A DNA stretch of 64,000 nt from Hydrogenovibrio kuenenii DSM 12350 (lineage in GTDB: Bacteria; Pseudomonadota; Gammaproteobacteria; Thiomicrospirales; Thiomicrospiraceae), in the NCBI RefSeq assembly GCF_000526715.1, contig NZ_JAGP01000001.1:1302001-1366000 (forward strand), written 5' to 3'. The notes below the pieces were generated by a model, which saw nothing but the letters and a program-made list of their open reading frames with translations, did no database searches and was not told the origin of the DNA. Every line of letters starts with the position of its first letter. Positions within the stretch are counted from its first letter, which is position 1. Of the stretch, positions 1 to 64,000 are shown in pieces. The position numbers were made by a program, and so were the translations under genes.

Positions 1-182
1 CAGAAGTTATTCATATCCAACAGAAAATGTTCTTGTGGATAGCCTAAGATATCGTGGGATTGGGGACTGACATATAGAAATTCGCTAGAACCGTCATCAT
101 AAAGGACATATTCATACAAAACAGCAGGTAAAGACTCTAAAAACCCCATCATAGTGTCTGTTTCGGGAACTTTTGTTACCAT
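1..182 (-). CDS. PAS-domain signalling protein, N-terminal fragment (runs off the window)
   Basis: An open frame on the minus strand runs from an ATG at 182 to the window edge, about 60 codons. The start is chosen because AAGGA lies 5-6 nt upstream; another in-frame ATG at 188 sits too close to that site. The translation contains VLYEYVLYDDGSSEFLYVS followed by SHDILGYPQEHFL, which is the usual beginning of a PAS fold (strand, then the S..ILGY..E.. helix) in sensor kinases and GGDEF/EAL proteins. The output domain lies outside the window, so the function cannot be named. There is no signal peptide, so the PAS domain is probably cytoplasmic. Confidence 0.7.
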   Translation of the reverse strand, partial: MVTKVPETDTMMGFLESLPAVLYEYVLYDDGSSEFLYVSPQSHDILGYPQEHFLLDMNNF

Positions 183-496
183 TTTCATCCTTTACCATTC
201 ATTGAATGGATACAAAGTCTCACATTAGAATAATCATGATGAACTTTTATTTCACGACTTCTGTAAGACGGTAAAAATAGAAACCAATGTTTTTAGGTGT
301 GAGTTTCAATATAAAGAGAATTCGTAATTTTTACAATTAAATATTTCTTTTCGGGGTATTAGGTGATAATCAATCTACCCTCAAACCAATAGATTATTAC
401 AGGTTAAAGCTCATCCCCCCCGAAATAAGGTTTACCCCAGACTGGCAGATTTTGATTACTTTTTGAGTCAATCAAACGAACCCAGTTTCATTGAAC
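183..496. other. Intergenic region
   Basis: No gene was recognised. The stretch holds one copy of the interspersed CCAGnCTGG repeat (434-453) and an 8-bp inverted repeat, TTTCGGGG at 349-356 against CCCCGAAA at 418-425. The arms are about 60 nt apart and are not followed by a T-run. It contains the promoter region of the PAS protein, but no convincing -35/-10 pair was seen. Confidence 0.4.
434..453 (+). repeat. Interspersed CCAGnCTGG repeat, copy 1 (single)
   Basis: The copy reads ACCCCAGACTGGCAGATTTT. The centre base of CCAGnCTGG is A here and C in the other copies. It lies about 44 bp beyond the stop of the minus-strand gene ending at 497. Confidence 0.7.
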
Positions 497-1315
497 TTAG
501 CGTGACCAAGCCTGTTTAAAGCTTTTACCTTTATAAATTTCTTGGGTTAACGCACACAATCCAGCGTTGTCCATGACCTTATACACATGTTTGATCCATG
601 CGGGACGTATGTTAAAACTTCTCGGTTTTCCGCCAATGCTTTTTACAAATTTTTTCGAGACATTACAATCCAGTAAAACGCTCTTACCTTTGGTTTTAAC
701 CAATTTATCCATATCTTTTGAGGCTTTAAAAAATACCGGAACTTTTGATTTTTCGCTCACCCAGCTACTTGAAAAATCCCACATGACATGGGCATAGGCT
801 AGCTTTAACGCTTTAGGATTTTTTTTGAAATAAAGCAGATTGTTCTTCGTCCCTGCGTAAGGCTCAGGGCGATAATCTTTCTTTAGACTAGGTGGCCTTT
901 TTTGCCAAACCACCTGACCTTTCGGTAACTGTTTAGCCTTATTGATATCAATCATAATCTTATTTTTAACGACATTTTTCGGCAAGGTTAACGGCGGTAA
1001 TTCAGGCTCTCCTTTACGTGCCCCCAAACTCATAATGTTACCGGTTATTTGCGCAACATACCCTTGCCCATAACCCGACTCCCATCCCGCTATGGCTAAT
1101 ATTGCTGCGGGTGGTATATTTTCTTTCAGACCAATTTTTACCGCTTCTTTAGCCGTTAAACCGTAAAACTGTTTAACATGTGGGTATTTACGTAATGAGT
1201 AAGATGAGCTGTCGGACTTTTTGGTGAGCACAGCGCTGTTAGCTTGTACATCAATAGAGATTCTTGCGATTAAAAAAACGCTAATAGCTGATAAGATTAA
1301 AATAAAGATTTTCAT
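497..1315 (-). CDS. Secreted glucosaminidase-domain (Bax-like) protein
   Basis: 272 aa. Residues 1-26 (MKIFILILSAISVFLIARIS...) look like a signal peptide or N-terminal anchor. The segment around residues 50-95, with AVKIGLKENIPPAAILAIAG then WESGYGQGYVAQITGNIMSLG, matches the Glucosaminidase/Bax fold: the Glu of WESGYG is in the position of the catalytic acid, and the N-x-x-G turn follows. The C-terminal part (SFNIRPAWIKHVYKVMDNAG) is also typical. Expected role: hydrolysis of peptidoglycan in the periplasm or outside the cell. It stands alone on the minus strand with a repeat copy downstream. The substrate is not shown by the sequence. Confidence 0.7.
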   Translation of the reverse strand: MKIFILILSAISVFLIARISIDVQANSAVLTKKSDSSSYSLRKYPHVKQFYGLTAKEAVKIGLKENIPPAAILAIAGWESGYGQGYVAQITGNIMSLGARKGEPELPPLTLPKNVVKNKIMIDINKAKQLPKGQVVWQKRPPSLKKDYRPEPYAGTKNNLLYFKKNPKALKLAYAHVMWDFSSSWVSEKSKVPVFFKASKDMDKLVKTKGKSVLLDCNVSKKFVKSIGGKPRSFNIRPAWIKHVYKVMDNAGLCALTQEIYKGKSFKQAWSR

Positions 1316-1396
1316 AGAGTCATTTCAATTAAGGATGGCGTATTTTACATTTAACTTCAATAACTTAAAATTTAATTTCACTCTAGAACCGATTAT

Positions 1397-1747
1397 TTAT
1401 TCATCTTCGGCAAGCAAAGTAACTTCGACTTCTCCATTAGGTTTATAGATAGTCAGTCTAAGAGTACATTGCTCGGGTTGTTCGCAAACAGGTGTCGGGT
1501 CGTCCGCGCAACAATCACCAGCTACAATGCCATTGTAAAACACCAAAACGGTCAACAACAAAGCCTGCTCGGTTTCTTCAGCGTTGAGCAACATAAAACT
1601 GATGTCGCTATCCGCCACACGATTACTCACCGCCAAACCTTGCTGCAAAGGGAGTTGTGATTTCTCCAACTGCTGCAATTCCGTATTCAACACATTCTTA
1701 AAATCAGGTGTGTTCCAAGCGGTGAGCACGTGCAAAAGCTTCATCAT
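1397..1747 (-). CDS. Cysteine-rich small protein of unknown function
   Basis: 116 aa, not recognised. The start ATG at 1747 has GGAGAAG just upstream. There is no signal peptide or membrane segment. The central region carries a compact cysteine cluster, DCCADDPTPVCEQPEQC at about residues 78-94, following a hydrophobic strand (LLLTVLVFYNGIVAG). The four Cys could bind a metal or form disulfides, but this is only a guess. The N-terminus (MMKLLHVLTAWNTPDFKNVL) is well formed and the codon use resembles its neighbours, so it is likely a real gene. It precedes the glucosaminidase gene on the same strand with an 80-bp gap. Confidence 0.7.
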   Translation of the reverse strand: MMKLLHVLTAWNTPDFKNVLNTELQQLEKSQLPLQQGLAVSNRVADSDISFMLLNAEETEQALLLTVLVFYNGIVAGDCCADDPTPVCEQPEQCTLRLTIYKPNGEVEVTLLAEDE

Positions 1748-1828
1748 GACTTCTCCATTCTATCAGGGTGTAGCATAACATTCGAAAACGACACCCCTGC
1801 CTGACTGGTTTTGATGGTTTCTAGCGCA

Positions 1829-2344
1829 TTATTTTTTAAAGTAGCTGGGGCCGAAATAAATCTGATAGCGGACACCATGATTATCGCTCCCTGTTCCTTG
1901 ACCGGAGAAGAACACGGCATAATCATTATTGGAATTTTTTGTAGGCGAAAGGTTTAGAGAAAAATCAACCACTGTCCCCTTAGTTCCCGTCATGAATCCT
2001 CTAGCGGTCGCCGCAATCGAATCGGAGGTCGTCTTCACAGAGCCCGTTGTAAAACCCCAAGCATTTCTGACAACACCCGTCGATGAACCGCCACCAGCTA
2101 ACATCACATGATATCGACCTTTAAATGCCTCATTCGTTACAGGGTTAAATGCCGTAATCTTACCGCCCTCATACTTGCTTGAAATAAATTCAACCTCGCA
2201 ATTCATCTTAGTGCCATCCTTCATTGAAATCATTTCACCTGGAAACATATCTCCAATCTCAACGTGACGCGTATTTTTCGAAGCACAACCAGAAAGCGTC
2301 AACAACATTAACAACGCAACACTCCATGCAATATGACTCTTCAT
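1829..2344 (-). CDS. Putative outer-membrane lipoprotein
   Basis: 171 aa from the ATG at 2344, which has GGAGG about 7 nt upstream; a GTG at 2350 is too close to that site. The N-terminus MKSHIAWSVALLMLLTLSGC is a type II signal peptide with lipobox LSGC, so the mature protein is lipid-anchored at that Cys. The rest is Gly/Ser/Thr-rich beta-type sequence with no recognised domain. No neighbour indicates its role. Confidence 0.7.
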   Translation of the reverse strand: MKSHIAWSVALLMLLTLSGCASKNTRHVEIGDMFPGEMISMKDGTKMNCEVEFISSKYEGGKITAFNPVTNEAFKGRYHVMLAGGGSSTGVVRNAWGFTTGSVKTTSDSIAATARGFMTGTKGTVVDFSLNLSPTKNSNNDYAVFFSGQGTGSDNHGVRYQIYFGPSYFKK

Positions 2345-2443
2345 ATCCACCCCTCCATTTTTTATTGATCTGACTATTACTAGAGATTCTTACTTATATT
2401 ATTGCGGAATAATTAGGTGCGGGATAGGATTAAATTCATCCAA

Positions 2444-2468
2444 CAAAAAACCCGCTCATAGCGGGTTT
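2444..2468 (-). terminator. Rho-independent terminator of the rhodanese gene
   Basis: On the minus strand AAACCCGC / GCGGGTTT (arms 2461-2468 and 2448-2455, 5-nt loop) is followed by a run of T. It lies about 130 bp past the stop at 2600, with repeat copy 2 in between. Confidence 0.8.
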
Positions 2469-2511
2469 CAATATAACGGGTCATGACATTATTTACGAGA
2501 AAATTTCTCGC

Positions 2512-2530
2512 ACCCAGCCTGGTAGATTTT
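2512..2530 (+). repeat. Interspersed CCAGnCTGG repeat, copy 2 (single)
   Basis: ACCCAGCCTGGTAGATTTT, located between the stop of the rhodanese gene (2600) and its terminator. Confidence 0.75.
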
Positions 2531-2599
2531 AAAGGCCATGAATAATCAATAGATTTACCCCTTGGTTTATTTTGGTCACTGTCATTTTCAATGGCAAGT

Positions 2600-3268
2600 T
2601 TATGGCTTGATGGTCGTCAACCCAAGGGCATTCCAGGCTTGCATACCGCCTCGATACCAATGGATCTTATGCGCAGGGTACCCCATACTCACCAATGTCT
2701 TGATATTGGTTGGCGATTGTCCGCACCAAGGGCCATTACAGAAAAACACCAAATCTTTTACATTAGAAAAATTCCAAATCCCATCTGTCACGGTTGCCCC
2801 AAAGCGGTCTGTGAGAATGCTTTCCACCACCATTGGTTCAAAATTCGAAGCTTTTCGATATAGCTGTGTCCAGGGAATATTAACAGACGTAGGTATCGTT
2901 CCCTTCGCCACCCAGTCAGGCGTGCGCGAATCAATGATCAACAGCTTCGGATCTCCTTTGGATGCGCGTTTAATATAATCCAACATCTTCAATTCGCCAA
3001 TCGTCTCCACGCCAGGCAGAAGGTGCATGGGTTGCACGCAAAACGGAGGGCATTGTCTTGAGGTGAGCGCGTAATCTTTAACAATGGTATTTTTCTGGTT
3101 TTGGTTACGTTGAATCACAATGGGCTTGCCATTGTGCATCACAGTGATGGAGCCGATATCTTTGGTAATTTTGACTTTAAGATCACTTTTGGAAGGTTCT
3201 GCAGACCAAGCTTGCGTTGAAAACAGCATTAGGATCGCGGTGCAAATTAATACGATTTTATGAGCCAT
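2600..3268 (-). CDS. Periplasmic rhodanese-like sulfurtransferase
   Basis: 222 aa from the ATG at 3268, which has a near-perfect AAAGGAGG 5 nt upstream; an ATG at 3292 lacks such a site. Residues 1-22 (MAHKIVLICTAILMLFSTQAWSA) form a Sec signal peptide. The C-terminal half is a rhodanese domain: LLIIDSRTPDWVAKGTIPTS, then the catalytic loop CNGPWCGQS, then the closing segment WYRGGMQAWNALGL. The loop has two Cys, of which the first is in the active-site position. A second Cys pair (RQCPPFCVQP) lies before the domain. Expected role: sulfane-sulfur transfer in the periplasm, which fits a sulfur-oxidising host. The gene has its own terminator. Confidence 0.85.
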   Translation of the reverse strand: MAHKIVLICTAILMLFSTQAWSAEPSKSDLKVKITKDIGSITVMHNGKPIVIQRNQNQKNTIVKDYALTSRQCPPFCVQPMHLLPGVETIGELKMLDYIKRASKGDPKLLIIDSRTPDWVAKGTIPTSVNIPWTQLYRKASNFEPMVVESILTDRFGATVTDGIWNFSNVKDLVFFCNGPWCGQSPTNIKTLVSMGYPAHKIHWYRGGMQAWNALGLTTIKP

Positions 3269-3443
3269 AATTCCTCCTTTAATGAGATTCATTTAGCTAT
3301 TCAATCAATACCAATCTTAACAGAGTGGTGTAAAAAAGAAATTTATATTCATTGATGTTAGAGTAAATTTATTCAGTTTTTAACTTTAAATTCAATTGGT
3401 TAAAAACCATCCTCCACTCTAATAAAGAGTGATTGTTGGTTTC

Positions 3444-4163
3444 TTAGTATATTCCGGGAATCAACCTGTAACGCACGCGTTGTGCATAGTCTCGATACCC
3501 CGGCAACTCTTCTTGTAAAGCCCGGTCTTCGAGCTCCATTCGCACTACTGTGATAATGGACGCCACAGCAACAGGAATCAGAGTCCACATCGAGCTTAGT
3601 GCAAGCGCCATACCAAACAGTGCCAGCATATTACCCGCATACCCCGGATGACGCACAAATCGATACGGTCCACTATCACAGACCACATGACCTTGATCTA
3701 CCCGAATGCGAACCACACTGTAGAAAAATCGGTTTTCCGCAAATGCCCATGCAGCGAAAGCATACCCACCCCCAACGAGTAGAAGCCCAGTAAGGTTGAC
3801 CCAAAGCGGGAACTCATGGGTCCACTGATAGCGATGATCCAACCCAGCGACAATCACTAACGGAAAACTGATACTCACCGCCATCAATGGCGCAAGCACT
3901 TTATCCCACGCTTTGGCTTTTTGGAAACTTTCCGTATCTTGCCTATCAGCGGTTAAACCCGGGTGGCGTTGTTCTCCCCAAATACGCCCACCAATCCCAG
4001 ACATGAAAATCATTGCAGAATAGATCCATGCTTGCCACCAACCTAAATCTCCACCGCATACCAGTAAAATCAGCAAAATGAAGAAATACACCGAAACCAA
4101 CCTAACCCAATGACGCAGGGATACGGTTTGAACTTGCTCTTTATTATCCGTCTTTATCGACAT
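3444..4163 (-). CDS. Isoprenylcysteine carboxyl methyltransferase (ICMT)-family membrane protein
   Basis: 239 aa with about five hydrophobic segments. The C-terminal third carries the ICMT/PEMT hallmark: GPYRFVRHPGYAGNML, then an acidic E-x-E (MELEDRALQEELPGYRDYAQ) and a terminal RYRLIPGIY. In this family these residues bind S-adenosylmethionine at the inner membrane. Bacterial members have no prenylated substrate and act on small molecules or lipids, so the substrate is unknown. The start ATG at 4163 leaves 70 bp to the upstream gene, and that gap holds a repeat copy. Confidence 0.8.
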   Translation of the reverse strand: MSIKTDNKEQVQTVSLRHWVRLVSVYFFILLILLVCGGDLGWWQAWIYSAMIFMSGIGGRIWGEQRHPGLTADRQDTESFQKAKAWDKVLAPLMAVSISFPLVIVAGLDHRYQWTHEFPLWVNLTGLLLVGGGYAFAAWAFAENRFFYSVVRIRVDQGHVVCDSGPYRFVRHPGYAGNMLALFGMALALSSMWTLIPVAVASIITVVRMELEDRALQEELPGYRDYAQRVRYRLIPGIY

Positions 4164-4169
4164 GTCACT

Positions 4170-4187
4170 CCCAGCCTGGTAGATTTT
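4170..4187 (+). repeat. Interspersed CCAGnCTGG repeat, copy 3 (single)
   Basis: CCCAGCCTGGTAGATTTT between the stop at 4233 and the next start at 4163. It sits where the ribosome-binding region of the methyltransferase gene would be. Confidence 0.75.
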
Positions 4188-4232
4188 AAAGGGTTTGAAG
4201 AATCCATCGACTCACCTCATTGATTCAAAAAC

Positions 4233-5318
4233 TTAGTTAGGCTCAATATGAGAAGCCAGACTTTCAGCTAACTTGATTAGTTCATCTGCATGATCGAGTC
4301 CCTCAAGAAACCGCTTAGGGATGCCACTCAAACCCACTTGAGCACCAGTAAGCGCACCGGTCAATATCGCTCGTGCCTGATTTTGCCCACCACCGTTTAC
4401 AGCATGTAGCACAGCAGACTCAAAGTCATTATGAAATAAAGCAGACAGATAATAAGCTGGAGGCAGTTGATGATAAATCGCACACGGCATGCCATAAACG
4501 ATTGAGACCTTCCAAGGCGGCTCAATTCGAATATCAGGATCAAAGGCAGCTTCAGCCATATAAGAAGGTGTTAGCAATGCATCAGGAGAAGCAAAACGCC
4601 CTGCGCGTGGCGGATCAGGGTCGCCTTTTTGCGGAGGCTGCAAATCATCATTCGTCACGGCATGAAAAGGCAGCGCACCGCTTTTCACCAGCTTCATAAG
4701 CTTTGCAGAGATATCCGCATCCAAGCTGTTGCCCTGAACAAGCAGCCCCAACACCGCGCCAAAAGCAACCGTCATCGAGACGACCATCTCATCACTCTGT
4801 GTCAGAATCGTGTTATGGGTAATTTCAGCGGCCAATTTATCTGGCTGGAAGGCATAACGAACCGCAATGGCAAGAATACGCTCAATCGCTTCTGTGGTAT
4901 CCGCATGGCCGCCAGTTTGACCCCAAGGTAGGTTTTGCTGAACCCGTTTACGCCAGGCATCTCGGATAGATTGGCTAGTATAGTTTCCAGGTCCGCTGAT
5001 AGGTGTGCCGTCAATGAGCGGAAAAAGCTCCTCATCCATTCGACGACAAAAATCTTGCTCATCGTAACCTTTGTTTTCAACTAAGGAGCGCAGTAGAAGT
5101 TCTAGAATAAACCCCGCTTGAGAGAGTTGACCTGCTTTCAAACCGTCATGATATCGACCCGGCTTTGGATTAGTGTAGTCGTCTATCCAATCACCATAGT
5201 CTCTACGCAGTTCCGTCAGGTCGTAATACCAATGAGGGCCTAGTGCAAGCGCATCGCCGATAAAAGCGCCCATAATCGCACCCGCAGCACGATCTTTTAT
5301 TTCCGAAGGATTCATCAT
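4233..5318 (-). CDS. ADP-ribosylglycohydrolase-fold protein (crystallin J1-like), metal ligands missing
   Basis: 361 aa. The N-terminus AAGAIMGAFIGDALALGPHW and the C-terminus NQARAILTGALTGAQVGLSG followed by IPKRFLEGL are those of the ADP-ribosylglycohydrolase (DraG/ARH) fold. Canonical enzymes bind two Mg ions through Asp/Thr in a TDDT-type motif and a GGDTDT motif. Here these positions read GQLSQ and GGGQNQ, so the metal-binding Asp residues are gone. This resembles the crystallin J1 branch of the family. It may be a non-hydrolytic binder or an enzyme with other chemistry. Start ATG 5318 (or 5315) follows AGGAGGT. Confidence 0.8.
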   Translation of the reverse strand: MMNPSEIKDRAAGAIMGAFIGDALALGPHWYYDLTELRRDYGDWIDDYTNPKPGRYHDGLKAGQLSQAGFILELLLRSLVENKGYDEQDFCRRMDEELFPLIDGTPISGPGNYTSQSIRDAWRKRVQQNLPWGQTGGHADTTEAIERILAIAVRYAFQPDKLAAEITHNTILTQSDEMVVSMTVAFGAVLGLLVQGNSLDADISAKLMKLVKSGALPFHAVTNDDLQPPQKGDPDPPRAGRFASPDALLTPSYMAEAAFDPDIRIEPPWKVSIVYGMPCAIYHQLPPAYYLSALFHNDFESAVLHAVNGGGQNQARAILTGALTGAQVGLSGIPKRFLEGLDHADELIKLAESLASHIEPN

Positions 5319-5405
5319 AGTACCTCCTAAATGCAGTTTGTTAGTCTGGCATTAGTTTGCGGAATAAAGCTCAACCACTCTCTTTATAACATATTGTTTT
5401 AGAAA

Positions 5406-5430
5406 TAAAAAAGCCTCGCAATGCAAGGCT
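5406..5430 (-). terminator. Rho-independent terminator
   Basis: Minus-strand AGCCT...AGGCT hairpin (5412-5430) followed by six T. It ends the transcript of the gene stopping at 5471. Confidence 0.75.
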
Positions 5431-5447
5431 CAATAAATAATGCCTCT

Positions 5448-5466
5448 ACCCAGCCTGGTAGATTTT
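5448..5466 (+). repeat. Interspersed CCAGnCTGG repeat, copy 4 (single)
   Basis: ACCCAGCCTGGTAGATTTT, 5 bp past the stop codon at 5471 and before the terminator at 5406-5430. Confidence 0.75.
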
Positions 5467-5470
5467 GAGT

Positions 5471-5779
5471 CTATTGTGCTTTATCAGGAAAGAGAAGATA
5501 GCGTGATTCTTGCCGGCCAACCAATAAGCCCAGCCCGTTAGCTGACGGTGTTTGGCAAGGCATCGCATTCATTGCCTGCGCCACATGTTTCGTTGCGGGA
5601 GAAAAGTAAACAATCAGCTCACAATGAACGTCTCCGGTTGATTCATGTCGAAAGTAAATCGCCATTTCTTGTGTGTTTTTAGCTTTTTTACACTCTAATA
5701 AGAAAAGCTGCTTGATCTGCTTTAGCGACTCTTCCGCCAGCATTGGGTCACCAAGATTGCTCGAAAACCAGGTATTCAT
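5471..5779 (-). CDS. Hypothetical small cytoplasmic protein
   Basis: 102 aa, not recognised. ATG at 5779 follows GGGAGGT. No signal peptide or membrane segment. The sequence has a predicted helix (EESLKQIKQLFLLECKKAKN), then beta-type segments (MAIYFRHESTGDVHCELIVYF). A good ribosome-binding site, a downstream terminator and ordinary codon use support a real gene. No function can be assigned. Confidence 0.65.
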   Translation of the reverse strand: MNTWFSSNLGDPMLAEESLKQIKQLFLLECKKAKNTQEMAIYFRHESTGDVHCELIVYFSPATKHVAQAMNAMPCQTPSANGLGLLVGRQESRYLLFPDKAQ

Positions 5780-5855
5780 ATACCTCCCAACACACTATTT
5801 AATTCATCAAGCTTAACGCCAATGACTTTAACAAATGCTCACTTACTAACGCTCT

Positions 5856-5875
5856 ACCCCAGCCTGGCAGATTTT
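5856..5875 (+). repeat. Interspersed CCAGnCTGG repeat, copy 5 (single)
   Basis: ACCCCAGCCTGGCAGATTTT, 16 bp past the stop of the GFA-family gene (5892). Confidence 0.75.
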
Positions 5876-5891
5876 GCTGAACACTTAAGTT

Positions 5892-6299
5892 TTAAGCTGG
5901 TGCGTCCTCAAACATGACAACTTTTTCCAACTCACTATCCCACGTCGCTCTACTCGCGGTGAATATGTGAGCATTTGGTTTTATAGGTACATGACTGTCG
6001 AGGCATCCTGCGGGAACGACCAATAGTTCTCCACTCCCTTGCATATTTGGCAACGCAGAGCCGCAATGAGAACAAAAGCTCTTGATATGTTGTGTGGATG
6101 GTAAGTTAAAAGTCGTTACCAACTCTTCGCCAGAAATCCAACTTAAGCTGGCGTTGGTGGAAAATAGATTTGCTGCATGGGCTGAACCTGTATCTTTTTG
6201 GCAGTACTCACAATGACACAGATAGAAGCTTTCAAAACTCCCTTCAATTTCAAAATGAACTTTGCCACACAGGCAAGAACCATGATGTTTTGTACTCAT
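5892..6299 (-). CDS. GFA-family (CENP-V) zinc-binding protein
   Basis: 135 aa from ATG 6299; an upstream TTG at 6311 is less likely. The zinc ligands of the GFA fold are visible in order: GSCLCGKVHFEI (C-x-C), then LCHCEYCQKDTGS (C-x-C-x-x-C), then FCSHCGSALP (C-x-x-C). Length is normal for the family, which is named after glutathione-dependent formaldehyde-activating enzyme. Most members have no proven reaction, and the sequence does not settle the substrate here. It is a single gene with a repeat copy behind it. Confidence 0.85.
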   Translation of the reverse strand: MSTKHHGSCLCGKVHFEIEGSFESFYLCHCEYCQKDTGSAHAANLFSTNASLSWISGEELVTTFNLPSTQHIKSFCSHCGSALPNMQGSGELLVVPAGCLDSHVPIKPNAHIFTASRATWDSELEKVVMFEDAPA

Positions 6300-6362
6300 G
6301 TGTATCACCAAAGTTTGATTGAAAAGTCTTTTTGTTTTTGTATCAACTTCAGGGTGAAAAGC

Positions 6363-6572
6363 TTATTTTCTTAACGGATCAAGAAGCTGCTTTAAACCAT
6401 TGTGATCCAACTCCTGCATGAGTGCCAATAACTCTCCTAAATTACCAGATGGAAAGCCCTTACGCGCAAACCAATTAAGGTAATTGCCTGGCAAATCAGC
6501 AATAATCCGACCCTTGTATTTTCCGTAAGGCATGGTGACTGTAACGAGTTTTTTTAAGTTCTCTGGATTCAT
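6363..6572 (-). CDS. DUF3820 family small protein
   Basis: 69 aa. The sequence TMPYGKYKGRIIADLPGNYL followed by NWFARKGFP is the DUF3820 signature, seen in stand-alone small proteins and in fusion with exonuclease-like domains. No function is established. Start ATG at 6572 has no clear Shine-Dalgarno sequence. The gene ends 60 bp before the GFA gene and may be co-transcribed with it. Confidence 0.8.
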   Translation of the reverse strand: MNPENLKKLVTVTMPYGKYKGRIIADLPGNYLNWFARKGFPSGNLGELLALMQELDHNGLKQLLDPLRK

Positions 6573-6585
6573 AAGTTATTCACAT

Positions 6586-6636
6586 AAAAGGGCTATAATC
6601 CCTTTTCTCATATTATGTATTAATGAATAATATGAG
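6586..6636 (-). terminator. Double hairpin, probable terminator of the HEPN-like gene
   Basis: Two perfect inverted repeats are stacked past the stop at 6652: CTCATATTAT / ATAATATGAG (6607-6616 and 6627-6636), then AAAAGGG / CCCTTTT (6586-6592 and 6600-6606). The second reads into T on either strand, so it could end transcripts both ways. No attC-like ends are present. Confidence 0.5.
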
Positions 6637-6651
6637 TGTTTGTAAGTTCTA

Positions 6652-7347
6652 TTATTTTTTTGCTTTTTCTTCAATTTCTGGATCTACGTTTTTTAGAACA
6701 AATTGTCTTACCACTAGATCAGAAGCCATAACAACACCATTAATTGAATCTATTTTTTCTAATAGTTCATCTTCATTAATAGAAATTTTTAAGTTTGGGT
6801 TATGAATCAACTGATGCCTTAAATTAAAAATATAGTTAAGATCATTTATTTCTTTAAATGTAATTTGAGTTTCTGTTGCTGGTTTATCTTTGATTCTGTA
6901 GTGTAAGGATTTGATCTCGTCTAAAAACTTGTTTTGCAAGAGAATTGAAAAATATTTATCGATGTTTTTCACACTCTGAAAATTTAAGTTTGATGCTACT
7001 AACTCCAGAGGGTGGATGCAATTTTTATACATAGCTATCAAATCATCAATTTTGTAACTTGAACCATGTAACTTTGACAAGGTTTTCTCGAACGATTCGG
7101 GTTTACAGGTTTTGAAAATAGAATCAATTAATGTTCTGTAATAAACTTCTACCGCTGTAACTGTGTTAATTACATGTGCCTTTAAGATTGTATCTTTTGT
7201 TTCAGAGGATACTGATAGTCTTTCGAGTTCATGAATGGCATTTTCTGTTTTTTCATATAAGCTTTGAAATGCATTTATAGGGATATAGTGTCTAGAATGC
7301 TTTGCATCAATATCATTAAGAATTTTGTCAATATCTAAACTCACCAT
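6652..7347 (-). CDS. HEPN-like protein in an integron cassette
   Basis: 231 aa, mostly helical. Near the C-terminus it carries NLRHQLIHNP, giving R177-x4-H182, the R-x4-6-H signature of HEPN domains; polar and hydrophobic spacing around it fits a HEPN helix. In ribonuclease HEPN proteins this pair is catalytic, and such proteins often belong to toxin-antitoxin or antiphage systems. Family membership is inferred from this motif and overall helicity, not from a match. The gene starts 45 bp after the attC at 7393-7451, as expected of the next cassette gene. No attC was found after it, so the array may end here or the site may be decayed. Confidence 0.6.
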   Translation of the reverse strand: MVSLDIDKILNDIDAKHSRHYIPINAFQSLYEKTENAIHELERLSVSSETKDTILKAHVINTVTAVEVYYRTLIDSIFKTCKPESFEKTLSKLHGSSYKIDDLIAMYKNCIHPLELVASNLNFQSVKNIDKYFSILLQNKFLDEIKSLHYRIKDKPATETQITFKEINDLNYIFNLRHQLIHNPNLKISINEDELLEKIDSINGVVMASDLVVRQFVLKNVDPEIEEKAKK

Positions 7348-7392
7348 CCCGTCCTTAATATTGTTTTAAAGTAACTGATACTTTGTAGAGAG

Positions 7393-7451
7393 CTTTAACG
7401 TCTAAACTCAGTCCCGCCGTTTTGGGGGACGGCTGGAATGCCTTGTTGAGC
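7393..7451 (-). other. attC recombination site (short, less certain)
   Basis: On the minus strand the site begins with the R''-type core GCTCAAC (7445-7451), has a GTCCC / GGGAC central stem, and ends with GTTAAAG (7393-7399). R'' differs at one base from GCCCAAC, the complement of the first bases of its own cassette at 8951-8957. The outer arms pair poorly and the last base of R' is not a pyrimidine, so this is the weakest of the three sites. It lies 15 bp past the stop at 7467. Confidence 0.6.
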
Positions 7452-7466
7452 GGCTTTTGCTTATGA

Positions 7467-7991
7467 TTAACCATTTCGACTACGCAAAGCTCTTGTGTTG
7501 TTAATTAGAACACTTGATTTTGCGTTTGCTTCTTCAATCTTAGAAACAAGGAAATGAGGGCCAGCGTTTAGTTCTGACCACTGCAACCACAAGGCATAAT
7601 CCGAGATGATGTTGTCATGAAGTCTGTCAGGGATCGTATATTTACCCTGTTGGATTGGGTTCGTTGGAAGGTTAACACCAATAAGTCCATGATTCTTATC
7701 TAGAGTAGCTTTAATTTCCCAATCAACAAATTTACGCCATGGTGTTTGTGCACCACAAAAAACGATCGTGCATGATGTTCCAGTTATGTAATTTTCACGT
7801 ATATTTCTAATGACATAATCTGTATTAGTACTCTCTATATCCCTGTCTACTGAGTTGTCTTGGATTACATCATATGTTGCCGAAAAGAATCTGCTAAATT
7901 CGTCATAATATGCTCTATCGCCAGCATGATGGTAGCTGACAAATATTCTTCTTTTTGGGATGCCTAAACCAGAAAATAATCCATTAGCCAT
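7467..7991 (-). CDS. TIR-like (ThsB/DUF1863-type) protein, third gene of the immune cassette
   Basis: 174 aa, soluble. KRRIFVSYHHAGDRAYYDEF (residues 13-32) is the first strand and helix of the MTH538/DUF1863 TIR-like fold. TSCTIVFCGAQTPWRKFVDWEIKA (about 72-95) is the core with the family's W-x-WEI-type end; Glu92 is the candidate catalytic or nucleotide-binding position. In Thoeris, ThsB proteins of this fold sense phage and make an ADP-ribose signal. The start is 5 bp after the stop of the SLATT gene, so the two are probably translationally coupled. The attC at 7393-7451 follows. Confidence 0.8.
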   Translation of the reverse strand: MANGLFSGLGIPKRRIFVSYHHAGDRAYYDEFSRFFSATYDVIQDNSVDRDIESTNTDYVIRNIRENYITGTSCTIVFCGAQTPWRKFVDWEIKATLDKNHGLIGVNLPTNPIQQGKYTIPDRLHDNIISDYALWLQWSELNAGPHFLVSKIEEANAKSSVLINNTRALRSRNG

Positions 7992-7996
7992 TTAAT

Positions 7997-8446
7997 TCAT
8001 CCATTAGTAACATTTGGTTTTGATGATTCAACGCCGCTTCTTGTGTATTGAGACCAAGCACTATTTTCTTTCGAAATCAGACTTTCTATTCTTTGAACGA
8101 AAAGACCAAAAGGCTCTTCTTCGTCATATGGCTCAGTTCTGGTTAAAAAGAGATATTTTTCATGCTTCAAGGATTCGCAGGTAGTTCTATATTCAATCCA
8201 GTTTTCTTGAAATTGATTAAGGCTTAGCAAAGAAGCTAATATGGCAACAATTGCTCCGAGTATGCCTATTAAAATAATACTCCATGTTGCTCCTAGGCCA
8301 AAACCAGCAAAAAGTGGTATTGAACTTGCTGAAATTATTTCCAAAGCACGTATGCGCTTAAACCATTTCTGTGATTTTTGGCTTTTCGAGTCATACCAAT
8401 TTATTTGGTCAACAACGCGTTGTTCAATATATTCTTCCGGTGTCAA
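7997..8446 (-). CDS. SLATT/DUF4231 two-helix membrane protein, predicted effector
   Basis: 149 aa. Two membrane helices at about residues 34-53 and 55-77 are followed by a charged helical tail (NQFQENWIEYRTTCESLKHE), the layout of the SLATT/DUF4231 family. SLATT proteins are predicted pore-forming effectors of nucleotide-signalling conflict systems (established as prediction for the superfamily). The start is TTG at 8446; GGAG stands 7-8 nt upstream and no ATG fits better. It lies 13 bp after one TIR gene and 5 bp before another, which suggests that a TIR-made signal opens this membrane effector. Confidence 0.8.
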   Translation of the reverse strand: MTPEEYIEQRVVDQINWYDSKSQKSQKWFKRIRALEIISASSIPLFAGFGLGATWSIILIGILGAIVAILASLLSLNQFQENWIEYRTTCESLKHEKYLFLTRTEPYDEEEPFGLFVQRIESLISKENSAWSQYTRSGVESSKPNVTNG

Positions 8447-8459
8447 GATAAATCTCCAA

Positions 8460-8918
8460 TTAGCCTTCTATCGCTTCTCTAATCTTTTTCTCGTTTAATC
8501 CAAAAACCCATGTTGCCCCAGATGATAGAAGTGGTTTGGGTGATGCATAGTTACGCTTTTCTTTGATGGCAACTATTTTTTTGTTAAATGTTTTAGCTTG
8601 ATTGATTTCCCAAGAAATCCATTCTCTCTCATGTGACTCTTTACCAACAAAAACAACAAATATGTCACATGCTTTGATTTTTTCAGATATTCTTTTTCGT
8701 ATATATGTTTTATTTTCGCTTTTTATTGATACGTCAGTAGAGATATCATCAAACTCAAGCTCAAACCGTTTATTTGCACTCCAAGCATTTAATAGTCTTT
8801 TATAGTGTTTATCCTCATCATAATAATAGCTAACAAAGACTTTCTTCTTTTTATTTAATATAGCTAATGCAGCTATAGCTGCAGCAGTTCCTAGAGCGAT
8901 CCGTAAAAGCACTGCCAT
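8460..8918 (-). CDS. Membrane-anchored ThsB-like TIR protein, first gene of the immune cassette
   Basis: 152 aa. Residues 1-22 (MAVLLRIALGTAAAIAALAI) form one membrane helix followed by KKKK, so the TIR part faces the cytoplasm. KKVFVSYYYDEDKHYKRLL begins the TIR-like DUF1863 fold. IFVVFVGKESHEREWISWEI (about 86-105) ends with W-x-x-WEI; Glu104 is the candidate active residue. ATG 8918 has AGGAG 6 nt upstream. It begins 33 bp inside the cassette that starts at the attC R' core (8951-8957) and is the first of three tightly spaced genes. ThsB proteins are usually soluble, so the anchor is unusual. Confidence 0.8.
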   Translation of the reverse strand: MAVLLRIALGTAAAIAALAILNKKKKVFVSYYYDEDKHYKRLLNAWSANKRFELEFDDISTDVSIKSENKTYIRKRISEKIKACDIFVVFVGKESHEREWISWEINQAKTFNKKIVAIKEKRNYASPKPLLSSGATWVFGLNEKKIREAIEG

Positions 8919-8950
8919 AAAACTCCTGTTTGGTTCTTTATTACTATTAC

Positions 8951-9031
8951 GCCCAACGTTTAGCTTGAGGGGCGCAGAGACGGCAAGCGCAACTTGCTGG
9001 CGGAGCGTCCCTCTCGAAGCGATTGTTAGGT
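8951..9031 (-). other. attC recombination site
   Basis: Minus strand: R'' ACCTAAC (9025-9031) and R' GTTGGGC (8951-8957) match RYYYAAC and GTTRRRY. The arms GCTTCGAG / CTCAAGC with GGG / CCC form the stem, and GCAAG / CTTGC closes the loop. The DUF1643 stop codon (9026-9028) lies inside R''. R'' is the exact complement of the bases that start the DUF1643 cassette (9550-9556), as the cassette model requires. Confidence 0.9.
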
Positions 9032-9544
9032 GTGGAATGGTTGAATGAAACCATCATAAATAACCCTCGAAGGATGCCTGCTCGTCTGGAGCAGTGTTTT
9101 TCCTTTCTTGCCTTGGACTATTTCCAATATACGTTCCTGGCGTTGAACAAAGCCATTGTCCTTGCCCCAAGCAATGAGGACTATCTCTGACTCATCAATC
9201 GCCTTTTCAATTGCTTGATCATTTCTTTCGCCAATCTGATCATCAGTGCCAATAAAGTCATTGGTTTGAATAAAGGCAAATTGATTTACAACAATCAGGC
9301 GTTCGATGCCGTTGAATTCGACCAACCCCTTCTCAAAAACCACCCGCTCAAGCACCTGGACAGATTTGTCAGCAATCTCAACAGATGCATAGCTTGGGTT
9401 TTGCATAACGGCGCATACAGTTCTCGGTTTGCTTGAAGCACCATCCTTTCGTGCTTCTAGGCGATACCTGAAAATGGGAATTTCCTCCGCAGAAAAGTCC
9501 GCAGTTACCGTCAAATTTGGGCGATGCAAGTATGTTTGTTTCAC
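9026..9544 (-). CDS. DUF1643 protein in an integron cassette
   Basis: About 172 aa. The region VCAVMQNPSYASVEIADKSV, then LIVVNQFAFIQTN, then EIVLIAWGKDNGF is the DUF1643 pattern (MlNPS, vNlFa, vlaWG). Function of the family is unknown. A GTG at 9544 is taken as the start because an earlier in-frame GTG at 9568 lies in the stem of the upstream attC. The stop codon overlaps the attC at 8951-9031. Gene and site together make a single-gene cassette of ordinary size. Confidence 0.8.
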   Translation of the reverse strand: MKQTYLHRPNLTVTADFSAEEIPIFRYRLEARKDGASSKPRTVCAVMQNPSYASVEIADKSVQVLERVVFEKGLVEFNGIERLIVVNQFAFIQTNDFIGTDDQIGERNDQAIEKAIDESEIVLIAWGKDNGFVQRQERILEIVQGKKGKTLLQTSRHPSRVIYDGFIQPFHT

Positions 9545-9549
9545 AGAAC

Positions 9550-9615
9550 ACCTAACGCCCCAGCTCACTGGAGAGTGAGCGCAGTGAGTGAATCCAGTGA
9601 AGCTGATTGTTATGT
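9550..9615 (-). other. attC recombination site
   Basis: Minus strand: R'' ACATAAC (9609-9615), arms CAGCTTCACTGGA / TCCAGTGAGCTG, R' GTTAGGT (9550-9556). R'' is the exact complement of GTTATGT at 10307-10313, marking that as the start of the preceding cassette. The stop of the membrane-protein gene (9620) is 5 bp away. Confidence 0.92.
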
Positions 9616-9619
9616 TTAA

Positions 9620-10315
9620 CTAAACCCATAAGCCAAGAAACCCATTAACGACAATAACCCCAATCACACCAAGAATAACAGCAAGAGCCTGCACAAGAAA
9701 GATTACACGCCTATCATATAGGAAGGTCTTTATTCCACCCGGTGTGTAGGTGGCCGAAAAACTTTGAATTGATCCATTATATTCATTCCTGAATACTCTT
9801 GGCCTGTTCCAGTATTGAATAAGGACTCTTTGCCAGATCAAAACGTCTAACGTCTGTCGCATCCACGTTGGGGAGTATTGGTACATCAAATACCCCCTTC
9901 CGCTATAAAGCGATTTCGTATTTCCGGGCTCTCTTCCGAACAATAGCGCAAGAAATGCATTCTTCACTGAACAGTTATCGCCATCGAGATAAATACTACC
10001 TTCAGCTCTTCGAGCTCTAAGAAAAGAACCTCCGATCAGGAAATAGATCACCACTAAATCCTTAGCATATGGCGGCAGTTTTATTTTTAATGGGAACAAT
10101 ATTAGATTTATTACTCCATGAAATATTCCACGATAAGTATTCAGTACAATCTCAAAAAACTCGTGTGTGCCAATGTTAAACACCGAAATAACAAAGTTCG
10201 AGGCTGATACGATTGCCGCGAATAACCCAAAGATCGCGAACCAGCTCTTTAACGACAGGTATCCTTCGCTCAAGGATTTCCGAAATTGATCAAATTTCAT
10301 CTTGAAACATAACAT
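9620..10315 (-). CDS. Membrane protein of unknown function in an integron cassette
   Basis: 231 aa (226 aa if the ATG at 10300 is used, which is likelier because the first codons overlap the recombination core at 10307-10313). Hydrophobic segments lie at about residues 22-47 (WFAIFGLFAAIVSASNFVIS), 75-100 and the C-terminus (VIFLVQALAVILGVIGVIVV). The middle is soluble and rich in Arg and aromatic residues. No family recognised. Its own attC follows directly. It is the first cassette visible; no attI or integrase gene lies between it and lpd. Confidence 0.7.
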   Translation of the reverse strand: MLCFKMKFDQFRKSLSEGYLSLKSWFAIFGLFAAIVSASNFVISVFNIGTHEFFEIVLNTYRGIFHGVINLILFPLKIKLPPYAKDLVVIYFLIGGSFLRARRAEGSIYLDGDNCSVKNAFLALLFGREPGNTKSLYSGRGYLMYQYSPTWMRQTLDVLIWQRVLIQYWNRPRVFRNEYNGSIQSFSATYTPGGIKTFLYDRRVIFLVQALAVILGVIGVIVVNGFLGLWV

Positions 10316-10462
10316 TTAGTATAAGGCAATATCGCCAGGTTATTTTGTACTGCAATTGTTTTCATGTTTGCTTTTTGCATATCATGAGCCCTGTAATATT
10401 TGTAAGTTATACGACCTTCCAAATTAAAAGTACCATTTTTTTAAAACTAAACATCAACAAAA

Positions 10463-10487
10463 TAAAAAACCCGCACAAAGGCGGGTT
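10463..10487 (-). terminator. Terminator of the aceE-aceF-lpd operon
   Basis: Minus-strand AACCCGC / GCGGGTT hairpin (arms 10481-10487 and 10468-10474) followed by six T, 13 bp past the lpd stop. The remaining 10316-10462 stretch between this terminator and the cassette array is AT-rich with no gene seen. Confidence 0.85.
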
Positions 10488-10499
10488 CCATTTAATTAC

Positions 10500-12311
10500 T
10501 CAGTGAGATTTTTTCTTCTTGGGTGGCATTAGGTCCGTAATCGTCCCTTCCGCCATTTCCGCTGCGAAACAGATGGTTTCACTAAGCGTTGGATGCGGAT
10601 GGATGGTTAGACCAATATCCTGCATGTCTGCGCCCATTTCGATGGCAAGCATAGCTTCTGCTATCAACTCACCGGCATTAGGCCCGACAATACCGCAACC
10701 TAATAAACGATGCGTTTCTGCACAGAATAGTGCTTTGGTCATACCTTCATCACGCCCTAAGCTTAAGCTACGGCCTGAAGCCGCCCAAGGGAAAGCACCT
10801 TTTTCGTACGCGATACCTTGATCTTTAAGCTCTTGCTCAGTTTTACCTGCCCAAGCCACTTCTGGATCGGTATAGGCAACCGATGGAATGCTCATAGGCG
10901 TAAATGCACTTGGCATACCTGAGATAACTTCTGCGGCAACTTTACCTTCGTGAACGGCTTTGTGCGCCAACATAGGTTGACCGACAATATCACCAATCGC
11001 GTAGATATGATCTACATTAGTTTTTTGACGTTCATCCACTTCAATGAAGCCCCAGTCGTCAACTGCAACACCGGCTTTTTCGGCATCTATCAGTTTACCG
11101 TTAGGCGCACGCCCTACAGCAACCAAGATACGGTCAAAGGTATCAGTTTCTGGACAATCTTTGCCTTCAAAAGTAACGACCAAGCCTTTTTTAGTGGCTT
11201 CAACATTGGTGACTTTTGATTTCAGGAAGATGTTTTCGTATTTCTTCTGAATCTTTTTCAGCAATGGTTTTGAGATATCTTTGTCGGCACCTGGAATAAT
11301 GGTATCACCCAACTCAACCACGGTGATGCTTGCGCCCAGTGAGTCGTAAACTTGCGCCATCTCTAGACCGATAATACCACCACCGATAACGAGCATACGT
11401 TTTGGTATTTCTTCTAACTCTAGAGCGTCAGTTGAGTCCATAACACGTGGGTCATCATGTGGGATGAAAGGCAGCTTCACCACGCGAGAACCGGCAGCGA
11501 TAATGGCTTTTTCAAATGCGATGGTTTTAGTCGTGCCATCCGCAGCTTCTACGGTAACGGTATTAGCTGAGCTGAATTTTCCGTAGCCATGAACCACTTC
11601 AACTTTACGTGCTTTTGCAAGACCTGATAGCCCACCAGTCAATTTACCGATAACGCCATCCTTGAATTCGCGCATTTTATTGATGTCGATTTTAGGCTCG
11701 GCAAAAGTAATACCGTGTGCGCCCATTTCACGTGTTTCGTTCAACACGACTGACATGTGCAACAACGCTTTTGAAGGAATACACCCTACGTTCAAACACA
11801 CACCACCGATGTTCTCATAACGCTCGATCATGATGATTTTTTTGCCAAGATCGGCCGCACGGAATGCAGCGGTGTAACCACCAGGACCAGAACCTAATAC
11901 CAATACTTCACACTGCATATCCGCAGGTGGAAGGTCGGCAGAAGAAACAGGAGCTGGAGTATTTTGGGGTGCTTCTTGCTTAGGTGTTTCTTGAGCTGGT
12001 TCTGCTTTTTCTGGTGCAGCAGAGGCGGCAACACTTTCTTCTACGTTTGCGGCAACAGTATCGCTACTGGCGATTTCCATTTGCCCGACAATTGAACCTT
12101 CGGAAACCTTGTCACCTACTGCGGCAGAGAAAGAAACGATCTTACCTGCGAAAGGCGCTGGAATTTCCATGGTTGCCTTGTCTGATTCCAATGTCATTAA
12201 AGAATCGTCTTGCGCAACTTCTTGCCCGGCTTCAACCAAAACTTCGATTACATCGACTTCAGCGAAATCACCAATATCAGGAATTGTAATGTCTACAACT
12301 TTACTCATCAT
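10500..12311 (-). CDS. lpdA: Dihydrolipoyl dehydrogenase (E3) with N-terminal lipoyl domain
   Basis: 603 aa, longer than plain E3 (about 470 aa). Residues 1-80 are a lipoyl domain with the modified Lys in LESDKATMEIP. An Ala/Pro/Glu-rich linker follows to about residue 130. Then comes the E3 flavoprotein: CEVLVLGSGPGGYTAAFRAA for FAD, the redox-active disulfide GGVCLNVGCIPSKALLH, the NAD site (MLVIGGGIIGLEMAQVY), and the C-terminal HPHPTLSE with the catalytic His. It reoxidises dihydrolipoate in pyruvate dehydrogenase. It is the last gene of the operon, 10 bp after aceF. E3 with its own lipoyl domain is known in several proteobacteria. Confidence 0.95.
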   Translation of the reverse strand: MMSKVVDITIPDIGDFAEVDVIEVLVEAGQEVAQDDSLMTLESDKATMEIPAPFAGKIVSFSAAVGDKVSEGSIVGQMEIASSDTVAANVEESVAASAAPEKAEPAQETPKQEAPQNTPAPVSSADLPPADMQCEVLVLGSGPGGYTAAFRAADLGKKIIMIERYENIGGVCLNVGCIPSKALLHMSVVLNETREMGAHGITFAEPKIDINKMREFKDGVIGKLTGGLSGLAKARKVEVVHGYGKFSSANTVTVEAADGTTKTIAFEKAIIAAGSRVVKLPFIPHDDPRVMDSTDALELEEIPKRMLVIGGGIIGLEMAQVYDSLGASITVVELGDTIIPGADKDISKPLLKKIQKKYENIFLKSKVTNVEATKKGLVVTFEGKDCPETDTFDRILVAVGRAPNGKLIDAEKAGVAVDDWGFIEVDERQKTNVDHIYAIGDIVGQPMLAHKAVHEGKVAAEVISGMPSAFTPMSIPSVAYTDPEVAWAGKTEQELKDQGIAYEKGAFPWAASGRSLSLGRDEGMTKALFCAETHRLLGCGIVGPNAGELIAEAMLAIEMGADMQDIGLTIHPHPTLSETICFAAEMAEGTITDLMPPKKKKSH

Positions 12312-12321
12312 TCACTCCCGA

Positions 12322-13647
12322 TTACATGATCAACTGACGTAAGTCAGATAGATACTGACCAATGGTCGTTGTAAAGCGCACGCCTTCTGCACCGTCTACT
12401 GCGCGGTGGTCATAAGAGACGCTGAATGGCATCACTAAACGAGGCACGAATTCTGATCCGTTCCACACTGGCTGCATCTTGGCTTTTGACAAGCCCATAA
12501 TGGCAACTTCAGGTGCGTTAACGATAGGTGTGAACTGCGTACCACCGATACCGCCAAGGCTTGAGATAGTGAAACAACCACCGGACATATCGGCTGGGCT
12601 TAACTTACCGTCACGCGCTTTGACGGAAAGCTCCATCAAGTCACGAGACAGGTCGTAGATACCTTTCTTGTCAACGTCTTTCACCACAGGCACAACCAAA
12701 CCATTTGGTGTGTCTACAGCGATACCGATGTTGTAGTATTTTTTCTTGATAATGGATTGTCCGTCAGGCGACAAGGATGCATTGAAACTTGGGAAGTCTT
12801 GCAATGCTTTGACAACCGCTTTCATCACGAAAACCAATGGCGTCAATTTTACACCCTGCTTTTCGGCAGTGGCTTTCATGTCTTTACGGAATTGATCCAT
12901 TTCAGTGATGTCACACTCGTCGAACTGAGTGACGTGCGGTACGTTCAACCAACTGGTGTGTAGGAACTTACCGGAAATTTTCTTGATGCGACTCAGATCT
13001 TCAGTTTCAGTTTCACCGAATTGTGAGAAATCAATAACTGGAACCGGAGGAATACCAGCACCACTTGATGCAGCGGCTGCAGCAGGTGCACTACCTTGCA
13101 TAACAGATTTAATGAATGCTTCAACATCGCTTTGCGTGATACGACCTTTAGGCCCTGTACCCGAAACATGCGATAAGTCTGCACCCAATTTTCTGGCAAA
13201 TGCTCTAAGTGATGGTGAAGCATGATATGCCGCGCCCATTTCTTGTGCATTAACTGGTTTTGCATTGGCAATGGCAACCGGACTTGGTTGCGCTGGTGCA
13301 GGTGCTGGTGCTGGTTCTGCTTTTGGTGCAGGTGCAGCAGCCACTTTTTCTGCTGGTGCTTCTGGTGCAGGTTTTGATTCTTGAGCCGGTGCAGAAGCTG
13401 CTGCTTCACCACTGACTTCGATATCTAAAACATAGTCGCCTTCAGAAACTTTATCGCCAACCGAGACGATAACTTTTGTTACTTTACCGGCTACCGGAGA
13501 AGGAATTTCCATCGTAGCTTTGTCGGATTCAAGCGTTAATAATGAATCATCAACCGCAACGACATCGCCTTCAGAAATTAAGACTTCAATAACATCGACG
13601 GTATCGAAATCGCCGATATCAGGAATTTTGATTTGTTCAACTGACAT
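12322..13647 (-). CDS. aceF: Pyruvate dehydrogenase E2, dihydrolipoyl acetyltransferase
   Basis: 441 aa from ATG 13647, which has GAGGAC 8 nt upstream (a TTG at 13662 is in frame but unlikely). One lipoyl domain (residues 1-75, Lys in LESDKATMEIP), an Ala/Pro-rich linker, a subunit-binding domain (ASPSLRAFARKLGADLSHVSG) and the acetyltransferase core ending with SYDHRAVDGAEG, whose His and Asp are catalytic. E. coli AceF has three lipoyl domains; here there is one, plus the one fused to E3. It transfers acetyl groups to CoA and forms the core of the complex. Confidence 0.95.
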   Translation of the reverse strand: MSVEQIKIPDIGDFDTVDVIEVLISEGDVVAVDDSLLTLESDKATMEIPSPVAGKVTKVIVSVGDKVSEGDYVLDIEVSGEAAASAPAQESKPAPEAPAEKVAAAPAPKAEPAPAPAPAQPSPVAIANAKPVNAQEMGAAYHASPSLRAFARKLGADLSHVSGTGPKGRITQSDVEAFIKSVMQGSAPAAAAASSGAGIPPVPVIDFSQFGETETEDLSRIKKISGKFLHTSWLNVPHVTQFDECDITEMDQFRKDMKATAEKQGVKLTPLVFVMKAVVKALQDFPSFNASLSPDGQSIIKKKYYNIGIAVDTPNGLVVPVVKDVDKKGIYDLSRDLMELSVKARDGKLSPADMSGGCFTISSLGGIGGTQFTPIVNAPEVAIMGLSKAKMQPVWNGSEFVPRLVMPFSVSYDHRAVDGAEGVRFTTTIGQYLSDLRQLIM

Positions 13648-13732
13648 TGTTTGTGTCCTCAATTGTTCGTGCTATCACTATTCAGAGCTGTACTATTCCA
13701 ATGCGCACAGCTCTTAGCGTCCCATCAGGCGA

Positions 13733-16393
13733 TTAAGCGTGAGTAGGGAAAACCTTGTCGCTGTCTAGACCATATTTCTTAATGGCATCAGCAACTACTT
13801 CTGGTTTGATACTGCCTGCGTCGGCAAGTGCTTTTAATGCTTCTACCACAACGTAGTGGCGATCTACTTCAAAGAACTTACGCAGTTGTTCACGCGTGTC
13901 AGAGCGTCCGAAACCGTCAGTACCAAGGACATAGTAGTCTCCCGGAATATATTGACGAATACGCTCTGGATAGTCACGAATGTAGTCGGTAGCGACCACA
14001 AACGGCCCTTTAGCGCCCTTAAGTACTTCTGATACATAAGGAACTTTAGGCGTTTCAGTTGGGTGAAGTGTATTCCAACGAGTTGTTTCAACACCGTCAC
14101 GACGTAGTAGGTTGAAACTTGGTACACCCCAGATATCCGCTGCTACTTTCCAGTCTGCTTCTAGCATTTCTGCCGCGGCAATAACTTCACGGAAAATAGT
14201 ACCAGACCCCATTAATTGAACTTTTAACTTATGTTTTGCTGTTGATTTCTTGAATGGATAAATCCCTTTCAAGATACCTTCTTCTGCACCCTCTGGCATT
14301 GCCGGATGGGTGTAGTTTTCGTTCATACCAGTAATGTAGTAATAAACGTCTTCTTTGTTGTGCATCATGCGACGGATACCGTCACGAATGATGACAGCCA
14401 TTTCATAAGCGAAAGTAGGATCGTAAGACAAACAGTTAGGTACGTGGTCAAACTGAATTAGGTTATGACCATCCTGGTGCTGTAGTCCTTCCCCTTCAAG
14501 GGTTGTACGACCTGCTGTACCACCGATTAGGAAACCACGAGCACGAGAGTCACCTGCCGCCCACGCCAAGTCACCAATACGTTGGAAACCGAACATTGAG
14601 TAGTAGATGTAGAAAGGAATCATGCTAACGCCATAGTTGGCATAAGCTGTTGATGCTGCAACCCAGTTCGCCATGGAACCGGCTTCGTTAATCCCTTCTT
14701 CGAATACTTGACCGCTTGCAGACTCTTTGTACCACATCAATTGGTCGGCATCCATTGGCTCATATAACTGACCTGCTGGATCGTAAATACCGACTTGACG
14801 GAACAAGCCTTCCATACCGAAAGTACGCGCTTCATCAGGAATGATTGGTACAACGCGAGGCCCTAGAGTCTTGTCACGTAACAAGATGGAGATGATACGA
14901 ACGAATGCCATCGTAGTTGACATTTCACGATCACCTGTACCATCTGTTAGCATTTTGAATGCAGATAGTTCTGGTACTGGAAGAGGCTCAGCATCATCAT
15001 GACGAGCTGGTAGGCTTCCACCTAACGCTTCACGACGCTCTTTCATATAGCGCATGATGTCAGAATTTTCTTCTGGACGATAAAACGGAACGTGTTGTTC
15101 TAGAGATTCATCAGAAATTGGTACTGAGAAACGGTCACGGAAATATTTCAAACCGTCAATATCCAGTTTCTTCTGTTGGTGAGCGGTGTTTGCTGCTTCA
15201 CCATACTGACCCATACCGTAACCTTTGACGGTTTTCGCCAAGATAACAGTTGGTTGATCTTTGGATTCAGTAGCACGCTTATAGGCGTTGTAAATCTTAC
15301 GAGGAGAGTGACCACCACGGTTTAATTTGAAAATTTCGTCATCGGTCATGTCTTCAACCAATGCACGTGTTTCAGGGTATTTACCGAAGAAGTGCTCACG
15401 AACGAAAGCACCATCTTTTGCTTTGTAAGCTTGGTATTCACCATCAACCACTTCGCCCATACGTTCGATCAGCTTACCGCTGGTATCTTTTTGTAGTAAA
15501 CGATCCCAACCTGAACCCCAGATAACTTTGATTACATTCCAGCCTGCGCCACGGAACACACCTTCTAGTTCTTGGATGATCTTGTCATTACCACGAACTG
15601 GGCCGTCTAGACGTTGTAGGTTACAGTTGATAACAAAAATCAGGTTATCTAGCTTCTCGCGCTTAGCAAGCTGAATGGCACCACGTGATTCTGGTTCGTC
15701 CATCTCACCATCACCTAGGTAAGCCCAGACTTTACGACCTTCTGTTTTTGCCAAACCACGTGCATGCATATATTTCATGAAACGCGCTTGGTAGATTGCC
15801 ATCAAAGGCCCTAGACCCATAGATACGGTTGGGAATTGCCAGAAGTCAGGCATCAACCATGGATGAGGATAAGAAGATAGACCGTTGCCATCTACTTCTT
15901 GACGGAAGTTGTGCAACTTGTCTTCATCTAAACGGCCTTCCATAAACGCACGAGAGTACATTCCCGGTGCTGTATGACCTTGGAAGAAAACCATGTCTGC
16001 GCCTAATTCATGCTTAGGCCCTTTAAAGAAATGGTTCATACCCACTTCATATAAAGTACAACTTGAGGCATAGGAAGCGATATGTCCACCCACACTGGTA
16101 TGTTTATTCGCTTTGGAAACCATTGCCATCGCATTCCAGCGCAATAGCGCTCTCATGCGTGTTTCAAGACCTAAATCACCTGGATAGTTGTCTTGCTCTT
16201 CAGGGGCAATAGTATTGATATAGGGGGTGTTTGCAGAATAAGGAATGTCGATTCCGTGAACGCGTGCTTTTTCAATTAAGCTCGCGATTAGATGTTGAGC
16301 TTTGTCTGAACCTTCAAACTCAACTACTGCTTCTAATGCATCTATCCACTCTTGTGTTTCTTGTGGATCTTGGTCGATGAACATCTCGCTCAT
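13733..16393 (-). CDS. aceE: Pyruvate dehydrogenase E1, homodimeric type
   Basis: 886 aa, the usual length of the homodimeric alpha2 E1. The thiamine-diphosphate motif is present as GDGEMDEPESRGAIQLAKRE through NLIFVINCNLQ. Other hallmarks are GHIASYASSCTLYEVGMNHF, VFFQGHTAPG and EGLQHQDGHN. It decarboxylates pyruvate and acetylates the lipoyl groups of E2. It is first in the aceE-aceF-lpd operon, with a leader of about 330 bp before rppH. Confidence 0.96.
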   Translation of the reverse strand: MSEMFIDQDPQETQEWIDALEAVVEFEGSDKAQHLIASLIEKARVHGIDIPYSANTPYINTIAPEEQDNYPGDLGLETRMRALLRWNAMAMVSKANKHTSVGGHIASYASSCTLYEVGMNHFFKGPKHELGADMVFFQGHTAPGMYSRAFMEGRLDEDKLHNFRQEVDGNGLSSYPHPWLMPDFWQFPTVSMGLGPLMAIYQARFMKYMHARGLAKTEGRKVWAYLGDGEMDEPESRGAIQLAKREKLDNLIFVINCNLQRLDGPVRGNDKIIQELEGVFRGAGWNVIKVIWGSGWDRLLQKDTSGKLIERMGEVVDGEYQAYKAKDGAFVREHFFGKYPETRALVEDMTDDEIFKLNRGGHSPRKIYNAYKRATESKDQPTVILAKTVKGYGMGQYGEAANTAHQQKKLDIDGLKYFRDRFSVPISDESLEQHVPFYRPEENSDIMRYMKERREALGGSLPARHDDAEPLPVPELSAFKMLTDGTGDREMSTTMAFVRIISILLRDKTLGPRVVPIIPDEARTFGMEGLFRQVGIYDPAGQLYEPMDADQLMWYKESASGQVFEEGINEAGSMANWVAASTAYANYGVSMIPFYIYYSMFGFQRIGDLAWAAGDSRARGFLIGGTAGRTTLEGEGLQHQDGHNLIQFDHVPNCLSYDPTFAYEMAVIIRDGIRRMMHNKEDVYYYITGMNENYTHPAMPEGAEEGILKGIYPFKKSTAKHKLKVQLMGSGTIFREVIAAAEMLEADWKVAADIWGVPSFNLLRRDGVETTRWNTLHPTETPKVPYVSEVLKGAKGPFVVATDYIRDYPERIRQYIPGDYYVLGTDGFGRSDTREQLRKFFEVDRHYVVVEALKALADAGSIKPEVVADAIKKYGLDSDKVFPTHA

Positions 16394-16727
16394 ATTTTAT
16401 TAACCTCATTGGTTGGTATTGGTTTACCAGTTTACCGTCTAACCGGGTAAGTCAGATGGTCACTCGGTTCAGTGTAGTTCATACACCGGGCCGTCCAAAA
16501 AACACCTTATTTTTCTGCTACTTAGTACTCATAAGATGCCGGAATCTCTTGGTACAAAAACCCAAGAAACGCCTTCTAATTATTAAAACTGGGGGCAATA
16601 ATAACACTTTTTAAATGAGGGCGCTATTGATGAAAGCCCTTGAAAGGTAATGTAAGCGCAGGTATGTGAAACTTTTGAAGTTATTAAGAAGTGTAGAATT
16701 GGCTAGATAGAAATTTGCAAAGGTCCG
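16394..16727. other. Intergenic leader of the pyruvate dehydrogenase operon
   Basis: No gene seen in 334 bp. Near the aceE start the minus strand carries CTGGTAAACCAAT, a TGGT/ACCA dyad (about 16415-16430) vaguely like a GntR/PdhR operator but with a 2-bp rather than 3-bp centre, so this is weak. A 6-bp inverted repeat TCTTGG / CCAAGA lies near 16550-16570. No reliable promoter was identified. Confidence 0.35.
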
Positions 16728-17240
16728 TTAACTATTAAATTCGGTAGCCTCATGATCGTTTAACCAGAACTTTTGAAGGTGCTCTTCAAGCTCTGTTAGC
16801 GCTTGGTGATAGACAGCCTGTTTAAAATCGACAACATTTTGTACAGGCAACCAATACTCCACCCATTGCCAGCCTTCAAACTCTGGCGTTTCATGACAAT
16901 CAAGGTTGATTTTGCCTTCATCTCCAACCATGCCAAGCAAAAACCAGATTTGCTTTTGACCAATACAAATTGGCTGGCTGTAGTGACGAATCAAATGTTT
17001 TGGTAAGTCGTAGGAAATCCAGTCTTTGGTTCTACCCAAAATACGCACATCGGAAGGGTCTAAACCGACCTCTTCTTTAAGCTCTCTAAAAACAGCTTGC
17101 TGAGGCGTTTCATGCACACGAACACCACCCTGAGGAAATTGCCACGCGTCTTGGTTAACGCGCTTTCCCCAAAAAAGTTTGCCGTCTTTATTTACGATAA
17201 TGATACCGACGTTCTGCCGATAACCATCTGAATCTATCAC
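16728..17240 (-). CDS. rppH: RNA pyrophosphohydrolase
   Basis: 170 aa if started at the GTG at 17240, which gives the standard family N-terminus (M)IDSDGYRQNVGIIIVN and has AAGG about 6 nt upstream; an ATG at 17273 adds 11 residues without a ribosome-binding site. The Nudix box is complete (GGVRVHETPQQAVFRELKEE, then VGL). The enzyme removes pyrophosphate from 5' ends of triphosphorylated RNA and starts mRNA decay. It is divergent from the HAD gene at 17481. Confidence 0.93.
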   Translation of the reverse strand: MIDSDGYRQNVGIIIVNKDGKLFWGKRVNQDAWQFPQGGVRVHETPQQAVFRELKEEVGLDPSDVRILGRTKDWISYDLPKHLIRHYSQPICIGQKQIWFLLGMVGDEGKINLDCHETPEFEGWQWVEYWLPVQNVVDFKQAVYHQALTELEEHLQKFWLNDHEATEFNS

Positions 17241-17480
17241 TTTTGACCTTAAAAACATTAAATTTAATGACATTATTATGGCAGTAAAAGCCCGCGAGTT
17301 TCAAATTTTTGCTCTAAATATACGGCTATTTAAATAGAAACACTCAGCTTAAAGAATCTTGTTAATCCATTATTCCGTTAAGAAATGTCATATTAATCAT
17401 TGAGAAACTGCAATACAGTTGGGTTTTCGTTACAATAGCCGCCTAATTTTTGATAACTAAATTTAAAGACGTAATTGGCG

Positions 17481-18134
17481 ATGGCATTAGCAATTTTCGA
17501 TTTAGACAATACCTTAATCAGTGGTGATAGCGACTACCTCTGGGGAAAGTTTCTGATTAAGCAGGGCTTAGTTGAAGCTGAAAACTTTGAAAAACAAAAC
17601 GACCTTTTTTACGAAGATTATAAAAAAGGTACCCTTGATATTATGGCTTATCAACGTTTTTCACTAGCGCCAATTGCTCACCGACCTATGGCTGAACTTC
17701 ATGCTTGGCATAAGCAATTCATGCAAGATTTCATTCAACCAATCTATCTTGAAAAAGCACAAGCATTAGTTGATGAGCATAGAGAAAAAGGCGATACCTT
17801 ACTTGTTATCACCGCAACCAATAGTTTTGTAACTCGCCCTATTGCCAATCTTTATGGCATAGAAAACTTATTGGGTACTGACCCTGAAATGAAAGATGGT
17901 ACGTTTACTGGTGAAGTGGATGGCACCCCTACTTTTCAACATGGCAAAGTGGAACGCTTAAATGTGTGGTTGGAACAAACTGGTGAGACGTTAAAGGGCA
18001 GCTACTTTTATTCTGACTCTCACAACGATATTCCTTTACTGGAAGAAGTCACCTACCCGACTGTGGTTGATGCTGACGATCAGCTATCAGCACATGCCAA
18101 AAACAAAGGCTGGCCAAGCATCAGCTTAAGATAG
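17481..18134 (+). CDS. HAD-IB family phosphatase
   Basis: 217 aa from ATG 17481 (a TTG two codons earlier is in frame). Motif I is FDLDNTLISGDSD with nucleophile Asp near residue 8. Motif II is the T of LLVITATNSF, and motif III with the acidic pair is FYSDSHNDIPLLE. This is the phosphoserine-phosphatase-like HAD-IB group; members with MALAIFDLDNTL in gammaproteobacteria are often labelled histidinol-phosphatase or phosphoserine phosphatase, and the sequence does not decide. It ends at the inverted repeat pair 18141-18190, which is its likely terminator. Confidence 0.85.
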   Translation: MALAIFDLDNTLISGDSDYLWGKFLIKQGLVEAENFEKQNDLFYEDYKKGTLDIMAYQRFSLAPIAHRPMAELHAWHKQFMQDFIQPIYLEKAQALVDEHREKGDTLLVITATNSFVTRPIANLYGIENLLGTDPEMKDGTFTGEVDGTPTFQHGKVERLNVWLEQTGETLKGSYFYSDSHNDIPLLEEVTYPTVVDADDQLSAHAKNKGWPSISLR

Positions 18135-18140
18135 CTCTCA

Positions 18141-18190
18141 ACCCCAGCCTGGTAGATTTTTCGTATTTTTTGAAAATGTGCCAGGCTGGG
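18141..18190. terminator. Inverted pair of CCAGnCTGG repeats (copies 6 and 7), terminator-like
   Basis: ACCCCAGCCTGGTAGATTTTT (about 18141-18161) faces an inverted copy ending in CCAGGCTGGG (18172-18190). The arms pair through the 10-bp CCCAGCCTGG core and part of the A/T flank. It lies 7 bp past the HAD stop. There is no T-run after the second arm on the plus strand, so termination would rely on the A/T flank. Confidence 0.65.
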
Positions 18191-18322
18191 CTCACGCCCC
18201 TTCTGCACAAAAAGACTAACAACTTCAACAACTTTTGCTTTATTATAGGAAATGGAGACGTCGCTATTTGGTAACTAAGACGTCAAACTTTAATGAAGCA
18301 ATTAAGGATGTATAAGTATCTT

Positions 18323-18399
18323 GTGGTTAGTAATAACCGCATTTCCATCAATGCCTTCCTAGCCACAAAAAGCTAGCAGAGGTTCTGTTTTTTAACCAC
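18323..18399 (+). ncRNA. Possible structured leader RNA upstream of the 29-aa ORF
   Basis: GTGGTTA (18323-18329) can pair with TAACCGC (18334-18340) across a GTAA loop of the GNRA type. It can instead pair perfectly with TAACCAC (18393-18399). Between these lie CTAGC / GCTAG and a small CAGA / TCTG hairpin followed by six T (about 18376-18392), like an attenuator. The alternatives are mutually exclusive, as in regulated leaders. No known riboswitch class was recognised. Confidence 0.35.
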
Positions 18400-18455
18400 C
18401 CAATAAGGGACTGAACATTATGTTTCAGGATTTGTTAACAAACTGGAGATATACA

Positions 18456-18545
18456 ATGGAAGATTTAATCGCATCAACCGGTGCAATCATGATGATTGCA
18501 ATTGGAATTAGCTTAGCGGTAGCGCTACGCGCCGCATTACCATAG
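18456..18545 (+). CDS. 29-aa single-helix membrane protein
   Basis: The ORF reads MEDLIASTGAIMMIAIGISL then AVALRAALP. ATG 18456 has GGAG 8-9 nt upstream, and a terminator follows 15 bp after the stop. Residues 7-26 form one membrane helix. An in-frame ATG at 18420 would extend it by 12 residues, but its ribosome-binding site is weaker. It stands alone between the HAD gene and ffh. No family recognised. Site, stop and terminator together favour a real gene. Confidence 0.6.
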   Translation: MEDLIASTGAIMMIAIGISLAVALRAALP

Positions 18546-18560
18546 TAAAGTACTTAACTC

Positions 18561-18592
18561 AAAAAGCCTGGGACATTCTCCTGGGCTTTTTT
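18561..18592 (+). terminator. Terminator of the 29-aa ORF
   Basis: AAAAAGCC...GGGCTTTTTT hairpin followed by T-rich sequence on the plus strand. Confidence 0.8.
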
Positions 18593-18633
18593 GTTTGCGG
18601 AAAATATTGCTCAAAACCTTATTCAAGAGATAA

Positions 18634-18658
18634 AAAAACCAGCACGAAGCTGGTTTCA
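18634..18658 (-). terminator. Terminator downstream of ffh
   Basis: Minus-strand AAACCAGC / GCTGGTTT with a 5-nt loop followed by T. It lies about 80 bp past the ffh stop. Confidence 0.85.
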
Positions 18659-18734
18659 ATTTTCACTTAATTTTACCGATAGATTAACCGAATGAACACA
18701 ATTCGGTTTTATGGCATCTAAGTCTTATTGGTAA

Positions 18735-20114
18735 TTAGCGCATACCAGGTGGCAGCATTCCTCCACCCATTCCTGGCATCTTACCTGCCATGCCACGCAT
18801 CATGTTTTTCATGCCACCTTTAGAGACTTTCTTCATCATCTTCTGCATTTGCGTAAACTGCTTCATCAGTTTATTAATATCTTGCACCTGAGTCCCTGAC
18901 CCTGCAGCAATACGCTTTTTACGAGAGCCTTTGATTATTAACGGATGCGCTCTTTCTTGCGGTGTCATTGAGTAAATAATGGCTTCAAGACGCTTAAAGT
19001 CTTTTTCCATTGCCGCAGGATTGACTTGGTCTTTAATTTGAGACATGCCGGGCATCTTCCCCATCAAGCCGCCAAGGCCACCCATATTGTTAATTTGCTG
19101 CAACTGCTCTAAGAAATCTTCTAAATCAAACTGACCCGATTTTTGAATCTTTTTGGCAAACTTCTGTGCTTTTTCCTGGTCGATTTTGCTTTCAGCATCT
19201 TCTATCAGACTAAGCACATCCCCCATACCAAGAATACGGCCTGCCATACGGTCTGGATGGAAAGGTTCAAGCGCGTCGGTCTTTTCCCCCATACCCACAA
19301 ACTTAATTGGTTTGCCAGTAATTTCACGAATGGACAATGCCGCACCACCGCGCGCATCCCCGTCTGTTTTGGTTAGAACCACACCTGTTAATGGTAAAGC
19401 ATCATTAAAGGCTTTGGCAGTGTTTGCTGCATCTTGACCTGTCATGGAATCGACAACAAACAGTGTTTCTATCGGTTTGATCGCACCGTGCAGACGCTGA
19501 ATCTCCGACATCATTTCATCGTCAATATGCAGACGACCCGCCGTATCAAGAATCAATACATCTGCAAACTTTCTACGCGCTTCCGCATGAGCATTTTTAG
19601 CAATATCAACCGGATCTTGATCGGCCGTTGAGGGAAAGAACATTGCTCCAACTTGCTCAGCAACTGTTTCCAACTGTTTGATCGCCGCTGGACGATAAAC
19701 GTCGGCAGACACGACCATGACTTTTTTCTTTTCACGTTCTTGCAGCCACTTGGCAAGCTTAGCGACCGTTGTGGTTTTACCTGCACCTTGCAAACCAGCC
19801 ATCATAATGACTGCTGGCGGTTCTACGTTGAAATTCAGTGGTTCAGCTGATCCGCCCATCACTTCAGTAAGCTGGTCACGAACGATTTTGATAAATGCCT
19901 GCCCAGGGTTTAGGCTTTTAGAGACTTCTTGGCCAACGGCTCTTTGCTGTACTTGGTCAATAAAAGATTTTACGACAGGCAAGGCAACGTCAGCCTCTAA
20001 AAGCGCTCTACGGACATCTCGAATAGCGTCTTTAATATTAGACTCTGTCAGCCTTCCCTGTCCGGTGATATTTTTAAATGTCTGGGCTAAACGATCTGAT
20101 AAACTGTCAAACAT
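18735..20114 (-). CDS. ffh: Signal recognition particle GTPase
   Basis: 459 aa from ATG 20114 (GGAAG upstream; a TTG at 20126 is in frame). The N domain (FDSLSDRLAQTFKNITGQGR), the GTPase with P-loop GLQGAGKTTTVAKLA, DTAGR and TKTDGDARGG, and a Met-rich M domain ending MMRGMAGKMPGMGGGMLPPG are all present. With 4.5S RNA it delivers membrane proteins to the translocon. It is divergent from ypjD, a common gammaproteobacterial arrangement. Confidence 0.97.
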   Translation of the reverse strand: MFDSLSDRLAQTFKNITGQGRLTESNIKDAIRDVRRALLEADVALPVVKSFIDQVQQRAVGQEVSKSLNPGQAFIKIVRDQLTEVMGGSAEPLNFNVEPPAVIMMAGLQGAGKTTTVAKLAKWLQEREKKKVMVVSADVYRPAAIKQLETVAEQVGAMFFPSTADQDPVDIAKNAHAEARRKFADVLILDTAGRLHIDDEMMSEIQRLHGAIKPIETLFVVDSMTGQDAANTAKAFNDALPLTGVVLTKTDGDARGGAALSIREITGKPIKFVGMGEKTDALEPFHPDRMAGRILGMGDVLSLIEDAESKIDQEKAQKFAKKIQKSGQFDLEDFLEQLQQINNMGGLGGLMGKMPGMSQIKDQVNPAAMEKDFKRLEAIIYSMTPQERAHPLIIKGSRKKRIAAGSGTQVQDINKLMKQFTQMQKMMKKVSKGGMKNMMRGMAGKMPGMGGGMLPPGMR

Positions 20115-20270
20115 ACTTTCTTCCAATCAATAAGATTAAGATTAAATGCAACGGAAACACGCGCATTTTTTTTCAATTCGGTTTAATTTTCGCTATTATA
20201 CGAGTTTACGACTTAAATATCTAAGAAGACACCAACCAAACTCGATAAGAAGAGATCAAGGATTCACTGC

Positions 20271-21074
20271 ATGTTTACCGCTACAGTTATGTTAGCCACC
20301 GTTTCAAGTTTGATATATTTTTATACAACCTACATGCTTTGGAAACGTTTTGACACTGAAAATGCTTCTATCCAATGGTCGCGTCCAAAATTTTTAACGT
20401 TAATCGTCATTGCAGCGACTTTCCAATTTTTGTCTTTTGCTGGCAGCCTCTACTCACACGGCATGATCCTGTTTAGTTTTGGAACCTCTTTATCTCTTAT
20501 CAGTTGGCTAGCCGTTTTATCTTTATTGGCTACCAACCTAAACAACACGACTGAAAACCTTGGTATCTTTATCTTCCCTATTGGGGGGATTACCGCTGTC
20601 ATGCCTTTCATTTCATCGGAGATTCACCCTCTGCCTACTGAATTAGGCAGTCATGTTCTTATTTCAGTTAGCGCTTATAGCATTATGGGGTTAGCGACAG
20701 CGCAAGCGATTCTTTACTCTGCGCAAGAAAAACGTTTCCGTAAAAAAGAACTCACCACGCTTTTCAGAAACTTGCCACCACTACAAGTAATGGAAAAGAT
20801 TTTGGTTCAATTGGTTATTACAGGTTTTGTGTTATTGACCTTTGCTTTATTGAGCGGTGCATTTTTTATGGAAGATATGTTCGCTCAACATCTCATCCAT
20901 AAAACTTTCTTCGCTATCTTGGCGTGGTTAACTTATGGTGTCTTTTTGATAGGTCATTTCCGTTTTGGTTGGCGTGGTCAAAAAGCCGCTTACTACACTA
21001 TCTGGGCATACTTCTTACTTATCCTAAGTTATATTGGAACAGAAATCGTTCTAATTAATCTTAGAGGCTATTAA
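20271..21074 (+). CDS. ypjD: CcsA/YpjD-family inner membrane protein
   Basis: 267 aa with about eight membrane helices. The C-terminal half (SVSAYSIMGLATAQAILYSA, then HKTFFAILAWLTYGVFLIGH) is the cytochrome c assembly protein fold; His and aromatic residues near the outer face, such as HLIHK, resemble those that handle haem in CcsA. The role of YpjD itself is not proven. It is followed by a CorB-type gene in a conserved order next to ffh. Confidence 0.85.
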   Translation: MFTATVMLATVSSLIYFYTTYMLWKRFDTENASIQWSRPKFLTLIVIAATFQFLSFAGSLYSHGMILFSFGTSLSLISWLAVLSLLATNLNNTTENLGIFIFPIGGITAVMPFISSEIHPLPTELGSHVLISVSAYSIMGLATAQAILYSAQEKRFRKKELTTLFRNLPPLQVMEKILVQLVITGFVLLTFALLSGAFFMEDMFAQHLIHKTFFAILAWLTYGVFLIGHFRFGWRGQKAAYYTIWAYFLLILSYIGTEIVLINLRGY

Positions 21075-21175
21075 CACCAGACTATTACAACAATCAAAAG
21101 ATTTATAAAATAGCTTGATGTGACGAGTTTGATGTCGATATAATTTCATCTCGACTAACTACATTATTACTCAAA

Positions 21176-22444
21176 TTGAACCATCTTCCCTTATCCATAC
21201 TCTTTGGCATTTTATTGCTTCTGATTATTTTATCTGCATTATTTTCCAGCTCTGAAACCAGCATGATGGCGATTAACCGATATCGCCTAAAACACAAAGT
21301 AAAAGAAGGCCATAAAGGCGCTATTAAAGTTGAGAAACTACTAGAAAGCCCAGATCGTTTATTAGGTGTCATTCTTCTCGGTAACAACTTTGTTAATATT
21401 TTTGCCTCATCTGTTGCGACGATTATTGCAATGCAGCTATTGGGTGAAGCCGGCATTGCTTTGGCAGCGGGTATATTAACCCTGATTATTCTGGTTTTTT
21501 CTGAGGTAGCACCTAAAACTTTAGCAGCTCTTTACCCTGAAAAAATTGCTTACCCTGCAGCTTATGTACTTGGCCCATTATTAAAAGTACTTTCTCCTAT
21601 TGTTTGGATGGTGAACTTTTTTGCGAACAGTTTTTTACGTCTGTTTGGTGTAAAAGTGAAAGAAGAAACAACTGATGTCCACGAACTGAGCCAAGAAGAA
21701 TTGCAAACCCTGATTAATGAAGCAACAGGAAAATTGCCCGCTCAATACCGCATTATGCTCAATGGCATTATGCAACTTGAAAATATTACGGTAGAAGATG
21801 TCATGATTCAAAAACAAGACATCTATGGAATTGACGTTAACGCACCTATAGAAGAAATTACAAAACGTATCGTAAAGTCTCCTTTTACCCGCATCCCGGT
21901 GTATAGAGACAATATTGACGAAGAGCTCATTGGGGTTATAAATATTAAAAAGCTGCTGCCTATTATTGCTAAAGACAGCATTACCTTAAAGGATTTGGTC
22001 AAAACGGCGCGTCCAGGCTACTTTATTCCGGAAACTACGACATTAAACATTCAACTGTCGAACTTCAATGAGAACAAACGTCAGATGGCCTTAATTGTTG
22101 ATGAATATGGCAATCTGCAAGGCTTGTTAACCATGGAAGATTTACTTGAAGAAATTGTTGGAAAACTGAGCACAGATAGACGCATAAAAAGTGAACTCAA
22201 AGCCGAAGAGAACGATGATGGTTCTATAACATTTGATGCCTCGGAATTTATTCGTGACATCAACAGAACCTACAACTTTGATCTACCTATAGGAAGCCCA
22301 AAAACCCTTAACGGTCTGATTCAAGAGGAATTGGAAACCCTACCTGGTGTTGGTACCTGCTTGAAAATAGAGGGTTACTGCTTAGAAGTTGTTGAAACCT
22401 CTAAACACACCATCGAAAAAGTGAAAATTTATCTATTGGATTAA
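21176..22444 (+). CDS. corB: CNNM/CorB-type membrane protein with CBS domains
   Basis: 422 aa. The DUF21 membrane domain is N-terminal (SALFSSSETSMMAINRYRLKH). A CBS pair follows at about 200-330 (VEDVMIQKQDIYGIDVN, then RQMALIVDEYGNLQGLLTME), and a CorC_HlyC domain is C-terminal. The family takes part in Mg/Co transport or resistance. The only usable start is TTG 21176, without a clear Shine-Dalgarno, and it gives the usual N-terminus. It is 3 bp from the next gene. Confidence 0.88.
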   Translation: MNHLPLSILFGILLLLIILSALFSSSETSMMAINRYRLKHKVKEGHKGAIKVEKLLESPDRLLGVILLGNNFVNIFASSVATIIAMQLLGEAGIALAAGILTLIILVFSEVAPKTLAALYPEKIAYPAAYVLGPLLKVLSPIVWMVNFFANSFLRLFGVKVKEETTDVHELSQEELQTLINEATGKLPAQYRIMLNGIMQLENITVEDVMIQKQDIYGIDVNAPIEEITKRIVKSPFTRIPVYRDNIDEELIGVINIKKLLPIIAKDSITLKDLVKTARPGYFIPETTTLNIQLSNFNENKRQMALIVDEYGNLQGLLTMEDLLEEIVGKLSTDRRIKSELKAEENDDGSITFDASEFIRDINRTYNFDLPIGSPKTLNGLIQEELETLPGVGTCLKIEGYCLEVVETSKHTIEKVKIYLLD

Positions 22445-22447
22445 GTT

Positions 22448-23257
22448 ATGTCAAACCACCCTTTCACCTCGCCTGAACAGTGGGAAAAGTTAAAAACCGG
22501 TATCGTTCAACTTGCAAAACAAGAGATTTTAACTCGCTTTGAAAAAATCACTGCCGAAGTTAAGCAGGATGGTTCGCTTTTAACTGAAGCAGACATTGAG
22601 ATGCAAAAGAAAACAAAAGCCTTCTTGTTTGAAAACTGGCCGGAATTTTCTTTTTTGGGTGAAGAATCTAACCAGGAAGAACAAATAAAAGCACTGCAAT
22701 CAAATAATGGTTGTTGGGTATTGGATCCAGTGGATGGCACCAGTAATTTTGCCAGTGGCATTCCAGTGTTTACCGTTTCTTTAGCACTTGTCGTTCAAGG
22801 CTGTGTTGTGATGGGGTTGGTTTATGACCCAAGCAGAGATGAGATGTTTGCCGCACGTAAAGGAATGGGCTCTGAATTAAACGCTAAACAGTTTAAAGCC
22901 CAGACACCTAAACAAACACTTAAACAATGCATTGGCCTGATAGACTTTAAACGCTTACCTGAAGAATTAGCCATTAAGATTATCAAAGACAACCCTTATG
23001 CTTCTCAGCGTAGTATTGGTTCTGTTGCGTTAGACTGGTGCTGGGTTGCTTATGGTCGTGGACAACTTTATTGTCATGGCGCACAAAACATTTGGGATTA
23101 TGCTGCGGGCTATTTAATCCTAAATGAGGCTGGCGGTATGAGCTGTACTCTAGACGGCAAAGATGTATACGTAAACATCGTTGAAAAGCGTTCTGCGGTT
23201 GCTGCAACAACACCAGAACTATTCAAGCAATGGCAAAACTATCTTACAAAAAACTAG
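22448..23257 (+). CDS. Inositol monophosphatase-family phosphatase
   Basis: 269 aa. The metal-binding motifs are FLGEES, WVLDPVDGTSNFASGIPVF and the C-terminal IWDYAAGYLILNEAGG. Such enzymes dephosphorylate inositol phosphate, histidinol phosphate or 3'-phosphoadenosine phosphate, and the sequence does not decide between them. Start 4 bp after corB suggests coupling. Its stop overlaps that of the convergent hybrid kinase by 4 bp. Confidence 0.88.
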   Translation: MSNHPFTSPEQWEKLKTGIVQLAKQEILTRFEKITAEVKQDGSLLTEADIEMQKKTKAFLFENWPEFSFLGEESNQEEQIKALQSNNGCWVLDPVDGTSNFASGIPVFTVSLALVVQGCVVMGLVYDPSRDEMFAARKGMGSELNAKQFKAQTPKQTLKQCIGLIDFKRLPEELAIKIIKDNPYASQRSIGSVALDWCWVAYGRGQLYCHGAQNIWDYAAGYLILNEAGGMSCTLDGKDVYVNIVEKRSAVAATTPELFKQWQNYLTKN

Positions 23258-25521
23258 TAGGTCTTATTTCCCCAGGTATCAAGAACTCGGCCTAAATCAG
23301 ACATATTGATGGGTTTTGTTAGATAATCATTCATACCTGACTCAAAAACTGCTTTTTCCGCGGAATCGAATGCATCTGCCGTTAAGGCTATAATAGGAAT
23401 ATTTGAAACCTTATCGCCCAAAGCTCTAATTGCTTTTGTCGCTTCTATACCGCCCATTTCAGGCATATTCAGATCCATCAATACCAAGTCAAAATATTGA
23501 TTGCTTTGTATGATTTCAAGCGCTTCCAATCCATTATTGACGATCACAGGCTTATGACCTAACTTTTCAAGAATAGACCGAATAAGCACTTGGTTCATTT
23601 GATTATCTTCGGCAATTAAAATAGATAAGCTTTTTGCACCTATAATTTCAGAAGAATCTATACCTTCCCCTGAAGATTGAGAATCTATTTCAGTTGTATC
23701 ACTAATGGGTAATGGAACCTCAAGCCAGAAAGTTGTGCCTTCTCCTACTTTACTATCAACACCGATTTTACCAGCCATCAAGTCAACTATTTTTTGACAA
23801 ATCAACAACCCTAAACCTGTACCGCCGTACTTACGGTTAATTGAAGTTTCGGCTTGAACATACTCATTAAACAGTTTTTGTTTTTGCTCTTCGGTAATAC
23901 CTATCCCTGTGTCACTTACCTCAAACCGAACGAACAAGTTGTCTGCTTTTTTGGCGGACGTAACCTTTAACTTAATATTACCTTTCTCTGTAAATTTGAC
24001 GGCGTTATTAATAAGGTTTAATAGCACTTGTCTAAGTCTGGCAGCATCACCTAGTCTTTGAACGGCTAAATCATTCTCGACTTGAAGTTCAAAGTTTAGT
24101 CCCTTTTCTTCAACCAAGTGAGAATTCATTTTCACCACAATCTCGGCAAGCTGACGCAAATCAAATGGTATCTCTTCAAGCTCTAATTTCTGAGCTTCCA
24201 TCTTACTGAAATCAAGAATGTCATTAATAAGATTGAGTAGATGAACCCCTGAGTGATGAATCATTTCAATTTGCGAGCGATATTCTTCATCAAAATCGTT
24301 CATCATCAACAACTGAGCACCACCAATTACCGTATTTAAAGGCGTTCTTATCTCATGACTCATGATCGATAAAAAATCTGCTTTTGCTTTAAGTGCTTTT
24401 TCCGCGACATCTTTTGCATCAATCAGCTTGTGTTCAGCATCTTTCTGATTGGTAATATCTACTAAGAAACCCAAAATCCAAGTTTGCTGATAATCATCCA
24501 CCTGAATATTAATCGGCCCTTTACCTCGAAGAAACCACTTACAACTTTCTTCCTTATCATCTGCACATATTTTTTCTTCACTGATCATAATTTGGCCGGA
24601 ATGACTGGCACTAATATCTTCATCGTGCTGTCGTTTAGCCAGTTTAGGTGACAAGAGCTCAAAATCAGTTTTTCCAATAACCTTTTTACGGCTAAACCCC
24701 AGCTCTAATTCTGCTTGCTGACTGAAAAAACGGTAGCAACCATTTTCATCTTTTACATAAATACTGATGGGTAGGCTATCCAAAATTTGAACAATTAATT
24801 GCTCACGCGTTTTCAGAGTTTGTTCAATTGTTTTCTTATCACTGATATTTTGCAATGTAGCAATCATGTGTGTCAGCTCTTCATCATCAGTGCTAGACAC
24901 TGTTTTAGCCGTCATTGCTAACCAAGTATAATTTCCAAATACATTCTTAAAACGGAATTCAACATCAAAAGCCCAAGAAACATCGACATGTGATTGAACA
25001 ATATCTTCGACTTTCTGTCGTTCCAAAGGATGGACTCGATCTAAAAATTGTTCAAAATCATGACCCAACGTCGAATAATCAATTGAGCAGATTTCATAAA
25101 AGTTTTGCGTATAGCTAACATGATGTGTATTTAAATCAAGCTCAAGACCACAGGTTTTAGAGGTTTCAAGCATCATTTCATGAATGGATTTATGAGAATG
25201 TTTCCTATCGGTTTCTCGAACATTTCCATAAAAAAACTGTGCCAACAAACCTTGGTTAAATTCTGTCATAACGAAGCGACAAGGCTGAACACTGTCTTTC
25301 AAATGGTGAGTAAAGGAAACTGGAGATGCGTTAGAAAAGGCTTGAATGATTTGTAATTTAAGATCGACATCCCTATTTAAATCATACTGATCCCACAAAG
25401 CATCTGCTGCCTTGTTTTGCCATATAACAGACAGATTAAGATCGTCATCTTTTTCAATATAGGCTACAGCAGTGTGAAGCGTCGAAACATCGATTATCAT
25501 TCTTTCTGAAGCATTTGTCAT
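23254..25521 (-). CDS. Hybrid sensor histidine kinase with PAS domains and receiver
   Basis: 755 aa, no membrane helix. Two PAS folds are visible (about 115-230 and 240-355). HisKA follows with LSIMSHEIRTPLNTVIGG (phosphorylated His about 389). HATPase has NLINNAVKFTEKG, DTGIGI and GGTGLGL. A receiver domain at about 630-750 has VLMDLNMPEMGG with the acceptor Asp. It is a cytoplasmic sensor whose output partner is not next to it. Start ATG 25521 lacks a Shine-Dalgarno; an ATG seven codons later is an alternative. Confidence 0.93.
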   Translation of the reverse strand: MTNASERMIIDVSTLHTAVAYIEKDDDLNLSVIWQNKAADALWDQYDLNRDVDLKLQIIQAFSNASPVSFTHHLKDSVQPCRFVMTEFNQGLLAQFFYGNVRETDRKHSHKSIHEMMLETSKTCGLELDLNTHHVSYTQNFYEICSIDYSTLGHDFEQFLDRVHPLERQKVEDIVQSHVDVSWAFDVEFRFKNVFGNYTWLAMTAKTVSSTDDEELTHMIATLQNISDKKTIEQTLKTREQLIVQILDSLPISIYVKDENGCYRFFSQQAELELGFSRKKVIGKTDFELLSPKLAKRQHDEDISASHSGQIMISEEKICADDKEESCKWFLRGKGPINIQVDDYQQTWILGFLVDITNQKDAEHKLIDAKDVAEKALKAKADFLSIMSHEIRTPLNTVIGGAQLLMMNDFDEEYRSQIEMIHHSGVHLLNLINDILDFSKMEAQKLELEEIPFDLRQLAEIVVKMNSHLVEEKGLNFELQVENDLAVQRLGDAARLRQVLLNLINNAVKFTEKGNIKLKVTSAKKADNLFVRFEVSDTGIGITEEQKQKLFNEYVQAETSINRKYGGTGLGLLICQKIVDLMAGKIGVDSKVGEGTTFWLEVPLPISDTTEIDSQSSGEGIDSSEIIGAKSLSILIAEDNQMNQVLIRSILEKLGHKPVIVNNGLEALEIIQSNQYFDLVLMDLNMPEMGGIEATKAIRALGDKVSNIPIIALTADAFDSAEKAVFESGMNDYLTKPINMSDLGRVLDTWGNKTY

Positions 25522-25591
25522 AGGAAGATTTTTTTAAAGTGTATTTTTTCATTTTAACCGAATTAAAAGCAAAGTTTAGAACACATCACAA

Positions 25592-26962
25592 TTAAAGCAA
25601 ATCCAACACCTCTGACAATCGGCTAACCGCATGGATTTCCATATTCGGTACTTTTTCTTTTGGCGCATTAGCGGCAGGAACAATCGCTTTTTTAAACCCG
25701 TGCTTGGCGGCTTCAAAAATCCGCTCCTGCCCGCTTGAAACTGGCCGTATTTCTCCAGACAAACCAACTTCACCAAAAATAACCATATCTTCTGGCAAAG
25801 GTCTGTTCCGCAAACTAGATACAACTGCTGACAAAACTGCTAAATCAGCACCAGTTTCGTTAACCTTAACGCCACCAACCACGTTAACGTAAACATCCTG
25901 ATCGGAGGCTTGAATGCCCGCATGCCGGTGTAAAACAGCAAGTAACATCGACATACGATTGTTATCAAAGCCAACCGTCACTCGCTTAGGTGATCCATAA
26001 GGAGAATCATCCACCAACACTTGGATTTCAATCAACAAAGGGCGAGACCCTTCCCAAACCACCATTACGACAGACCCAGGTGAAACAACTTCTGCTCTAG
26101 AGAGGAAAATAGCCGAAGGGTTTTTAATTTGCTTCATGCCTTTTTCAGTCATCGCAAATACACCCAGCTCATTCACTGCGCCAAAACGATTTTTAATCGC
26201 TCTAAGCGTACGGAATCGACTATCTGACTGTCCTTCTAAAAACAATACGGTATCAACAATATGTTCTAAAACTCTTGGACCAGCCACTTCACCAGATTTA
26301 GTAACATGCCCCACCAAGAAAATCATAATATTGTTTTGTTTAGCAAAGCGAGTCAAATAAGCGGCAGTCTCTCTTACCTGTGAGACACCACCAGCAGCAC
26401 TAGACACTTCCGCATGCTGTAGTGTTTGAATGGAGTCAACTATCATTACTTTAGGCTTTTCTTGTGATGCAGCCTCAGCAATTAACTCGACATCTATCTC
26501 TGACAGCAACTTTAATTGATCATCCGGCAGCGCCATACGTTTTGCACGCATTGCAACTTGCTGTAAAGATTCCTCTCCCGTAACGTAGAGCACTGTCATT
26601 GCCTGACTTAAATGACAAGAAACCTGCAATAGCAGTGAAGACTTTCCTACACCAGGGTCTCCACCAACAAGTACAACCGAACCCGCAACGACACCACCAC
26701 CTAAGACCCTATCCAATTCAGTGATACTAGAAGAGAAACGAGGCACTACATCTAAACTAACTTCATTGATAGCTTTGATACCAGAGCTCTGTTCTCCTGC
26801 ATACCCTCGATGTCCTCGGCTGGCAGTTTTACTCAGCGAAGAACCAAGCTTTATTTCCTTAAGAGTGTTCCATTCACCACAGACAGCACATTGCCCTTGC
26901 CATTGTGAATGTTCTGCACCACAGTCAGTACAGACATAAGCTGATTTTGATTTCTTTGCCAT
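25592..26962 (-). CDS. radA: DNA repair ATPase RadA
   Basis: 456 aa. The zinc finger YVCTDCGAEHSQWQGQCAVC is N-terminal, then the RecA-like ATPase with GGDPGVGKSSLLLQ, the KNRFG motif characteristic of RadA, and a Lon-like C-terminal domain. RadA acts as a branch-migration helicase in recombination. It is a single gene separated from petC by a terminator. Confidence 0.96.
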   Translation of the reverse strand: MAKKSKSAYVCTDCGAEHSQWQGQCAVCGEWNTLKEIKLGSSLSKTASRGHRGYAGEQSSGIKAINEVSLDVVPRFSSSITELDRVLGGGVVAGSVVLVGGDPGVGKSSLLLQVSCHLSQAMTVLYVTGEESLQQVAMRAKRMALPDDQLKLLSEIDVELIAEAASQEKPKVMIVDSIQTLQHAEVSSAAGGVSQVRETAAYLTRFAKQNNIMIFLVGHVTKSGEVAGPRVLEHIVDTVLFLEGQSDSRFRTLRAIKNRFGAVNELGVFAMTEKGMKQIKNPSAIFLSRAEVVSPGSVVMVVWEGSRPLLIEIQVLVDDSPYGSPKRVTVGFDNNRMSMLLAVLHRHAGIQASDQDVYVNVVGGVKVNETGADLAVLSAVVSSLRNRPLPEDMVIFGEVGLSGEIRPVSSGQERIFEAAKHGFKKAIVPAANAPKEKVPNMEIHAVSRLSEVLDLL

Positions 26963-26981
26963 ATTTTCTTTTTCTTAAAAT

Positions 26982-27005
26982 AAAAAAGCCCGCATCAGCG
27001 GGCTT
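26982..27005 (-). terminator. Terminator of petABC
   Basis: Minus-strand AAGCCCGC / GCGGGCTT hairpin followed by T6, 6 bp past the petC stop. It separates the bc1 operon from radA. Confidence 0.85.
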
Positions 27006-27010
27006 CTTTA

Positions 27011-27664
27011 TTAGTGTTTAATGTCTCGCCAATATTCTTTTTTCAATAAATAAGTAATGATAAAGAATATAAACAAGAACAACATAACCTTCCAACCTAG
27101 AGATTGTCTCTCCAATTTAATTGGTTCACCAACATAGTCTAAGAAGTTGGTAATATCTCGAACATCTTGATCATATTTCTCTTTAGGCGCTTGACGTTGG
27201 ACATCTTCTAAGATATTCGGCATAGCTGTTCCATGCAACACCTTGTTATCCCATTTTTTAGTCTTTTCATCATACTCAAACCCTTTCAAAAAGGTATAAA
27301 TATAATCAGGTCCTTTAAGACGAGCCATCAATGAAAGATCTGGCACTTTTGTACCTAAAACTTCCATAGCAACACCCGGTAACATACGAGTCATAACATC
27401 ATCCACTGGCTTGGCTTGACCATAGGCCATTTTCTTGATGATTTCATCATCTGTCCAACCAAGATCTCGTGCAATACGGTTATAACGCATGTACTTGAGT
27501 GAATGACAAGCCATACAGTAATTTGAAAATAAGATAGCACCTCTTTGTAATGAAGCTTTATCTTTCAAATTAATATTTGCCTTTTCCAATTGAATACCGT
27601 GCTCAGCAGCAACAGAAATATAAGGCAGTAAAAATAATAATAATCCAAATAATTGTTTTTTCAT
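27011..27664 (-). CDS. petC: Cytochrome c1 of the bc1 complex
   Basis: 217 aa. N-terminal signal sequence, haem-binding CMACH (residues 50-54 in FSNYCMACHSLKYMRYNR), axial-ligand region MLPGVAMEVLG, and a C-terminal membrane anchor (VMLFLFIFFIITYLLKKEYW). It passes electrons from the Rieske protein to soluble cytochrome c. Its ATG overlaps the petB stop by one base. Confidence 0.95.
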   Translation of the reverse strand: MKKQLFGLLLFLLPYISVAAEHGIQLEKANINLKDKASLQRGAILFSNYCMACHSLKYMRYNRIARDLGWTDDEIIKKMAYGQAKPVDDVMTRMLPGVAMEVLGTKVPDLSLMARLKGPDYIYTFLKGFEYDEKTKKWDNKVLHGTAMPNILEDVQRQAPKEKYDQDVRDITNFLDYVGEPIKLERQSLGWKVMLFLFIFFIITYLLKKEYWRDIKH

Positions 27665-28899
27665 TAGCTTACCCTCTCTGGAACTGGCTTCGTTTTCTCA
27701 GATACCGAAGTAAACGGCAAGATAATGAAGAACAAGAAATAAGTAGCTGTGAAAATTCTCGCTAATTTCGTTAGTTCAGGTGTTGCAGGTTGAGTACCTA
27801 ACCAACCAAGTACTAAAAAGCTGATAACTAACATAGCTAGCAATGCTTTATATGACGCACCTCTATAACGAATAGACTTAACTTTACAACGATCTAACCA
27901 TGGCATTGCAAACAGAACAGCAATAGAACCACCCATCGCAATAACACCCATTAACTTATCAGGGATCGCTCTTAAAACGGCATAGAAAGGTGTGAAATAC
28001 CATACAGGAGCAATGTGATCAGGCGTTTTCAAAGGATTCGCAGGTTCAAAGTTTGGCGGTTCTAAAAAGAACCCTCCTCCCTCTGGCATATAGAAAACGA
28101 CAAAAGCAAAGAAGAACATGAAAACTATAGCGCCCATGCTATCTTTAACCGTGTAATACGGATGGAAAGCAATTCCATCAAGTGGTAAACCTTTATCATT
28201 TTTATACTTTTTGATTTCAACGCCATCAGGGTTATTTGACCCCACCTGATGCAGAGCAACTATATGCATAAACACGAGGACAACCAACACTAAAGGCAAC
28301 GCAATTACGTGTAATGCAAAGAAGCGGTTTAACGTAGCATCAGAGATAATAAAGTCTCCTCTTACCCAAGTTGCTAAGTCATGTCCAATAACTGGAATGG
28401 CACCGAATAAAGAAATAATTACCTGCGCACCCCAATAAGACATTTGCCCCCACGGAAGCAAATACCCCATAAACGCTTCAGCCATCAGCACCAAGAACAA
28501 GAACATTCCTAGAATCCAAACCAGTTCTCTAGGTTCTTTATAAGAACCATAAAGCAGGCCACGCATCATGTGCAAATAAATCACGATGAAAAATGCGGAG
28601 GCGCCTGTTGAGTGCATATAGCGAATCAACCAACCCCAATCAACATCACGCATAATGTATGCGACAGAATTAAATGCTTCAGCAGCACTAGGCTTATAAC
28701 TCATCGTTAGCCAAATACCAGTAATAAACTGATTAACCATCACCAGTAATGCTAGAGAACCAAAAAAGTACCAAAAATTAAAATTCTTTGGCGCATAGTA
28801 TTCTCCAACATGGGCATTCCATGTACTGACTAAAGGATAGCGTCTATCAAGCCAGGCTAAGAGAGAGTTCTTAGGTCTTTCATGTGTAGAGTTTGACAT
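27664..28899 (-). CDS. petB: Cytochrome b of the bc1 complex
   Basis: 411 aa with about eight membrane helices. Haem-ligand His residues are in YMHSTGASAFFIVIYLHMMR and in FFALHVIALPLVLVVLVFMH. The Qo-site motif PEGGGF-type loop lies near residue 260 and the PD..PVWYF segment follows. It oxidises ubiquinol. The middle gene of petABC, overlapping both neighbours by one base. Confidence 0.96.
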   Translation of the reverse strand: MSNSTHERPKNSLLAWLDRRYPLVSTWNAHVGEYYAPKNFNFWYFFGSLALLVMVNQFITGIWLTMSYKPSAAEAFNSVAYIMRDVDWGWLIRYMHSTGASAFFIVIYLHMMRGLLYGSYKEPRELVWILGMFLFLVLMAEAFMGYLLPWGQMSYWGAQVIISLFGAIPVIGHDLATWVRGDFIISDATLNRFFALHVIALPLVLVVLVFMHIVALHQVGSNNPDGVEIKKYKNDKGLPLDGIAFHPYYTVKDSMGAIVFMFFFAFVVFYMPEGGGFFLEPPNFEPANPLKTPDHIAPVWYFTPFYAVLRAIPDKLMGVIAMGGSIAVLFAMPWLDRCKVKSIRYRGASYKALLAMLVISFLVLGWLGTQPATPELTKLARIFTATYFLFFIILPFTSVSEKTKPVPERVS

Positions 28900-29507
28900 T
28901 AAGCAACTCCTTTCTTAGCGTTTTCACCGACTCGTACAATTGAAGCGGTTTTAAAGTAATAAGGAGGAATAACCAGATTGGTTGGCGCAGGAACACCCTG
29001 AAACACTCGGCCAGCCAAGTCAAACCTAGAACCATGACATGGACAGAAAAAACCACCTTGCCAGCCCTTCTCCATGTCTGGTGAATTCACAGCTGGACGG
29101 TATAGTGGAGAACATCCTAAATGGGTACATACGCCAACAACAACCAAGTATTCTGGGTTAATTGAACGGTATTCATTTGTGGCATATTCAGGCTGAATGG
29201 ACTCTTTAGACTCAGGGTCACGAAGTTCTGAATCTTCCTCAGGAAGACGTTTCAGCATATCAGGTGTTCTTCTAACAATCCAAACAGGCTTCCCGCGCCA
29301 TGCAATTGTCATCATTTGACCAGGTTGAAGATGACTAATATCTGCATTAACAGGTGCTCCTGCAGCCTTCGCTTTTTCACTTGGTTGCCATGAACTCACA
29401 AAAGGAACAGCCAAAAAAGTTGCACCCGTTGCCCCTAGCACACCCGTTGCGGCCGTTAATACTTTGCGGCGCGTTAAACTATTCTCATTATGCACATTTT
29501 GTGACAT
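28899..29507 (-). CDS. petA: Rieske iron-sulfur protein of the bc1 complex
   Basis: 202 aa. The N-terminus has a twin-arginine-type signal/anchor (LTRRKVLTAATGVLGATGAT). The 2Fe-2S cluster motifs are CTHLGCSP and CPCHGSRFD. ATG 29507 has AGAGGA upstream. First gene of the petABC operon. Confidence 0.96.
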   Translation of the reverse strand: MSQNVHNENSLTRRKVLTAATGVLGATGATFLAVPFVSSWQPSEKAKAAGAPVNADISHLQPGQMMTIAWRGKPVWIVRRTPDMLKRLPEEDSELRDPESKESIQPEYATNEYRSINPEYLVVVGVCTHLGCSPLYRPAVNSPDMEKGWQGGFFCPCHGSRFDLAGRVFQGVPAPTNLVIPPYYFKTASIVRVGENAKKGVA

Positions 29508-29629
29508 AGGGTTTTCCTCTACTCACCATTGAACGATCTCAATGTAAGGTTGCTTCAAATTAGAATTTGCGTATTTTAGCAAAGCCACTTTTGGGTTACA
29601 TAACTTTATTTATATAACCTCATAAATTT

Positions 29630-29658
29630 TTTTATTTCATTAAACTCTAATATGTCAA
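29630..29658 (-). promoter_or_regulatory. Candidate promoter of petABC
   Basis: The minus strand has a perfect -35 TTGACA (29653-29658) and, 17 bp on, ATAAAA as a weak -10. It lies about 125 bp upstream of petA. The -10 is poor, so this is tentative. Confidence 0.35.
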
Positions 29659-29673
29659 TAATTTGTTATAAAT

Positions 29674-30417
29674 TTAAACAGGATTATAAATATCACAAAA
29701 AGTGACATCGATTCCAAAATGCTTGCAAACATGCTCTCCTAGCGCCTTAACCCCAACCCTCTCAGTCGCATGATGACCCGCTGCCAAATAGTGAATACTT
29801 GATTCCAACGCTTGATGCGTTGTTTGCTCTGAAACTTCACCACTAATATAGACATCAGCTTGCCAATCAATTGCTTGCTGAATGTAGTTCTGAGCGCCAC
29901 CACTACACCAAGCTATTTTTTGGATTTGCTTAGGGCCACCAGGCAAATGTAAAGACTCTCTATCTAACACCTTGTCAACTCGATGCTTAAAGTCCGCCAT
30001 TTTCATCGGCGATGCAAGCGTTCCCAAACGTACTAAACTTTTAACATCAGGTGTAATGTCAGTAACTTCCCACATCAAACCCAATTGAGCGTTGTTTCCA
30101 ACTTCTGGATGAGCATCTAAAGGGAGGTGATAGCCAATTAAGTTAATATTGTGTTTAAGAAGTGTCTCTATACGGTTCCGCTTCATTCCTGTAATAGTAG
30201 CGGGCTCATTTTTCCAGAAATATCCATGATGTACCAAGATAGTATCAGCACCTAATTCCACAGCCTTATCAATCAAGGCTTGAGATGCTGTCACGCCTGT
30301 AACAATTTTTTTGATAGTTTCCGCACCTTCAACTTGAAGACCGTTAGGTGCATAATCTTTAAACAAGGAAACTTTCAGATAATCATCTAAATAAGCTAAG
30401 AGTTCATTTCTATTCAT
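29674..30417 (-). CDS. Nif3-like dinuclear metal-centre protein
   Basis: 247 aa, the short YbgI type. Metal-ligand motifs LVHHGYFWK (HH) and the C-terminal AAGHHATERVGVKALGEH are visible, as is the N-terminal YLKVSLFKDYAPNGLQVEG. The biochemical role of Nif3 proteins is not settled. It stands between a terminator behind hisD and the pet promoter region. Confidence 0.92.
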   Translation of the reverse strand: MNRNELLAYLDDYLKVSLFKDYAPNGLQVEGAETIKKIVTGVTASQALIDKAVELGADTILVHHGYFWKNEPATITGMKRNRIETLLKHNINLIGYHLPLDAHPEVGNNAQLGLMWEVTDITPDVKSLVRLGTLASPMKMADFKHRVDKVLDRESLHLPGGPKQIQKIAWCSGGAQNYIQQAIDWQADVYISGEVSEQTTHQALESSIHYLAAGHHATERVGVKALGEHVCKHFGIDVTFCDIYNPV

Positions 30418-30435
30418 AAGTGAATACCACCTGAT

Positions 30436-30465
30436 AAAAAAAATGACCCGAAATAGGCCATTTTT
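30436..30465 (-). terminator. Terminator behind hisD
   Basis: AAAATGnCC / GGnCATTTT hairpin with A/T tails on both sides, so it may act in both directions. It lies 25 bp past the hisD stop. Confidence 0.7.
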
Positions 30466-30490
30466 ATTTGCTTATTTTTTATATAAACGT

Positions 30491-31792
30491 TTATTTTTTA
30501 ACTCGATATCTCGCTGAAGCAGCATGCGCTTGCAAACCTTCTCCATCAGCTAAAACACCCGCTACCTGCCCCAAAACGTTGGCACCTTCTGCAGAACACA
30601 TAATCAAACTAGAGCGTTTTTGGAAGTCATAAACACCTAGAGGGGATGAAAAACGCGCCGTTCTTGATGTAGGTAGTACATGGTTAGGACCTGCACAGTA
30701 ATCACCCAAAGCTTCAGCAGTATAGCGTCCCATAAAAATCGCCCCAGCATGCTTAATTTTAGGCAACAATGCTTCTGGATCTTCGATGGATAATTCCAAG
30801 TGCTCAGGTGCGATATAGTTGATCAACTCTACTGCTTGATCTTCATTGTCCACTACGATAATCGCGCCACGGTCCTCAATAGCTTTAGTAATGATTTCTT
30901 TACGAGGCATTTCTAAGACCAGTCTATTCATACTTTCATAAACTTTTTCGGCAAACGCAGCATCTTGCGTAACCAAAATCGCTTGCGCATCTTCATCATG
31001 CTCTGCTTGAGAGAATAAATCGACCGCAATCCAATCTGGATTAGTTAGGCCGTCACAGTACACTAGAATCTCAGATGGTCCAGCAATCATATCGATTCCT
31101 ACCGCACCAAACACTTCACGCTTTGCCGTTGCAACATAAATGTTACCAGGCCCAACAATCTTATCGACACAAGGAACGGTTTCCGTACCATAAGCTAAAG
31201 CTGCAACTGCTTGCGCACCACCCAGTTTAAAGACGCGATCAACATCACAAATTTCTGCTGCCGCCAAAACCATATCGTTCACTTCACCATCTGGCGTAGG
31301 CACAACCATGATCAATTCTTTTACACCCGCTACTTTTGCAGGAATGGCATTCATAATAACGGAAGATGGGTAAGCTGCTTTTCCACCAGGAACATAAAGT
31401 CCAACACTATCCAGAGGCGTAACTTGCTGACCCAACATAGTCCCATCGGCTTCTGTATAATTCCATGATTTTGTTACTTGTTTTTCGTGATAATCCTTAA
31501 CACGCTTTGCAGCGAGCTCTAAACCATCTTTTTGGTCTTGTGGAATTCGATTTAACGCAGAAACCAAATCTTCTTTTGGAATCTCTAAGTCTGCGCCTTT
31601 GCTTAACGTCAAACGGTCAAATTTTGCTGTGTATTCTAATAATGCTTCATCACCACGAGTTCTTACATTACGAATCACATCTTTGACAACTGTGTTCACA
31701 GACTCGTTTGAAACCGTCTCCCAAGCAAGCAATTTTTCCAATTCGGACTTAAAACCATCTGAATTGATTGAAAGTTTTCTAATATTTAACAT
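30491..31792 (-). CDS. hisD: Histidinol dehydrogenase
   Basis: 433 aa, normal length. [27 protein letters not shown] (with breaks in conservation), [27 protein letters not shown] and the zinc/active-site region [13 protein letters not shown] and PEHLEL are present. It performs the last two oxidations of histidine synthesis. It follows hisG by 17 bp; the other his genes are not in the window. Confidence 0.96.
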
Positions 31793-31809
31793 TGCGATGA
31801 CTTCCGTTA

Positions 31810-32448
31810 TTAAGTATTTGAGATAGCTGTTTTGAACTTCTCAACGATTTGATGTATTTGATTAAATTTTGTTTTATAAGCATGTTCATTAACAATCAGT
31901 CTGGAGCTAATATCGGCAATATGCTCTTCTGGTACCAAACCATTCGCTTTCAAAGTATTGCCCGTATCAACCAAATCAACAATCTTATCTGCCAAATCAA
32001 TAAGGGGAGCGATTTCCATTGAACCATACAGTTTAATCAAATCAACTTGCTCACCCTTTTGAGCATAATAAGCTTTGGCTGAGTTAATGTATTTTGTAGC
32101 GATCTTTAAACGATGACCATGAGGCTTAGGGACTTCAGGGCCTGCTACCATCAATCGACACTTAGCTATTTGTAAGTCCAATAGCTCATACAGATTATCC
32201 GATGGTGCTTCCATTAAAACATCTTTCCCTGCAACCCCAATATCTGCTGCACCATGAGAAACATAAGTAGGGGCGTCAGTTGCTCGTACAATTAGTAAAC
32301 GAACATTTTCTTGGTTTGTTGGAATAATCAGTTTACGACTCTTGCTTGGATCTTCCAAAGGCAAAATATTCGCTGCTTCAAGTAAAGGAAGCGTGTCTTT
32401 GTAAATTCGGCCTTTTGATAAGGCTATCGTCAGTTGGTTATCCATCAT
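31810..32448 (-). CDS. hisG: ATP phosphoribosyltransferase, short form
   Basis: 212 aa, the short HisG type that needs HisZ as regulatory subunit. [17 protein letters not shown] is the N-terminus and [12 protein letters not shown] the PRPP-binding loop. It catalyses the first step of histidine synthesis. hisZ is not in the window. Starts 11 bp after murA. Confidence 0.95.
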
Positions 32449-32459
32449 AAATCTTCTAA

Positions 32460-33719
<1,260 letters not shown>

Positions 33720-33947
33720 TTAGTCTTTTTTTGGCACAGCCGTCTTAATTGACAGCGCATGCAAAGCGCCGCTCTCAAATTCTTGTTTGAAGATATCATT
33801 CACCATTCTATGTCTTTGCAAAGGTGTCTTTCCTTCAAACTCAGAACTAACAACTTCTATAGCGAAGTTACAATCTTCTCCACTTGTCACAACTTGTGCG
33901 TCAAGAATAGATGTCTGAATTTTGTTTCGAATATTGTCAGGAGACAT
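33720..33947 (-). CDS. ibaG: BolA-family protein IbaG
   Basis: 75 aa. FEGKTPLQRHRMVNDIFKQE is the BolA signature with the conserved His. BolA proteins work with monothiol glutaredoxins in Fe-S handling. It lies 3 bp before murA. Confidence 0.9.
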   Translation of the reverse strand: MSPDNIRNKIQTSILDAQVVTSGEDCNFAIEVVSSEFEGKTPLQRHRMVNDIFKQEFESGALHALSIKTAVPKKD

Positions 33948-33968
33948 AAATCACCAATTTATAAAAAT

Positions 33969-34739
33969 TTAATCGCGTATTTTAACGCCTTTAAACAACA
34001 AAATCAGATTAATCGACGTGATTACCAAAAAGAACGCTAGGGTTATAATCAAACTCAAACCAATCGAAACATCTGATTGAGTGAAAAAGCCATAGCGAAA
34101 ACCATCCACCATATAGAAAAATGGATTTAGGTGAGAAATGTACTGCCAGATACCCGGTAACGCATGAATGGAATAAAATACGCCACTCAAAAAGGTTAAA
34201 GGCACAATAATGAAATTTTGAAATGCAGCCAATTGATCAAACTTATCAGATAAAAGCCCCGCCGTAAGCCCAACGGACCCCATAATAGCGGCGCTTAAAA
34301 CTGCAAACAATAAAATCCACCACGGATGATTCATCGTTAAATCAAAACCATACATACCAATCAATAAAACACCTACCCCTACCGCCAGACCACGAATAAC
34401 TGAAGCACCAACAAATGCTAGGTACAACTCAAGCGGAGAAATCGGGCTTAACATCACAAAAGTGAGGTTTCCGTGCATTTTTGACTGAATAATACTAGAA
34501 GATGTATTGGAAAATGCATTCTGTAGAATCGTCATCATAACCAACCCTGGAATCAGAAATTGACTATAAGTTAGACCCGTGAAAACCTCTATCTTTGTAT
34601 CTATCACTTGACCAAAAATCAATAAATACAGTAGTGATGACACAACAGGCGCAAAAATAGTTTGGATGGCGACGGAGTAAAAACGGCGAACCTCTTTTAC
34701 AAAAAGAGCCCAACACCCTACAAAATTAAAGTTCATCAT
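33969..34739 (-). CDS. ABC-2 type transporter permease (YadH-like)
   Basis: 256 aa with about six membrane helices. SSIIQSKMHGNLTFVMLSPI followed by SPLELYLAF is typical of the ABC-2 permease of the YadGH/NodIJ group. Its start overlaps the ATPase gene by 14 bp, so the two form one exporter. The substrate is unknown. Confidence 0.9.
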   Translation of the reverse strand: MMNFNFVGCWALFVKEVRRFYSVAIQTIFAPVVSSLLYLLIFGQVIDTKIEVFTGLTYSQFLIPGLVMMTILQNAFSNTSSSIIQSKMHGNLTFVMLSPISPLELYLAFVGASVIRGLAVGVGVLLIGMYGFDLTMNHPWWILLFAVLSAAIMGSVGLTAGLLSDKFDQLAAFQNFIIVPLTFLSGVFYSIHALPGIWQYISHLNPFFYMVDGFRYGFFTQSDVSIGLSLIITLAFFLVITSINLILLFKGVKIRD

Positions 34740-35661
34740 TTTGCTCTCCTGTTAAGGTTATGAACACTTCTTCAAGAGTTGCATCACGACTGGTAATATC
34801 TTTGATATGTAGACCCGTAGCTGATAACCAGGCCATAATATCGTTGAGAGGTAAATCTTTCTCCACCTTAAACACTACTTCATTGACATTAAAACTATCC
34901 AATCGCTCACTCAAAGCAGCATGACTTGCTAAGAAGCTTTCTTCAAAACGTTGTGAGAGATTAACTCGTACATATCGATATGGGTGGAGTGACACTAGAT
35001 CGGAAGTTGTTTCTAGGGCTTTTAGCTGACCTTTTTGCAAAATAGCCACTTTTTCACATAAAGACTCAGCTTCTTCTAAATAGTGCGTTGTTAAAATAAT
35101 CGTATGGCCTTTTTGGTGTAACTCTTTAGTAAACTCCCAAAGCGTCTTCCTAAGGTCAACGTCGACACCAGCTGTAGGCTCATCCAAAACAATCACATCA
35201 GGTTTATGAACAAGCGCCATCGCAATTAGAACTCGCCTTTTCATTCCACCAGAAAGCTGATTGGTCATAGCATCAGACTTGTCTGTTAGTGCCAAACGTT
35301 CTAAAAGTTCATTAATCCATTTATCTTGCTCAGAACCAGATAAGCCAAAATAGCCCGATTGAATTTTCAATAAATCTTTAATCGAAAAAAAGGGATCAGA
35401 AATCAATTCTTGAGGAACCAAGCCTAACTGGCGGCGTGTTTGTCGATAGGATTTTTCTGTATCATATCCATTTACTAAAATATGACCGCCAGAAGGCTTT
35501 ACTAAACCTGCCATAGAATTAATCAACGTGGATTTCCCGGCACCATTAGGCCCCAATAAGCCGAAAAATGAACCTTTTTCAACTTCAAATGAAACACCTT
35601 TAAGTGCTTGCAACTCTCCGTAGGCTTTACTGACATTCTGAAACGAAACTGCTGAACTCAT
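34726..35661 (-). CDS. ABC transporter ATPase (YadG-like)
   Basis: 311 aa. Walker A GPNGAGKS, signature LSGGMKRR, Walker B VIVLDEPTAGVD and the H-loop TTHYLEEAE are complete. It pairs with the overlapping permease. The C-terminal 80 residues form an accessory domain as in NodI/CcmA types. The gene follows mlaB, as in other gammaproteobacteria. Confidence 0.93.
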   Translation of the reverse strand: MSSAVSFQNVSKAYGELQALKGVSFEVEKGSFFGLLGPNGAGKSTLINSMAGLVKPSGGHILVNGYDTEKSYRQTRRQLGLVPQELISDPFFSIKDLLKIQSGYFGLSGSEQDKWINELLERLALTDKSDAMTNQLSGGMKRRVLIAMALVHKPDVIVLDEPTAGVDVDLRKTLWEFTKELHQKGHTIILTTHYLEEAESLCEKVAILQKGQLKALETTSDLVSLHPYRYVRVNLSQRFEESFLASHAALSERLDSFNVNEVVFKVEKDLPLNDIMAWLSATGLHIKDITSRDATLEEVFITLTGEQNDEL

Positions 35662-35681
35662 TAATTCTCTCTTTTAAAACA

Positions 35682-35975
35682 TTAACTCTTTGACGCTGAC
35701 AATAAAGGGGCCAATTCATATAAATCAATCAAACCAGACAAGTCTTCGGGCAAAGCATACACTCTTATTTTGTTGACTGCTTTAGCCTGTAAGAAAAGAA
35801 TTAATGCCAAACAACTACTGTCCGCAGACGTTACAAGTGAACAGTCAATTTCTTCAATAACACCCTCACCTACCCAAGCGTTATTTTTAAAAAGCTTGCT
35901 AATGGATTGAACCGTCAAATCGCCCGTTAAAGTTAACCTTTTGTCTTTAACAACGTAAGCCGTCTGTTGTGACAT
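35682..35975 (-). CDS. mlaB: STAS-domain protein MlaB
   Basis: 97 aa from ATG 35975 (a GTG at 35990 is in frame). A STAS fold: LTLTGDLTVQSISKLF, IDCSLVTSADSSCLALILFL. MlaB binds the MlaF ATPase and regulates the phospholipid transporter. The last gene of mlaFEDCB. Confidence 0.88.
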   Translation of the reverse strand: MSQQTAYVVKDKRLTLTGDLTVQSISKLFKNNAWVGEGVIEEIDCSLVTSADSSCLALILFLQAKAVNKIRVYALPEDLSGLIDLYELAPLLSASKS

Positions 35976-35996
35976 ATTCACTGCTTTCACGAGGTG

Positions 35997-36614
35997 TTAC
36001 ACCTTATTTTTTTCTTTTAAAGAGGCAATCACTTGATCTATCCCCTTGGTATCAAATTCTGATGCAAATATCTTGCGATAATTTAACAACAAGCTAATCC
36101 CTTCAATCGTCACATCATAAAGCATCCACTTATGGGTATGCTTATTCAAATAAGCACGATAAATCACAGATGAAATATTACCGTCTGACTGAGTAACATC
36201 CGTCACAACTGTCGCACGACCTTCTCGTGGTTCTTCCACCCGTGTCACTTTAATTTTTGACACTTTCAATTTAATCAAACTCTGTGAATAAGAGCGTAAC
36301 AAAGTATTTTTAAAAGCTTCTGAAAAGTCGTTTTGCTGCTTAGGAGTTGCAGAACGCCAATATTGCCCCATCACATAACGAGCCATTTTTGGCGTATCGA
36401 CATAAGGCAAGATATATTCATCTGCAAACATCTTTACTTTTGCCGGATCCGATGCCAACTCTTTTCTTTGTAAATCAATTTGTTTTAATACGCTTTGGGA
36501 AAGCTCTTTAACCATTTCTTTAGGATCTGTCTGATTAATTTGAGCCTGGGCCTCTCCCATAGCTACTAATAAAAACAGACCAAACAAAAATATTACTTTG
36601 TTCTTAAATATCAT
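35997..36614 (-). CDS. mlaC: Phospholipid-binding protein MlaC
   Basis: 205 aa with a Sec signal peptide (VIFLFGLFLLVAMGEAQA). The Tol-Tol-Ttg2D fold is seen in EYILPYVDTPKMARYVMGQY followed by W, and in YDVTIEGISLLLNYR. It shuttles phospholipids across the periplasm. Overlaps mlaD by 4 bp. Confidence 0.93.
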   Translation of the reverse strand: MIFKNKVIFLFGLFLLVAMGEAQAQINQTDPKEMVKELSQSVLKQIDLQRKELASDPAKVKMFADEYILPYVDTPKMARYVMGQYWRSATPKQQNDFSEAFKNTLLRSYSQSLIKLKVSKIKVTRVEEPREGRATVVTDVTQSDGNISSVIYRAYLNKHTHKWMLYDVTIEGISLLLNYRKIFASEFDTKGIDQVIASLKEKNKV

Positions 36615-37087
36615 TTTTTGTCATTCCCACTATCACTAAATTTGGTTAAAAACTGCCCTATCAGATTTTCTAGAACAAGAGCTGATTGCGCTATATCTAT
36701 CTGATCACCGTTCTTCAAATATTCATCATCAGCGCCAGGTGTTAAACCAATATACTGATCACCTAAAAGTCCAGAGGTTAAAATGGCTGCTGAAGTGTCC
36801 AAAGAAAGCTTGTTGTACTCTTTATAAATATCCATCACAACTTTGGCTCTATAAGTTCTTTTATCAACAGAAATCGAATCGACACGCCCAATAACGACAC
36901 CACTGATTTTTACTGGTGCTCGAACTTTCAAGCCCCCAATATTACCGAACAAAGCGCTTACCTTATAGCTAGGTTTATCTTGAAACCCTTGAAAATTACT
37001 TACTTTAATGGCAATAAAAACCAGCGCAACTAATGTCATCATGACAAATGCGCCCACCAATATTTCAACACTGGAACGACGAACCAT
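36611..37087 (-). CDS. mlaD: MCE-domain protein MlaD
   Basis: 158 aa, one N-terminal membrane helix and an MCE domain (ALFGNIGGLKVRAPVKISGV, then LLGDQYIGLTPG). It forms the periplasmic hexamer of the Mla transporter. Confidence 0.94.
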   Translation of the reverse strand: MVRRSSVEILVGAFVMMTLVALVFIAIKVSNFQGFQDKPSYKVSALFGNIGGLKVRAPVKISGVVIGRVDSISVDKRTYRAKVVMDIYKEYNKLSLDTSAAILTSGLLGDQYIGLTPGADDEYLKNGDQIDIAQSALVLENLIGQFLTKFSDSGNDKK

Positions 37088-37118
37088 ATAAAAATTCCTT
37101 AAACAATCTTATTTTTTG

Positions 37119-37907
37119 TTAGTTAAACATCAAAGCCGTCAAAACGAAATCTAAGCCTAAAACGCCTAGAGAAGCATGAACTACTGTTCGAGTGGTTGCA
37201 CGGCTCACGCCTTCAGAAGTAGGTATGGCATCTTGACCTTGAAACAAAGCTATCACCGATACAAGAACTGCAAACGCAACCGATTTAATCATTCCATTAA
37301 CAACATCATCTTGCCAATCAACATGAGCATGCATCTGTGACCAAAAAGCACCATCATCGACACCAAGCCATCCAACTGCAACCATATAACCACCAAAAAC
37401 ACCCATGGCTGTAAACATGACAGAAAGCATTGGCAAGGCGATAATCGCACCAACCAGTCTAGGTACGAAAATAAATTTTAACGGGTCCACTGCCATCATC
37501 TCTAATGCTGACGTTTGCTCGGTAGAACGCATCAAACCTATTTCAGCAGTCAAAGCTGAACCTGCTCTACCAGCGAATAGTAAAGCCGTAACAACTGGGC
37601 CTAACTCTCTCAATAACGAAAGTGCAGTCATCGTACCAACCGCTTCTTCCGAATTGTAATCAACCAAAACGTTGTACCCTTGCAAACTCAAAACCATACC
37701 AACAAACAAGCCTGCGGTCAGAATAATTGGCAAAGATAGCACACCGGAAAAATAGACCTGTTTAATTAACAAATCAAACCGCTTAAAAGCGTAAGGCAAA
37801 GACGGCAGAATTGAAAAAATAAACAAGGTTCCACGACCTACTGCTGATGCTACTGACAGAGAGGTTTTTCCTATAGAGGACAGTGTCGAAAGAAAATAGT
37901 TTAACAA
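37119..37907 (-). CDS. mlaE: Mla permease MlaE
   Basis: 262 aa, five to six membrane helices. ELGPVVTALLFAGRAGSALT and AEIGLMRSTEQTSALEMMAV are the family signature. Overlaps mlaF by 7 bp. Confidence 0.95.
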   Translation of the reverse strand: MLNYFLSTLSSIGKTSLSVASAVGRGTLFIFSILPSLPYAFKRFDLLIKQVYFSGVLSLPIILTAGLFVGMVLSLQGYNVLVDYNSEEAVGTMTALSLLRELGPVVTALLFAGRAGSALTAEIGLMRSTEQTSALEMMAVDPLKFIFVPRLVGAIIALPMLSVMFTAMGVFGGYMVAVGWLGVDDGAFWSQMHAHVDWQDDVVNGMIKSVAFAVLVSVIALFQGQDAIPTSEGVSRATTRTVVHASLGVLGLDFVLTALMFN

Positions 37908-38698
37908 GACAAATCCTCTATATAGTCGGAGGCCGGATAATGAAAAGGAACAGGCCCATCAGGCAATCCTTGTAAAAACTGCTTAACATAGTCTGAACCT
38001 GAGTCTAACAATTCTTGAGGCGTACCTTGAGCAATAATCTTCCCTTCAGACAAAACGCACGCAAAGTCCGCAATCGAAAGTACCTCTTTCACATCATGCG
38101 AAACAATCACACTAGTTAATTCCAGGCTTTCATTTAATTTTTTGATTAAAGAAACCAAGACACCCATCGTAATTGGGTCTTGCCCAACAAAAGGCTCATC
38201 ATAAAATACTATCTCAGGATCCAATGCAATAGCTCTAGCCAAAGCGACTCGACGAGACATTCCACCAGACAATTGAGCAGGCATTAAAGTCATAGCGCCG
38301 CGAAGACCTACCGCTTGAAGCTTCATTTTAACAATGAGCTCAATCAATGGCTCTGGCAGATCTGTATGCTCTCTAATAGGAAACGCAACATTTTCAAACA
38401 CATTCAAATCAGTTAACAAAGCACCCGATTGAAACAGCATCCCCATCTTACTTCTTAATGCATAAAGTTGATTTCTAGGAAGCTTATGTACATCTTGTTC
38501 GTAGACATGAACTTGGCCGGAATCGGGCACTAACTGACCTGCAACCAGTTTCAGCAAAGTGGTTTTTCCTGTCCCACTAGGCCCCATAATGGCCGTAATC
38601 TTTCCCTTTGGAATAGTGAGGGTTACATCATCAAAGATGACCCTATCGCCACGGTGAAATTTGAGGTTTTGAATTTGAATAACGGATTCTGCTTTCAT
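37901..38698 (-). CDS. mlaF: Mla ATPase MlaF
   Basis: 265 aa. Walker A GPSGTGKTTLL, signature LSGGMSRRVALARAIAL, Walker B IVFYDEPFVGQDP. It powers retrograde phospholipid transport that keeps outer-membrane asymmetry. First gene of the mla operon. Confidence 0.95.
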   Translation of the reverse strand: MKAESVIQIQNLKFHRGDRVIFDDVTLTIPKGKITAIMGPSGTGKTTLLKLVAGQLVPDSGQVHVYEQDVHKLPRNQLYALRSKMGMLFQSGALLTDLNVFENVAFPIREHTDLPEPLIELIVKMKLQAVGLRGAMTLMPAQLSGGMSRRVALARAIALDPEIVFYDEPFVGQDPITMGVLVSLIKKLNESLELTSVIVSHDVKEVLSIADFACVLSEGKIIAQGTPQELLDSGSDYVKQFLQGLPDGPVPFHYPASDYIEDLSC

Positions 38699-38758
38699 AG
38701 CCGCCCATCATAACAAAATTGCCAATACAAAAGAATCATTGCCAGCATCTCTTAATTA

Positions 38759-39391
38759 TTAGTGACCTAAAAGTTCAAACAATAACTTCATGTCAGTTAC
38801 ATGCTTGGTTGATACATCTTCATCAACAGCAAAAACACATCCCCCTGGGAAGTCTTGAGGTAAAGAGTCTAAAAAAGGAGAAACCGCATCTTTTAACTGA
38901 CTCATAGGATGGTCATTCATTCGAATCAAAAACATAGGTTCACCTGACAAAACACCCAGTCCTGAATCACAAGACCACCCCATAATCTGAGGTCTAGGCG
39001 CACAAGATGTTAACTTATAATCTGTATCAGCCAATTCATCTTCGAGATAATTTATTTCTGCTTGAGATAGATTCATTCCAAGAACCCCATAGGCCTTGTC
39101 TTTCAATAGGTCTTTAAGTTCTTTAATTTGATCTAGAACAACCTCACTAAAATCACTCACTTCAAAGAAAATAAAAAAAGGTTCGGGTTCATGCAAAACT
39201 TCTATTTCAGCAATATATGCAGCATCCCATTGCTTCCATACGTCCTGTGGAATCAGTAAAGCTTTAAAATATTGGTTATAATAATCCAACCGCCAATCTT
39301 CTGGCATATCGTCTGGATAAAAGTTTTTATTCCAGCTTTGATGAAGCCATCCACGTGTTCCTACTAATAGATTTTCAATTTTAGTTGCCAT
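38759..39391 (-). CDS. DUF72-like protein, short version
   Basis: 210 aa. VGTRGWLHQSWNKNFYPDDM then RLDYYNQYF is the DUF72 N-terminus (GtsGW...FYP...L.yY...F). The middle is less like the family, and the length is below the usual 240-290 aa, so this is a diverged or shortened member. DUF72 proteins have a TIM-barrel fold and unknown function. The gene is divergent from yrbG. Confidence 0.7.
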   Translation of the reverse strand: MATKIENLLVGTRGWLHQSWNKNFYPDDMPEDWRLDYYNQYFKALLIPQDVWKQWDAAYIAEIEVLHEPEPFFIFFEVSDFSEVVLDQIKELKDLLKDKAYGVLGMNLSQAEINYLEDELADTDYKLTSCAPRPQIMGWSCDSGLGVLSGEPMFLIRMNDHPMSQLKDAVSPFLDSLPQDFPGGCVFAVDEDVSTKHVTDMKLLFELLGH

Positions 39392-39464
39392 AAACTTTAT
39401 TTATTTTAGTTATAAAAAACCCTATAATGTTCATTTTACTCAAAACAGTCGAAAAGAAAACTGT

Positions 39465-40454
39465 ATGACAATGACGCTCATTTTACCAAGTTTGGTATTA
39501 CTCGCAGGACTTGCTTTACTCGTCTGGAGTTCAGATATTTTCATTGATGGCGCTGCTGCTACAGCTGTTCACCTAAACATCTCACCACTTATTATCGGGG
39601 TTGTTGTATTAGGTTTTGGCACCTCTGCACCAGAAATTCTGGTATCCATCTTAGCGTCTTTTGATAACAGCCCCGGTCTTGCAGTTGGTAACGTCATCGG
39701 TTCAAACATCGCCAACATAGGCCTTGTACTTGGTATCACTGCAATTATTTCGCCTATTGTAGTAAAGTCCTCGCTACTAAAACGAGAATTTCCTATTTTA
39801 CTCGCAGTTTCTGTTCTGGGCCTACTCTTATTACTTGACCACCAACTTGGCCGATTAGATGGAATTATTCTAATCACCATGCTCATCATCGTTATGGCAT
39901 GGATGATCAAAGCAAATAAAACAATTGATCAACACGACCCCCTTGTCGAAGACACCATCGACGAAATCAATGACCTCCCCAAGCTTTCACTGAAAAAGGG
40001 ACTTGTTTTTCTAGCTATCGGCCTAATTATTCTCATCGGCAGTGCAAAACTTATGGTTTGGGGCGCCGTAGAAATTGCGCAATATTTTGCCGTGCCAGAT
40101 TTGATTATCGGTTTAACGATAGTTGCAATCGGTACAAGCCTACCTGAACTTGCTGCTGCGATCTCGGCAGCTAAAAAAGACGAATCTGACTTAATGATAG
40201 GCAATATTTTAGGTTCAAACCTATTCAACTTGCTTGCTGTTATGGCAATGCCCGCACTAATTGACCCATCACCTGTCGACAACTCTACGCTCATGATTGA
40301 TTATCCTGTTATGCTTGGCATGACTTTAGCCATGTTAGTCGTGGCGCTTCCTAGAAAAGGAAATGCCATTATCACAAGGGGCGAAGGGACTTTACTCATC
40401 CTCAGTTATATTGGCTATTTACTTCTACTTTATTATAGAATGGTGCACCCATAA
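39465..40454 (+). CDS. yrbG: Calcium/sodium antiporter
   Basis: 329 aa, ten membrane helices in two homologous halves. The alpha repeats are GFGTSAPEILVSILASFDNS plus VGNVIGSNIANIGLVLG, and AIGTSLPELAAAISAAKKDE plus IGNILGSNLFNLLA. First gene of the yrb/lpt cluster. Confidence 0.95.
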   Translation: MTMTLILPSLVLLAGLALLVWSSDIFIDGAAATAVHLNISPLIIGVVVLGFGTSAPEILVSILASFDNSPGLAVGNVIGSNIANIGLVLGITAIISPIVVKSSLLKREFPILLAVSVLGLLLLLDHQLGRLDGIILITMLIIVMAWMIKANKTIDQHDPLVEDTIDEINDLPKLSLKKGLVFLAIGLIILIGSAKLMVWGAVEIAQYFAVPDLIIGLTIVAIGTSLPELAAAISAAKKDESDLMIGNILGSNLFNLLAVMAMPALIDPSPVDNSTLMIDYPVMLGMTLAMLVVALPRKGNAIITRGEGTLLILSYIGYLLLLYYRMVHP

Positions 40455-40475
40455 TCAAACCATAGGGAAGCCAAG

Positions 40476-41018
40476 ATGGAGTTTCAAACTGAAATATTAC
40501 ATAAAGCGTCTAAAATCAAATTACTCATTCTTGATATAGACGGCGTTTTATCTGATAACAAACTCTATTATGGCGACAATGGCATTGAATATAAAAGCTT
40601 TCATACCCGAGATGGCCACGGCATGGTCATGCTACAAAAAAGCGGTATAGAAATTGGCATCATAACAGGTCGAAAGTCTCCACTAATTGATAAACGCATG
40701 AAAGACTTAAAAGTTAAACATGTTTACCAAGGTGTTCCTGACAAACTTCCCACCTTTCTTAAGCTAATTGAACAAGAGCAGCTGGCTTTAGATGAAATCG
40801 CCTATATGGGAGATGACATCCTTGATCTTCCTATCTTAACTAGAGTGGGGTTGGCAGCCTGTCCAAAAAATGCAGATACAGAAGTACCGCCTCACGTGCA
40901 TTATGTTTCCCGATTCAATGGTGGAGAAGGCTGTGTTAGAGAAATGTGTGAACTCATTTTAAAATCACAAAGTCTCTGGCAACAGCATATGGATTTTTAC
41001 CTGCGAAAAAAGCTGTAA
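40476..41018 (+). CDS. kdsC: 3-deoxy-D-manno-octulosonate 8-phosphate phosphatase
   Basis: 180 aa, HAD superfamily type C0. LLILDIDGVLSDNKLYYGDN with nucleophile and acid Asp, SFHTRDGHGM, IITGRKS and YMGDDILDLP. It makes KDO for lipopolysaccharide. kdsD, which normally precedes it, is absent. Confidence 0.95.
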   Translation: MEFQTEILHKASKIKLLILDIDGVLSDNKLYYGDNGIEYKSFHTRDGHGMVMLQKSGIEIGIITGRKSPLIDKRMKDLKVKHVYQGVPDKLPTFLKLIEQEQLALDEIAYMGDDILDLPILTRVGLAACPKNADTEVPPHVHYVSRFNGGEGCVREMCELILKSQSLWQQHMDFYLRKKL

Positions 41019-41073
41019 AATAAACATTAAGAACCGATCCCTACTAATACCAATCAATCACGAGGAATAGCAC

Positions 41074-41640
41074 ATGAAAAAACGCTTACCAATGATTTTG
41101 GTTTTTGTACTCTCTATTTCTCTATTGTTGTTAAATACTCATCAAAACTTTTTGCAAACAGGAAAAACAACAACACCTAAAGCACCTAAACTGACTTACA
41201 GCTGGCAAATATTCAACTCTACAAGTTGGCAAATCAACAAAAACACACCTAATGCAGAGCAGACGTATCTAGTTGCAAAAACCATAAATTACCAGAACCA
41301 GACAAAACAAAGTCAATTCGCGATGCCTTTTTCCATCCAAGAAAAGCCGACATCGTTGCTCATCATCCACAGCAAAAAAGGCACTAGTCAAAACGATGAA
41401 GTCATTCACTTACAAGGAAAAGTAAGAATAGATAGCATATCGCTTCCCGACCACAAAAATAAAACCCTGAAATCTGAACAAATTACTTATAATAGCCAAA
41501 CTGAATTATTGGTAAGCCCCGTCTTTGCCGAACTAACAACACCTGATGTAATCGTCACAGGAGTTGGTTTTTCTGCTAACTTGAAACAAGATCAATATAA
41601 ATTTGAATCGAATGTTAAAACGCTGTATCAACCTAAATAG
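41074..41640 (+). CDS. lptC: LPS export protein LptC
   Basis: 188 aa. N-terminal membrane anchor (LPMILVFVLSISLLLLNTHQ), then a jellyroll segment with KTLKSEQITYNSQTELLVSP. ATG 41074 has GAGGAA. It overlaps lptA by 29 bp. Confidence 0.88.
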   Translation: MKKRLPMILVFVLSISLLLLNTHQNFLQTGKTTTPKAPKLTYSWQIFNSTSWQINKNTPNAEQTYLVAKTINYQNQTKQSQFAMPFSIQEKPTSLLIIHSKKGTSQNDEVIHLQGKVRIDSISLPDHKNKTLKSEQITYNSQTELLVSPVFAELTTPDVIVTGVGFSANLKQDQYKFESNVKTLYQPK

Positions 41641-42166
41641 CCATATCAACAGCCTTAGAAAACTTTCTATTGTTTTTCTTGGCGCAGTCACACCAACCCT
41701 ATGCTCTACAACATGGGCAGCGACTCCTTCTCCAGATGAAACTCAACCCGTTGAGATAACGGCTGATACATTAAATGCCAAAGATAAAGAAGGCATCAGT
41801 ATCTACCAAGGTAATGTTATTGTCATTCAAGGTTCAACGACAATTAAAGGCGATAAGGTCACCCTACACCACCCAAAGCGAAAAATTTCTACCGCTATTG
41901 TATTAGGCAAACCCGCTACATTTAAACGTTACCTTTCAGAAGAAAAAGGTTGGGTAACGGGGCACGCAAATAAAATCACCTACTCCACGACCAACAAGAC
42001 CTTATTACTCGAAGGCAATGCGAAGGTTGTGCAAGAAGATAAAAACACCATTACGGGTCCACGCATCCTCTATGACCTGACACACAAAACATTGTCAGCA
42101 AAAGGCAAGGCAAAACAAAGAATAAAAATGATATTTACACCTCCTGAAGAGCAGGAGAAAAAGTAA
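41612..42166 (+). CDS. lptA: LPS transport periplasmic protein LptA
   Basis: 184 aa from ATG 41612 (a TTG at 41603 is in frame). A signal peptide ends at TTWAA. The OstA/LptA jellyroll follows: [40 protein letters not shown]. It bridges LptC and the outer membrane. Its stop overlaps the lptB start by one base. Confidence 0.93.
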
Positions 42167-42888
42167 TGGCGCACTTTTATGCAAGAGATCTTGCCAAAAG
42201 CTACAAAAAGCGCGTTGTCGTTACCTCAGTAGATTTAGATGTTTCCAGTGGCGAGGTTGTAGGCTTACTGGGACCAAATGGCGCAGGAAAGACAACAACT
42301 TTCTATATGATGACTGGCCTTGTTAAAAATGATGGTGGCGAAATTTTTCTAAACGATAGTAATATCAGTGAACTATCAATTGACCAAAGAGCCAAACTTG
42401 GCATCGGCTACCTACCTCAGGAAGCTTCAGTGTTTCGTAAACTCACTGTTAAACAGAATATCATGGCCATTCTAGAAATGCGTGATGAGCTTCCAAAAGA
42501 GCAACAATTTCAAAAATACGAAGAATTGATCGATGACCTTCAAATTGGTCATATTACAGAACAATTAGGACAAGCATTGTCAGGAGGAGAAAGACGTCGC
42601 GTTGAAATTGCTCGCGCCTTGGCAATGGAACCAGACTTTATACTTCTTGATGAGCCCTTTGCAGGCGTTGACCCCATTTCAGTAAAAGATATTCAAAATA
42701 TTATTTTGCACCTAAAACAAAAAGACATAGGTGTACTTATAACTGACCATAATGTACGTGAAACCTTAGGTGTTTGTGATCGCGCCTACATTCTTCATGC
42801 CGGTAAAATACTCGCCAGTGGAACCCCACAAGAAGTACTTGCCAATACCGATGTTAAGCGTGTCTACCTTGGCGAAAATTTTAAATAA
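42166..42888 (+). CDS. lptB: LPS export ATPase LptB
   Basis: 240 aa. Walker [18 protein letters not shown], signature [15 protein letters not shown], Walker [14 protein letters not shown]. It powers LPS extraction from the inner membrane. It is followed by hpf, not by rpoN as is usual. Confidence 0.96.
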
Positions 42889-42935
42889 TTTTCATTTTTC
42901 CAGCGTTACCTCCCTCCACTGAACCTCCTCTTTTA

Positions 42936-42944
42936 TGCTATACT
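42936..42944 (+). promoter_or_regulatory. Candidate extended -10 promoter of hpf
   Basis: TGCTATACT (TGn plus TATACT) about 95 bp upstream of the hpf start. No good -35 is needed for an extended -10. Tentative. Confidence 0.4.
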
Positions 42945-43038
42945 TCAACTGAAGCAAAGTCACAATCAATGCTTACAGAACAATAAAATAAAAGTAAACT
43001 TCTCTGCTCATCGCAAACACTGGAAAAGGAGCGATATT

Positions 43039-43368
43039 ATGCAAATCAACATTACAGGTCACCACATTGACATTACTGATGCACTTCGCGATTATGTAAC
43101 TGAAAAAATGCAAAAATTAACCAGACATTTTGACCATGTCACCATTGCACACACTATCTTAACTGTCGACAAACAAGGTCAAAAAGCAGAAGCAACTGTT
43201 CACGTTTCTGGAAAAGATTTATTTGCTGAGCACACCACTGAAGACATGTATGCCTCTATTGATGGTTTGGTTGACAAGTTAGATCGCCAAGTCATTAAAT
43301 ACAAAGAAAAAATTGGTAGCCACCATCAAAAATCAGGTGGTGTCAAAAACATGGCTGAAGAAGCATAA
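43039..43368 (+). CDS. hpf: Ribosome hibernation promoting factor
   Basis: 109 aa, the short HPF type. MQINITGHHIDITDALRDYV, then DMYASIDGLVDKLDRQVIKYKEK. It binds the 30S decoding centre and promotes ribosome dimers. GGAG upstream of ATG 43039 and its own terminator. Confidence 0.94.
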   Translation: MQINITGHHIDITDALRDYVTEKMQKLTRHFDHVTIAHTILTVDKQGQKAEATVHVSGKDLFAEHTTEDMYASIDGLVDKLDRQVIKYKEKIGSHHQKSGGVKNMAEEA

Positions 43369-43384
43369 TTTCAGCAATGGATAA

Positions 43385-43411
43385 GAAGGGGCTTTTAAGC
43401 CCCTTTTTTTA
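43385..43411 (+). terminator. Terminator of hpf
   Basis: AAGGGGC / GCCCCTT hairpin with a 6-nt loop followed by T7. Confidence 0.9.
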
Positions 43412-43496
43412 TAGCAAATTTCGATGAATTTACCTTATTATTCTTTGGTATTTGCTTTAGAATAATCTCGACTAACAAATTCCTCTAGGCCATGTT

Positions 43497-44843
43497 ATGC
43501 CTCAAACAACCGATAAGCTGCAAATTACGGAACAGCTGCTACAAGCCGTAAATGATGATAACGGTGATTACGCACAACAAATACTGACCACTCTTGTTCC
43601 TGAAGAAATTGCGGAAATACTTGAAGCAACGCCACCCAAGCAGCGTTATCCACTCTGGGTACATCTAACATCAGAGGTTCAAGGGGAAGTCATTGGTCAC
43701 ACCAATGAAGAAGTCCGAGCCAGCCTACTACAACAACTTGATAACCAAGAAATAGTTGACCTTACTGAAGAGCTGGAAACGGATGACATCACAGATATTG
43801 TCCAGTCCCTTCCTGAAGAAGATAAACAGCATGTTCTAGACAACTTATCGGATGACGAGAGAACGGCAGTAGAAACCGCATTAAGTTACCCTGAAAATAC
43901 TGCTGGGGGCTTAATGAGTACGGATATTATCACCGTACGTTCTGATGTAACTCTTGAAGTTGTTTTACGTTTACTAAGAAAAATTGGCTCTATACCTAAG
44001 GCCACCTTAGACTTAATCGTAAGAGATAGAGAAGGTTTATACGAAGGTGTTCTTAGCATTAATGATCTCATCACACATGATGAAGACACCTTAGTTAGCG
44101 AACTCATTCTGAAAAAAGATGCCATAAAAGCAACCATTTCGGACAAGGATGTAGCGCATTATTTTGAAAAAAATGACATTATTTCTGCTGCTGTAATCGA
44201 TGAAAACAATCTAATCCTCGGTCGTATTACAATCGATGACGTGGTCGATATTATCCGTGAAGAAGCTGAACATGCTCAAATGGCAAGCGCAGGTTTAACG
44301 GAAGATGAAGATTTATTCTCCCCTCCTATGCGCTCAGCGAAAAGGCGTTCTTTCTGGTTGGGTATTAACTTATTAACCGCCCTATTTGCTTCAGCAGTTA
44401 TTGGCATATTTGAAGCGACTATCCAACAAATAGTTGCCCTTGCGATTTTAATGCCTATTGTCGCTAGCATGGGTGGTATTGCAGGTACGCAAACGGCAAC
44501 TATTGTTATTCGTGCTTTAGCAACAGGAAAGCTTGGCTCGAAAAACAGTCGTGCTTTGATAATCAAAGAAAGCTTGGTTGGAATGTTAAATGGATTGATA
44601 TGGTCTGTCTTGACAGGAATAACGGCTGCTGTGTGGTTTCACCAAATGTCGCTCGGCATGATATTCGGTGCAGCCATGCTACTAAATCTTATTGCTGCAG
44701 CGGTAGCTGGCGCTTTAATACCATTATTGCTGAATAAAATGAAAATTGATCCCGCCTTAGCATCTGGACTTATGCTAACAACAGTAACAGACTCTTTGGG
44801 ATTCTTTGTTTTCTTAGGATTAGCGACAGTTATTTTAGTCTAA
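43497..44843 (+). CDS. mgtE: Magnesium transporter MgtE
   Basis: 448 aa. The MgtE N domain (residues 20-130), two CBS domains (about 140-260), and a C-terminal domain of five helices with the family's SMGGIAGTQTATIVIRALAT and AMLLNLIAAAVAGALIPLLL. Mg2+ uptake gated by the cytoplasmic domains. Confidence 0.95.
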   Translation: MPQTTDKLQITEQLLQAVNDDNGDYAQQILTTLVPEEIAEILEATPPKQRYPLWVHLTSEVQGEVIGHTNEEVRASLLQQLDNQEIVDLTEELETDDITDIVQSLPEEDKQHVLDNLSDDERTAVETALSYPENTAGGLMSTDIITVRSDVTLEVVLRLLRKIGSIPKATLDLIVRDREGLYEGVLSINDLITHDEDTLVSELILKKDAIKATISDKDVAHYFEKNDIISAAVIDENNLILGRITIDDVVDIIREEAEHAQMASAGLTEDEDLFSPPMRSAKRRSFWLGINLLTALFASAVIGIFEATIQQIVALAILMPIVASMGGIAGTQTATIVIRALATGKLGSKNSRALIIKESLVGMLNGLIWSVLTGITAAVWFHQMSLGMIFGAAMLLNLIAAAVAGALIPLLLNKMKIDPALASGLMLTTVTDSLGFFVFLGLATVILV

Positions 44844-44893
44844 AAGACAACATAACAACCGAAGTGAGTCATTCACAAAATGCTTCAATAAAA

Positions 44894-45043
44894 TCAAAAC
44901 ATTCTAGCAAAGACATCTTCACTATAAGCGTAGGCCGTTGCTGCAGTTAGAAAAAGCGTAACCGCTAACCACTTAATCACTCTTGGTGATTTTTTGTTTT
45001 CCCGAAAAATATCTGATTTGCGTTTAACCAGTTTGATTGCCAT
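44894..45043 (-). CDS. 49-aa membrane protein behind a c-di-GMP riboswitch
   Basis: The ORF reads MAIKLVKRKSDIFRENKKSP then RVIKWLAVTLFLTAATAYAY and SEDVFARMF. Residues 22-40 form one membrane helix after a basic cytoplasmic part. AAGGA lies about 9 nt upstream of ATG 45043. It was recognised by reading the minus strand downstream of the riboswitch at 45138-45206. No family recognised. A one-helix protein under c-di-GMP control may regulate a surface or motility complex, which is inference. Confidence 0.65.
   Translation of the reverse strand: MAIKLVKRKSDIFRENKKSPRVIKWLAVTLFLTAATAYAYSEDVFARMF
44974..45000 (+). terminator. Possible mgtE terminator, antisense inside the 49-aa ORF
   Basis: AATCAC / GTGATT hairpin with a 5-nt loop followed by six T and a second T-run on the plus strand, 130 bp past mgtE. 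Confidence 0.5.
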
Positions 45044-45044
45044 C

Positions 45045-45098
45045 CTACAAATCCTTTTTAAATACAGCAACAAGGTCTAAATAAGGAAACCAAATCAC
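45045..45098 (-). CDS. Possible 17-aa upstream ORF
   Basis: GTG 45098 follows GGGAGGG with 7-nt spacing and encodes (M)IWFPYLDLVAVFKKDL. It stops at TAG one base before the ATG of the 49-aa ORF. The spacing suggests translational coupling, but a 17-codon ORF can occur by chance. Confidence 0.35.
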   Translation of the reverse strand: MIWFPYLDLVAVFKKDL

Positions 45099-45137
45099 GA
45101 CATAACCCTCCCACAATTTGAAAGATTATTACTTTGA

Positions 45138-45206
45138 CCGCAACCCGGCTATCTCCAAAAGACCCGTGGCTTTCCGTCCTTACTTCACAGTAAGTTTGGC
45201 TAAAAC
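45138..45206 (-). promoter_or_regulatory. Cyclic di-GMP-I (GEMM-I) riboswitch
   Basis: Read on the minus strand: GCCAAAC, then CTTACT-GTGA-AGTAAG (a stem with a GNRA tetraloop), then GGACGGAAAGCCACGGGTCT and GATAGCCGGGTTGCGG. The order and spacing of AAAC, tetraloop hairpin, GACGnAAAGCC and the receptor-side AGCCGGGTTGC are those of the GEMM-I aptamer. One base (GACGG for GACGC) departs from consensus. It lies about 95 nt upstream of the 49-aa ORF. No expression-platform terminator is obvious, so control may be translational. Confidence 0.8.
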
Positions 45207-45316
45207 ATCATTGACTTTATAATGTCATTGTGTATTTATGGCACATTTTTTTTATAAATGCAATAGAAATCATTAACTTAATGTATTTTTTTTATTTTCA
45301 GGTTTTACAAGTCGGG

Positions 45317-46891
45317 TTAATGTTCACGAGTCGCAACGAACTGTAAATTAGGCCATCTCTCTTCAATCAAATTTAAGTTAACCCGTGTCGGAGCGATATA
45401 AACCAGCTGATCAGCTGCATCGTAAGCAACATTATCTTTAACTTTCGCAAGGAATTTCTCAATTTCGGCTTTATCGCCAATGACCCAACGTGCCGTGTTT
45501 ACATTCACCGCTTCAAATAAACAGGTAACGTTATATTCGTCCTTTAAACGTTGAGCAACCACTTCAAACTGAAGCACACCAACAGCCCCCAAAATCAGGT
45601 CATTGTTTGCTATTGGTCTGAATAGTTGCGTCGCACCTTCTTCAGAAAGTTGCGTTAAGCCTTTTTGCAAAGCTTTCATTTTCATTGGATCTTTTAATTG
45701 TGCACGACGGAAAAGTTCAGGTGCAAAATTTGGAATACCAGTAAACTTCAAATCTTCACCTTGAGTAAAGGTATCTCCAATCTTGATTGTGCCATGGTTA
45801 TGCAAACCGATTATGTCGCCAGGGTAAGCCTCTTCCGCATGTTCACGCTTATTCGCTAGAAAGGTAATGGCTTTAGAAATCTTTACATCCTTACCAATAC
45901 GAACATGTTTTAACTTCATGCCCGCTTCGTATTTTCCCGATACAATACGCATAAACGCCACACGATCACGATGTTGTGGATCCATATTTGCCTGGATTTT
46001 AAACACAAATCCAGTTAACTTATCTTCATCAGACTTAACTGTTCGGGTTTCAGTTTCACGACCTTTTGGCGACGGTGCATACTTAGCAAAACCATCCAGT
46101 AGCTCCTGTAAGCCAAAGTTATTTACAGCAGAACCAAAAAATACGGGCGTAAGCTTACCTTGCAAGAAATCTTCAAGATCAAACTCATGACTTGCGCCGC
46201 GAACCAGCTCAATTTCTTCGCGCAACTCTTCTGCCATACCGCCTATTTTTTCATCCAAGGCAGGGTTATTGATACCTTCAATCAACTCACCAGCAGAAGC
46301 ATTTAAACCATCTGCAGATTCAAACAAACGCACCGTATCGTTATAAAGGTGGTAAATCCCTTTAAAACGCTTACCCATACCAATCGGCCATGTCATTGGC
46401 GCACAGTTAATTTTTAACACATCTTCAACTTCATCCAGCAAATCGATGGGATCCTTCCCTTCTCGGTCAAGCTTGTTGATAAATGTCAAAATAGGCGTAT
46501 CACGCAGACGACAGACTTCCATCAATTTAATGGTTCTATCCTCAACCCCTTTTGCGACGTCAATAACCATCAATGCTGAATCTACTGCGGTTAGGGTACG
46601 ATAAGTATCTTCTGAGAAGTCTTCGTGCCCAGGAGTATCCAACAAGTTCATCATCACATCTTTGTAAGGAAACTGCATCACAGACGAAGCAACAGAAATA
46701 CCTCTTTCCTGCTCCATTTTCATCCAATCCGACGTCGCACCGCGATCGGTCTTTCGGCTTTTAACCGCTCCAGCCATCTGAATGGCACCACCGTAAAGCA
46801 ACAGCTTTTCGGTTACCGTGGTTTTACCCGCATCCGGGTGGGAAATAATGGCGAATGTTCGTCTTTTATTTGTTTCTAGCTGCAATGACAT
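45317..46891 (-). CDS. prfC: Peptide chain release factor 3
   Basis: 524 aa. The GTPase motifs are [32 protein letters not shown] and NKLDREG, with the RF3-specific C-terminal domain. It recycles RF1/RF2. Single gene, 57 bp from the inverted repeat pair that ends the sec operon. Confidence 0.97.
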
Positions 46892-46948
46892 AGCGTTTTA
46901 AACTCAAAGGCTGTTATTTATATTTAATTTTTAAATTCATTAAAACTA

Positions 46949-47000
46949 AAAAATCTGCCAGGCTGGGTAAGGATATAAACACCCAGCCTGGCAGATTTTT
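46949..47000 (-). terminator. Perfect inverted pair of CCAGnCTGG repeats (copies 8 and 9), terminator of secDF
   Basis: AAAAATCTGCCAGGCTGGGT (46949-46968) and ACCCAGCCTGGCAGATTTTT (46981-47000) are exact complements with a 12-nt loop. The 20-bp stem has A5 and T5 ends on both strands, so it can terminate transcription both ways. It lies 45 bp past the secF stop. Confidence 0.9.
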
Positions 47001-47045
47001 AGTCAATGTTTAGGCTAAAGGTCTGAAGACCAAGCCTAAACCGTT

Positions 47046-48083
47046 TTATTTATTTTTGTTTTGACGGGCAAGCTTTGCTTCTTTTTCCGCTTGTTCTTCT
47101 AAGAAAATACGCGTCAACTCTGCTTCCTGCTCTTTAGCACTTGCACCCTCTTTAACAGGTTTCATCAAGTCTTCTTTAGAAACACCTAATGCCAATGCAA
47201 TCGCGCTGGCAATATAAGTAGAAGAATAAGTACCGACAACGATACCGACAATCAAAGCCATCGCAAAGTTATGGATAATTTCCCCACCAAAGACAAACAA
47301 GGCAAGCAATACAACCAATGTTGTAAAAGATGTCATAATCGTTCTTGCCAACATTTGGTTAACAGCAAGGTTAGTCACATCAACAGGCGTGCCTTGACGC
47401 TCGATACGGAAGTTCTCTCGCACACGGTCAAAAACAACAATGGTATCGTTCAAAGAATAACCGATAACGGCTAGTACGGCTGCTAATACGGTTAAATCAA
47501 ACTGAGCTTGCGTCCAAGCGAACACACCGACGGTAATGGTCACATCATGAATCAAAGCCGCAACCGCACCGACGGAAAAGCGGAATTCGAATCGAAGTGC
47601 CACATAAATCAAAATACCAATCAATGCGTAAATTACGGCAAGAAAACCATCTTCCGTTAATTCATCACCTACCTGAGGCCCTACAAACTCAACACGTCTT
47701 AAATCGATCTTATCGTCCGTATGAGCCTTTAGAACACCCAAGATCTGATTGGACAGTTTTGAAGAGTTCACACCTTCACGTGGTGCGATACGGATCAATA
47801 CATCCTCTGCAGAGCCAAAGTTCTGCACAACAGCTTGATCAAAACCATTCGCCTGTAAATTTTGACGAATTTCATCAACATCAGCTGGCTTCTCATAGGC
47901 CAACTCAATAATGGTTCCGCCCGTAAAGTCGATACCAAAATTTAAACCTTTGACTAAAATACCGACAATAGAAGCAATAATCAGCAAGGTTGAAACAACC
48001 ATTGCGATCTTGCGTTGCCCCATAAAGTTAATCAATTTTTTTTCAGACATCTGCTCGTCATCCTGATTCATTTCCTTTGCCAT
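47046..48083 (-). CDS. secF: Protein translocase subunit SecF
   Basis: 345 aa, six membrane helices. GLNFGIDFTGGTIIELAYEK, GYSLNDTIVVFDRVREN. It uses the proton gradient to pull preproteins across the membrane with SecD. 9 bp after secD. Confidence 0.96.
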   Translation of the reverse strand: MAKEMNQDDEQMSEKKLINFMGQRKIAMVVSTLLIIASIVGILVKGLNFGIDFTGGTIIELAYEKPADVDEIRQNLQANGFDQAVVQNFGSAEDVLIRIAPREGVNSSKLSNQILGVLKAHTDDKIDLRRVEFVGPQVGDELTEDGFLAVIYALIGILIYVALRFEFRFSVGAVAALIHDVTITVGVFAWTQAQFDLTVLAAVLAVIGYSLNDTIVVFDRVRENFRIERQGTPVDVTNLAVNQMLARTIMTSFTTLVVLLALFVFGGEIIHNFAMALIVGIVVGTYSSTYIASAIALALGVSKEDLMKPVKEGASAKEQEAELTRIFLEEQAEKEAKLARQNKNK

Positions 48084-48092
48084 GCTTATCTC

Positions 48093-49985
48093 CTAAACCG
48101 ACAGTTTTTCAATCGGCTTATTGCCGTAACGCCAGTTAACGATGGCACGAGTACCCATAATGGCTGTAAACATTGACGTGATAATCCCAATACACAAAGT
48201 AATGGCAAAACCTTTAATCGGTCCTGTTCCGAAACTGAACAATACAATTGCCGCCAACAAAGTCGTGATATTCGCATCCGCAATGGTGACAAATGCTTTT
48301 TCATAACCTGCATTAATCGCCGCTTGCACAGAACCTACCCGCAATTCTTCACGAATACGTTCAAATATCAGAACGTTTGCATCAACCGCCATCCCAACGG
48401 TCAATACAATCCCTGCAATACCCGGCAAAGTTAAGGTCGCTTGCATTAACGACATAATGGCGACAATCAAAATTAAGTTCAGAGTCAAGGCAAGGTTAGC
48501 AATCATACCAAACACTTTATAGCGCCATGCCATGACAACCAACACCAACATAAAGCCAACAACAACTGACATAAATCCTTGGTCGATATTGTCTTTACCT
48601 AAGCTTGGCCCAACCGTTCTTTCTTCAACGATTTCCATTGGTGCCGCCAAAGCACCTGCTCTTAACAACAAGGCTAAATCTTGTGCTTCACGTGGTGAAT
48701 CCAAACCGGTAATTTGGAAGCGGTTAGCAAACTGCCCTTGAATAACTGCAGCGTTGATAACATCTTTAGAGGTCACACGACGCTTCACTTTTTTACCGTT
48801 CACCATCACGGTGTCAATACGTGTCTCGATATAGACAACCGCCATGCGGTTACCCACGTTTTTCTTGGTTGTCGCCAACATCTTACGACCACCAACGCTA
48901 TCCAAAGTCACACTTACTTCAGCTGTACCAGATTTTGATTCAATACCAGACTGAGCATTGATTACGTTGTCACCGCTCACAATAACTCTACGCTGCAATA
49001 AAATAGGACGCCCATCACGGAAGTGATACAAGCGTGCGCCATGAGGTGCATAACCGGTTTTTTCAGCTTCTTGTGGATCACCCTTTTCTTCAACCAGTCT
49101 GAATTCTAATGTTGCTGTCGCACCAAGAATCTCTTTGGCTTTAGCCGTATCCTGAACACCAGGTAACTGCACAACAATACGTCTTTCACCCTGCTGTTGA
49201 ATAACTGGTTCAGACACTCCTAGTTCGTTAATACGGTTACGTAAAGTCGTGATGTTTTGCTTTAGCGCATAGGATTTAGCAGAAGCGATGGTTTTTGGTG
49301 ACAGCAATAACTCTAAAGAAGGTTCTCTTCCTTCAGGCATTTGTTTAATAACAAAGTCACCATCGAATTTTTTGTTAATTTCTTCCTGTGCTTGATCTAG
49401 GTTTGTTCCCTCACGGAATTTCACCCATAAAGCTTGTTTGTCATAATCAACAGATAAATAACGAATACGCTTCTCACGCAACGAGGCTTTAATCTCATCC
49501 ACATAACGGGTATACGCTTTTTGAACGGCTGTCTCCATATCAACATCCATCAAAAAGTGAACCCCTCCACGCAAATCCAGACCGAGGAACATAGGTTCAG
49601 CGCCCATGTCTCTCAAAATTTTTGGGGTAGCTGGTGCTAGGTTCAGTGCAACAACCGCTTGACGACCAAGCAAGTTTTTAATAACACTTTTAGCTTTTAA
49701 CTGTTCTTCTGTTGAGTTAAATCGAATCAATAATTGCGAATCTTGACCAGGACGGAAAGACATGCTTTTGATCGGCAATTTCGCAGCTTCAAGTGCATCT
49801 GAAACTTTTTTCTCAATAGAGGCATTGAAAGTTACTGACTTAGCAGGTGAAACCTGAACAGCAGGATCATCACCAAATAGGTTAGGGGTTGCATAAATCA
49901 CACCCAATAAAATCACAACTGCCAGCAATACATACTTCCAAGCCGGGTATTGGTTACTAATGACTTTTCTTTTAGAGTCAAACAT
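48093..49985 (-). CDS. secD: Protein translocase subunit SecD
   Basis: 630 aa, six membrane helices and a large periplasmic loop. LGLDLRGGVHFLMDVDMETA, NELGVSEPVIQQQGERRIVV, GMAVDANVLIFERIREELR. Second gene of yajC-secD-secF. Confidence 0.97.
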   Translation of the reverse strand: MFDSKRKVISNQYPAWKYVLLAVVILLGVIYATPNLFGDDPAVQVSPAKSVTFNASIEKKVSDALEAAKLPIKSMSFRPGQDSQLLIRFNSTEEQLKAKSVIKNLLGRQAVVALNLAPATPKILRDMGAEPMFLGLDLRGGVHFLMDVDMETAVQKAYTRYVDEIKASLREKRIRYLSVDYDKQALWVKFREGTNLDQAQEEINKKFDGDFVIKQMPEGREPSLELLLSPKTIASAKSYALKQNITTLRNRINELGVSEPVIQQQGERRIVVQLPGVQDTAKAKEILGATATLEFRLVEEKGDPQEAEKTGYAPHGARLYHFRDGRPILLQRRVIVSGDNVINAQSGIESKSGTAEVSVTLDSVGGRKMLATTKKNVGNRMAVVYIETRIDTVMVNGKKVKRRVTSKDVINAAVIQGQFANRFQITGLDSPREAQDLALLLRAGALAAPMEIVEERTVGPSLGKDNIDQGFMSVVVGFMLVLVVMAWRYKVFGMIANLALTLNLILIVAIMSLMQATLTLPGIAGIVLTVGMAVDANVLIFERIREELRVGSVQAAINAGYEKAFVTIADANITTLLAAIVLFSFGTGPIKGFAITLCIGIITSMFTAIMGTRAIVNWRYGNKPIEKLSV

Positions 49986-50069
49986 GTTTAATTTTCCAAA
50001 CTCAACATTAAAACAGCGCCTCGCATGCTCAGGCTTATATCTGCCTAAGGCTCGGGCTTAAAACAACAA

Positions 50070-50090
50070 AAGGGGCATAATGCCCCTTCT
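50070..50090 (-). terminator. Hairpin between yajC and secD
   Basis: GGGGCA-TGCCCC hairpin, followed on the minus strand by TTTTGTTGTTTT. A weak or partial terminator inside the operon that could lower secDF relative to yajC. Confidence 0.55.
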
Positions 50091-50104
50091 GAAAAAAGTC
50101 GTGA

Positions 50105-50440
50105 TTATTCCGCAGTCCCTTTTAGGGTTCCTTTTGGTAATTCACGAGAAACATTTTGTCTTTCAACTTTTACGATAACGTTATTAGCGATTTCTAAATC
50201 GACAAAGTTTTCATCCATGTCACGAATCTTTCCAGCCAAACCACCGTAAGTAACGACTTCTGAACCTTTAGATAGCGCTTCAACCAATTTTTTGTGATCT
50301 TTCACTTTCTTTTGCTGAGGACGAATCAACAAGAAGTAAAAAACAATAAACAGAACGATTAAAGGCAATAACGCTTCAAAACCGCCACCTTGTGCTGCCG
50401 CACCACCATCTGCCATCGCATCAGAAATAAAAAAGCTCAT
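50105..50440 (-). CDS. yajC: Preprotein translocase accessory subunit YajC
   Basis: 111 aa from ATG 50440 (GGGAGA upstream; the longer frame to 50512 is unlikely). One membrane helix followed by FLLIRPQQKKVKDHKKLVEA. Confidence 0.94.
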   Translation of the reverse strand: MSFFISDAMADGGAAAQGGGFEALLPLIVLFIVFYFLLIRPQQKKVKDHKKLVEALSKGSEVVTYGGLAGKIRDMDENFVDLEIANNVIVKVERQNVSRELPKGTLKGTAE

Positions 50441-50568
50441 TTTTGTCTCCCAAATAGGTTTATCTATAAATTTAGTCGCCGTATTTTGGCATAGTTCGAT
50501 TAAAAATACCATGTAAAAACAGCCTAATTCCAGAGTTTCTCACTCATTGAGGCCATTCATCTAAAACC

Positions 50569-50612
50569 ACCCCTGCCTGGTAGATTTTTATTAAAAACTG
50601 CCAGGCTGGGGT
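50569..50612 (-). terminator. Inverted pair of CCAGnCTGG repeats (copies 10 and 11), terminator of queA-tgt
   Basis: ACCCCTGCCTGGTAGATTTTT (shifted by one base in the core; 50569-50589) faces AAAAACTGCCAGGCTGGGGT (50593-50612). The arms are nearly complementary with a loop of a few bases. It lies 10 bp past the tgt stop. Confidence 0.85.
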
Positions 50613-50621
50613 AGCATTAAA

Positions 50622-51737
<1,116 letters not shown>

Positions 51738-51757
51738 TTATCTTCGTCCTACAAATT

Positions 51758-52810
51758 CTATTGTTCTGTTTTCTGTTGTGGGTGCACCAACATTGCATCC
51801 CCATAACTGAAAAATCGATACTTTTGCGCTACAGCATGCTGATAGGCTTGCATGGTTTTTTCATAACCTGCTAAAGCGGACACCAGCATAATCAAAGTCG
51901 ATTCCGGCAAATGAAAGTTGGTCAACAACACATCTACCACTTTAAACTCATAACCAGGTGTAATAAAAATATCCGTTTCGCCCTGATAAGCTGCAAGCTG
52001 TCCGCCTTCACTCAGAGTTGCTGCACTTTCCAAGCTACGTACAGAAGTGGTTCCTATTGCAAACACCCTGCCGCCTTTTTGCTTGGTACGATGAATCAGG
52101 TCCACTGTTTCCGGCAAGACCTCAATCACTTCAGAATGCATGCGATGTTCACTTATATCATCTACTTGCACAGGCTTAAAAGTACCCGCTCCTACATGCA
52201 AGGTTACAAAACCAATTGCCGCACCTTTCTGGCGAATTTTTTCCAACAGCTTTTCGTCAAAGTGCAATCCAGCGGTTGGGGCTGCAACCGCACCTGGTTT
52301 TTCAGAGTACACAGTTTGATAGCGCGTTTTATCTTCTTCGCCATCCGCACGTTCAATATAGGGTGGCAAAGGCATGTGCCCACAAGCTTCAATGAGTGAT
52401 AGTGCCGTTTCACCTGCAGGCAACTCAAATGCAACTTCAAACAAAGCGCCATCACGCCCTAACACTTCAACGTCAAATTGGTCTTCAATACGAATTTTGA
52501 CACCAGGCTTGGGCGCATTACTTGAACGAATATGAGTTAAAACACGTCGATCGTCCAAGATGCGTTCAACCAAAAACTCAACTTTACCGCCACTGTGCTT
52601 TTGCCCAAACAACCTAGCAGGAATGACTTTAGTATTATTAAAGATTAAACAATCGTTCGGCTGAACATAATCTAAAAAATTAGGAAATTGCTTATCTGAA
52701 AGCTGTCCATCAGGCTCAATTACTAACAGACGGCTACCCGTACGCTCTTGAGTAGGGGCTTGTGCAATCAACTCTTCTGGTAGATCAAAATAAAAATCTT
52801 GGCGCTTCAT
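51758..52810 (-). CDS. queA: S-adenosylmethionine:tRNA ribosyltransferase-isomerase
   Basis: 350 aa. [15 protein letters not shown] at the N-terminus, AAPTAGLHF and THVRSSN-like segments, and [20 protein letters not shown]. It makes epoxyqueuosine from preQ1-tRNA. Forms one transcript with tgt. Confidence 0.96.
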
Positions 52811-52903
52811 TTTCTTAGTGGGGCGTAGGTTTTTAACGCAACTGTCTTCAAGGTTTAAAAAGCGGAAATTATACTTGATTCTGCTAACACGCGTTTTAAA
52901 ACT

Positions 52904-52923
52904 ACCCAGCCTTGCAGATTTTT
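52904..52923 (+). repeat. Interspersed CCAGnCTGG repeat, copy 12 (single, variant)
   Basis: ACCCAGCCTTGCAGATTTTT, one base off the core (CTTG for CTGG), in the divergent gap between queA and the DUF3087 gene. Confidence 0.65.
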
Positions 52924-52996
52924 AATAGAATTGCGCACTCGACTAACAAACAATGACATGCGAACCAGCGCTTTAAGTCAAACTCGGAAAGCCCTT

Positions 52997-53524
52997 ATGT
53001 TTACAATCGAAGAGATAGATCCAAAACAGTATCGTCAAAAAACTCGTAATTCAACGTTAATTATTATGGGTATTTTTGTCGTAATCGGTATGATCTCAGC
53101 CACCGTGAGCGTTAAACTTCTGTCCCCATACAATTCAAACCCTTGGATACTGAATTTTCTAGGTGCATTTATTGGCTTAATCATCACTTTCTTCATTATT
53201 AAACAGTTTTTCATAAACAAGCCTTGGATGCGAGATGCAATGTATGGCTGGCGTCTTAAGCGCTCTTTGATGCGCATTACTAATGTCATGGAAAAGCTTA
53301 GAAAAGACGTTGATATAAACGATCACCAGGCGATGAAAACCATGCGTTTTTACCACCTTGGCTTAGAACAAATGCATCGTTTGGAAGACAATCACCATGC
53401 ACTGATTGATTTATTGGCTGAAAAGAAAACCTTAGAAGAACGAATGACTGCTGCTGGCATTGATCTGAACCAAACCAGCTTTTCTCCCGCTCAGGTTGAG
53501 CGCTACCATAAAACTGAAAACTAG
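52997..53524 (+). CDS. DUF3087 membrane protein
   Basis: 175 aa from ATG 52997 (GGAAA upstream; an upstream TTG at 52931 gives a basic, unlikely extension). FTIEEIDPKQYRQKTRNSTL, two membrane helices at about residues 20-70, then a soluble helical part (FYHLGLEQMHRLEDNHHALI). This is the DUF3087 pattern; function unknown. It is 8 bp before the next gene. Confidence 0.8.
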   Translation: MFTIEEIDPKQYRQKTRNSTLIIMGIFVVIGMISATVSVKLLSPYNSNPWILNFLGAFIGLIITFFIIKQFFINKPWMRDAMYGWRLKRSLMRITNVMEKLRKDVDINDHQAMKTMRFYHLGLEQMHRLEDNHHALIDLLAEKKTLEERMTAAGIDLNQTSFSPAQVERYHKTEN

Positions 53525-53532
53525 GATATGAA

Positions 53533-53829
53533 ATGAAAAGTTTACTGTTACTTGTAATTGCGTTTGGCGTGTTTTTATTGGTTCGCTTCATTATGAAGCG
53601 CGTGAATGAAATCCAACAAGATGAAACAACATCAAGCCGAGATGCTCAAAATAATTATCATGACGGAAATGCAGAACGCATGATTACCTGCGCCGAATGC
53701 GGCTTACGTCTCCCTGAATCGGAAGCCATACTTTTAGATGCAACCACTTCCGTTGAAGCTAATCAACAATTAGCATTCTGTAGTCAGGAACATAAAAGAC
53801 TTTACCTAGAAAAACATCCTGACGCTTAA
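53533..53829 (+). CDS. PP0621-family small protein
   Basis: 98 aa. One N-terminal membrane helix, then a zinc-binding-type motif MITCAECGLRLPESEAILLD and AFCSQEHKRLYLE. This family has no assigned function. Probably co-transcribed with the DUF3087 gene. Confidence 0.8.
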   Translation: MKSLLLLVIAFGVFLLVRFIMKRVNEIQQDETTSSRDAQNNYHDGNAERMITCAECGLRLPESEAILLDATTSVEANQQLAFCSQEHKRLYLEKHPDA

Positions 53830-53834
53830 CAGAA

Positions 53835-54284
53835 TTAAGACAACACCTTAACAATCGTTACATCAAACAAAAGCGGCTCTCCTGCCAATGGATGATTAAA
53901 ATCCATAACCACTTCATCATCTTTGACTTGATAAACGGTTGCAGGGATTTCTTCTCCCGTAGGCGTATTAAACCCAATCACATGCCCTTCAGACAAAACA
54001 ACTTCTTCAGGAAATTCAGATTTTTTCATGGTTTGAAAATTCATAGGGTCAGGCAACCCAAAAGCATCCTCAGGCATAAGAGAAAACTTTGCGCGCGTTC
54101 CCTCTTCCAACCCAATCAACAGCTCATCTAATTTGCTCAAAAACTGTCCATCACCAACTTGAAAAACAAAAACTTCATCGTCCTGTGTTTGTTCGACAAC
54201 CGTATCATCCAACAAACTCAATTTGAATTGAATCTCTAGTTCCGACTGCTCGCCAACACGCTTTAATTTTGTTTTATCTACCAT
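53835..54284 (-). CDS. slpA: FKBP-type peptidyl-prolyl isomerase, SlpA-like
   Basis: 149 aa. The FKBP domain with an inserted flap (IF domain) is seen in FQVGDGQFLSKLDELLIGLE, PEDAFGLPDPMNFQ, and DFNHPLAGEPLLFDVTIVKV. It catalyses prolyl isomerisation and may act as a chaperone. Convergent with the PP0621 gene, 5 bp apart. Confidence 0.9.
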   Translation of the reverse strand: MVDKTKLKRVGEQSELEIQFKLSLLDDTVVEQTQDDEVFVFQVGDGQFLSKLDELLIGLEEGTRAKFSLMPEDAFGLPDPMNFQTMKKSEFPEEVVLSEGHVIGFNTPTGEEIPATVYQVKDDEVVMDFNHPLAGEPLLFDVTIVKVLS

Positions 54285-54295
54285 ATCTCTCTACT

Positions 54296-55534
54296 TTACT
54301 TTTTAGCGGGTGCTTTCTTACGAGCAGCAGGTTTATCAGAAGTTTTCTTTGCGGCTTCACCATAGACTTTCACACAATTACGGCCAGCTTTTTTGGCCAC
54401 ATAAAGTGCTTCATCAGCTAGTTTCATCACTGCTTCAGGCGTCTGACTTCGTTCTGTTTTTTCCGCCAGACCAAAACTGACTGTTACCCGTGTTTCCGCT
54501 TTCTTACCTTTTTCCATTACCTCTAAAGGCACTTCAGAAATCTGTATACGCATCTCATCCAACACGGATTTCACTTCGTTTGCCGTTTTACTAGGGAAAA
54601 CCACAGTAAACTCTTCACCACCATAACGGTATGGGTGCCCAACAGGAATACGAGCCAATTGATACGCGACCAATCTTAAAGCTTCATCCCCAACATCATG
54701 ACCATAACGATCATTAAAGGATTTAAAGTGATCTATATCCATCATGGCAATGGCATATTTTCGGCCAAGACCCGTAAAACGTTCAAATAAAGCTCTACGC
54801 CCTTTCATGCCTGTCAACTGGTCTGTGTGGGCAATCTGATGCGAATCAAACACTAAAGACAAAATAATCAATCCAGAAGCAATGACTGACAACCAAGCCA
54901 ACACTCCAAAAGAGACATATTGGTTCAACCCATAAGCAAGCAATATTAAGACAAAAATAACCGTGTTATCTAATACCTTAGGCGTGTTTTGAAAAGCATT
55001 TCGAATGACAATCAACAACCAAGCACCAATTGTTACCAAAAAAGGCACCATAGGTAGCGTTACACCAGAAGTACCAACAGGTTGAGCCAAAGTTAAAATA
55101 GTGCTCATCGGCAAATTATCCATCAGCCAATAAAATGCAAATCCTTGCAGAATAAACACGGTCAATAGACTGAAAACATACGGCTTTGACATTACCCCTT
55201 TTTCGGGTAATAAAATCCATAGCAAAATATTGAGTGGCAAAAAAATGGCCAATAATGGATAAAAAGCGGTAACTGTTAATACATCTGTTTTTGAAGTATT
55301 TGCAGGTAGGAAATACGCCATTGCAAAATTGAGCACAACAATGGTCAGTAATAAAAATATCGGTTGTACACGATTTAAATAAATACTGATAAATATCCCC
55401 AAAGCTGCGATTAGATAAGGGGCATATAAAAGTACGCTTTGGATGGATTTAGGCCAATGAGCAATTTGATCTACTTGCCAAAAAGCCAATACAGAAAACC
55501 CGATTAGCCAAAGATAATGTTTGCTATTAGACAT
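54296..55534 (-). CDS. Membrane-bound diguanylate cyclase
   Basis: 412 aa. About seven membrane helices (residues 10-230), then a GGDEF domain: DQLTGMKGRRALFERF, MMDIDHFKSFNDRYGHDVGD and the active site RYGGEEFTVVF. It makes c-di-GMP. The C-terminus is Lys/Ala-rich. No I-site RxxD was noted just before GGEEF. It is a possible source of the signal for the riboswitch at 45138-45206. Confidence 0.93.
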   Translation of the reverse strand: MSNSKHYLWLIGFSVLAFWQVDQIAHWPKSIQSVLLYAPYLIAALGIFISIYLNRVQPIFLLLTIVVLNFAMAYFLPANTSKTDVLTVTAFYPLLAIFLPLNILLWILLPEKGVMSKPYVFSLLTVFILQGFAFYWLMDNLPMSTILTLAQPVGTSGVTLPMVPFLVTIGAWLLIVIRNAFQNTPKVLDNTVIFVLILLAYGLNQYVSFGVLAWLSVIASGLIILSLVFDSHQIAHTDQLTGMKGRRALFERFTGLGRKYAIAMMDIDHFKSFNDRYGHDVGDEALRLVAYQLARIPVGHPYRYGGEEFTVVFPSKTANEVKSVLDEMRIQISEVPLEVMEKGKKAETRVTVSFGLAEKTERSQTPEAVMKLADEALYVAKKAGRNCVKVYGEAAKKTSDKPAARKKAPAKK

Positions 55535-55568
55535 AACAATTCCGTTTGTATTTTTTCAGTCAATCAAA

Positions 55569-55904
55569 TTAGTGTTTACCAAATATTGAGAATTTATCTT
55601 TTGGTTTATCTACACACTGAATTTGCCATTCCAACATATAGTCGCAGTTCTTTCCTGACGCACACTGCTCATCGCTATAGCCAAACTCGGCAGTTTTGGC
55701 AGCGTTTTTGGATGTCACATAATAACCACTTGGACACAGGTCATCTGCTTTTGAGGATAGTGCATGGCTTGATAAATCGCCTGGTGTATCATTGTATGGG
55801 TGCGTTAAAACATAGTTGGTATCATCAACTTTCTTAACCTGAGTTTGACTACATCCTGATAATAGAACGATGCTAGCCAACAGCATAAAACTAAGCTTTT
55901 TCAA
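55569..55904 (-). CDS. Putative lipoprotein
   Basis: 111 aa. Signal MKKLSFMLLASIVLLSGC with lipobox. The mature part holds several Cys (DLCPSGYYV, EQCASGKNCDYML, IQCVDK). No family recognised. 2 bp before the end of the next lipoprotein gene. Confidence 0.65.
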   Translation of the reverse strand: MKKLSFMLLASIVLLSGCSQTQVKKVDDTNYVLTHPYNDTPGDLSSHALSSKADDLCPSGYYVTSKNAAKTAEFGYSDEQCASGKNCDYMLEWQIQCVDKPKDKFSIFGKH

Positions 55905-55906
55905 GT

Positions 55907-56203
55907 TTACTGTGCCTCTTCTTTAATTCCAATTTCTTCTACAACAAAACACATATTGGTATGCATTTTCTTACCGTTCACCAAAAAAGATGCGCCATTA
56001 GCGAACTTATCATCTTGGTTGAGTCGAATACTGCCTTTAATGACTTTAATCAACTTACCGGAATAACAGCTGTAAATTTCTATTTTTCGGTCTAATCCAA
56101 CCCAATCGGACTGGATATTTTTAGCGGTATTTGAAACTTTTTCACAACCGTTCAAAGTCAGTAACAACATGCTTGTTGCCAGTGTTAATAAAATCTTTTT
56201 CAT
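55907..56203 (-). CDS. Putative lipoprotein
   Basis: 98 aa from ATG 56203 (a GTG at 56212 is in frame). Signal MKKILLTLATSMLLLTLNGC with a lipobox. Function unknown. Appears to be in one operon with the gene at 55569-55904. Confidence 0.65.
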   Translation of the reverse strand: MKKILLTLATSMLLLTLNGCEKVSNTAKNIQSDWVGLDRKIEIYSCYSGKLIKVIKGSIRLNQDDKFANGASFLVNGKKMHTNMCFVVEEIGIKEEAQ

Positions 56204-56469
56204 AAGTACCACATTCGTTTTTCTGTAAACGCTTATTGATTAATGCAGGTATTTTACCCTTTTGCCTCAAGCTTTGCTTAGTGGATTACGACTAAATCCT
56301 GACTATTCAAAATACCAAGTAGAAGCCCTACCACCGCTCTTTTCTCATAAACTTAACTTATTAAAAATAAATAATTTTTATCTAATATCAATACAAAAAT
56401 TGATTCCAAACAAACCAGGTTTCTCGTTATCATAGGACAATACTCAAAATAACTAACAAGGTATCCCCC

Positions 56470-57594
56470 ATGAACATTACCATCTTAGGAACAGGGTTTG
56501 CAGCTCTAACCGCGGTAAAGCAAACAAGAAAACAGCTCCCAGATGCTGAAATAACAGTCATTGCACCAAACAAAAAACTTGTGTATCTACCTAGCATCAT
56601 CTGGATTCCAGCCAGAGAAAAACAAGGCAAATCTTTAGAAGTCGATTTAACAAAATTCTTTGCTCGACAAAATGTTAATTACATACAAGCCAGCGTGACT
56701 AACGTCACTAACAAAGGGCGTACCGTTGTTACAACCGAAGGTGAATACCAAAATGATGGTTTGATTATTGCCACAGGTGGACGCTTTATCAAAAAATTGC
56801 CAGGGATTGAGCACGCCATCACGCCTTGTGAAGGGATTGCTGCTGCAGAAGCGATAAGAGACAAGCTTGACAGTATGTCTGGCGGCACAATCGCAATCGG
56901 CTTTGGAGGCAACCCCAATGAACCTTCTGCAATGCGAGGTGGTCCTATGTTTGAATTCTTATTTGGAATCGACACCCTTCTTCGCCGCCAAGGACGTCGT
57001 GATAAATTTGAAATCATTTTCTTTAACCCTGCACCGCAGCCTGGTAAGCGCTTAGGTGATAAAGTGCCAAACGCTGTTCTAAAAATGATGGCTAAAAAAG
57101 GCATCAAAACCGAGCTCGGTCATAAAATGAAAGGGTTTGAGGCGAATAAAGTCATCACGGAAGGCACCGAATTTCATGCAGATATGATTTTATTTATGCC
57201 AGGCATGACTGGGCCAGCATGGCTACAGGATTCTGAAATAGAAAAATCTGCCGGTGGCATGATTAAAGCAAACGAACTTTGCCAAGTTGAAGGTCTTGAA
57301 AAAACTTATGTTGCTGGAGATTCTGGAAGCTACCCTGGACCAGATTGGCAAGCAAAACAAGCTCATGCAGCCGACTTACAAGCTACAACAGCCTCTCAAA
57401 ATCTTGCCAGTGAACTACAAGGACGTGTGCCAACAGAAGTCATCAAACATGAATTGATTTGTATTATTGACACACTATCTCACGGGGTCTTTATTAAACG
57501 GACTGAGCAAGGTACGACTTTATTACCGCCATGTCGCTTAATGCACTTTGCGAAAAAATTCTTTGAATGGTGGTACCTGAGACAATATCGTTAA
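56470..57594 (+). CDS. FAD-dependent oxidoreductase, sulfide:quinone reductase-like
   Basis: 374 aa. The N-terminal dinucleotide fold ILGTGFAALTAVKQ, a second segment IAIGFGGNPNEPSAM and the FAD-binding VAGDSGSYPG place it in the pyridine-nucleotide-disulfide/SQR superfamily. Cys residues are at 120, 271, 331 and 355, and none lies near 150-170 where typical SQRs have one of the catalytic Cys. It may be a divergent SQR or a NDH-2-like quinone reductase. About 260 bp upstream is without genes. Confidence 0.75.
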   Translation: MNITILGTGFAALTAVKQTRKQLPDAEITVIAPNKKLVYLPSIIWIPAREKQGKSLEVDLTKFFARQNVNYIQASVTNVTNKGRTVVTTEGEYQNDGLIIATGGRFIKKLPGIEHAITPCEGIAAAEAIRDKLDSMSGGTIAIGFGGNPNEPSAMRGGPMFEFLFGIDTLLRRQGRRDKFEIIFFNPAPQPGKRLGDKVPNAVLKMMAKKGIKTELGHKMKGFEANKVITEGTEFHADMILFMPGMTGPAWLQDSEIEKSAGGMIKANELCQVEGLEKTYVAGDSGSYPGPDWQAKQAHAADLQATTASQNLASELQGRVPTEVIKHELICIIDTLSHGVFIKRTEQGTTLLPPCRLMHFAKKFFEWWYLRQYR

Positions 57595-57667
57595 ATTAGG
57601 CGTTATCCGAAAATTCAGATTCATGATTTTATGGCGAAGTACAAGCGAGTTGGCTACTTCATAACCC

Positions 57668-58159
57668 TCAGTAATTGACCGTTATTGTGATGCTGTCTGA
57701 GTAGCTACCTGAGCGTACGTTCTGGTGAGTAAATATTCGCCCATAGGCAGGATAGTCAGTTGTTTTTGACCCTGAATTCAATTGATAACTGTCACTCACA
57801 ACCGAGGTACTCGCCGTTCCATCTCCCCAAATCGTTGTATGCGATGAATTAGTATAAAGATTATAAGTTAAAACATTACTAGTCGTACCATGAAGCATTT
57901 GGCGTGAAGCATAAGCGCCAGTACCAGAACTCATCAAAATGCTATATGAGACTAACCCTCCACCTCCTTGAGCTGTACACCTTACTCTTACCCCACCCAC
58001 ACCATCAAGCGGTGCCGCACTTCCTGGGTCATAGACTCCAAAACTAAGGGGTGGATTAGCTGACACAGTACAAGTTGCAGAAAAAACTTTCCACGGCATA
58101 ACCATTAAAGTAGAGATTATTGTTAGTCTAAAAACGTCATGTTGAATTTTTATTTTCAT
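57668..58159 (-). CDS. SCPU-domain pilin/adhesin subunit
   Basis: 163 aa, with a signal peptide ending at FSA. The spore coat U (SCPU) fold is seen in CTVSANPPLSFGVYDP, TYNLYTNSSHTTIWGDG and YSDSITITVNY. The last gene of a four-gene archaic chaperone-usher operon, where it would be a tip or minor subunit. Overlaps the usher stop by 4 bp. Confidence 0.88.
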   Translation of the reverse strand: MKIKIQHDVFRLTIISTLMVMPWKVFSATCTVSANPPLSFGVYDPGSAAPLDGVGGVRVRCTAQGGGGLVSYSILMSSGTGAYASRQMLHGTTSNVLTYNLYTNSSHTTIWGDGTASTSVVSDSYQLNSGSKTTDYPAYGRIFTHQNVRSGSYSDSITITVNY

Positions 58160-60435
58160 GGCTGAATCTCTTTACAATAAAAGTTACCTAAATCTGGCAG
58201 TACCACTTTCTTAGTAGGGTAGTTAACTGTAAATTCACACTTTTGCCCAAGCCAGTTTACTTGTATTCGGTTATGCGATCTAAGCCCAGTTAAATAAACT
58301 TTGCCGTCAAACCCTACAGGGAAAGTCTCTTTATTACCCGAAATACGAACACCAGCACTGGTGGGTAAAACATGACCACCAGCAATAACAATACGAATCA
58401 GTGCACCATGAGAAGGACGCACTGGAAATTTAATATGCACACCACTGCGCCACGCTGGAATAACGGTAAGTTGAGAGGCATCAATCTGAGCATCTAATGG
58501 AAGGTCATTGACATCAATTCTAATTGGATTCTTCTCATAGGGTCGTAAATTTGGGACTAAAGCATCACCTTTCAAATCTGTTTGCGTTACCAATTGATTA
58601 TCCGCATACACACCAACTTCAGCATAACCGGGAACTGAAACCAAAGCGAAACTTGTATCGATATAACGTGCCGGAATGAAGTGTTTATCCAACAACGCTA
58701 AACTTCCGCGCGCCCCCAGACGAACACCCGTACTTGATGAACTCGTTTGACGTGCCGCTTCAAAAGAATAGGTTCCAACATCATTTTGCAATGAAACGCC
58801 TACATCACCACCAGATGAATTTCCGCTATTTGCGCGCACCCGATAGCCCATCCCATTACCTGGAGGCAAATTATGCTGATATTCTACAAATGATTGAGAG
58901 TGTTCTTGTATCGATGAAGAGACACTTAACGTATCTCGAGATGAGAAAGGTCTCGTAATTGTTGCAAAAAAAGCATTTGATGACGCCCCTACATTTCGAC
59001 TGCCAGAGAAGTTGAGTGCCCAATGATAAGCGAGTTGTTGGTTATAGTTTATTGTTAGCAATTCAAGAGGAGCTTGGTCATAAAAATGTTCATTAACATA
59101 CCCTATTCCCACTGAAGCCTTTGCTTGCAACAATGACCTCGACAAAAATATTTGATCCGTTCGTTTGACCGGCAACTGCCCCGAAGGTAAGCCTAATTGT
59201 CTAAAATCATGACTAATTACCTTGGATGAGAGACGAAACCCAATGAGACGACCAGCATGCTTAAAGCCAATTCCCATCAAGTTTCCTTGACTATGATCAG
59301 TCCGACTGGCAGCCACAGACACACTTAAAACACCAATAGGTTGCAATAGTACAGAACCACTTGCTCCAGCTGTTTGTTGAGTACGCAAAAATTCTGCATG
59401 CCCCTCACCTGTCAACCAACGATTAAAGCCATATCGATGTGTCAAAGAAGCAAATAAATCTCCGTACTGATTACTTTCTAAACCGAAGTTCTCACGGACT
59501 GTGCCTAACTCATAACTATAATCATGCAACCCTTTTCTCAAAATCGATGGCGAAGCATAATAAGACTGCGTAAATACTCTCTGTCGACCAAGCATGTCAT
59601 GGACAACGACTTGGAGCTGCCCTGATCCGGTAACAACTGGTGGCCCATAAATCTCAAAAGGTCCTGCCGGCACCTGACGACGCATCATTAATGCATTATT
59701 AACATAAAGATCGACCATTGAAGGTAATGCTGTTTCACCTGTTGGCATTGGCAACTCAAATGGCACAAAACCTGGTTGCGTTGAGAAATTGGTTCCCCAT
59801 TGCACACCACCAAAACGAACAGAACGTCCCCAATCACCGGATCGACTTATAGCATCACCAAAACGCAAGGTCGACATAGTGTTTGAATGATCCCAACGCC
59901 AACTGCTCTCTAAGCGAATAAAGTTAGGGGCTTTGTGTAATCTTTGCCCAAGAAAGCTTGAGGTTAATGAGCCGTTACCAAAAAGCCCAAGTTCAAAAAT
60001 CCCATCAACATTACGAACTTCGTCGACCCGTTGAGCATTAATATCATAATTTAAAAACAAGCCTGACGTCGAACCCATAGAGGGGGAATTTAGCTCACTT
60101 TTAACTGATAGGCGAGTTGTCTCAAATGACTGGGGAGGGGCAGTAATGAATAAAGTGGAATGATGTAGATCAACAATATAATGAACACCTGGCATTGTCA
60201 AAAGAACATAACGGTAACCATCATGGATAACTTCATTTGATTTCGGTAATAAGAAATGCCACCTTTGCAAGTCTTCAGTACGCAACCAAGGCCGCCCCTT
60301 TTCATCTAATAATACATGCACAATTTCTTGCTGTGCATCACCATTAATATCGACTGAAAAGAGGTTTTCGCTGGTTGTTTCCGCAGAAAAAGGAAAGTCA
60401 GCCGCCTGCGACTGGCTCGCTATAACCAGCATCAA
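58156..60435 (-). CDS. Outer-membrane usher of an archaic chaperone-usher pilus
   Basis: 759 aa from a TTG at 60435. The usher features are visible: VDINGDAQQEIVHVLLDEKG, a long beta-barrel, and TGSGQLQVVVHDMLGRQRVF, YHWALNFSGSRNVGASS. The usual ATG is missing: continuing the frame upstream gives a full signal peptide (RAITCYYLLLMLVIASQSQA) starting with ATC at 60463-60465 directly after the chaperone stop, with GAGGG 7 nt upstream. The true start may be that ATC. Assembles the SCPU subunits. Confidence 0.9.
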   Translation of the reverse strand: MMLVIASQSQAADFPFSAETTSENLFSVDINGDAQQEIVHVLLDEKGRPWLRTEDLQRWHFLLPKSNEVIHDGYRYVLLTMPGVHYIVDLHHSTLFITAPPQSFETTRLSVKSELNSPSMGSTSGLFLNYDINAQRVDEVRNVDGIFELGLFGNGSLTSSFLGQRLHKAPNFIRLESSWRWDHSNTMSTLRFGDAISRSGDWGRSVRFGGVQWGTNFSTQPGFVPFELPMPTGETALPSMVDLYVNNALMMRRQVPAGPFEIYGPPVVTGSGQLQVVVHDMLGRQRVFTQSYYASPSILRKGLHDYSYELGTVRENFGLESNQYGDLFASLTHRYGFNRWLTGEGHAEFLRTQQTAGASGSVLLQPIGVLSVSVAASRTDHSQGNLMGIGFKHAGRLIGFRLSSKVISHDFRQLGLPSGQLPVKRTDQIFLSRSLLQAKASVGIGYVNEHFYDQAPLELLTINYNQQLAYHWALNFSGSRNVGASSNAFFATITRPFSSRDTLSVSSSIQEHSQSFVEYQHNLPPGNGMGYRVRANSGNSSGGDVGVSLQNDVGTYSFEAARQTSSSSTGVRLGARGSLALLDKHFIPARYIDTSFALVSVPGYAEVGVYADNQLVTQTDLKGDALVPNLRPYEKNPIRIDVNDLPLDAQIDASQLTVIPAWRSGVHIKFPVRPSHGALIRIVIAGGHVLPTSAGVRISGNKETFPVGFDGKVYLTGLRSHNRIQVNWLGQKCEFTVNYPTKKVVLPDLGNFYCKEIQP

Positions 60436-60465
60436 GAGCAGGTAATAGCAAGTAATTGCGCGGAT

Positions 60466-61194
60466 TTACATTCCCTCTATCGGTAACTCGATTTTTTGTT
60501 CCTTCTGACCTGAAGTAACAAATAGTTGCAATTTTTTTTGAGATAAAGGAGCTGTTACGCCAGACTTAATATTCCAATGCCGAGATTGATTGGGCAAAAG
60601 ATACAATGCGCCACCAGCAATGAATTTTGGCTTACTCCCTTTATTTTCAGAAAACCTTAAATCGTTCAACTGAACATGAGCATTTCCACTATTTTTCACC
60701 TCTAGCTGTAGATTTCCTTTATCCAGTTTTCGTACATGCCAATGTAATTTAGGAGAAATCTTTGTACTAGGCTCTACAAAAACAGGGATACCTATACGAA
60801 GTGCAACCTGAACCCCCTGAGTACCAGGCTGTGGCGTTGGAGGGACCTCACGAATATATAGGCGATAAGCAACTTCCTTAGCTTTAGGAACCGCATTATG
60901 CAAACCGATACGAACAATACGAGTTTCACCAACCTTTAACTTGAAAATTGGAGGTGTTATCAAGAGATTTTTAGTAGGTTCATAAACATCCTTTCCATTT
61001 TGTTGTCGCCAAGCTACTGCTTCAAGCTGTATAGTGCTCGTTTGATCCCAGTTGGCAGTAATAGACATGACAGCAGTTTTTTGGTTAGGCGTCAATTTCA
61101 AATGCACTGGCGTCACTTGGAATGAGCCAGCATTCACAAACAAAGGAAATAATGCTGTCACAAACAATAGCAAAAATTTAATTATTGAATTCAT
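60466..61194 (-). CDS. Periplasmic pilus chaperone
   Basis: 242 aa with a Sec signal (FLLLFVTALFPLFVNAGS). Chaperone Ig-like folds: FQVTPVHLKLTPNQKTAVMS, TRIVRIGLHNAVPKAKEVAY and YRLYIREVP. It stabilises pilus subunits. Its start overlaps the SCPU gene stop at 61194. Confidence 0.93.
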   Translation of the reverse strand: MNSIIKFLLLFVTALFPLFVNAGSFQVTPVHLKLTPNQKTAVMSITANWDQTSTIQLEAVAWRQQNGKDVYEPTKNLLITPPIFKLKVGETRIVRIGLHNAVPKAKEVAYRLYIREVPPTPQPGTQGVQVALRIGIPVFVEPSTKISPKLHWHVRKLDKGNLQLEVKNSGNAHVQLNDLRFSENKGSKPKFIAGGALYLLPNQSRHWNIKSGVTAPLSQKKLQLFVTSGQKEQKIELPIEGM

Positions 61195-61706
61195 CAGTAG
61201 GTCACCGTCGCTGTAATTGTGTCACTATAAGTATCTACAGAAACATTTTGTTGTGCCGTTATACGGCCATATACAGTCTGAGACACCGCTACGAGAGGAC
61301 CTGTTCCTGTACCCGGAACGGTAGCTGTCACCCCCGTACCATCGCCCCAAACCGTAGTATGTGCCGCATCCGTATAAAGATTGTAACCAAGCGTATCAGC
61401 ATTGGTCGCCCCAAGCATCAGTCGTGAAAGGTAATCTCCACCTGTAGTCGTTCCCACATCAAGTGCCGTCGTAAATGCAGTACCTGTTGTACAAAAAACT
61501 GAAATGGTCGTCGTAGAATCGGTAGGAGAAGCACTATTTGTGTCGTAAGCGCCAAAAGAAAGTGCTGGTACCGTTATCGTGCAGCTTGACGCTACATTTG
61601 AAGTCACCTGAAAGGTTGTTGTTGCTTGTGCCCCCATCACTTGTCCATAAGTCAAGCCGGCTATCATTGCAACTACTAATCTTACCCATTGAATATGATT
61701 CGCCAT
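61194..61706 (-). CDS. SCPU-domain major pilin
   Basis: 170 aa from ATG 61706 (GAGGTG upstream; the frame to 61781 is unlikely). Signal peptide MANHIQWVRLVVAMIAGLTY to MGAQA. SCPU fold: CTITVPALSFGAYDTNSASP, GYNLYTDAAHTTVWGDG, YSDTITATVTY. The first gene of the operon and thus the likely main shaft subunit. Confidence 0.88.
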   Translation of the reverse strand: MANHIQWVRLVVAMIAGLTYGQVMGAQATTTFQVTSNVASSCTITVPALSFGAYDTNSASPTDSTTTISVFCTTGTAFTTALDVGTTTGGDYLSRLMLGATNADTLGYNLYTDAAHTTVWGDGTGVTATVPGTGTGPLVAVSQTVYGRITAQQNVSVDTYSDTITATVTY

Positions 61707-61907
61707 AATGCACCTCATAGTTAGATTAAGTATCAAATACTTTGTATATCTGGGTAGATACGTCTCAAGTATAATACACATTAACCACTTAATACAAAAT
61801 TAAAAACACGAGTATTTTCAACAATATATAATAAAAATCTGATATCTATTTTATTAAATTTATATTAGATTATATTACTAGCACTTGTTGATAAATAGGC
61901 AGGCATT

Positions 61908-61934
61908 AAAAAAGGCGCTAATTGCGCCTTTTTT
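61908..61934. terminator. Bidirectional terminator
   Basis: AAAAAAGGCGC / GCGCCTTTTTT with a 5-nt loop, symmetric, 28 bp past the response-regulator stop. 61707-61907 has no gene; it should hold the pilus promoter. Confidence 0.9.
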
Positions 61935-61961
61935 ATAATGGAAATGTAAATGCAATAGGAT

Positions 61962-62648
61962 TTATTTAATTTCGTCCAACTTCACTTTTAACAACCCGAT
62001 ATGACTTGCATAGTTCACTAGCTCTGCCGATGAACTCATACCTAGCTTAGTCATAATATTTTCGCGATGTTTGGAGACTGTTCTATCGGAAATATCCAAC
62101 ATATCAGCGACATCCTTGGTTTTATAACCTTCGGCAACAAGCTTGATCACCTGCTTTTCTCGGACGGACAATTTCTTCGGTTTTTTAACGTCTGTTTCAA
62201 TCGACTTGGATTGCTCTAGCGTTTCTAAATACGAATTTAAATCAGGTTCAATTTCAGAATGAACAAATACCTGACCAGCTAGAACTAGCTCGATACCAGA
62301 AACCAATTCACTCTGCGAAACAGATTTAAGCGCAACACCATCAACACCAAGATCTAACACTTCTTTCCATACATTCGGCGCTTCAGCAGCAGTTAATACA
62401 ATAATCTTTACTGGATTTTTGCGTTTTTTCAGCTGTGTCACAACCGCTATGCCGCTCAACTTCGGCATGGACAAATCAATTAATAATAAATCCGGTTTTT
62501 TGTCTTCTGTCAGAGCGAGAGTTGATTCACCATCCTTGGCTTCAGCAATCACCGACACTGTACCGTCCGACTCCAAAATCGACTTAAATCCAGCTCTCAC
62601 TAGGTCATGATCTTCAGAAATCAAAACTGTAGGTTTGGCACGTGCCAT
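61962..62648 (-). CDS. NarL/FixJ-type response regulator
   Basis: 228 aa. Receiver domain with acceptor Asp58 (LLLIDLSMPKLSG), a linker, and a LuxR-type HTH (LSVREKQVIKLVAEGYKTKD). 100 bp after a hybrid kinase with an Hpt domain, so a phosphorelay is likely; may regulate the pilus operon next to it (inference). Confidence 0.92.
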   Translation of the reverse strand: MARAKPTVLISEDHDLVRAGFKSILESDGTVSVIAEAKDGESTLALTEDKKPDLLLIDLSMPKLSGIAVVTQLKKRKNPVKIIVLTAAEAPNVWKEVLDLGVDGVALKSVSQSELVSGIELVLAGQVFVHSEIEPDLNSYLETLEQSKSIETDVKKPKKLSVREKQVIKLVAEGYKTKDVADMLDISDRTVSKHRENIMTKLGMSSSAELVNYASHIGLLKVKLDEIK

Positions 62649-62748
62649 AATTTTTTTAAATCCTTTTAGTTAAATTTATCAAGAAGTTAAACAAGTAACT
62701 TTTTACTTTATGCATATATAACCTTTAATTATAGCTGTTTTTTTAAAC

Positions 62749-64000
62749 TTAATACAAGCTATGATAAATTTCATCCATCTCCGATAACAATGTCTCTATC
62801 GCCCCTGAATCCTCAGTAAATGATAAGTTTTCTATTTTTTTAACTACACTTAAGATTTGCTTGACCTCAAACAACATTAAATTTCCTTTCAGGCTATGAC
62901 AAACTTGCCTGAAAGTTGTTTCATCTTGTTCAGATAAAAGGCTATGCATACGCTTTAAATCTGCCGATGTGGACTCGACAAACTGTGGCAATAAATGAAC
63001 TAAAGATTCGGGAACCAAATCAATTAAAGGTGCTTTCGCCAACTCTTCTCTTACAATCAACTCTTTATAAAGTGCACCAAATACCTTGTCTTGGGATATC
63101 GGCTTTTCAATCCAATCATCAAACAGGCTCCTATCAACCACAATGCCCATATTTGATATTTCATCTTCGGTATGTGCAGCTGTTAATGCATAAACGCCTT
63201 TAAGTTTAGGTTTCAAACCATGATCTAACGTTCGTATCTTACGACAGACTTCCATACCATCCATTTCTGGCATTTGTATATCAAGGAAGACGATATCAAA
63301 ATCCTGCTCTAAAAACTTTTGCCAAGCTTCTTTTCCATTTTCTGCATGCTCAACAACACAGTTAATTTCATGTAAAAATAATTCCAACACTTTTCGATTA
63401 ATTACTGAATCATCAGCAATCAGTACACTCAATGGTTCACTCAACTCTATCAGTTTTTGTTTATGCTCAGTATGAACAGTCTGCTCAGCATCTAAATCAT
63501 CTTCATACAATTCTCGAGAGTGCAAACCAACGGGCAATTCAACTGTAAACTTTGTCCCCACGCCTTTCACAGATTCTACTTCAATAGTCCCACCCAAAAG
63601 CTCAACCAGCCTTTTTACTATCGGCAATCCTAGTCCAGAGCCAAAATACTGCTGACTCCCTTTTGATTTCAACTGTTTAAAGGGTTCAAATATTCGCTCC
63701 AACTGTTCTTTTTCAATCCCCTCACCTGAGTCCGTAATAGAAAACAGCAAACCAACAGAGGTTTCTTCTATTTCTACGAAAACACCACCTTTATGGGTAA
63801 ACTTAATCGCATTAACTATAAGGTTAACCAAGATTTGAGAGATACGAAGTAAATCACCATAGAACCATTCGCTATGCGTCTTCTGAGTAACAGAAACAGT
63901 CATGCCTTTATCATTAGAAATCGATTTTGTCAGGTGCGTGACATACTCTGACATTTCATCAATCGTAAAGGAGCTTGGGTTAATTTGAATATGTTCGGAT
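62749..64000 (-). CDS. Hybrid histidine kinase with receiver and Hpt, C-terminal part (runs off the window)
   Basis: The frame is open to the window edge, so the N-terminus is missing. HATPase (NLIVNAIKFTHKG, DSGEGI, GSGLGLPIVKR), a receiver domain (FDIVFLDIQMPEMDG), and a C-terminal Hpt with CHSLKGN. HisKA lies outside the window. Likely relays phosphate to the regulator at 61962-62648. Confidence 0.92.
   Translation of the reverse strand, partial: SEHIQINPSSFTIDEMSEYVTHLTKSISNDKGMTVSVTQKTHSEWFYGDLLRISQILVNLIVNAIKFTHKGGVFVEIEETSVGLLFSITDSGEGIEKEQLERIFEPFKQLKSKGSQQYFGSGLGLPIVKRLVELLGGTIEVESVKGVGTKFTVELPVGLHSRELYEDDLDAEQTVHTEHKQKLIELSEPLSVLIADDSVINRKVLELFLHEINCVVEHAENGKEAWQKFLEQDFDIVFLDIQMPEMDGMEVCRKIRTLDHGLKPKLKGVYALTAAHTEDEISNMGIVVDRSLFDDWIEKPISQDKVFGALYKELIVREELAKAPLIDLVPESLVHLLPQFVESTSADLKRMHSLLSEQDETTFRQVCHSLKGNLMLFEVKQILSVVKKIENLSFTEDSGAIETLLSEMDEIYHSLY

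Follow-up and report, generated by a model that had tools for sequence, protein, structure and literature searches.

Riboswitches of the GEMM class take their name from the genes for environment, membranes and motility with which they are associated (PMC9262584). For two of them, Cd1 of C. difficile and pilM of G. metallireducens, Landgraf et al. report that ligand binding is lost when the cytosine pairing with the ligand becomes sequestered (PMC9262584). Our literature search, with most subscription journals outside its coverage, retrieved no paper on a c-di-GMP riboswitch in Hydrogenovibrio or Thiomicrospira, and a search combining c-di-GMP riboswitches with small proteins or ORFs returned no title or abstract opening that describes such a case.

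AcrZ, MgtS and CydX exemplify the membrane micropeptides of bacteria, which have about 50 residues or fewer, possess one helix and may regulate a larger partner. The locus described here lies in the window, by which we mean the whole 64 kb stretch of DNA analysed, and joins the two themes. We consider it probable that it constitutes a one-gene riboswitch unit, in which a c-di-GMP-I aptamer with an anti-aptamer switch governs a membrane micropeptide of 49 amino acids (Table 1).

Table 1. Positions of the features discussed, in the window or in the named comparison locus.
Feature	Sequence	Coordinates	Strand	Basis or remark
49-codon ORF MAIKLVKRKSDIFRENKKSPRVIKWLAVTLFLTAATAYAYSEDVFARMF; basic N-terminus, one predicted membrane helix	Window	44894..45043	-	Conservation, dN/dS, hydropathy, AlphaFold model
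17-codon GTG ORF, GGGAGGG in front; ends just before the ATG of the 49-codon ORF	Window	45045-45098	-	ORF reading
AAGGA, likely Shine-Dalgarno of the 49-codon ORF	Window	45052..45056	-	AAAAAGGA conserved in the type A leaders G000, G001 and G010
Anti-aptamer strand (GUGAUUUGGUUU...AGACCU), predicted to pair with aptamer GGGUCU and AGCCGGGUUGC	Window	45073..45098	-	Ligand-free fold
c-di-GMP-I (GEMM-I) aptamer	Window	45136..45210	-	RF01051 match, full model
Possible promoter TTGCAT, 17 nt, CATAAA (weak)	Window	45235..45263	-	By eye; conserved in the three type A leaders
GGDEF-EAL gene convergent to prfC in G007	L080	1-1260	+	Occupies the place of the small gene and mgtE
Aptamer and element region	L042	8611-8845	-	
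Aptamer and element region	L043	3277-3512	+	
Aptamer and element region	L044	7126-7480	+	
Aptamer and element region	L045	7797-8156	+	
Aptamer and element region	L046	7994-8350	+	
Aptamer and element region	L047	9035-9428	+	
Aptamer and element region	L048	8560-8907	+	

The aptamer and its predicted switch

The aptamer scores 58.5 bits (cut-off 35; E 7.1e-9) with family RF01051 (c-di-GMP-I), the match covering the full length of the model (positions 1–87 of 87), and this is the single match in the 64 kb window among all Rfam families at gathering thresholds. On a 451-base stretch, RF03167 (c-di-GMP-I-GGC) wins the clan by E-value; because its score does not reach that family's own cut-off of 59, we assign the aptamer to RF01051. 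The preliminary description had proposed a GEMM-I-type aptamer on the minus strand, and the covariance-model search bears it out: the match lies well over the cut-off, and all motifs quoted there (GUGA-capped P2, GACGGAAAGCC and AGCCGGGTTGC) are present. Its coordinates were off by no more than a few bases, the aptamer match reaching 45210 instead of 45206. Of the 18 consensus pairs placed from the RF01051 alignment, the window, G001, G010 and G008 each have all in standard form, and G002 and G009 each have 17.

By alignment position, G 45200, A 45177 and C 45140 presumably correspond to the Vc2 ligand contacts G20, A47 and C92, the correspondence being read from the RF01051 alignment. Since a G stands at the G20-equivalent position, c-di-GMP would be the expected ligand of the aptamer. 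The G20A change has been connected with cGAMP binding (PMC6274999) and c-AMP-GMP variants with a change at a ligand-contact position (PMC9481103). In Cd1, mutation of G11, which matches Vc2 G20, had no large effect (PMC9262584), a result counting against a strict role for that G.

Leaders with the aptamer before the small gene fall into type A (the window's own genome G000, with G001 and G010) and type B (G002, G008 and G009). In type A, the ligand-free minimum-energy fold is predicted to dismantle the aptamer: the P3 strand GGGUCU pairs with AGACC(C) or AGACCU, and AGCCGGGUUGC, which includes the ligand-pairing C, pairs with GUGAUUUGGU in the window and with GUAAUCUGGU in G001. This C (45140 in the window) is paired with a downstream G at probabilities of 0.99, 0.97 and 0.97 in the three leaders. 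Energy gaps were computed from minimum-free-energy folds with 200 block shuffles per leader. The energy of the free fold relative to the aptamer-forced fold is -8.5, -9.2 and -9.4 kcal/mol in type A, gaps reached by 5, 5 and 9 of the 200 shuffles; in type B the predicted switch signal is weak, with gaps of -3.0, -6.9 and -0.1 that 49, 18 and 152 shuffles reach, and the aptamer pairs of G008 have a mean probability of 0.92 already in the free fold. Sequence differences among the type A leaders preserve the anti-aptamer pairs as G-C, G-U or A-U; they are consistent with the fold but do not amount to proof by covariation because only one side changes, and the agreement is not independent because the three sequences are close relatives.

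No terminator-like site occurs in 44780–45400, from which we infer that control of the 49-codon ORF is most likely translational. A consensus promoter scan reported no promoter on the minus strand, its two sites lying on the plus strand; the candidate in Table 1 was noted by eye. We hypothesize that transcription of a short RNA begins in the stretch separating prfC from the aptamer, presumably at a promoter of its own, and that the aptamer folds first and persists if c-di-GMP is bound. With no ligand, the 26-nt strand at 45073–45098 would invade, taking P3 and C 45140 and destroying the binding pocket, and the RNA structure near the ATG of the 49-codon ORF would differ between the two folds.

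The direction of such a switch is poorly determined, because the accessibility of the ribosome site differs little between the two states. With the aptamer forced, access to the AUG is lower in five of the six leaders and unchanged in one, and access to the Shine-Dalgarno sequence goes down in three, slightly up in two and remains unchanged in one. The predicted cost of opening positions -16..+4 rises by 2.4, 1.2, 0.5, 1.8 and 0.1 and falls by 0.1 across the six leaders; for -20..+16 and for -16..-6 it goes up in three and down in three. From these models we weakly favour an OFF switch, in which the bound aptamer would lower AUG access and shut translation off, as slightly likelier than an ON switch. 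A lesser but real contender is that the ligand, by freeing the anti-aptamer strand, raises output or changes transcript length, through an ON switch or through Rho-dependent termination replacing control of ribosome access. It draws on the same small difference in accessibility and on the observation that closely similar GEMM aptamers serve as ON or OFF switches (PMC9262584), so that direction is unreadable from the aptamer; the reduced AUG access in five of the six leaders argues against it.

The 49-codon gene and its product

The ORF comprises 49 codons and a stop and starts 96 nt downstream of the aptamer core; this spacing had been put at about 95 nt, and the ORF and its likely Shine-Dalgarno sequence were found as previously read. 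The gene prfC lies upstream of the aptamer on the same strand and ends at 45317, and mgtE ends 50 bases beyond the ORF on the opposite strand. Because this convergent gene comes next, the ORF is the only clear same-strand target of the aptamer, in agreement with the earlier claim that a one-helix protein is the only one.

A profile search identified orthologues of the ORF in ten of the genus's 11 genomes, counting that of the window, at E <= 1.2e-20, values that are expected because the profile was built from those ten; all of them lie at one place, between prfC and convergent mgtE. The 51 other genomes of the family yielded no convincing homologue, the best match (E 0.01, in G057) being dropped since it covers 16 residues in a frame with an in-frame stop. 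The window protein as a single query matched G001 and G010 at about 1e-22, G003 at 0.02 and G006 at 0.09, and none of the remaining genomes of the genus; orthologues weakly matched or unmatched in this way were joined to the family via type B proteins. Matches to plasmids were absent in tblastn, and the nearest named relative comes from Hydrogenovibrio sp. JE_KL2 (81% over 48 residues), the one stretch confirmed among 293 retrieved by pattern. The host of the window, a sulfur oxidiser, belongs to Hydrogenovibrio or stands close to it. The eleventh genome of the genus, G007 (94% complete), has neither a small-protein match nor an RF01051 match; there, prfC is followed by a convergent GGDEF-EAL gene in place of the small gene and mgtE, and mgtE sits on another contig.

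Values of dN/dS are 0.13 (G000/G001), 0.08 (G000/G010) and 0.09 (G001/G010), three pairs not independent of one another, and 0.05 (G002/G009); synonymous change is saturated in the pairs G003/G006 and G004/G005, and G008 was left out of the comparison. Substitutions in the ORF fall mostly on third codon positions, and when these substitutions were placed at random 5000 times, amino-acid changes were as few as those observed in only 0 to 0.6% of the trials. This ORF is a gene under purifying selection, and its product, as judged by the searches above, is a new small-protein family found only in its own genus. Neither Pfam nor NCBIfam offers a convincing family match for the window protein. Among the ten orthologues the best Pfam matches are SPT_ssu-like (E 0.0022, two members) and DUF4044 (E 0.0072, one member), both taken as matches of composition, and the best NCBIfam match is MreC (E 0.12).

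The window protein has one hydrophobic stretch, at residues 22–38, with a modest hydropathy of 1.54 over 17 residues; the five orthologues measured have higher values (1.78–2.39). The AlphaFold model, built from two sequences, predicts helices at residues 2–17 and 20–48 with a mean pLDDT of 72, and the second agrees with the single membrane helix initially proposed. All ten proteins share ten residues (K4, L5, K7, R8, I12, F13, R14, K17, K18 and Y38), of which only Y38 lies outside the basic N-terminal half, and the helix region varies in sequence and keeps its hydrophobicity. In the six proteins measured, net charge is +6 to +7 before the helix and -2 to +1 after it, which by the positive-inside rule would place the N-terminus in the cytoplasm. 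The basic N-terminus is conserved more strongly than the helix, a pattern suggestive of a docking peptide that faces the cytoplasm and is held by a membrane anchor. The product may be pictured as a micropeptide that crosses the inner membrane once, with its conserved basic N-terminus ([M/I/V]KL, KR, IFR, KK) in the cytoplasm, where it would dock on a protein partner, a helix serving as anchor and a short C-terminus in the periplasm.

MgtS regulates MgtA, and the neighbouring MgtE magnesium channel could by analogy be the partner regulated by the 49-aa micropeptide, a reading that we regard as unlikely. The two genes lie tail to tail in all ten genomes bearing the ORF: eight have 4 to 84 bases between them, whereas the genes of G002 and G009 overlap by 4 bases. 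G007, which lacks the ORF, has the GGDEF-EAL gene at that place and mgtE elsewhere. However, all five ORF-less genomes searched (G007, G012, G017, G021 and G022) have an MgtE homologue of 26–70% identity, the convergent genes are not co-transcribed, and their shared position may reflect inherited synteny only.

Linkage of aptamer and gene across the genus

RF01051 matches occur in 18 of the 55 genomes searched, the window's own included, and in ten of the 11 of the genus. The aptamer stands directly upstream of the small gene in six of the ten genomes having the ORF, at core-to-ATG distances of 96, 106, 106, 93, 98 and 98 nt (G000, G001, G010, G002, G008 and G009, respectively). In the other four (type C: G003, G004, G005 and G006) no aptamer directly precedes the ORF, and the searches located a single c-di-GMP aptamer, upstream of prfC; the type B genomes have a further aptamer at that position. 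In a tree of the prfC, mgtE and lptB proteins, type A stands apart, G003/G006 fall inside type B and G004/G005 beside it; G007 was placed by prfC alone and also serves as an uncertain root, and two nodes have support values of 81 and 82. The six genomes with the direct link span this tree, which allows an ancestral link of aptamer and gene without proving it. With the origin uncounted, an ancestral link requires two losses and separate gains about three changes; with the origin counted, the two scenarios are level.

Aptamer and ORF are conserved together in six of the ten genomes, and the joint conservation named beforehand as a check is borne out in these six; the other four keep the ORF with no aptamer directly before it. 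Considered as a whole, the preliminary description was right on the sequence and, as far as testable, on its interpretation; neither the covariance-model search nor the comparison with relatives refuted it. The four orthologous genes that manage without an aptamer could mean that the aptamer of the window is degenerate and the gene constitutively expressed. This seems improbable in view of the full-length match of 58.5 bits, the 17 or 18 standard pairs of 18 in six leaders and the retention of the aptamer in genomes across the tree, and a functional riboswitch remains our preferred reading.

Seven genomes of the genus possess a c-di-GMP-I-GGC aptamer (RF03167) upstream of prfC, followed by a conserved, apparently non-coding element; these seven aptamers also pass RF01051, and RF03167 wins the clan. 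The element, of 70–74 nt (TTCAGAGTGCAAC...CCACAC), lies approximately 90–250 nt after the aptamer, and its pattern is restricted, among the order's 62 genomes, to the seven that have the c-di-GMP-I-GGC aptamer before prfC. Nested stems are predicted in the six elements folded and seem, by eye, to change compensatorily; a possible UCAGA/UCUGA pseudoknot (unscored) and a hairpin with a T-run before prfC were likewise noted by eye. Several ORFs of 20–103 codons overlap the element stretch, none of them common to all seven by eye, and Rfam gave no family for the element at cut-off in the seven regions or with lax filters in two. The element could be a c-di-GMP-gated small RNA.

At the 5′ side of the prfC-upstream aptamer, ORF reading places a kinase/response-regulator pair in five of the seven regions. 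Five regions (L044, L045, L046, L047 and L048) also have cobalamin riboswitches (RF00174, 88.6–102.4 bits) approximately 4–6 kb upstream of prfC. In L047 and L048 (G004 and G005) the junction GAC of the prfC-upstream aptamer reads GGC, which presumably puts a G at the position of Vc2 A47 and may alter ligand preference. Tandem c-di-GMP-I aptamers, about 180 nt start to start, precede short ORFs in L004/L026 (G008) and L012/L022 (G025).

That the window aptamer serves something other than the 49-codon gene, either the 17-codon GTG ORF with its well-spaced GGGAGGG or a small-RNA function of its own, after the manner of the same-clan aptamer that precedes an apparently non-coding element in seven genomes, is the least credible of the readings considered: the GTG reads GTA with an internal stop in frame in G001 and G010, so that this ORF is not conserved there and was rejected as a target, and the 49-codon ORF is conserved with no terminator-like site ahead of it.

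The c-di-GMP network and comparison with known systems

The genome containing the window (2.45 Mb) has a large c-di-GMP network, with 45 GGDEF family matches, all over the cut-off. One RF01051 match was found in it, 150 of 221 first-look candidates having been scored. A search of the genome for c-di-GMP-II riboswitches gave no match; there was none in 14 control genomes either, hence this negative is weak. We speculate, tentatively, that the prfC–mgtE region of Hydrogenovibrio is a hub of c-di-GMP output through RNA, combining the riboswitch-controlled, genus-specific micropeptide with, in seven genomes, a riboswitch-gated small RNA; the micropeptide would then be the only RNA-sensed output found for the 45 GGDEF domains of the window's genome. 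The locus names one concrete, testable candidate for a direct c-di-GMP target in the genus. A genus-restricted micropeptide under purifying selection and with its own riboswitch offers a good entry to small-protein biology: the riboswitch hints at when the protein is made, and the basic cytoplasmic motif may serve as bait for its partner.

Like AcrZ, MgtS and CydX, the 49-aa protein falls within about 50 residues, has one predicted helix and possibly regulates a larger partner. Unlike them, it is confined to one genus, has no convincing Pfam or NCBIfam match and stands under a riboswitch. With the Cd1 and pilM switches the window leader shares, by prediction, a competition between the aptamer and a strand further downstream, in which the latter captures the ligand-pairing C; Cd1 and pilM use antiterminator/terminator folds (PMC9262584), whereas the leader described here has no terminator-like site. 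RF03167 belongs to the same clan and the window aptamer scores 55.6 bits against it, under the cut-off of 59; the seven matches above that cut-off in the genus lie upstream of prfC and not directly before the small gene. With the RF01051 class the window aptamer shares a score over the cut-off, standard pairs and the G, A and C at the presumed ligand-contact positions, but its single downstream gene encodes a 49-aa protein of no known family. The aptamer is a typical c-di-GMP-I riboswitch with an unusual, genus-restricted small-protein target.
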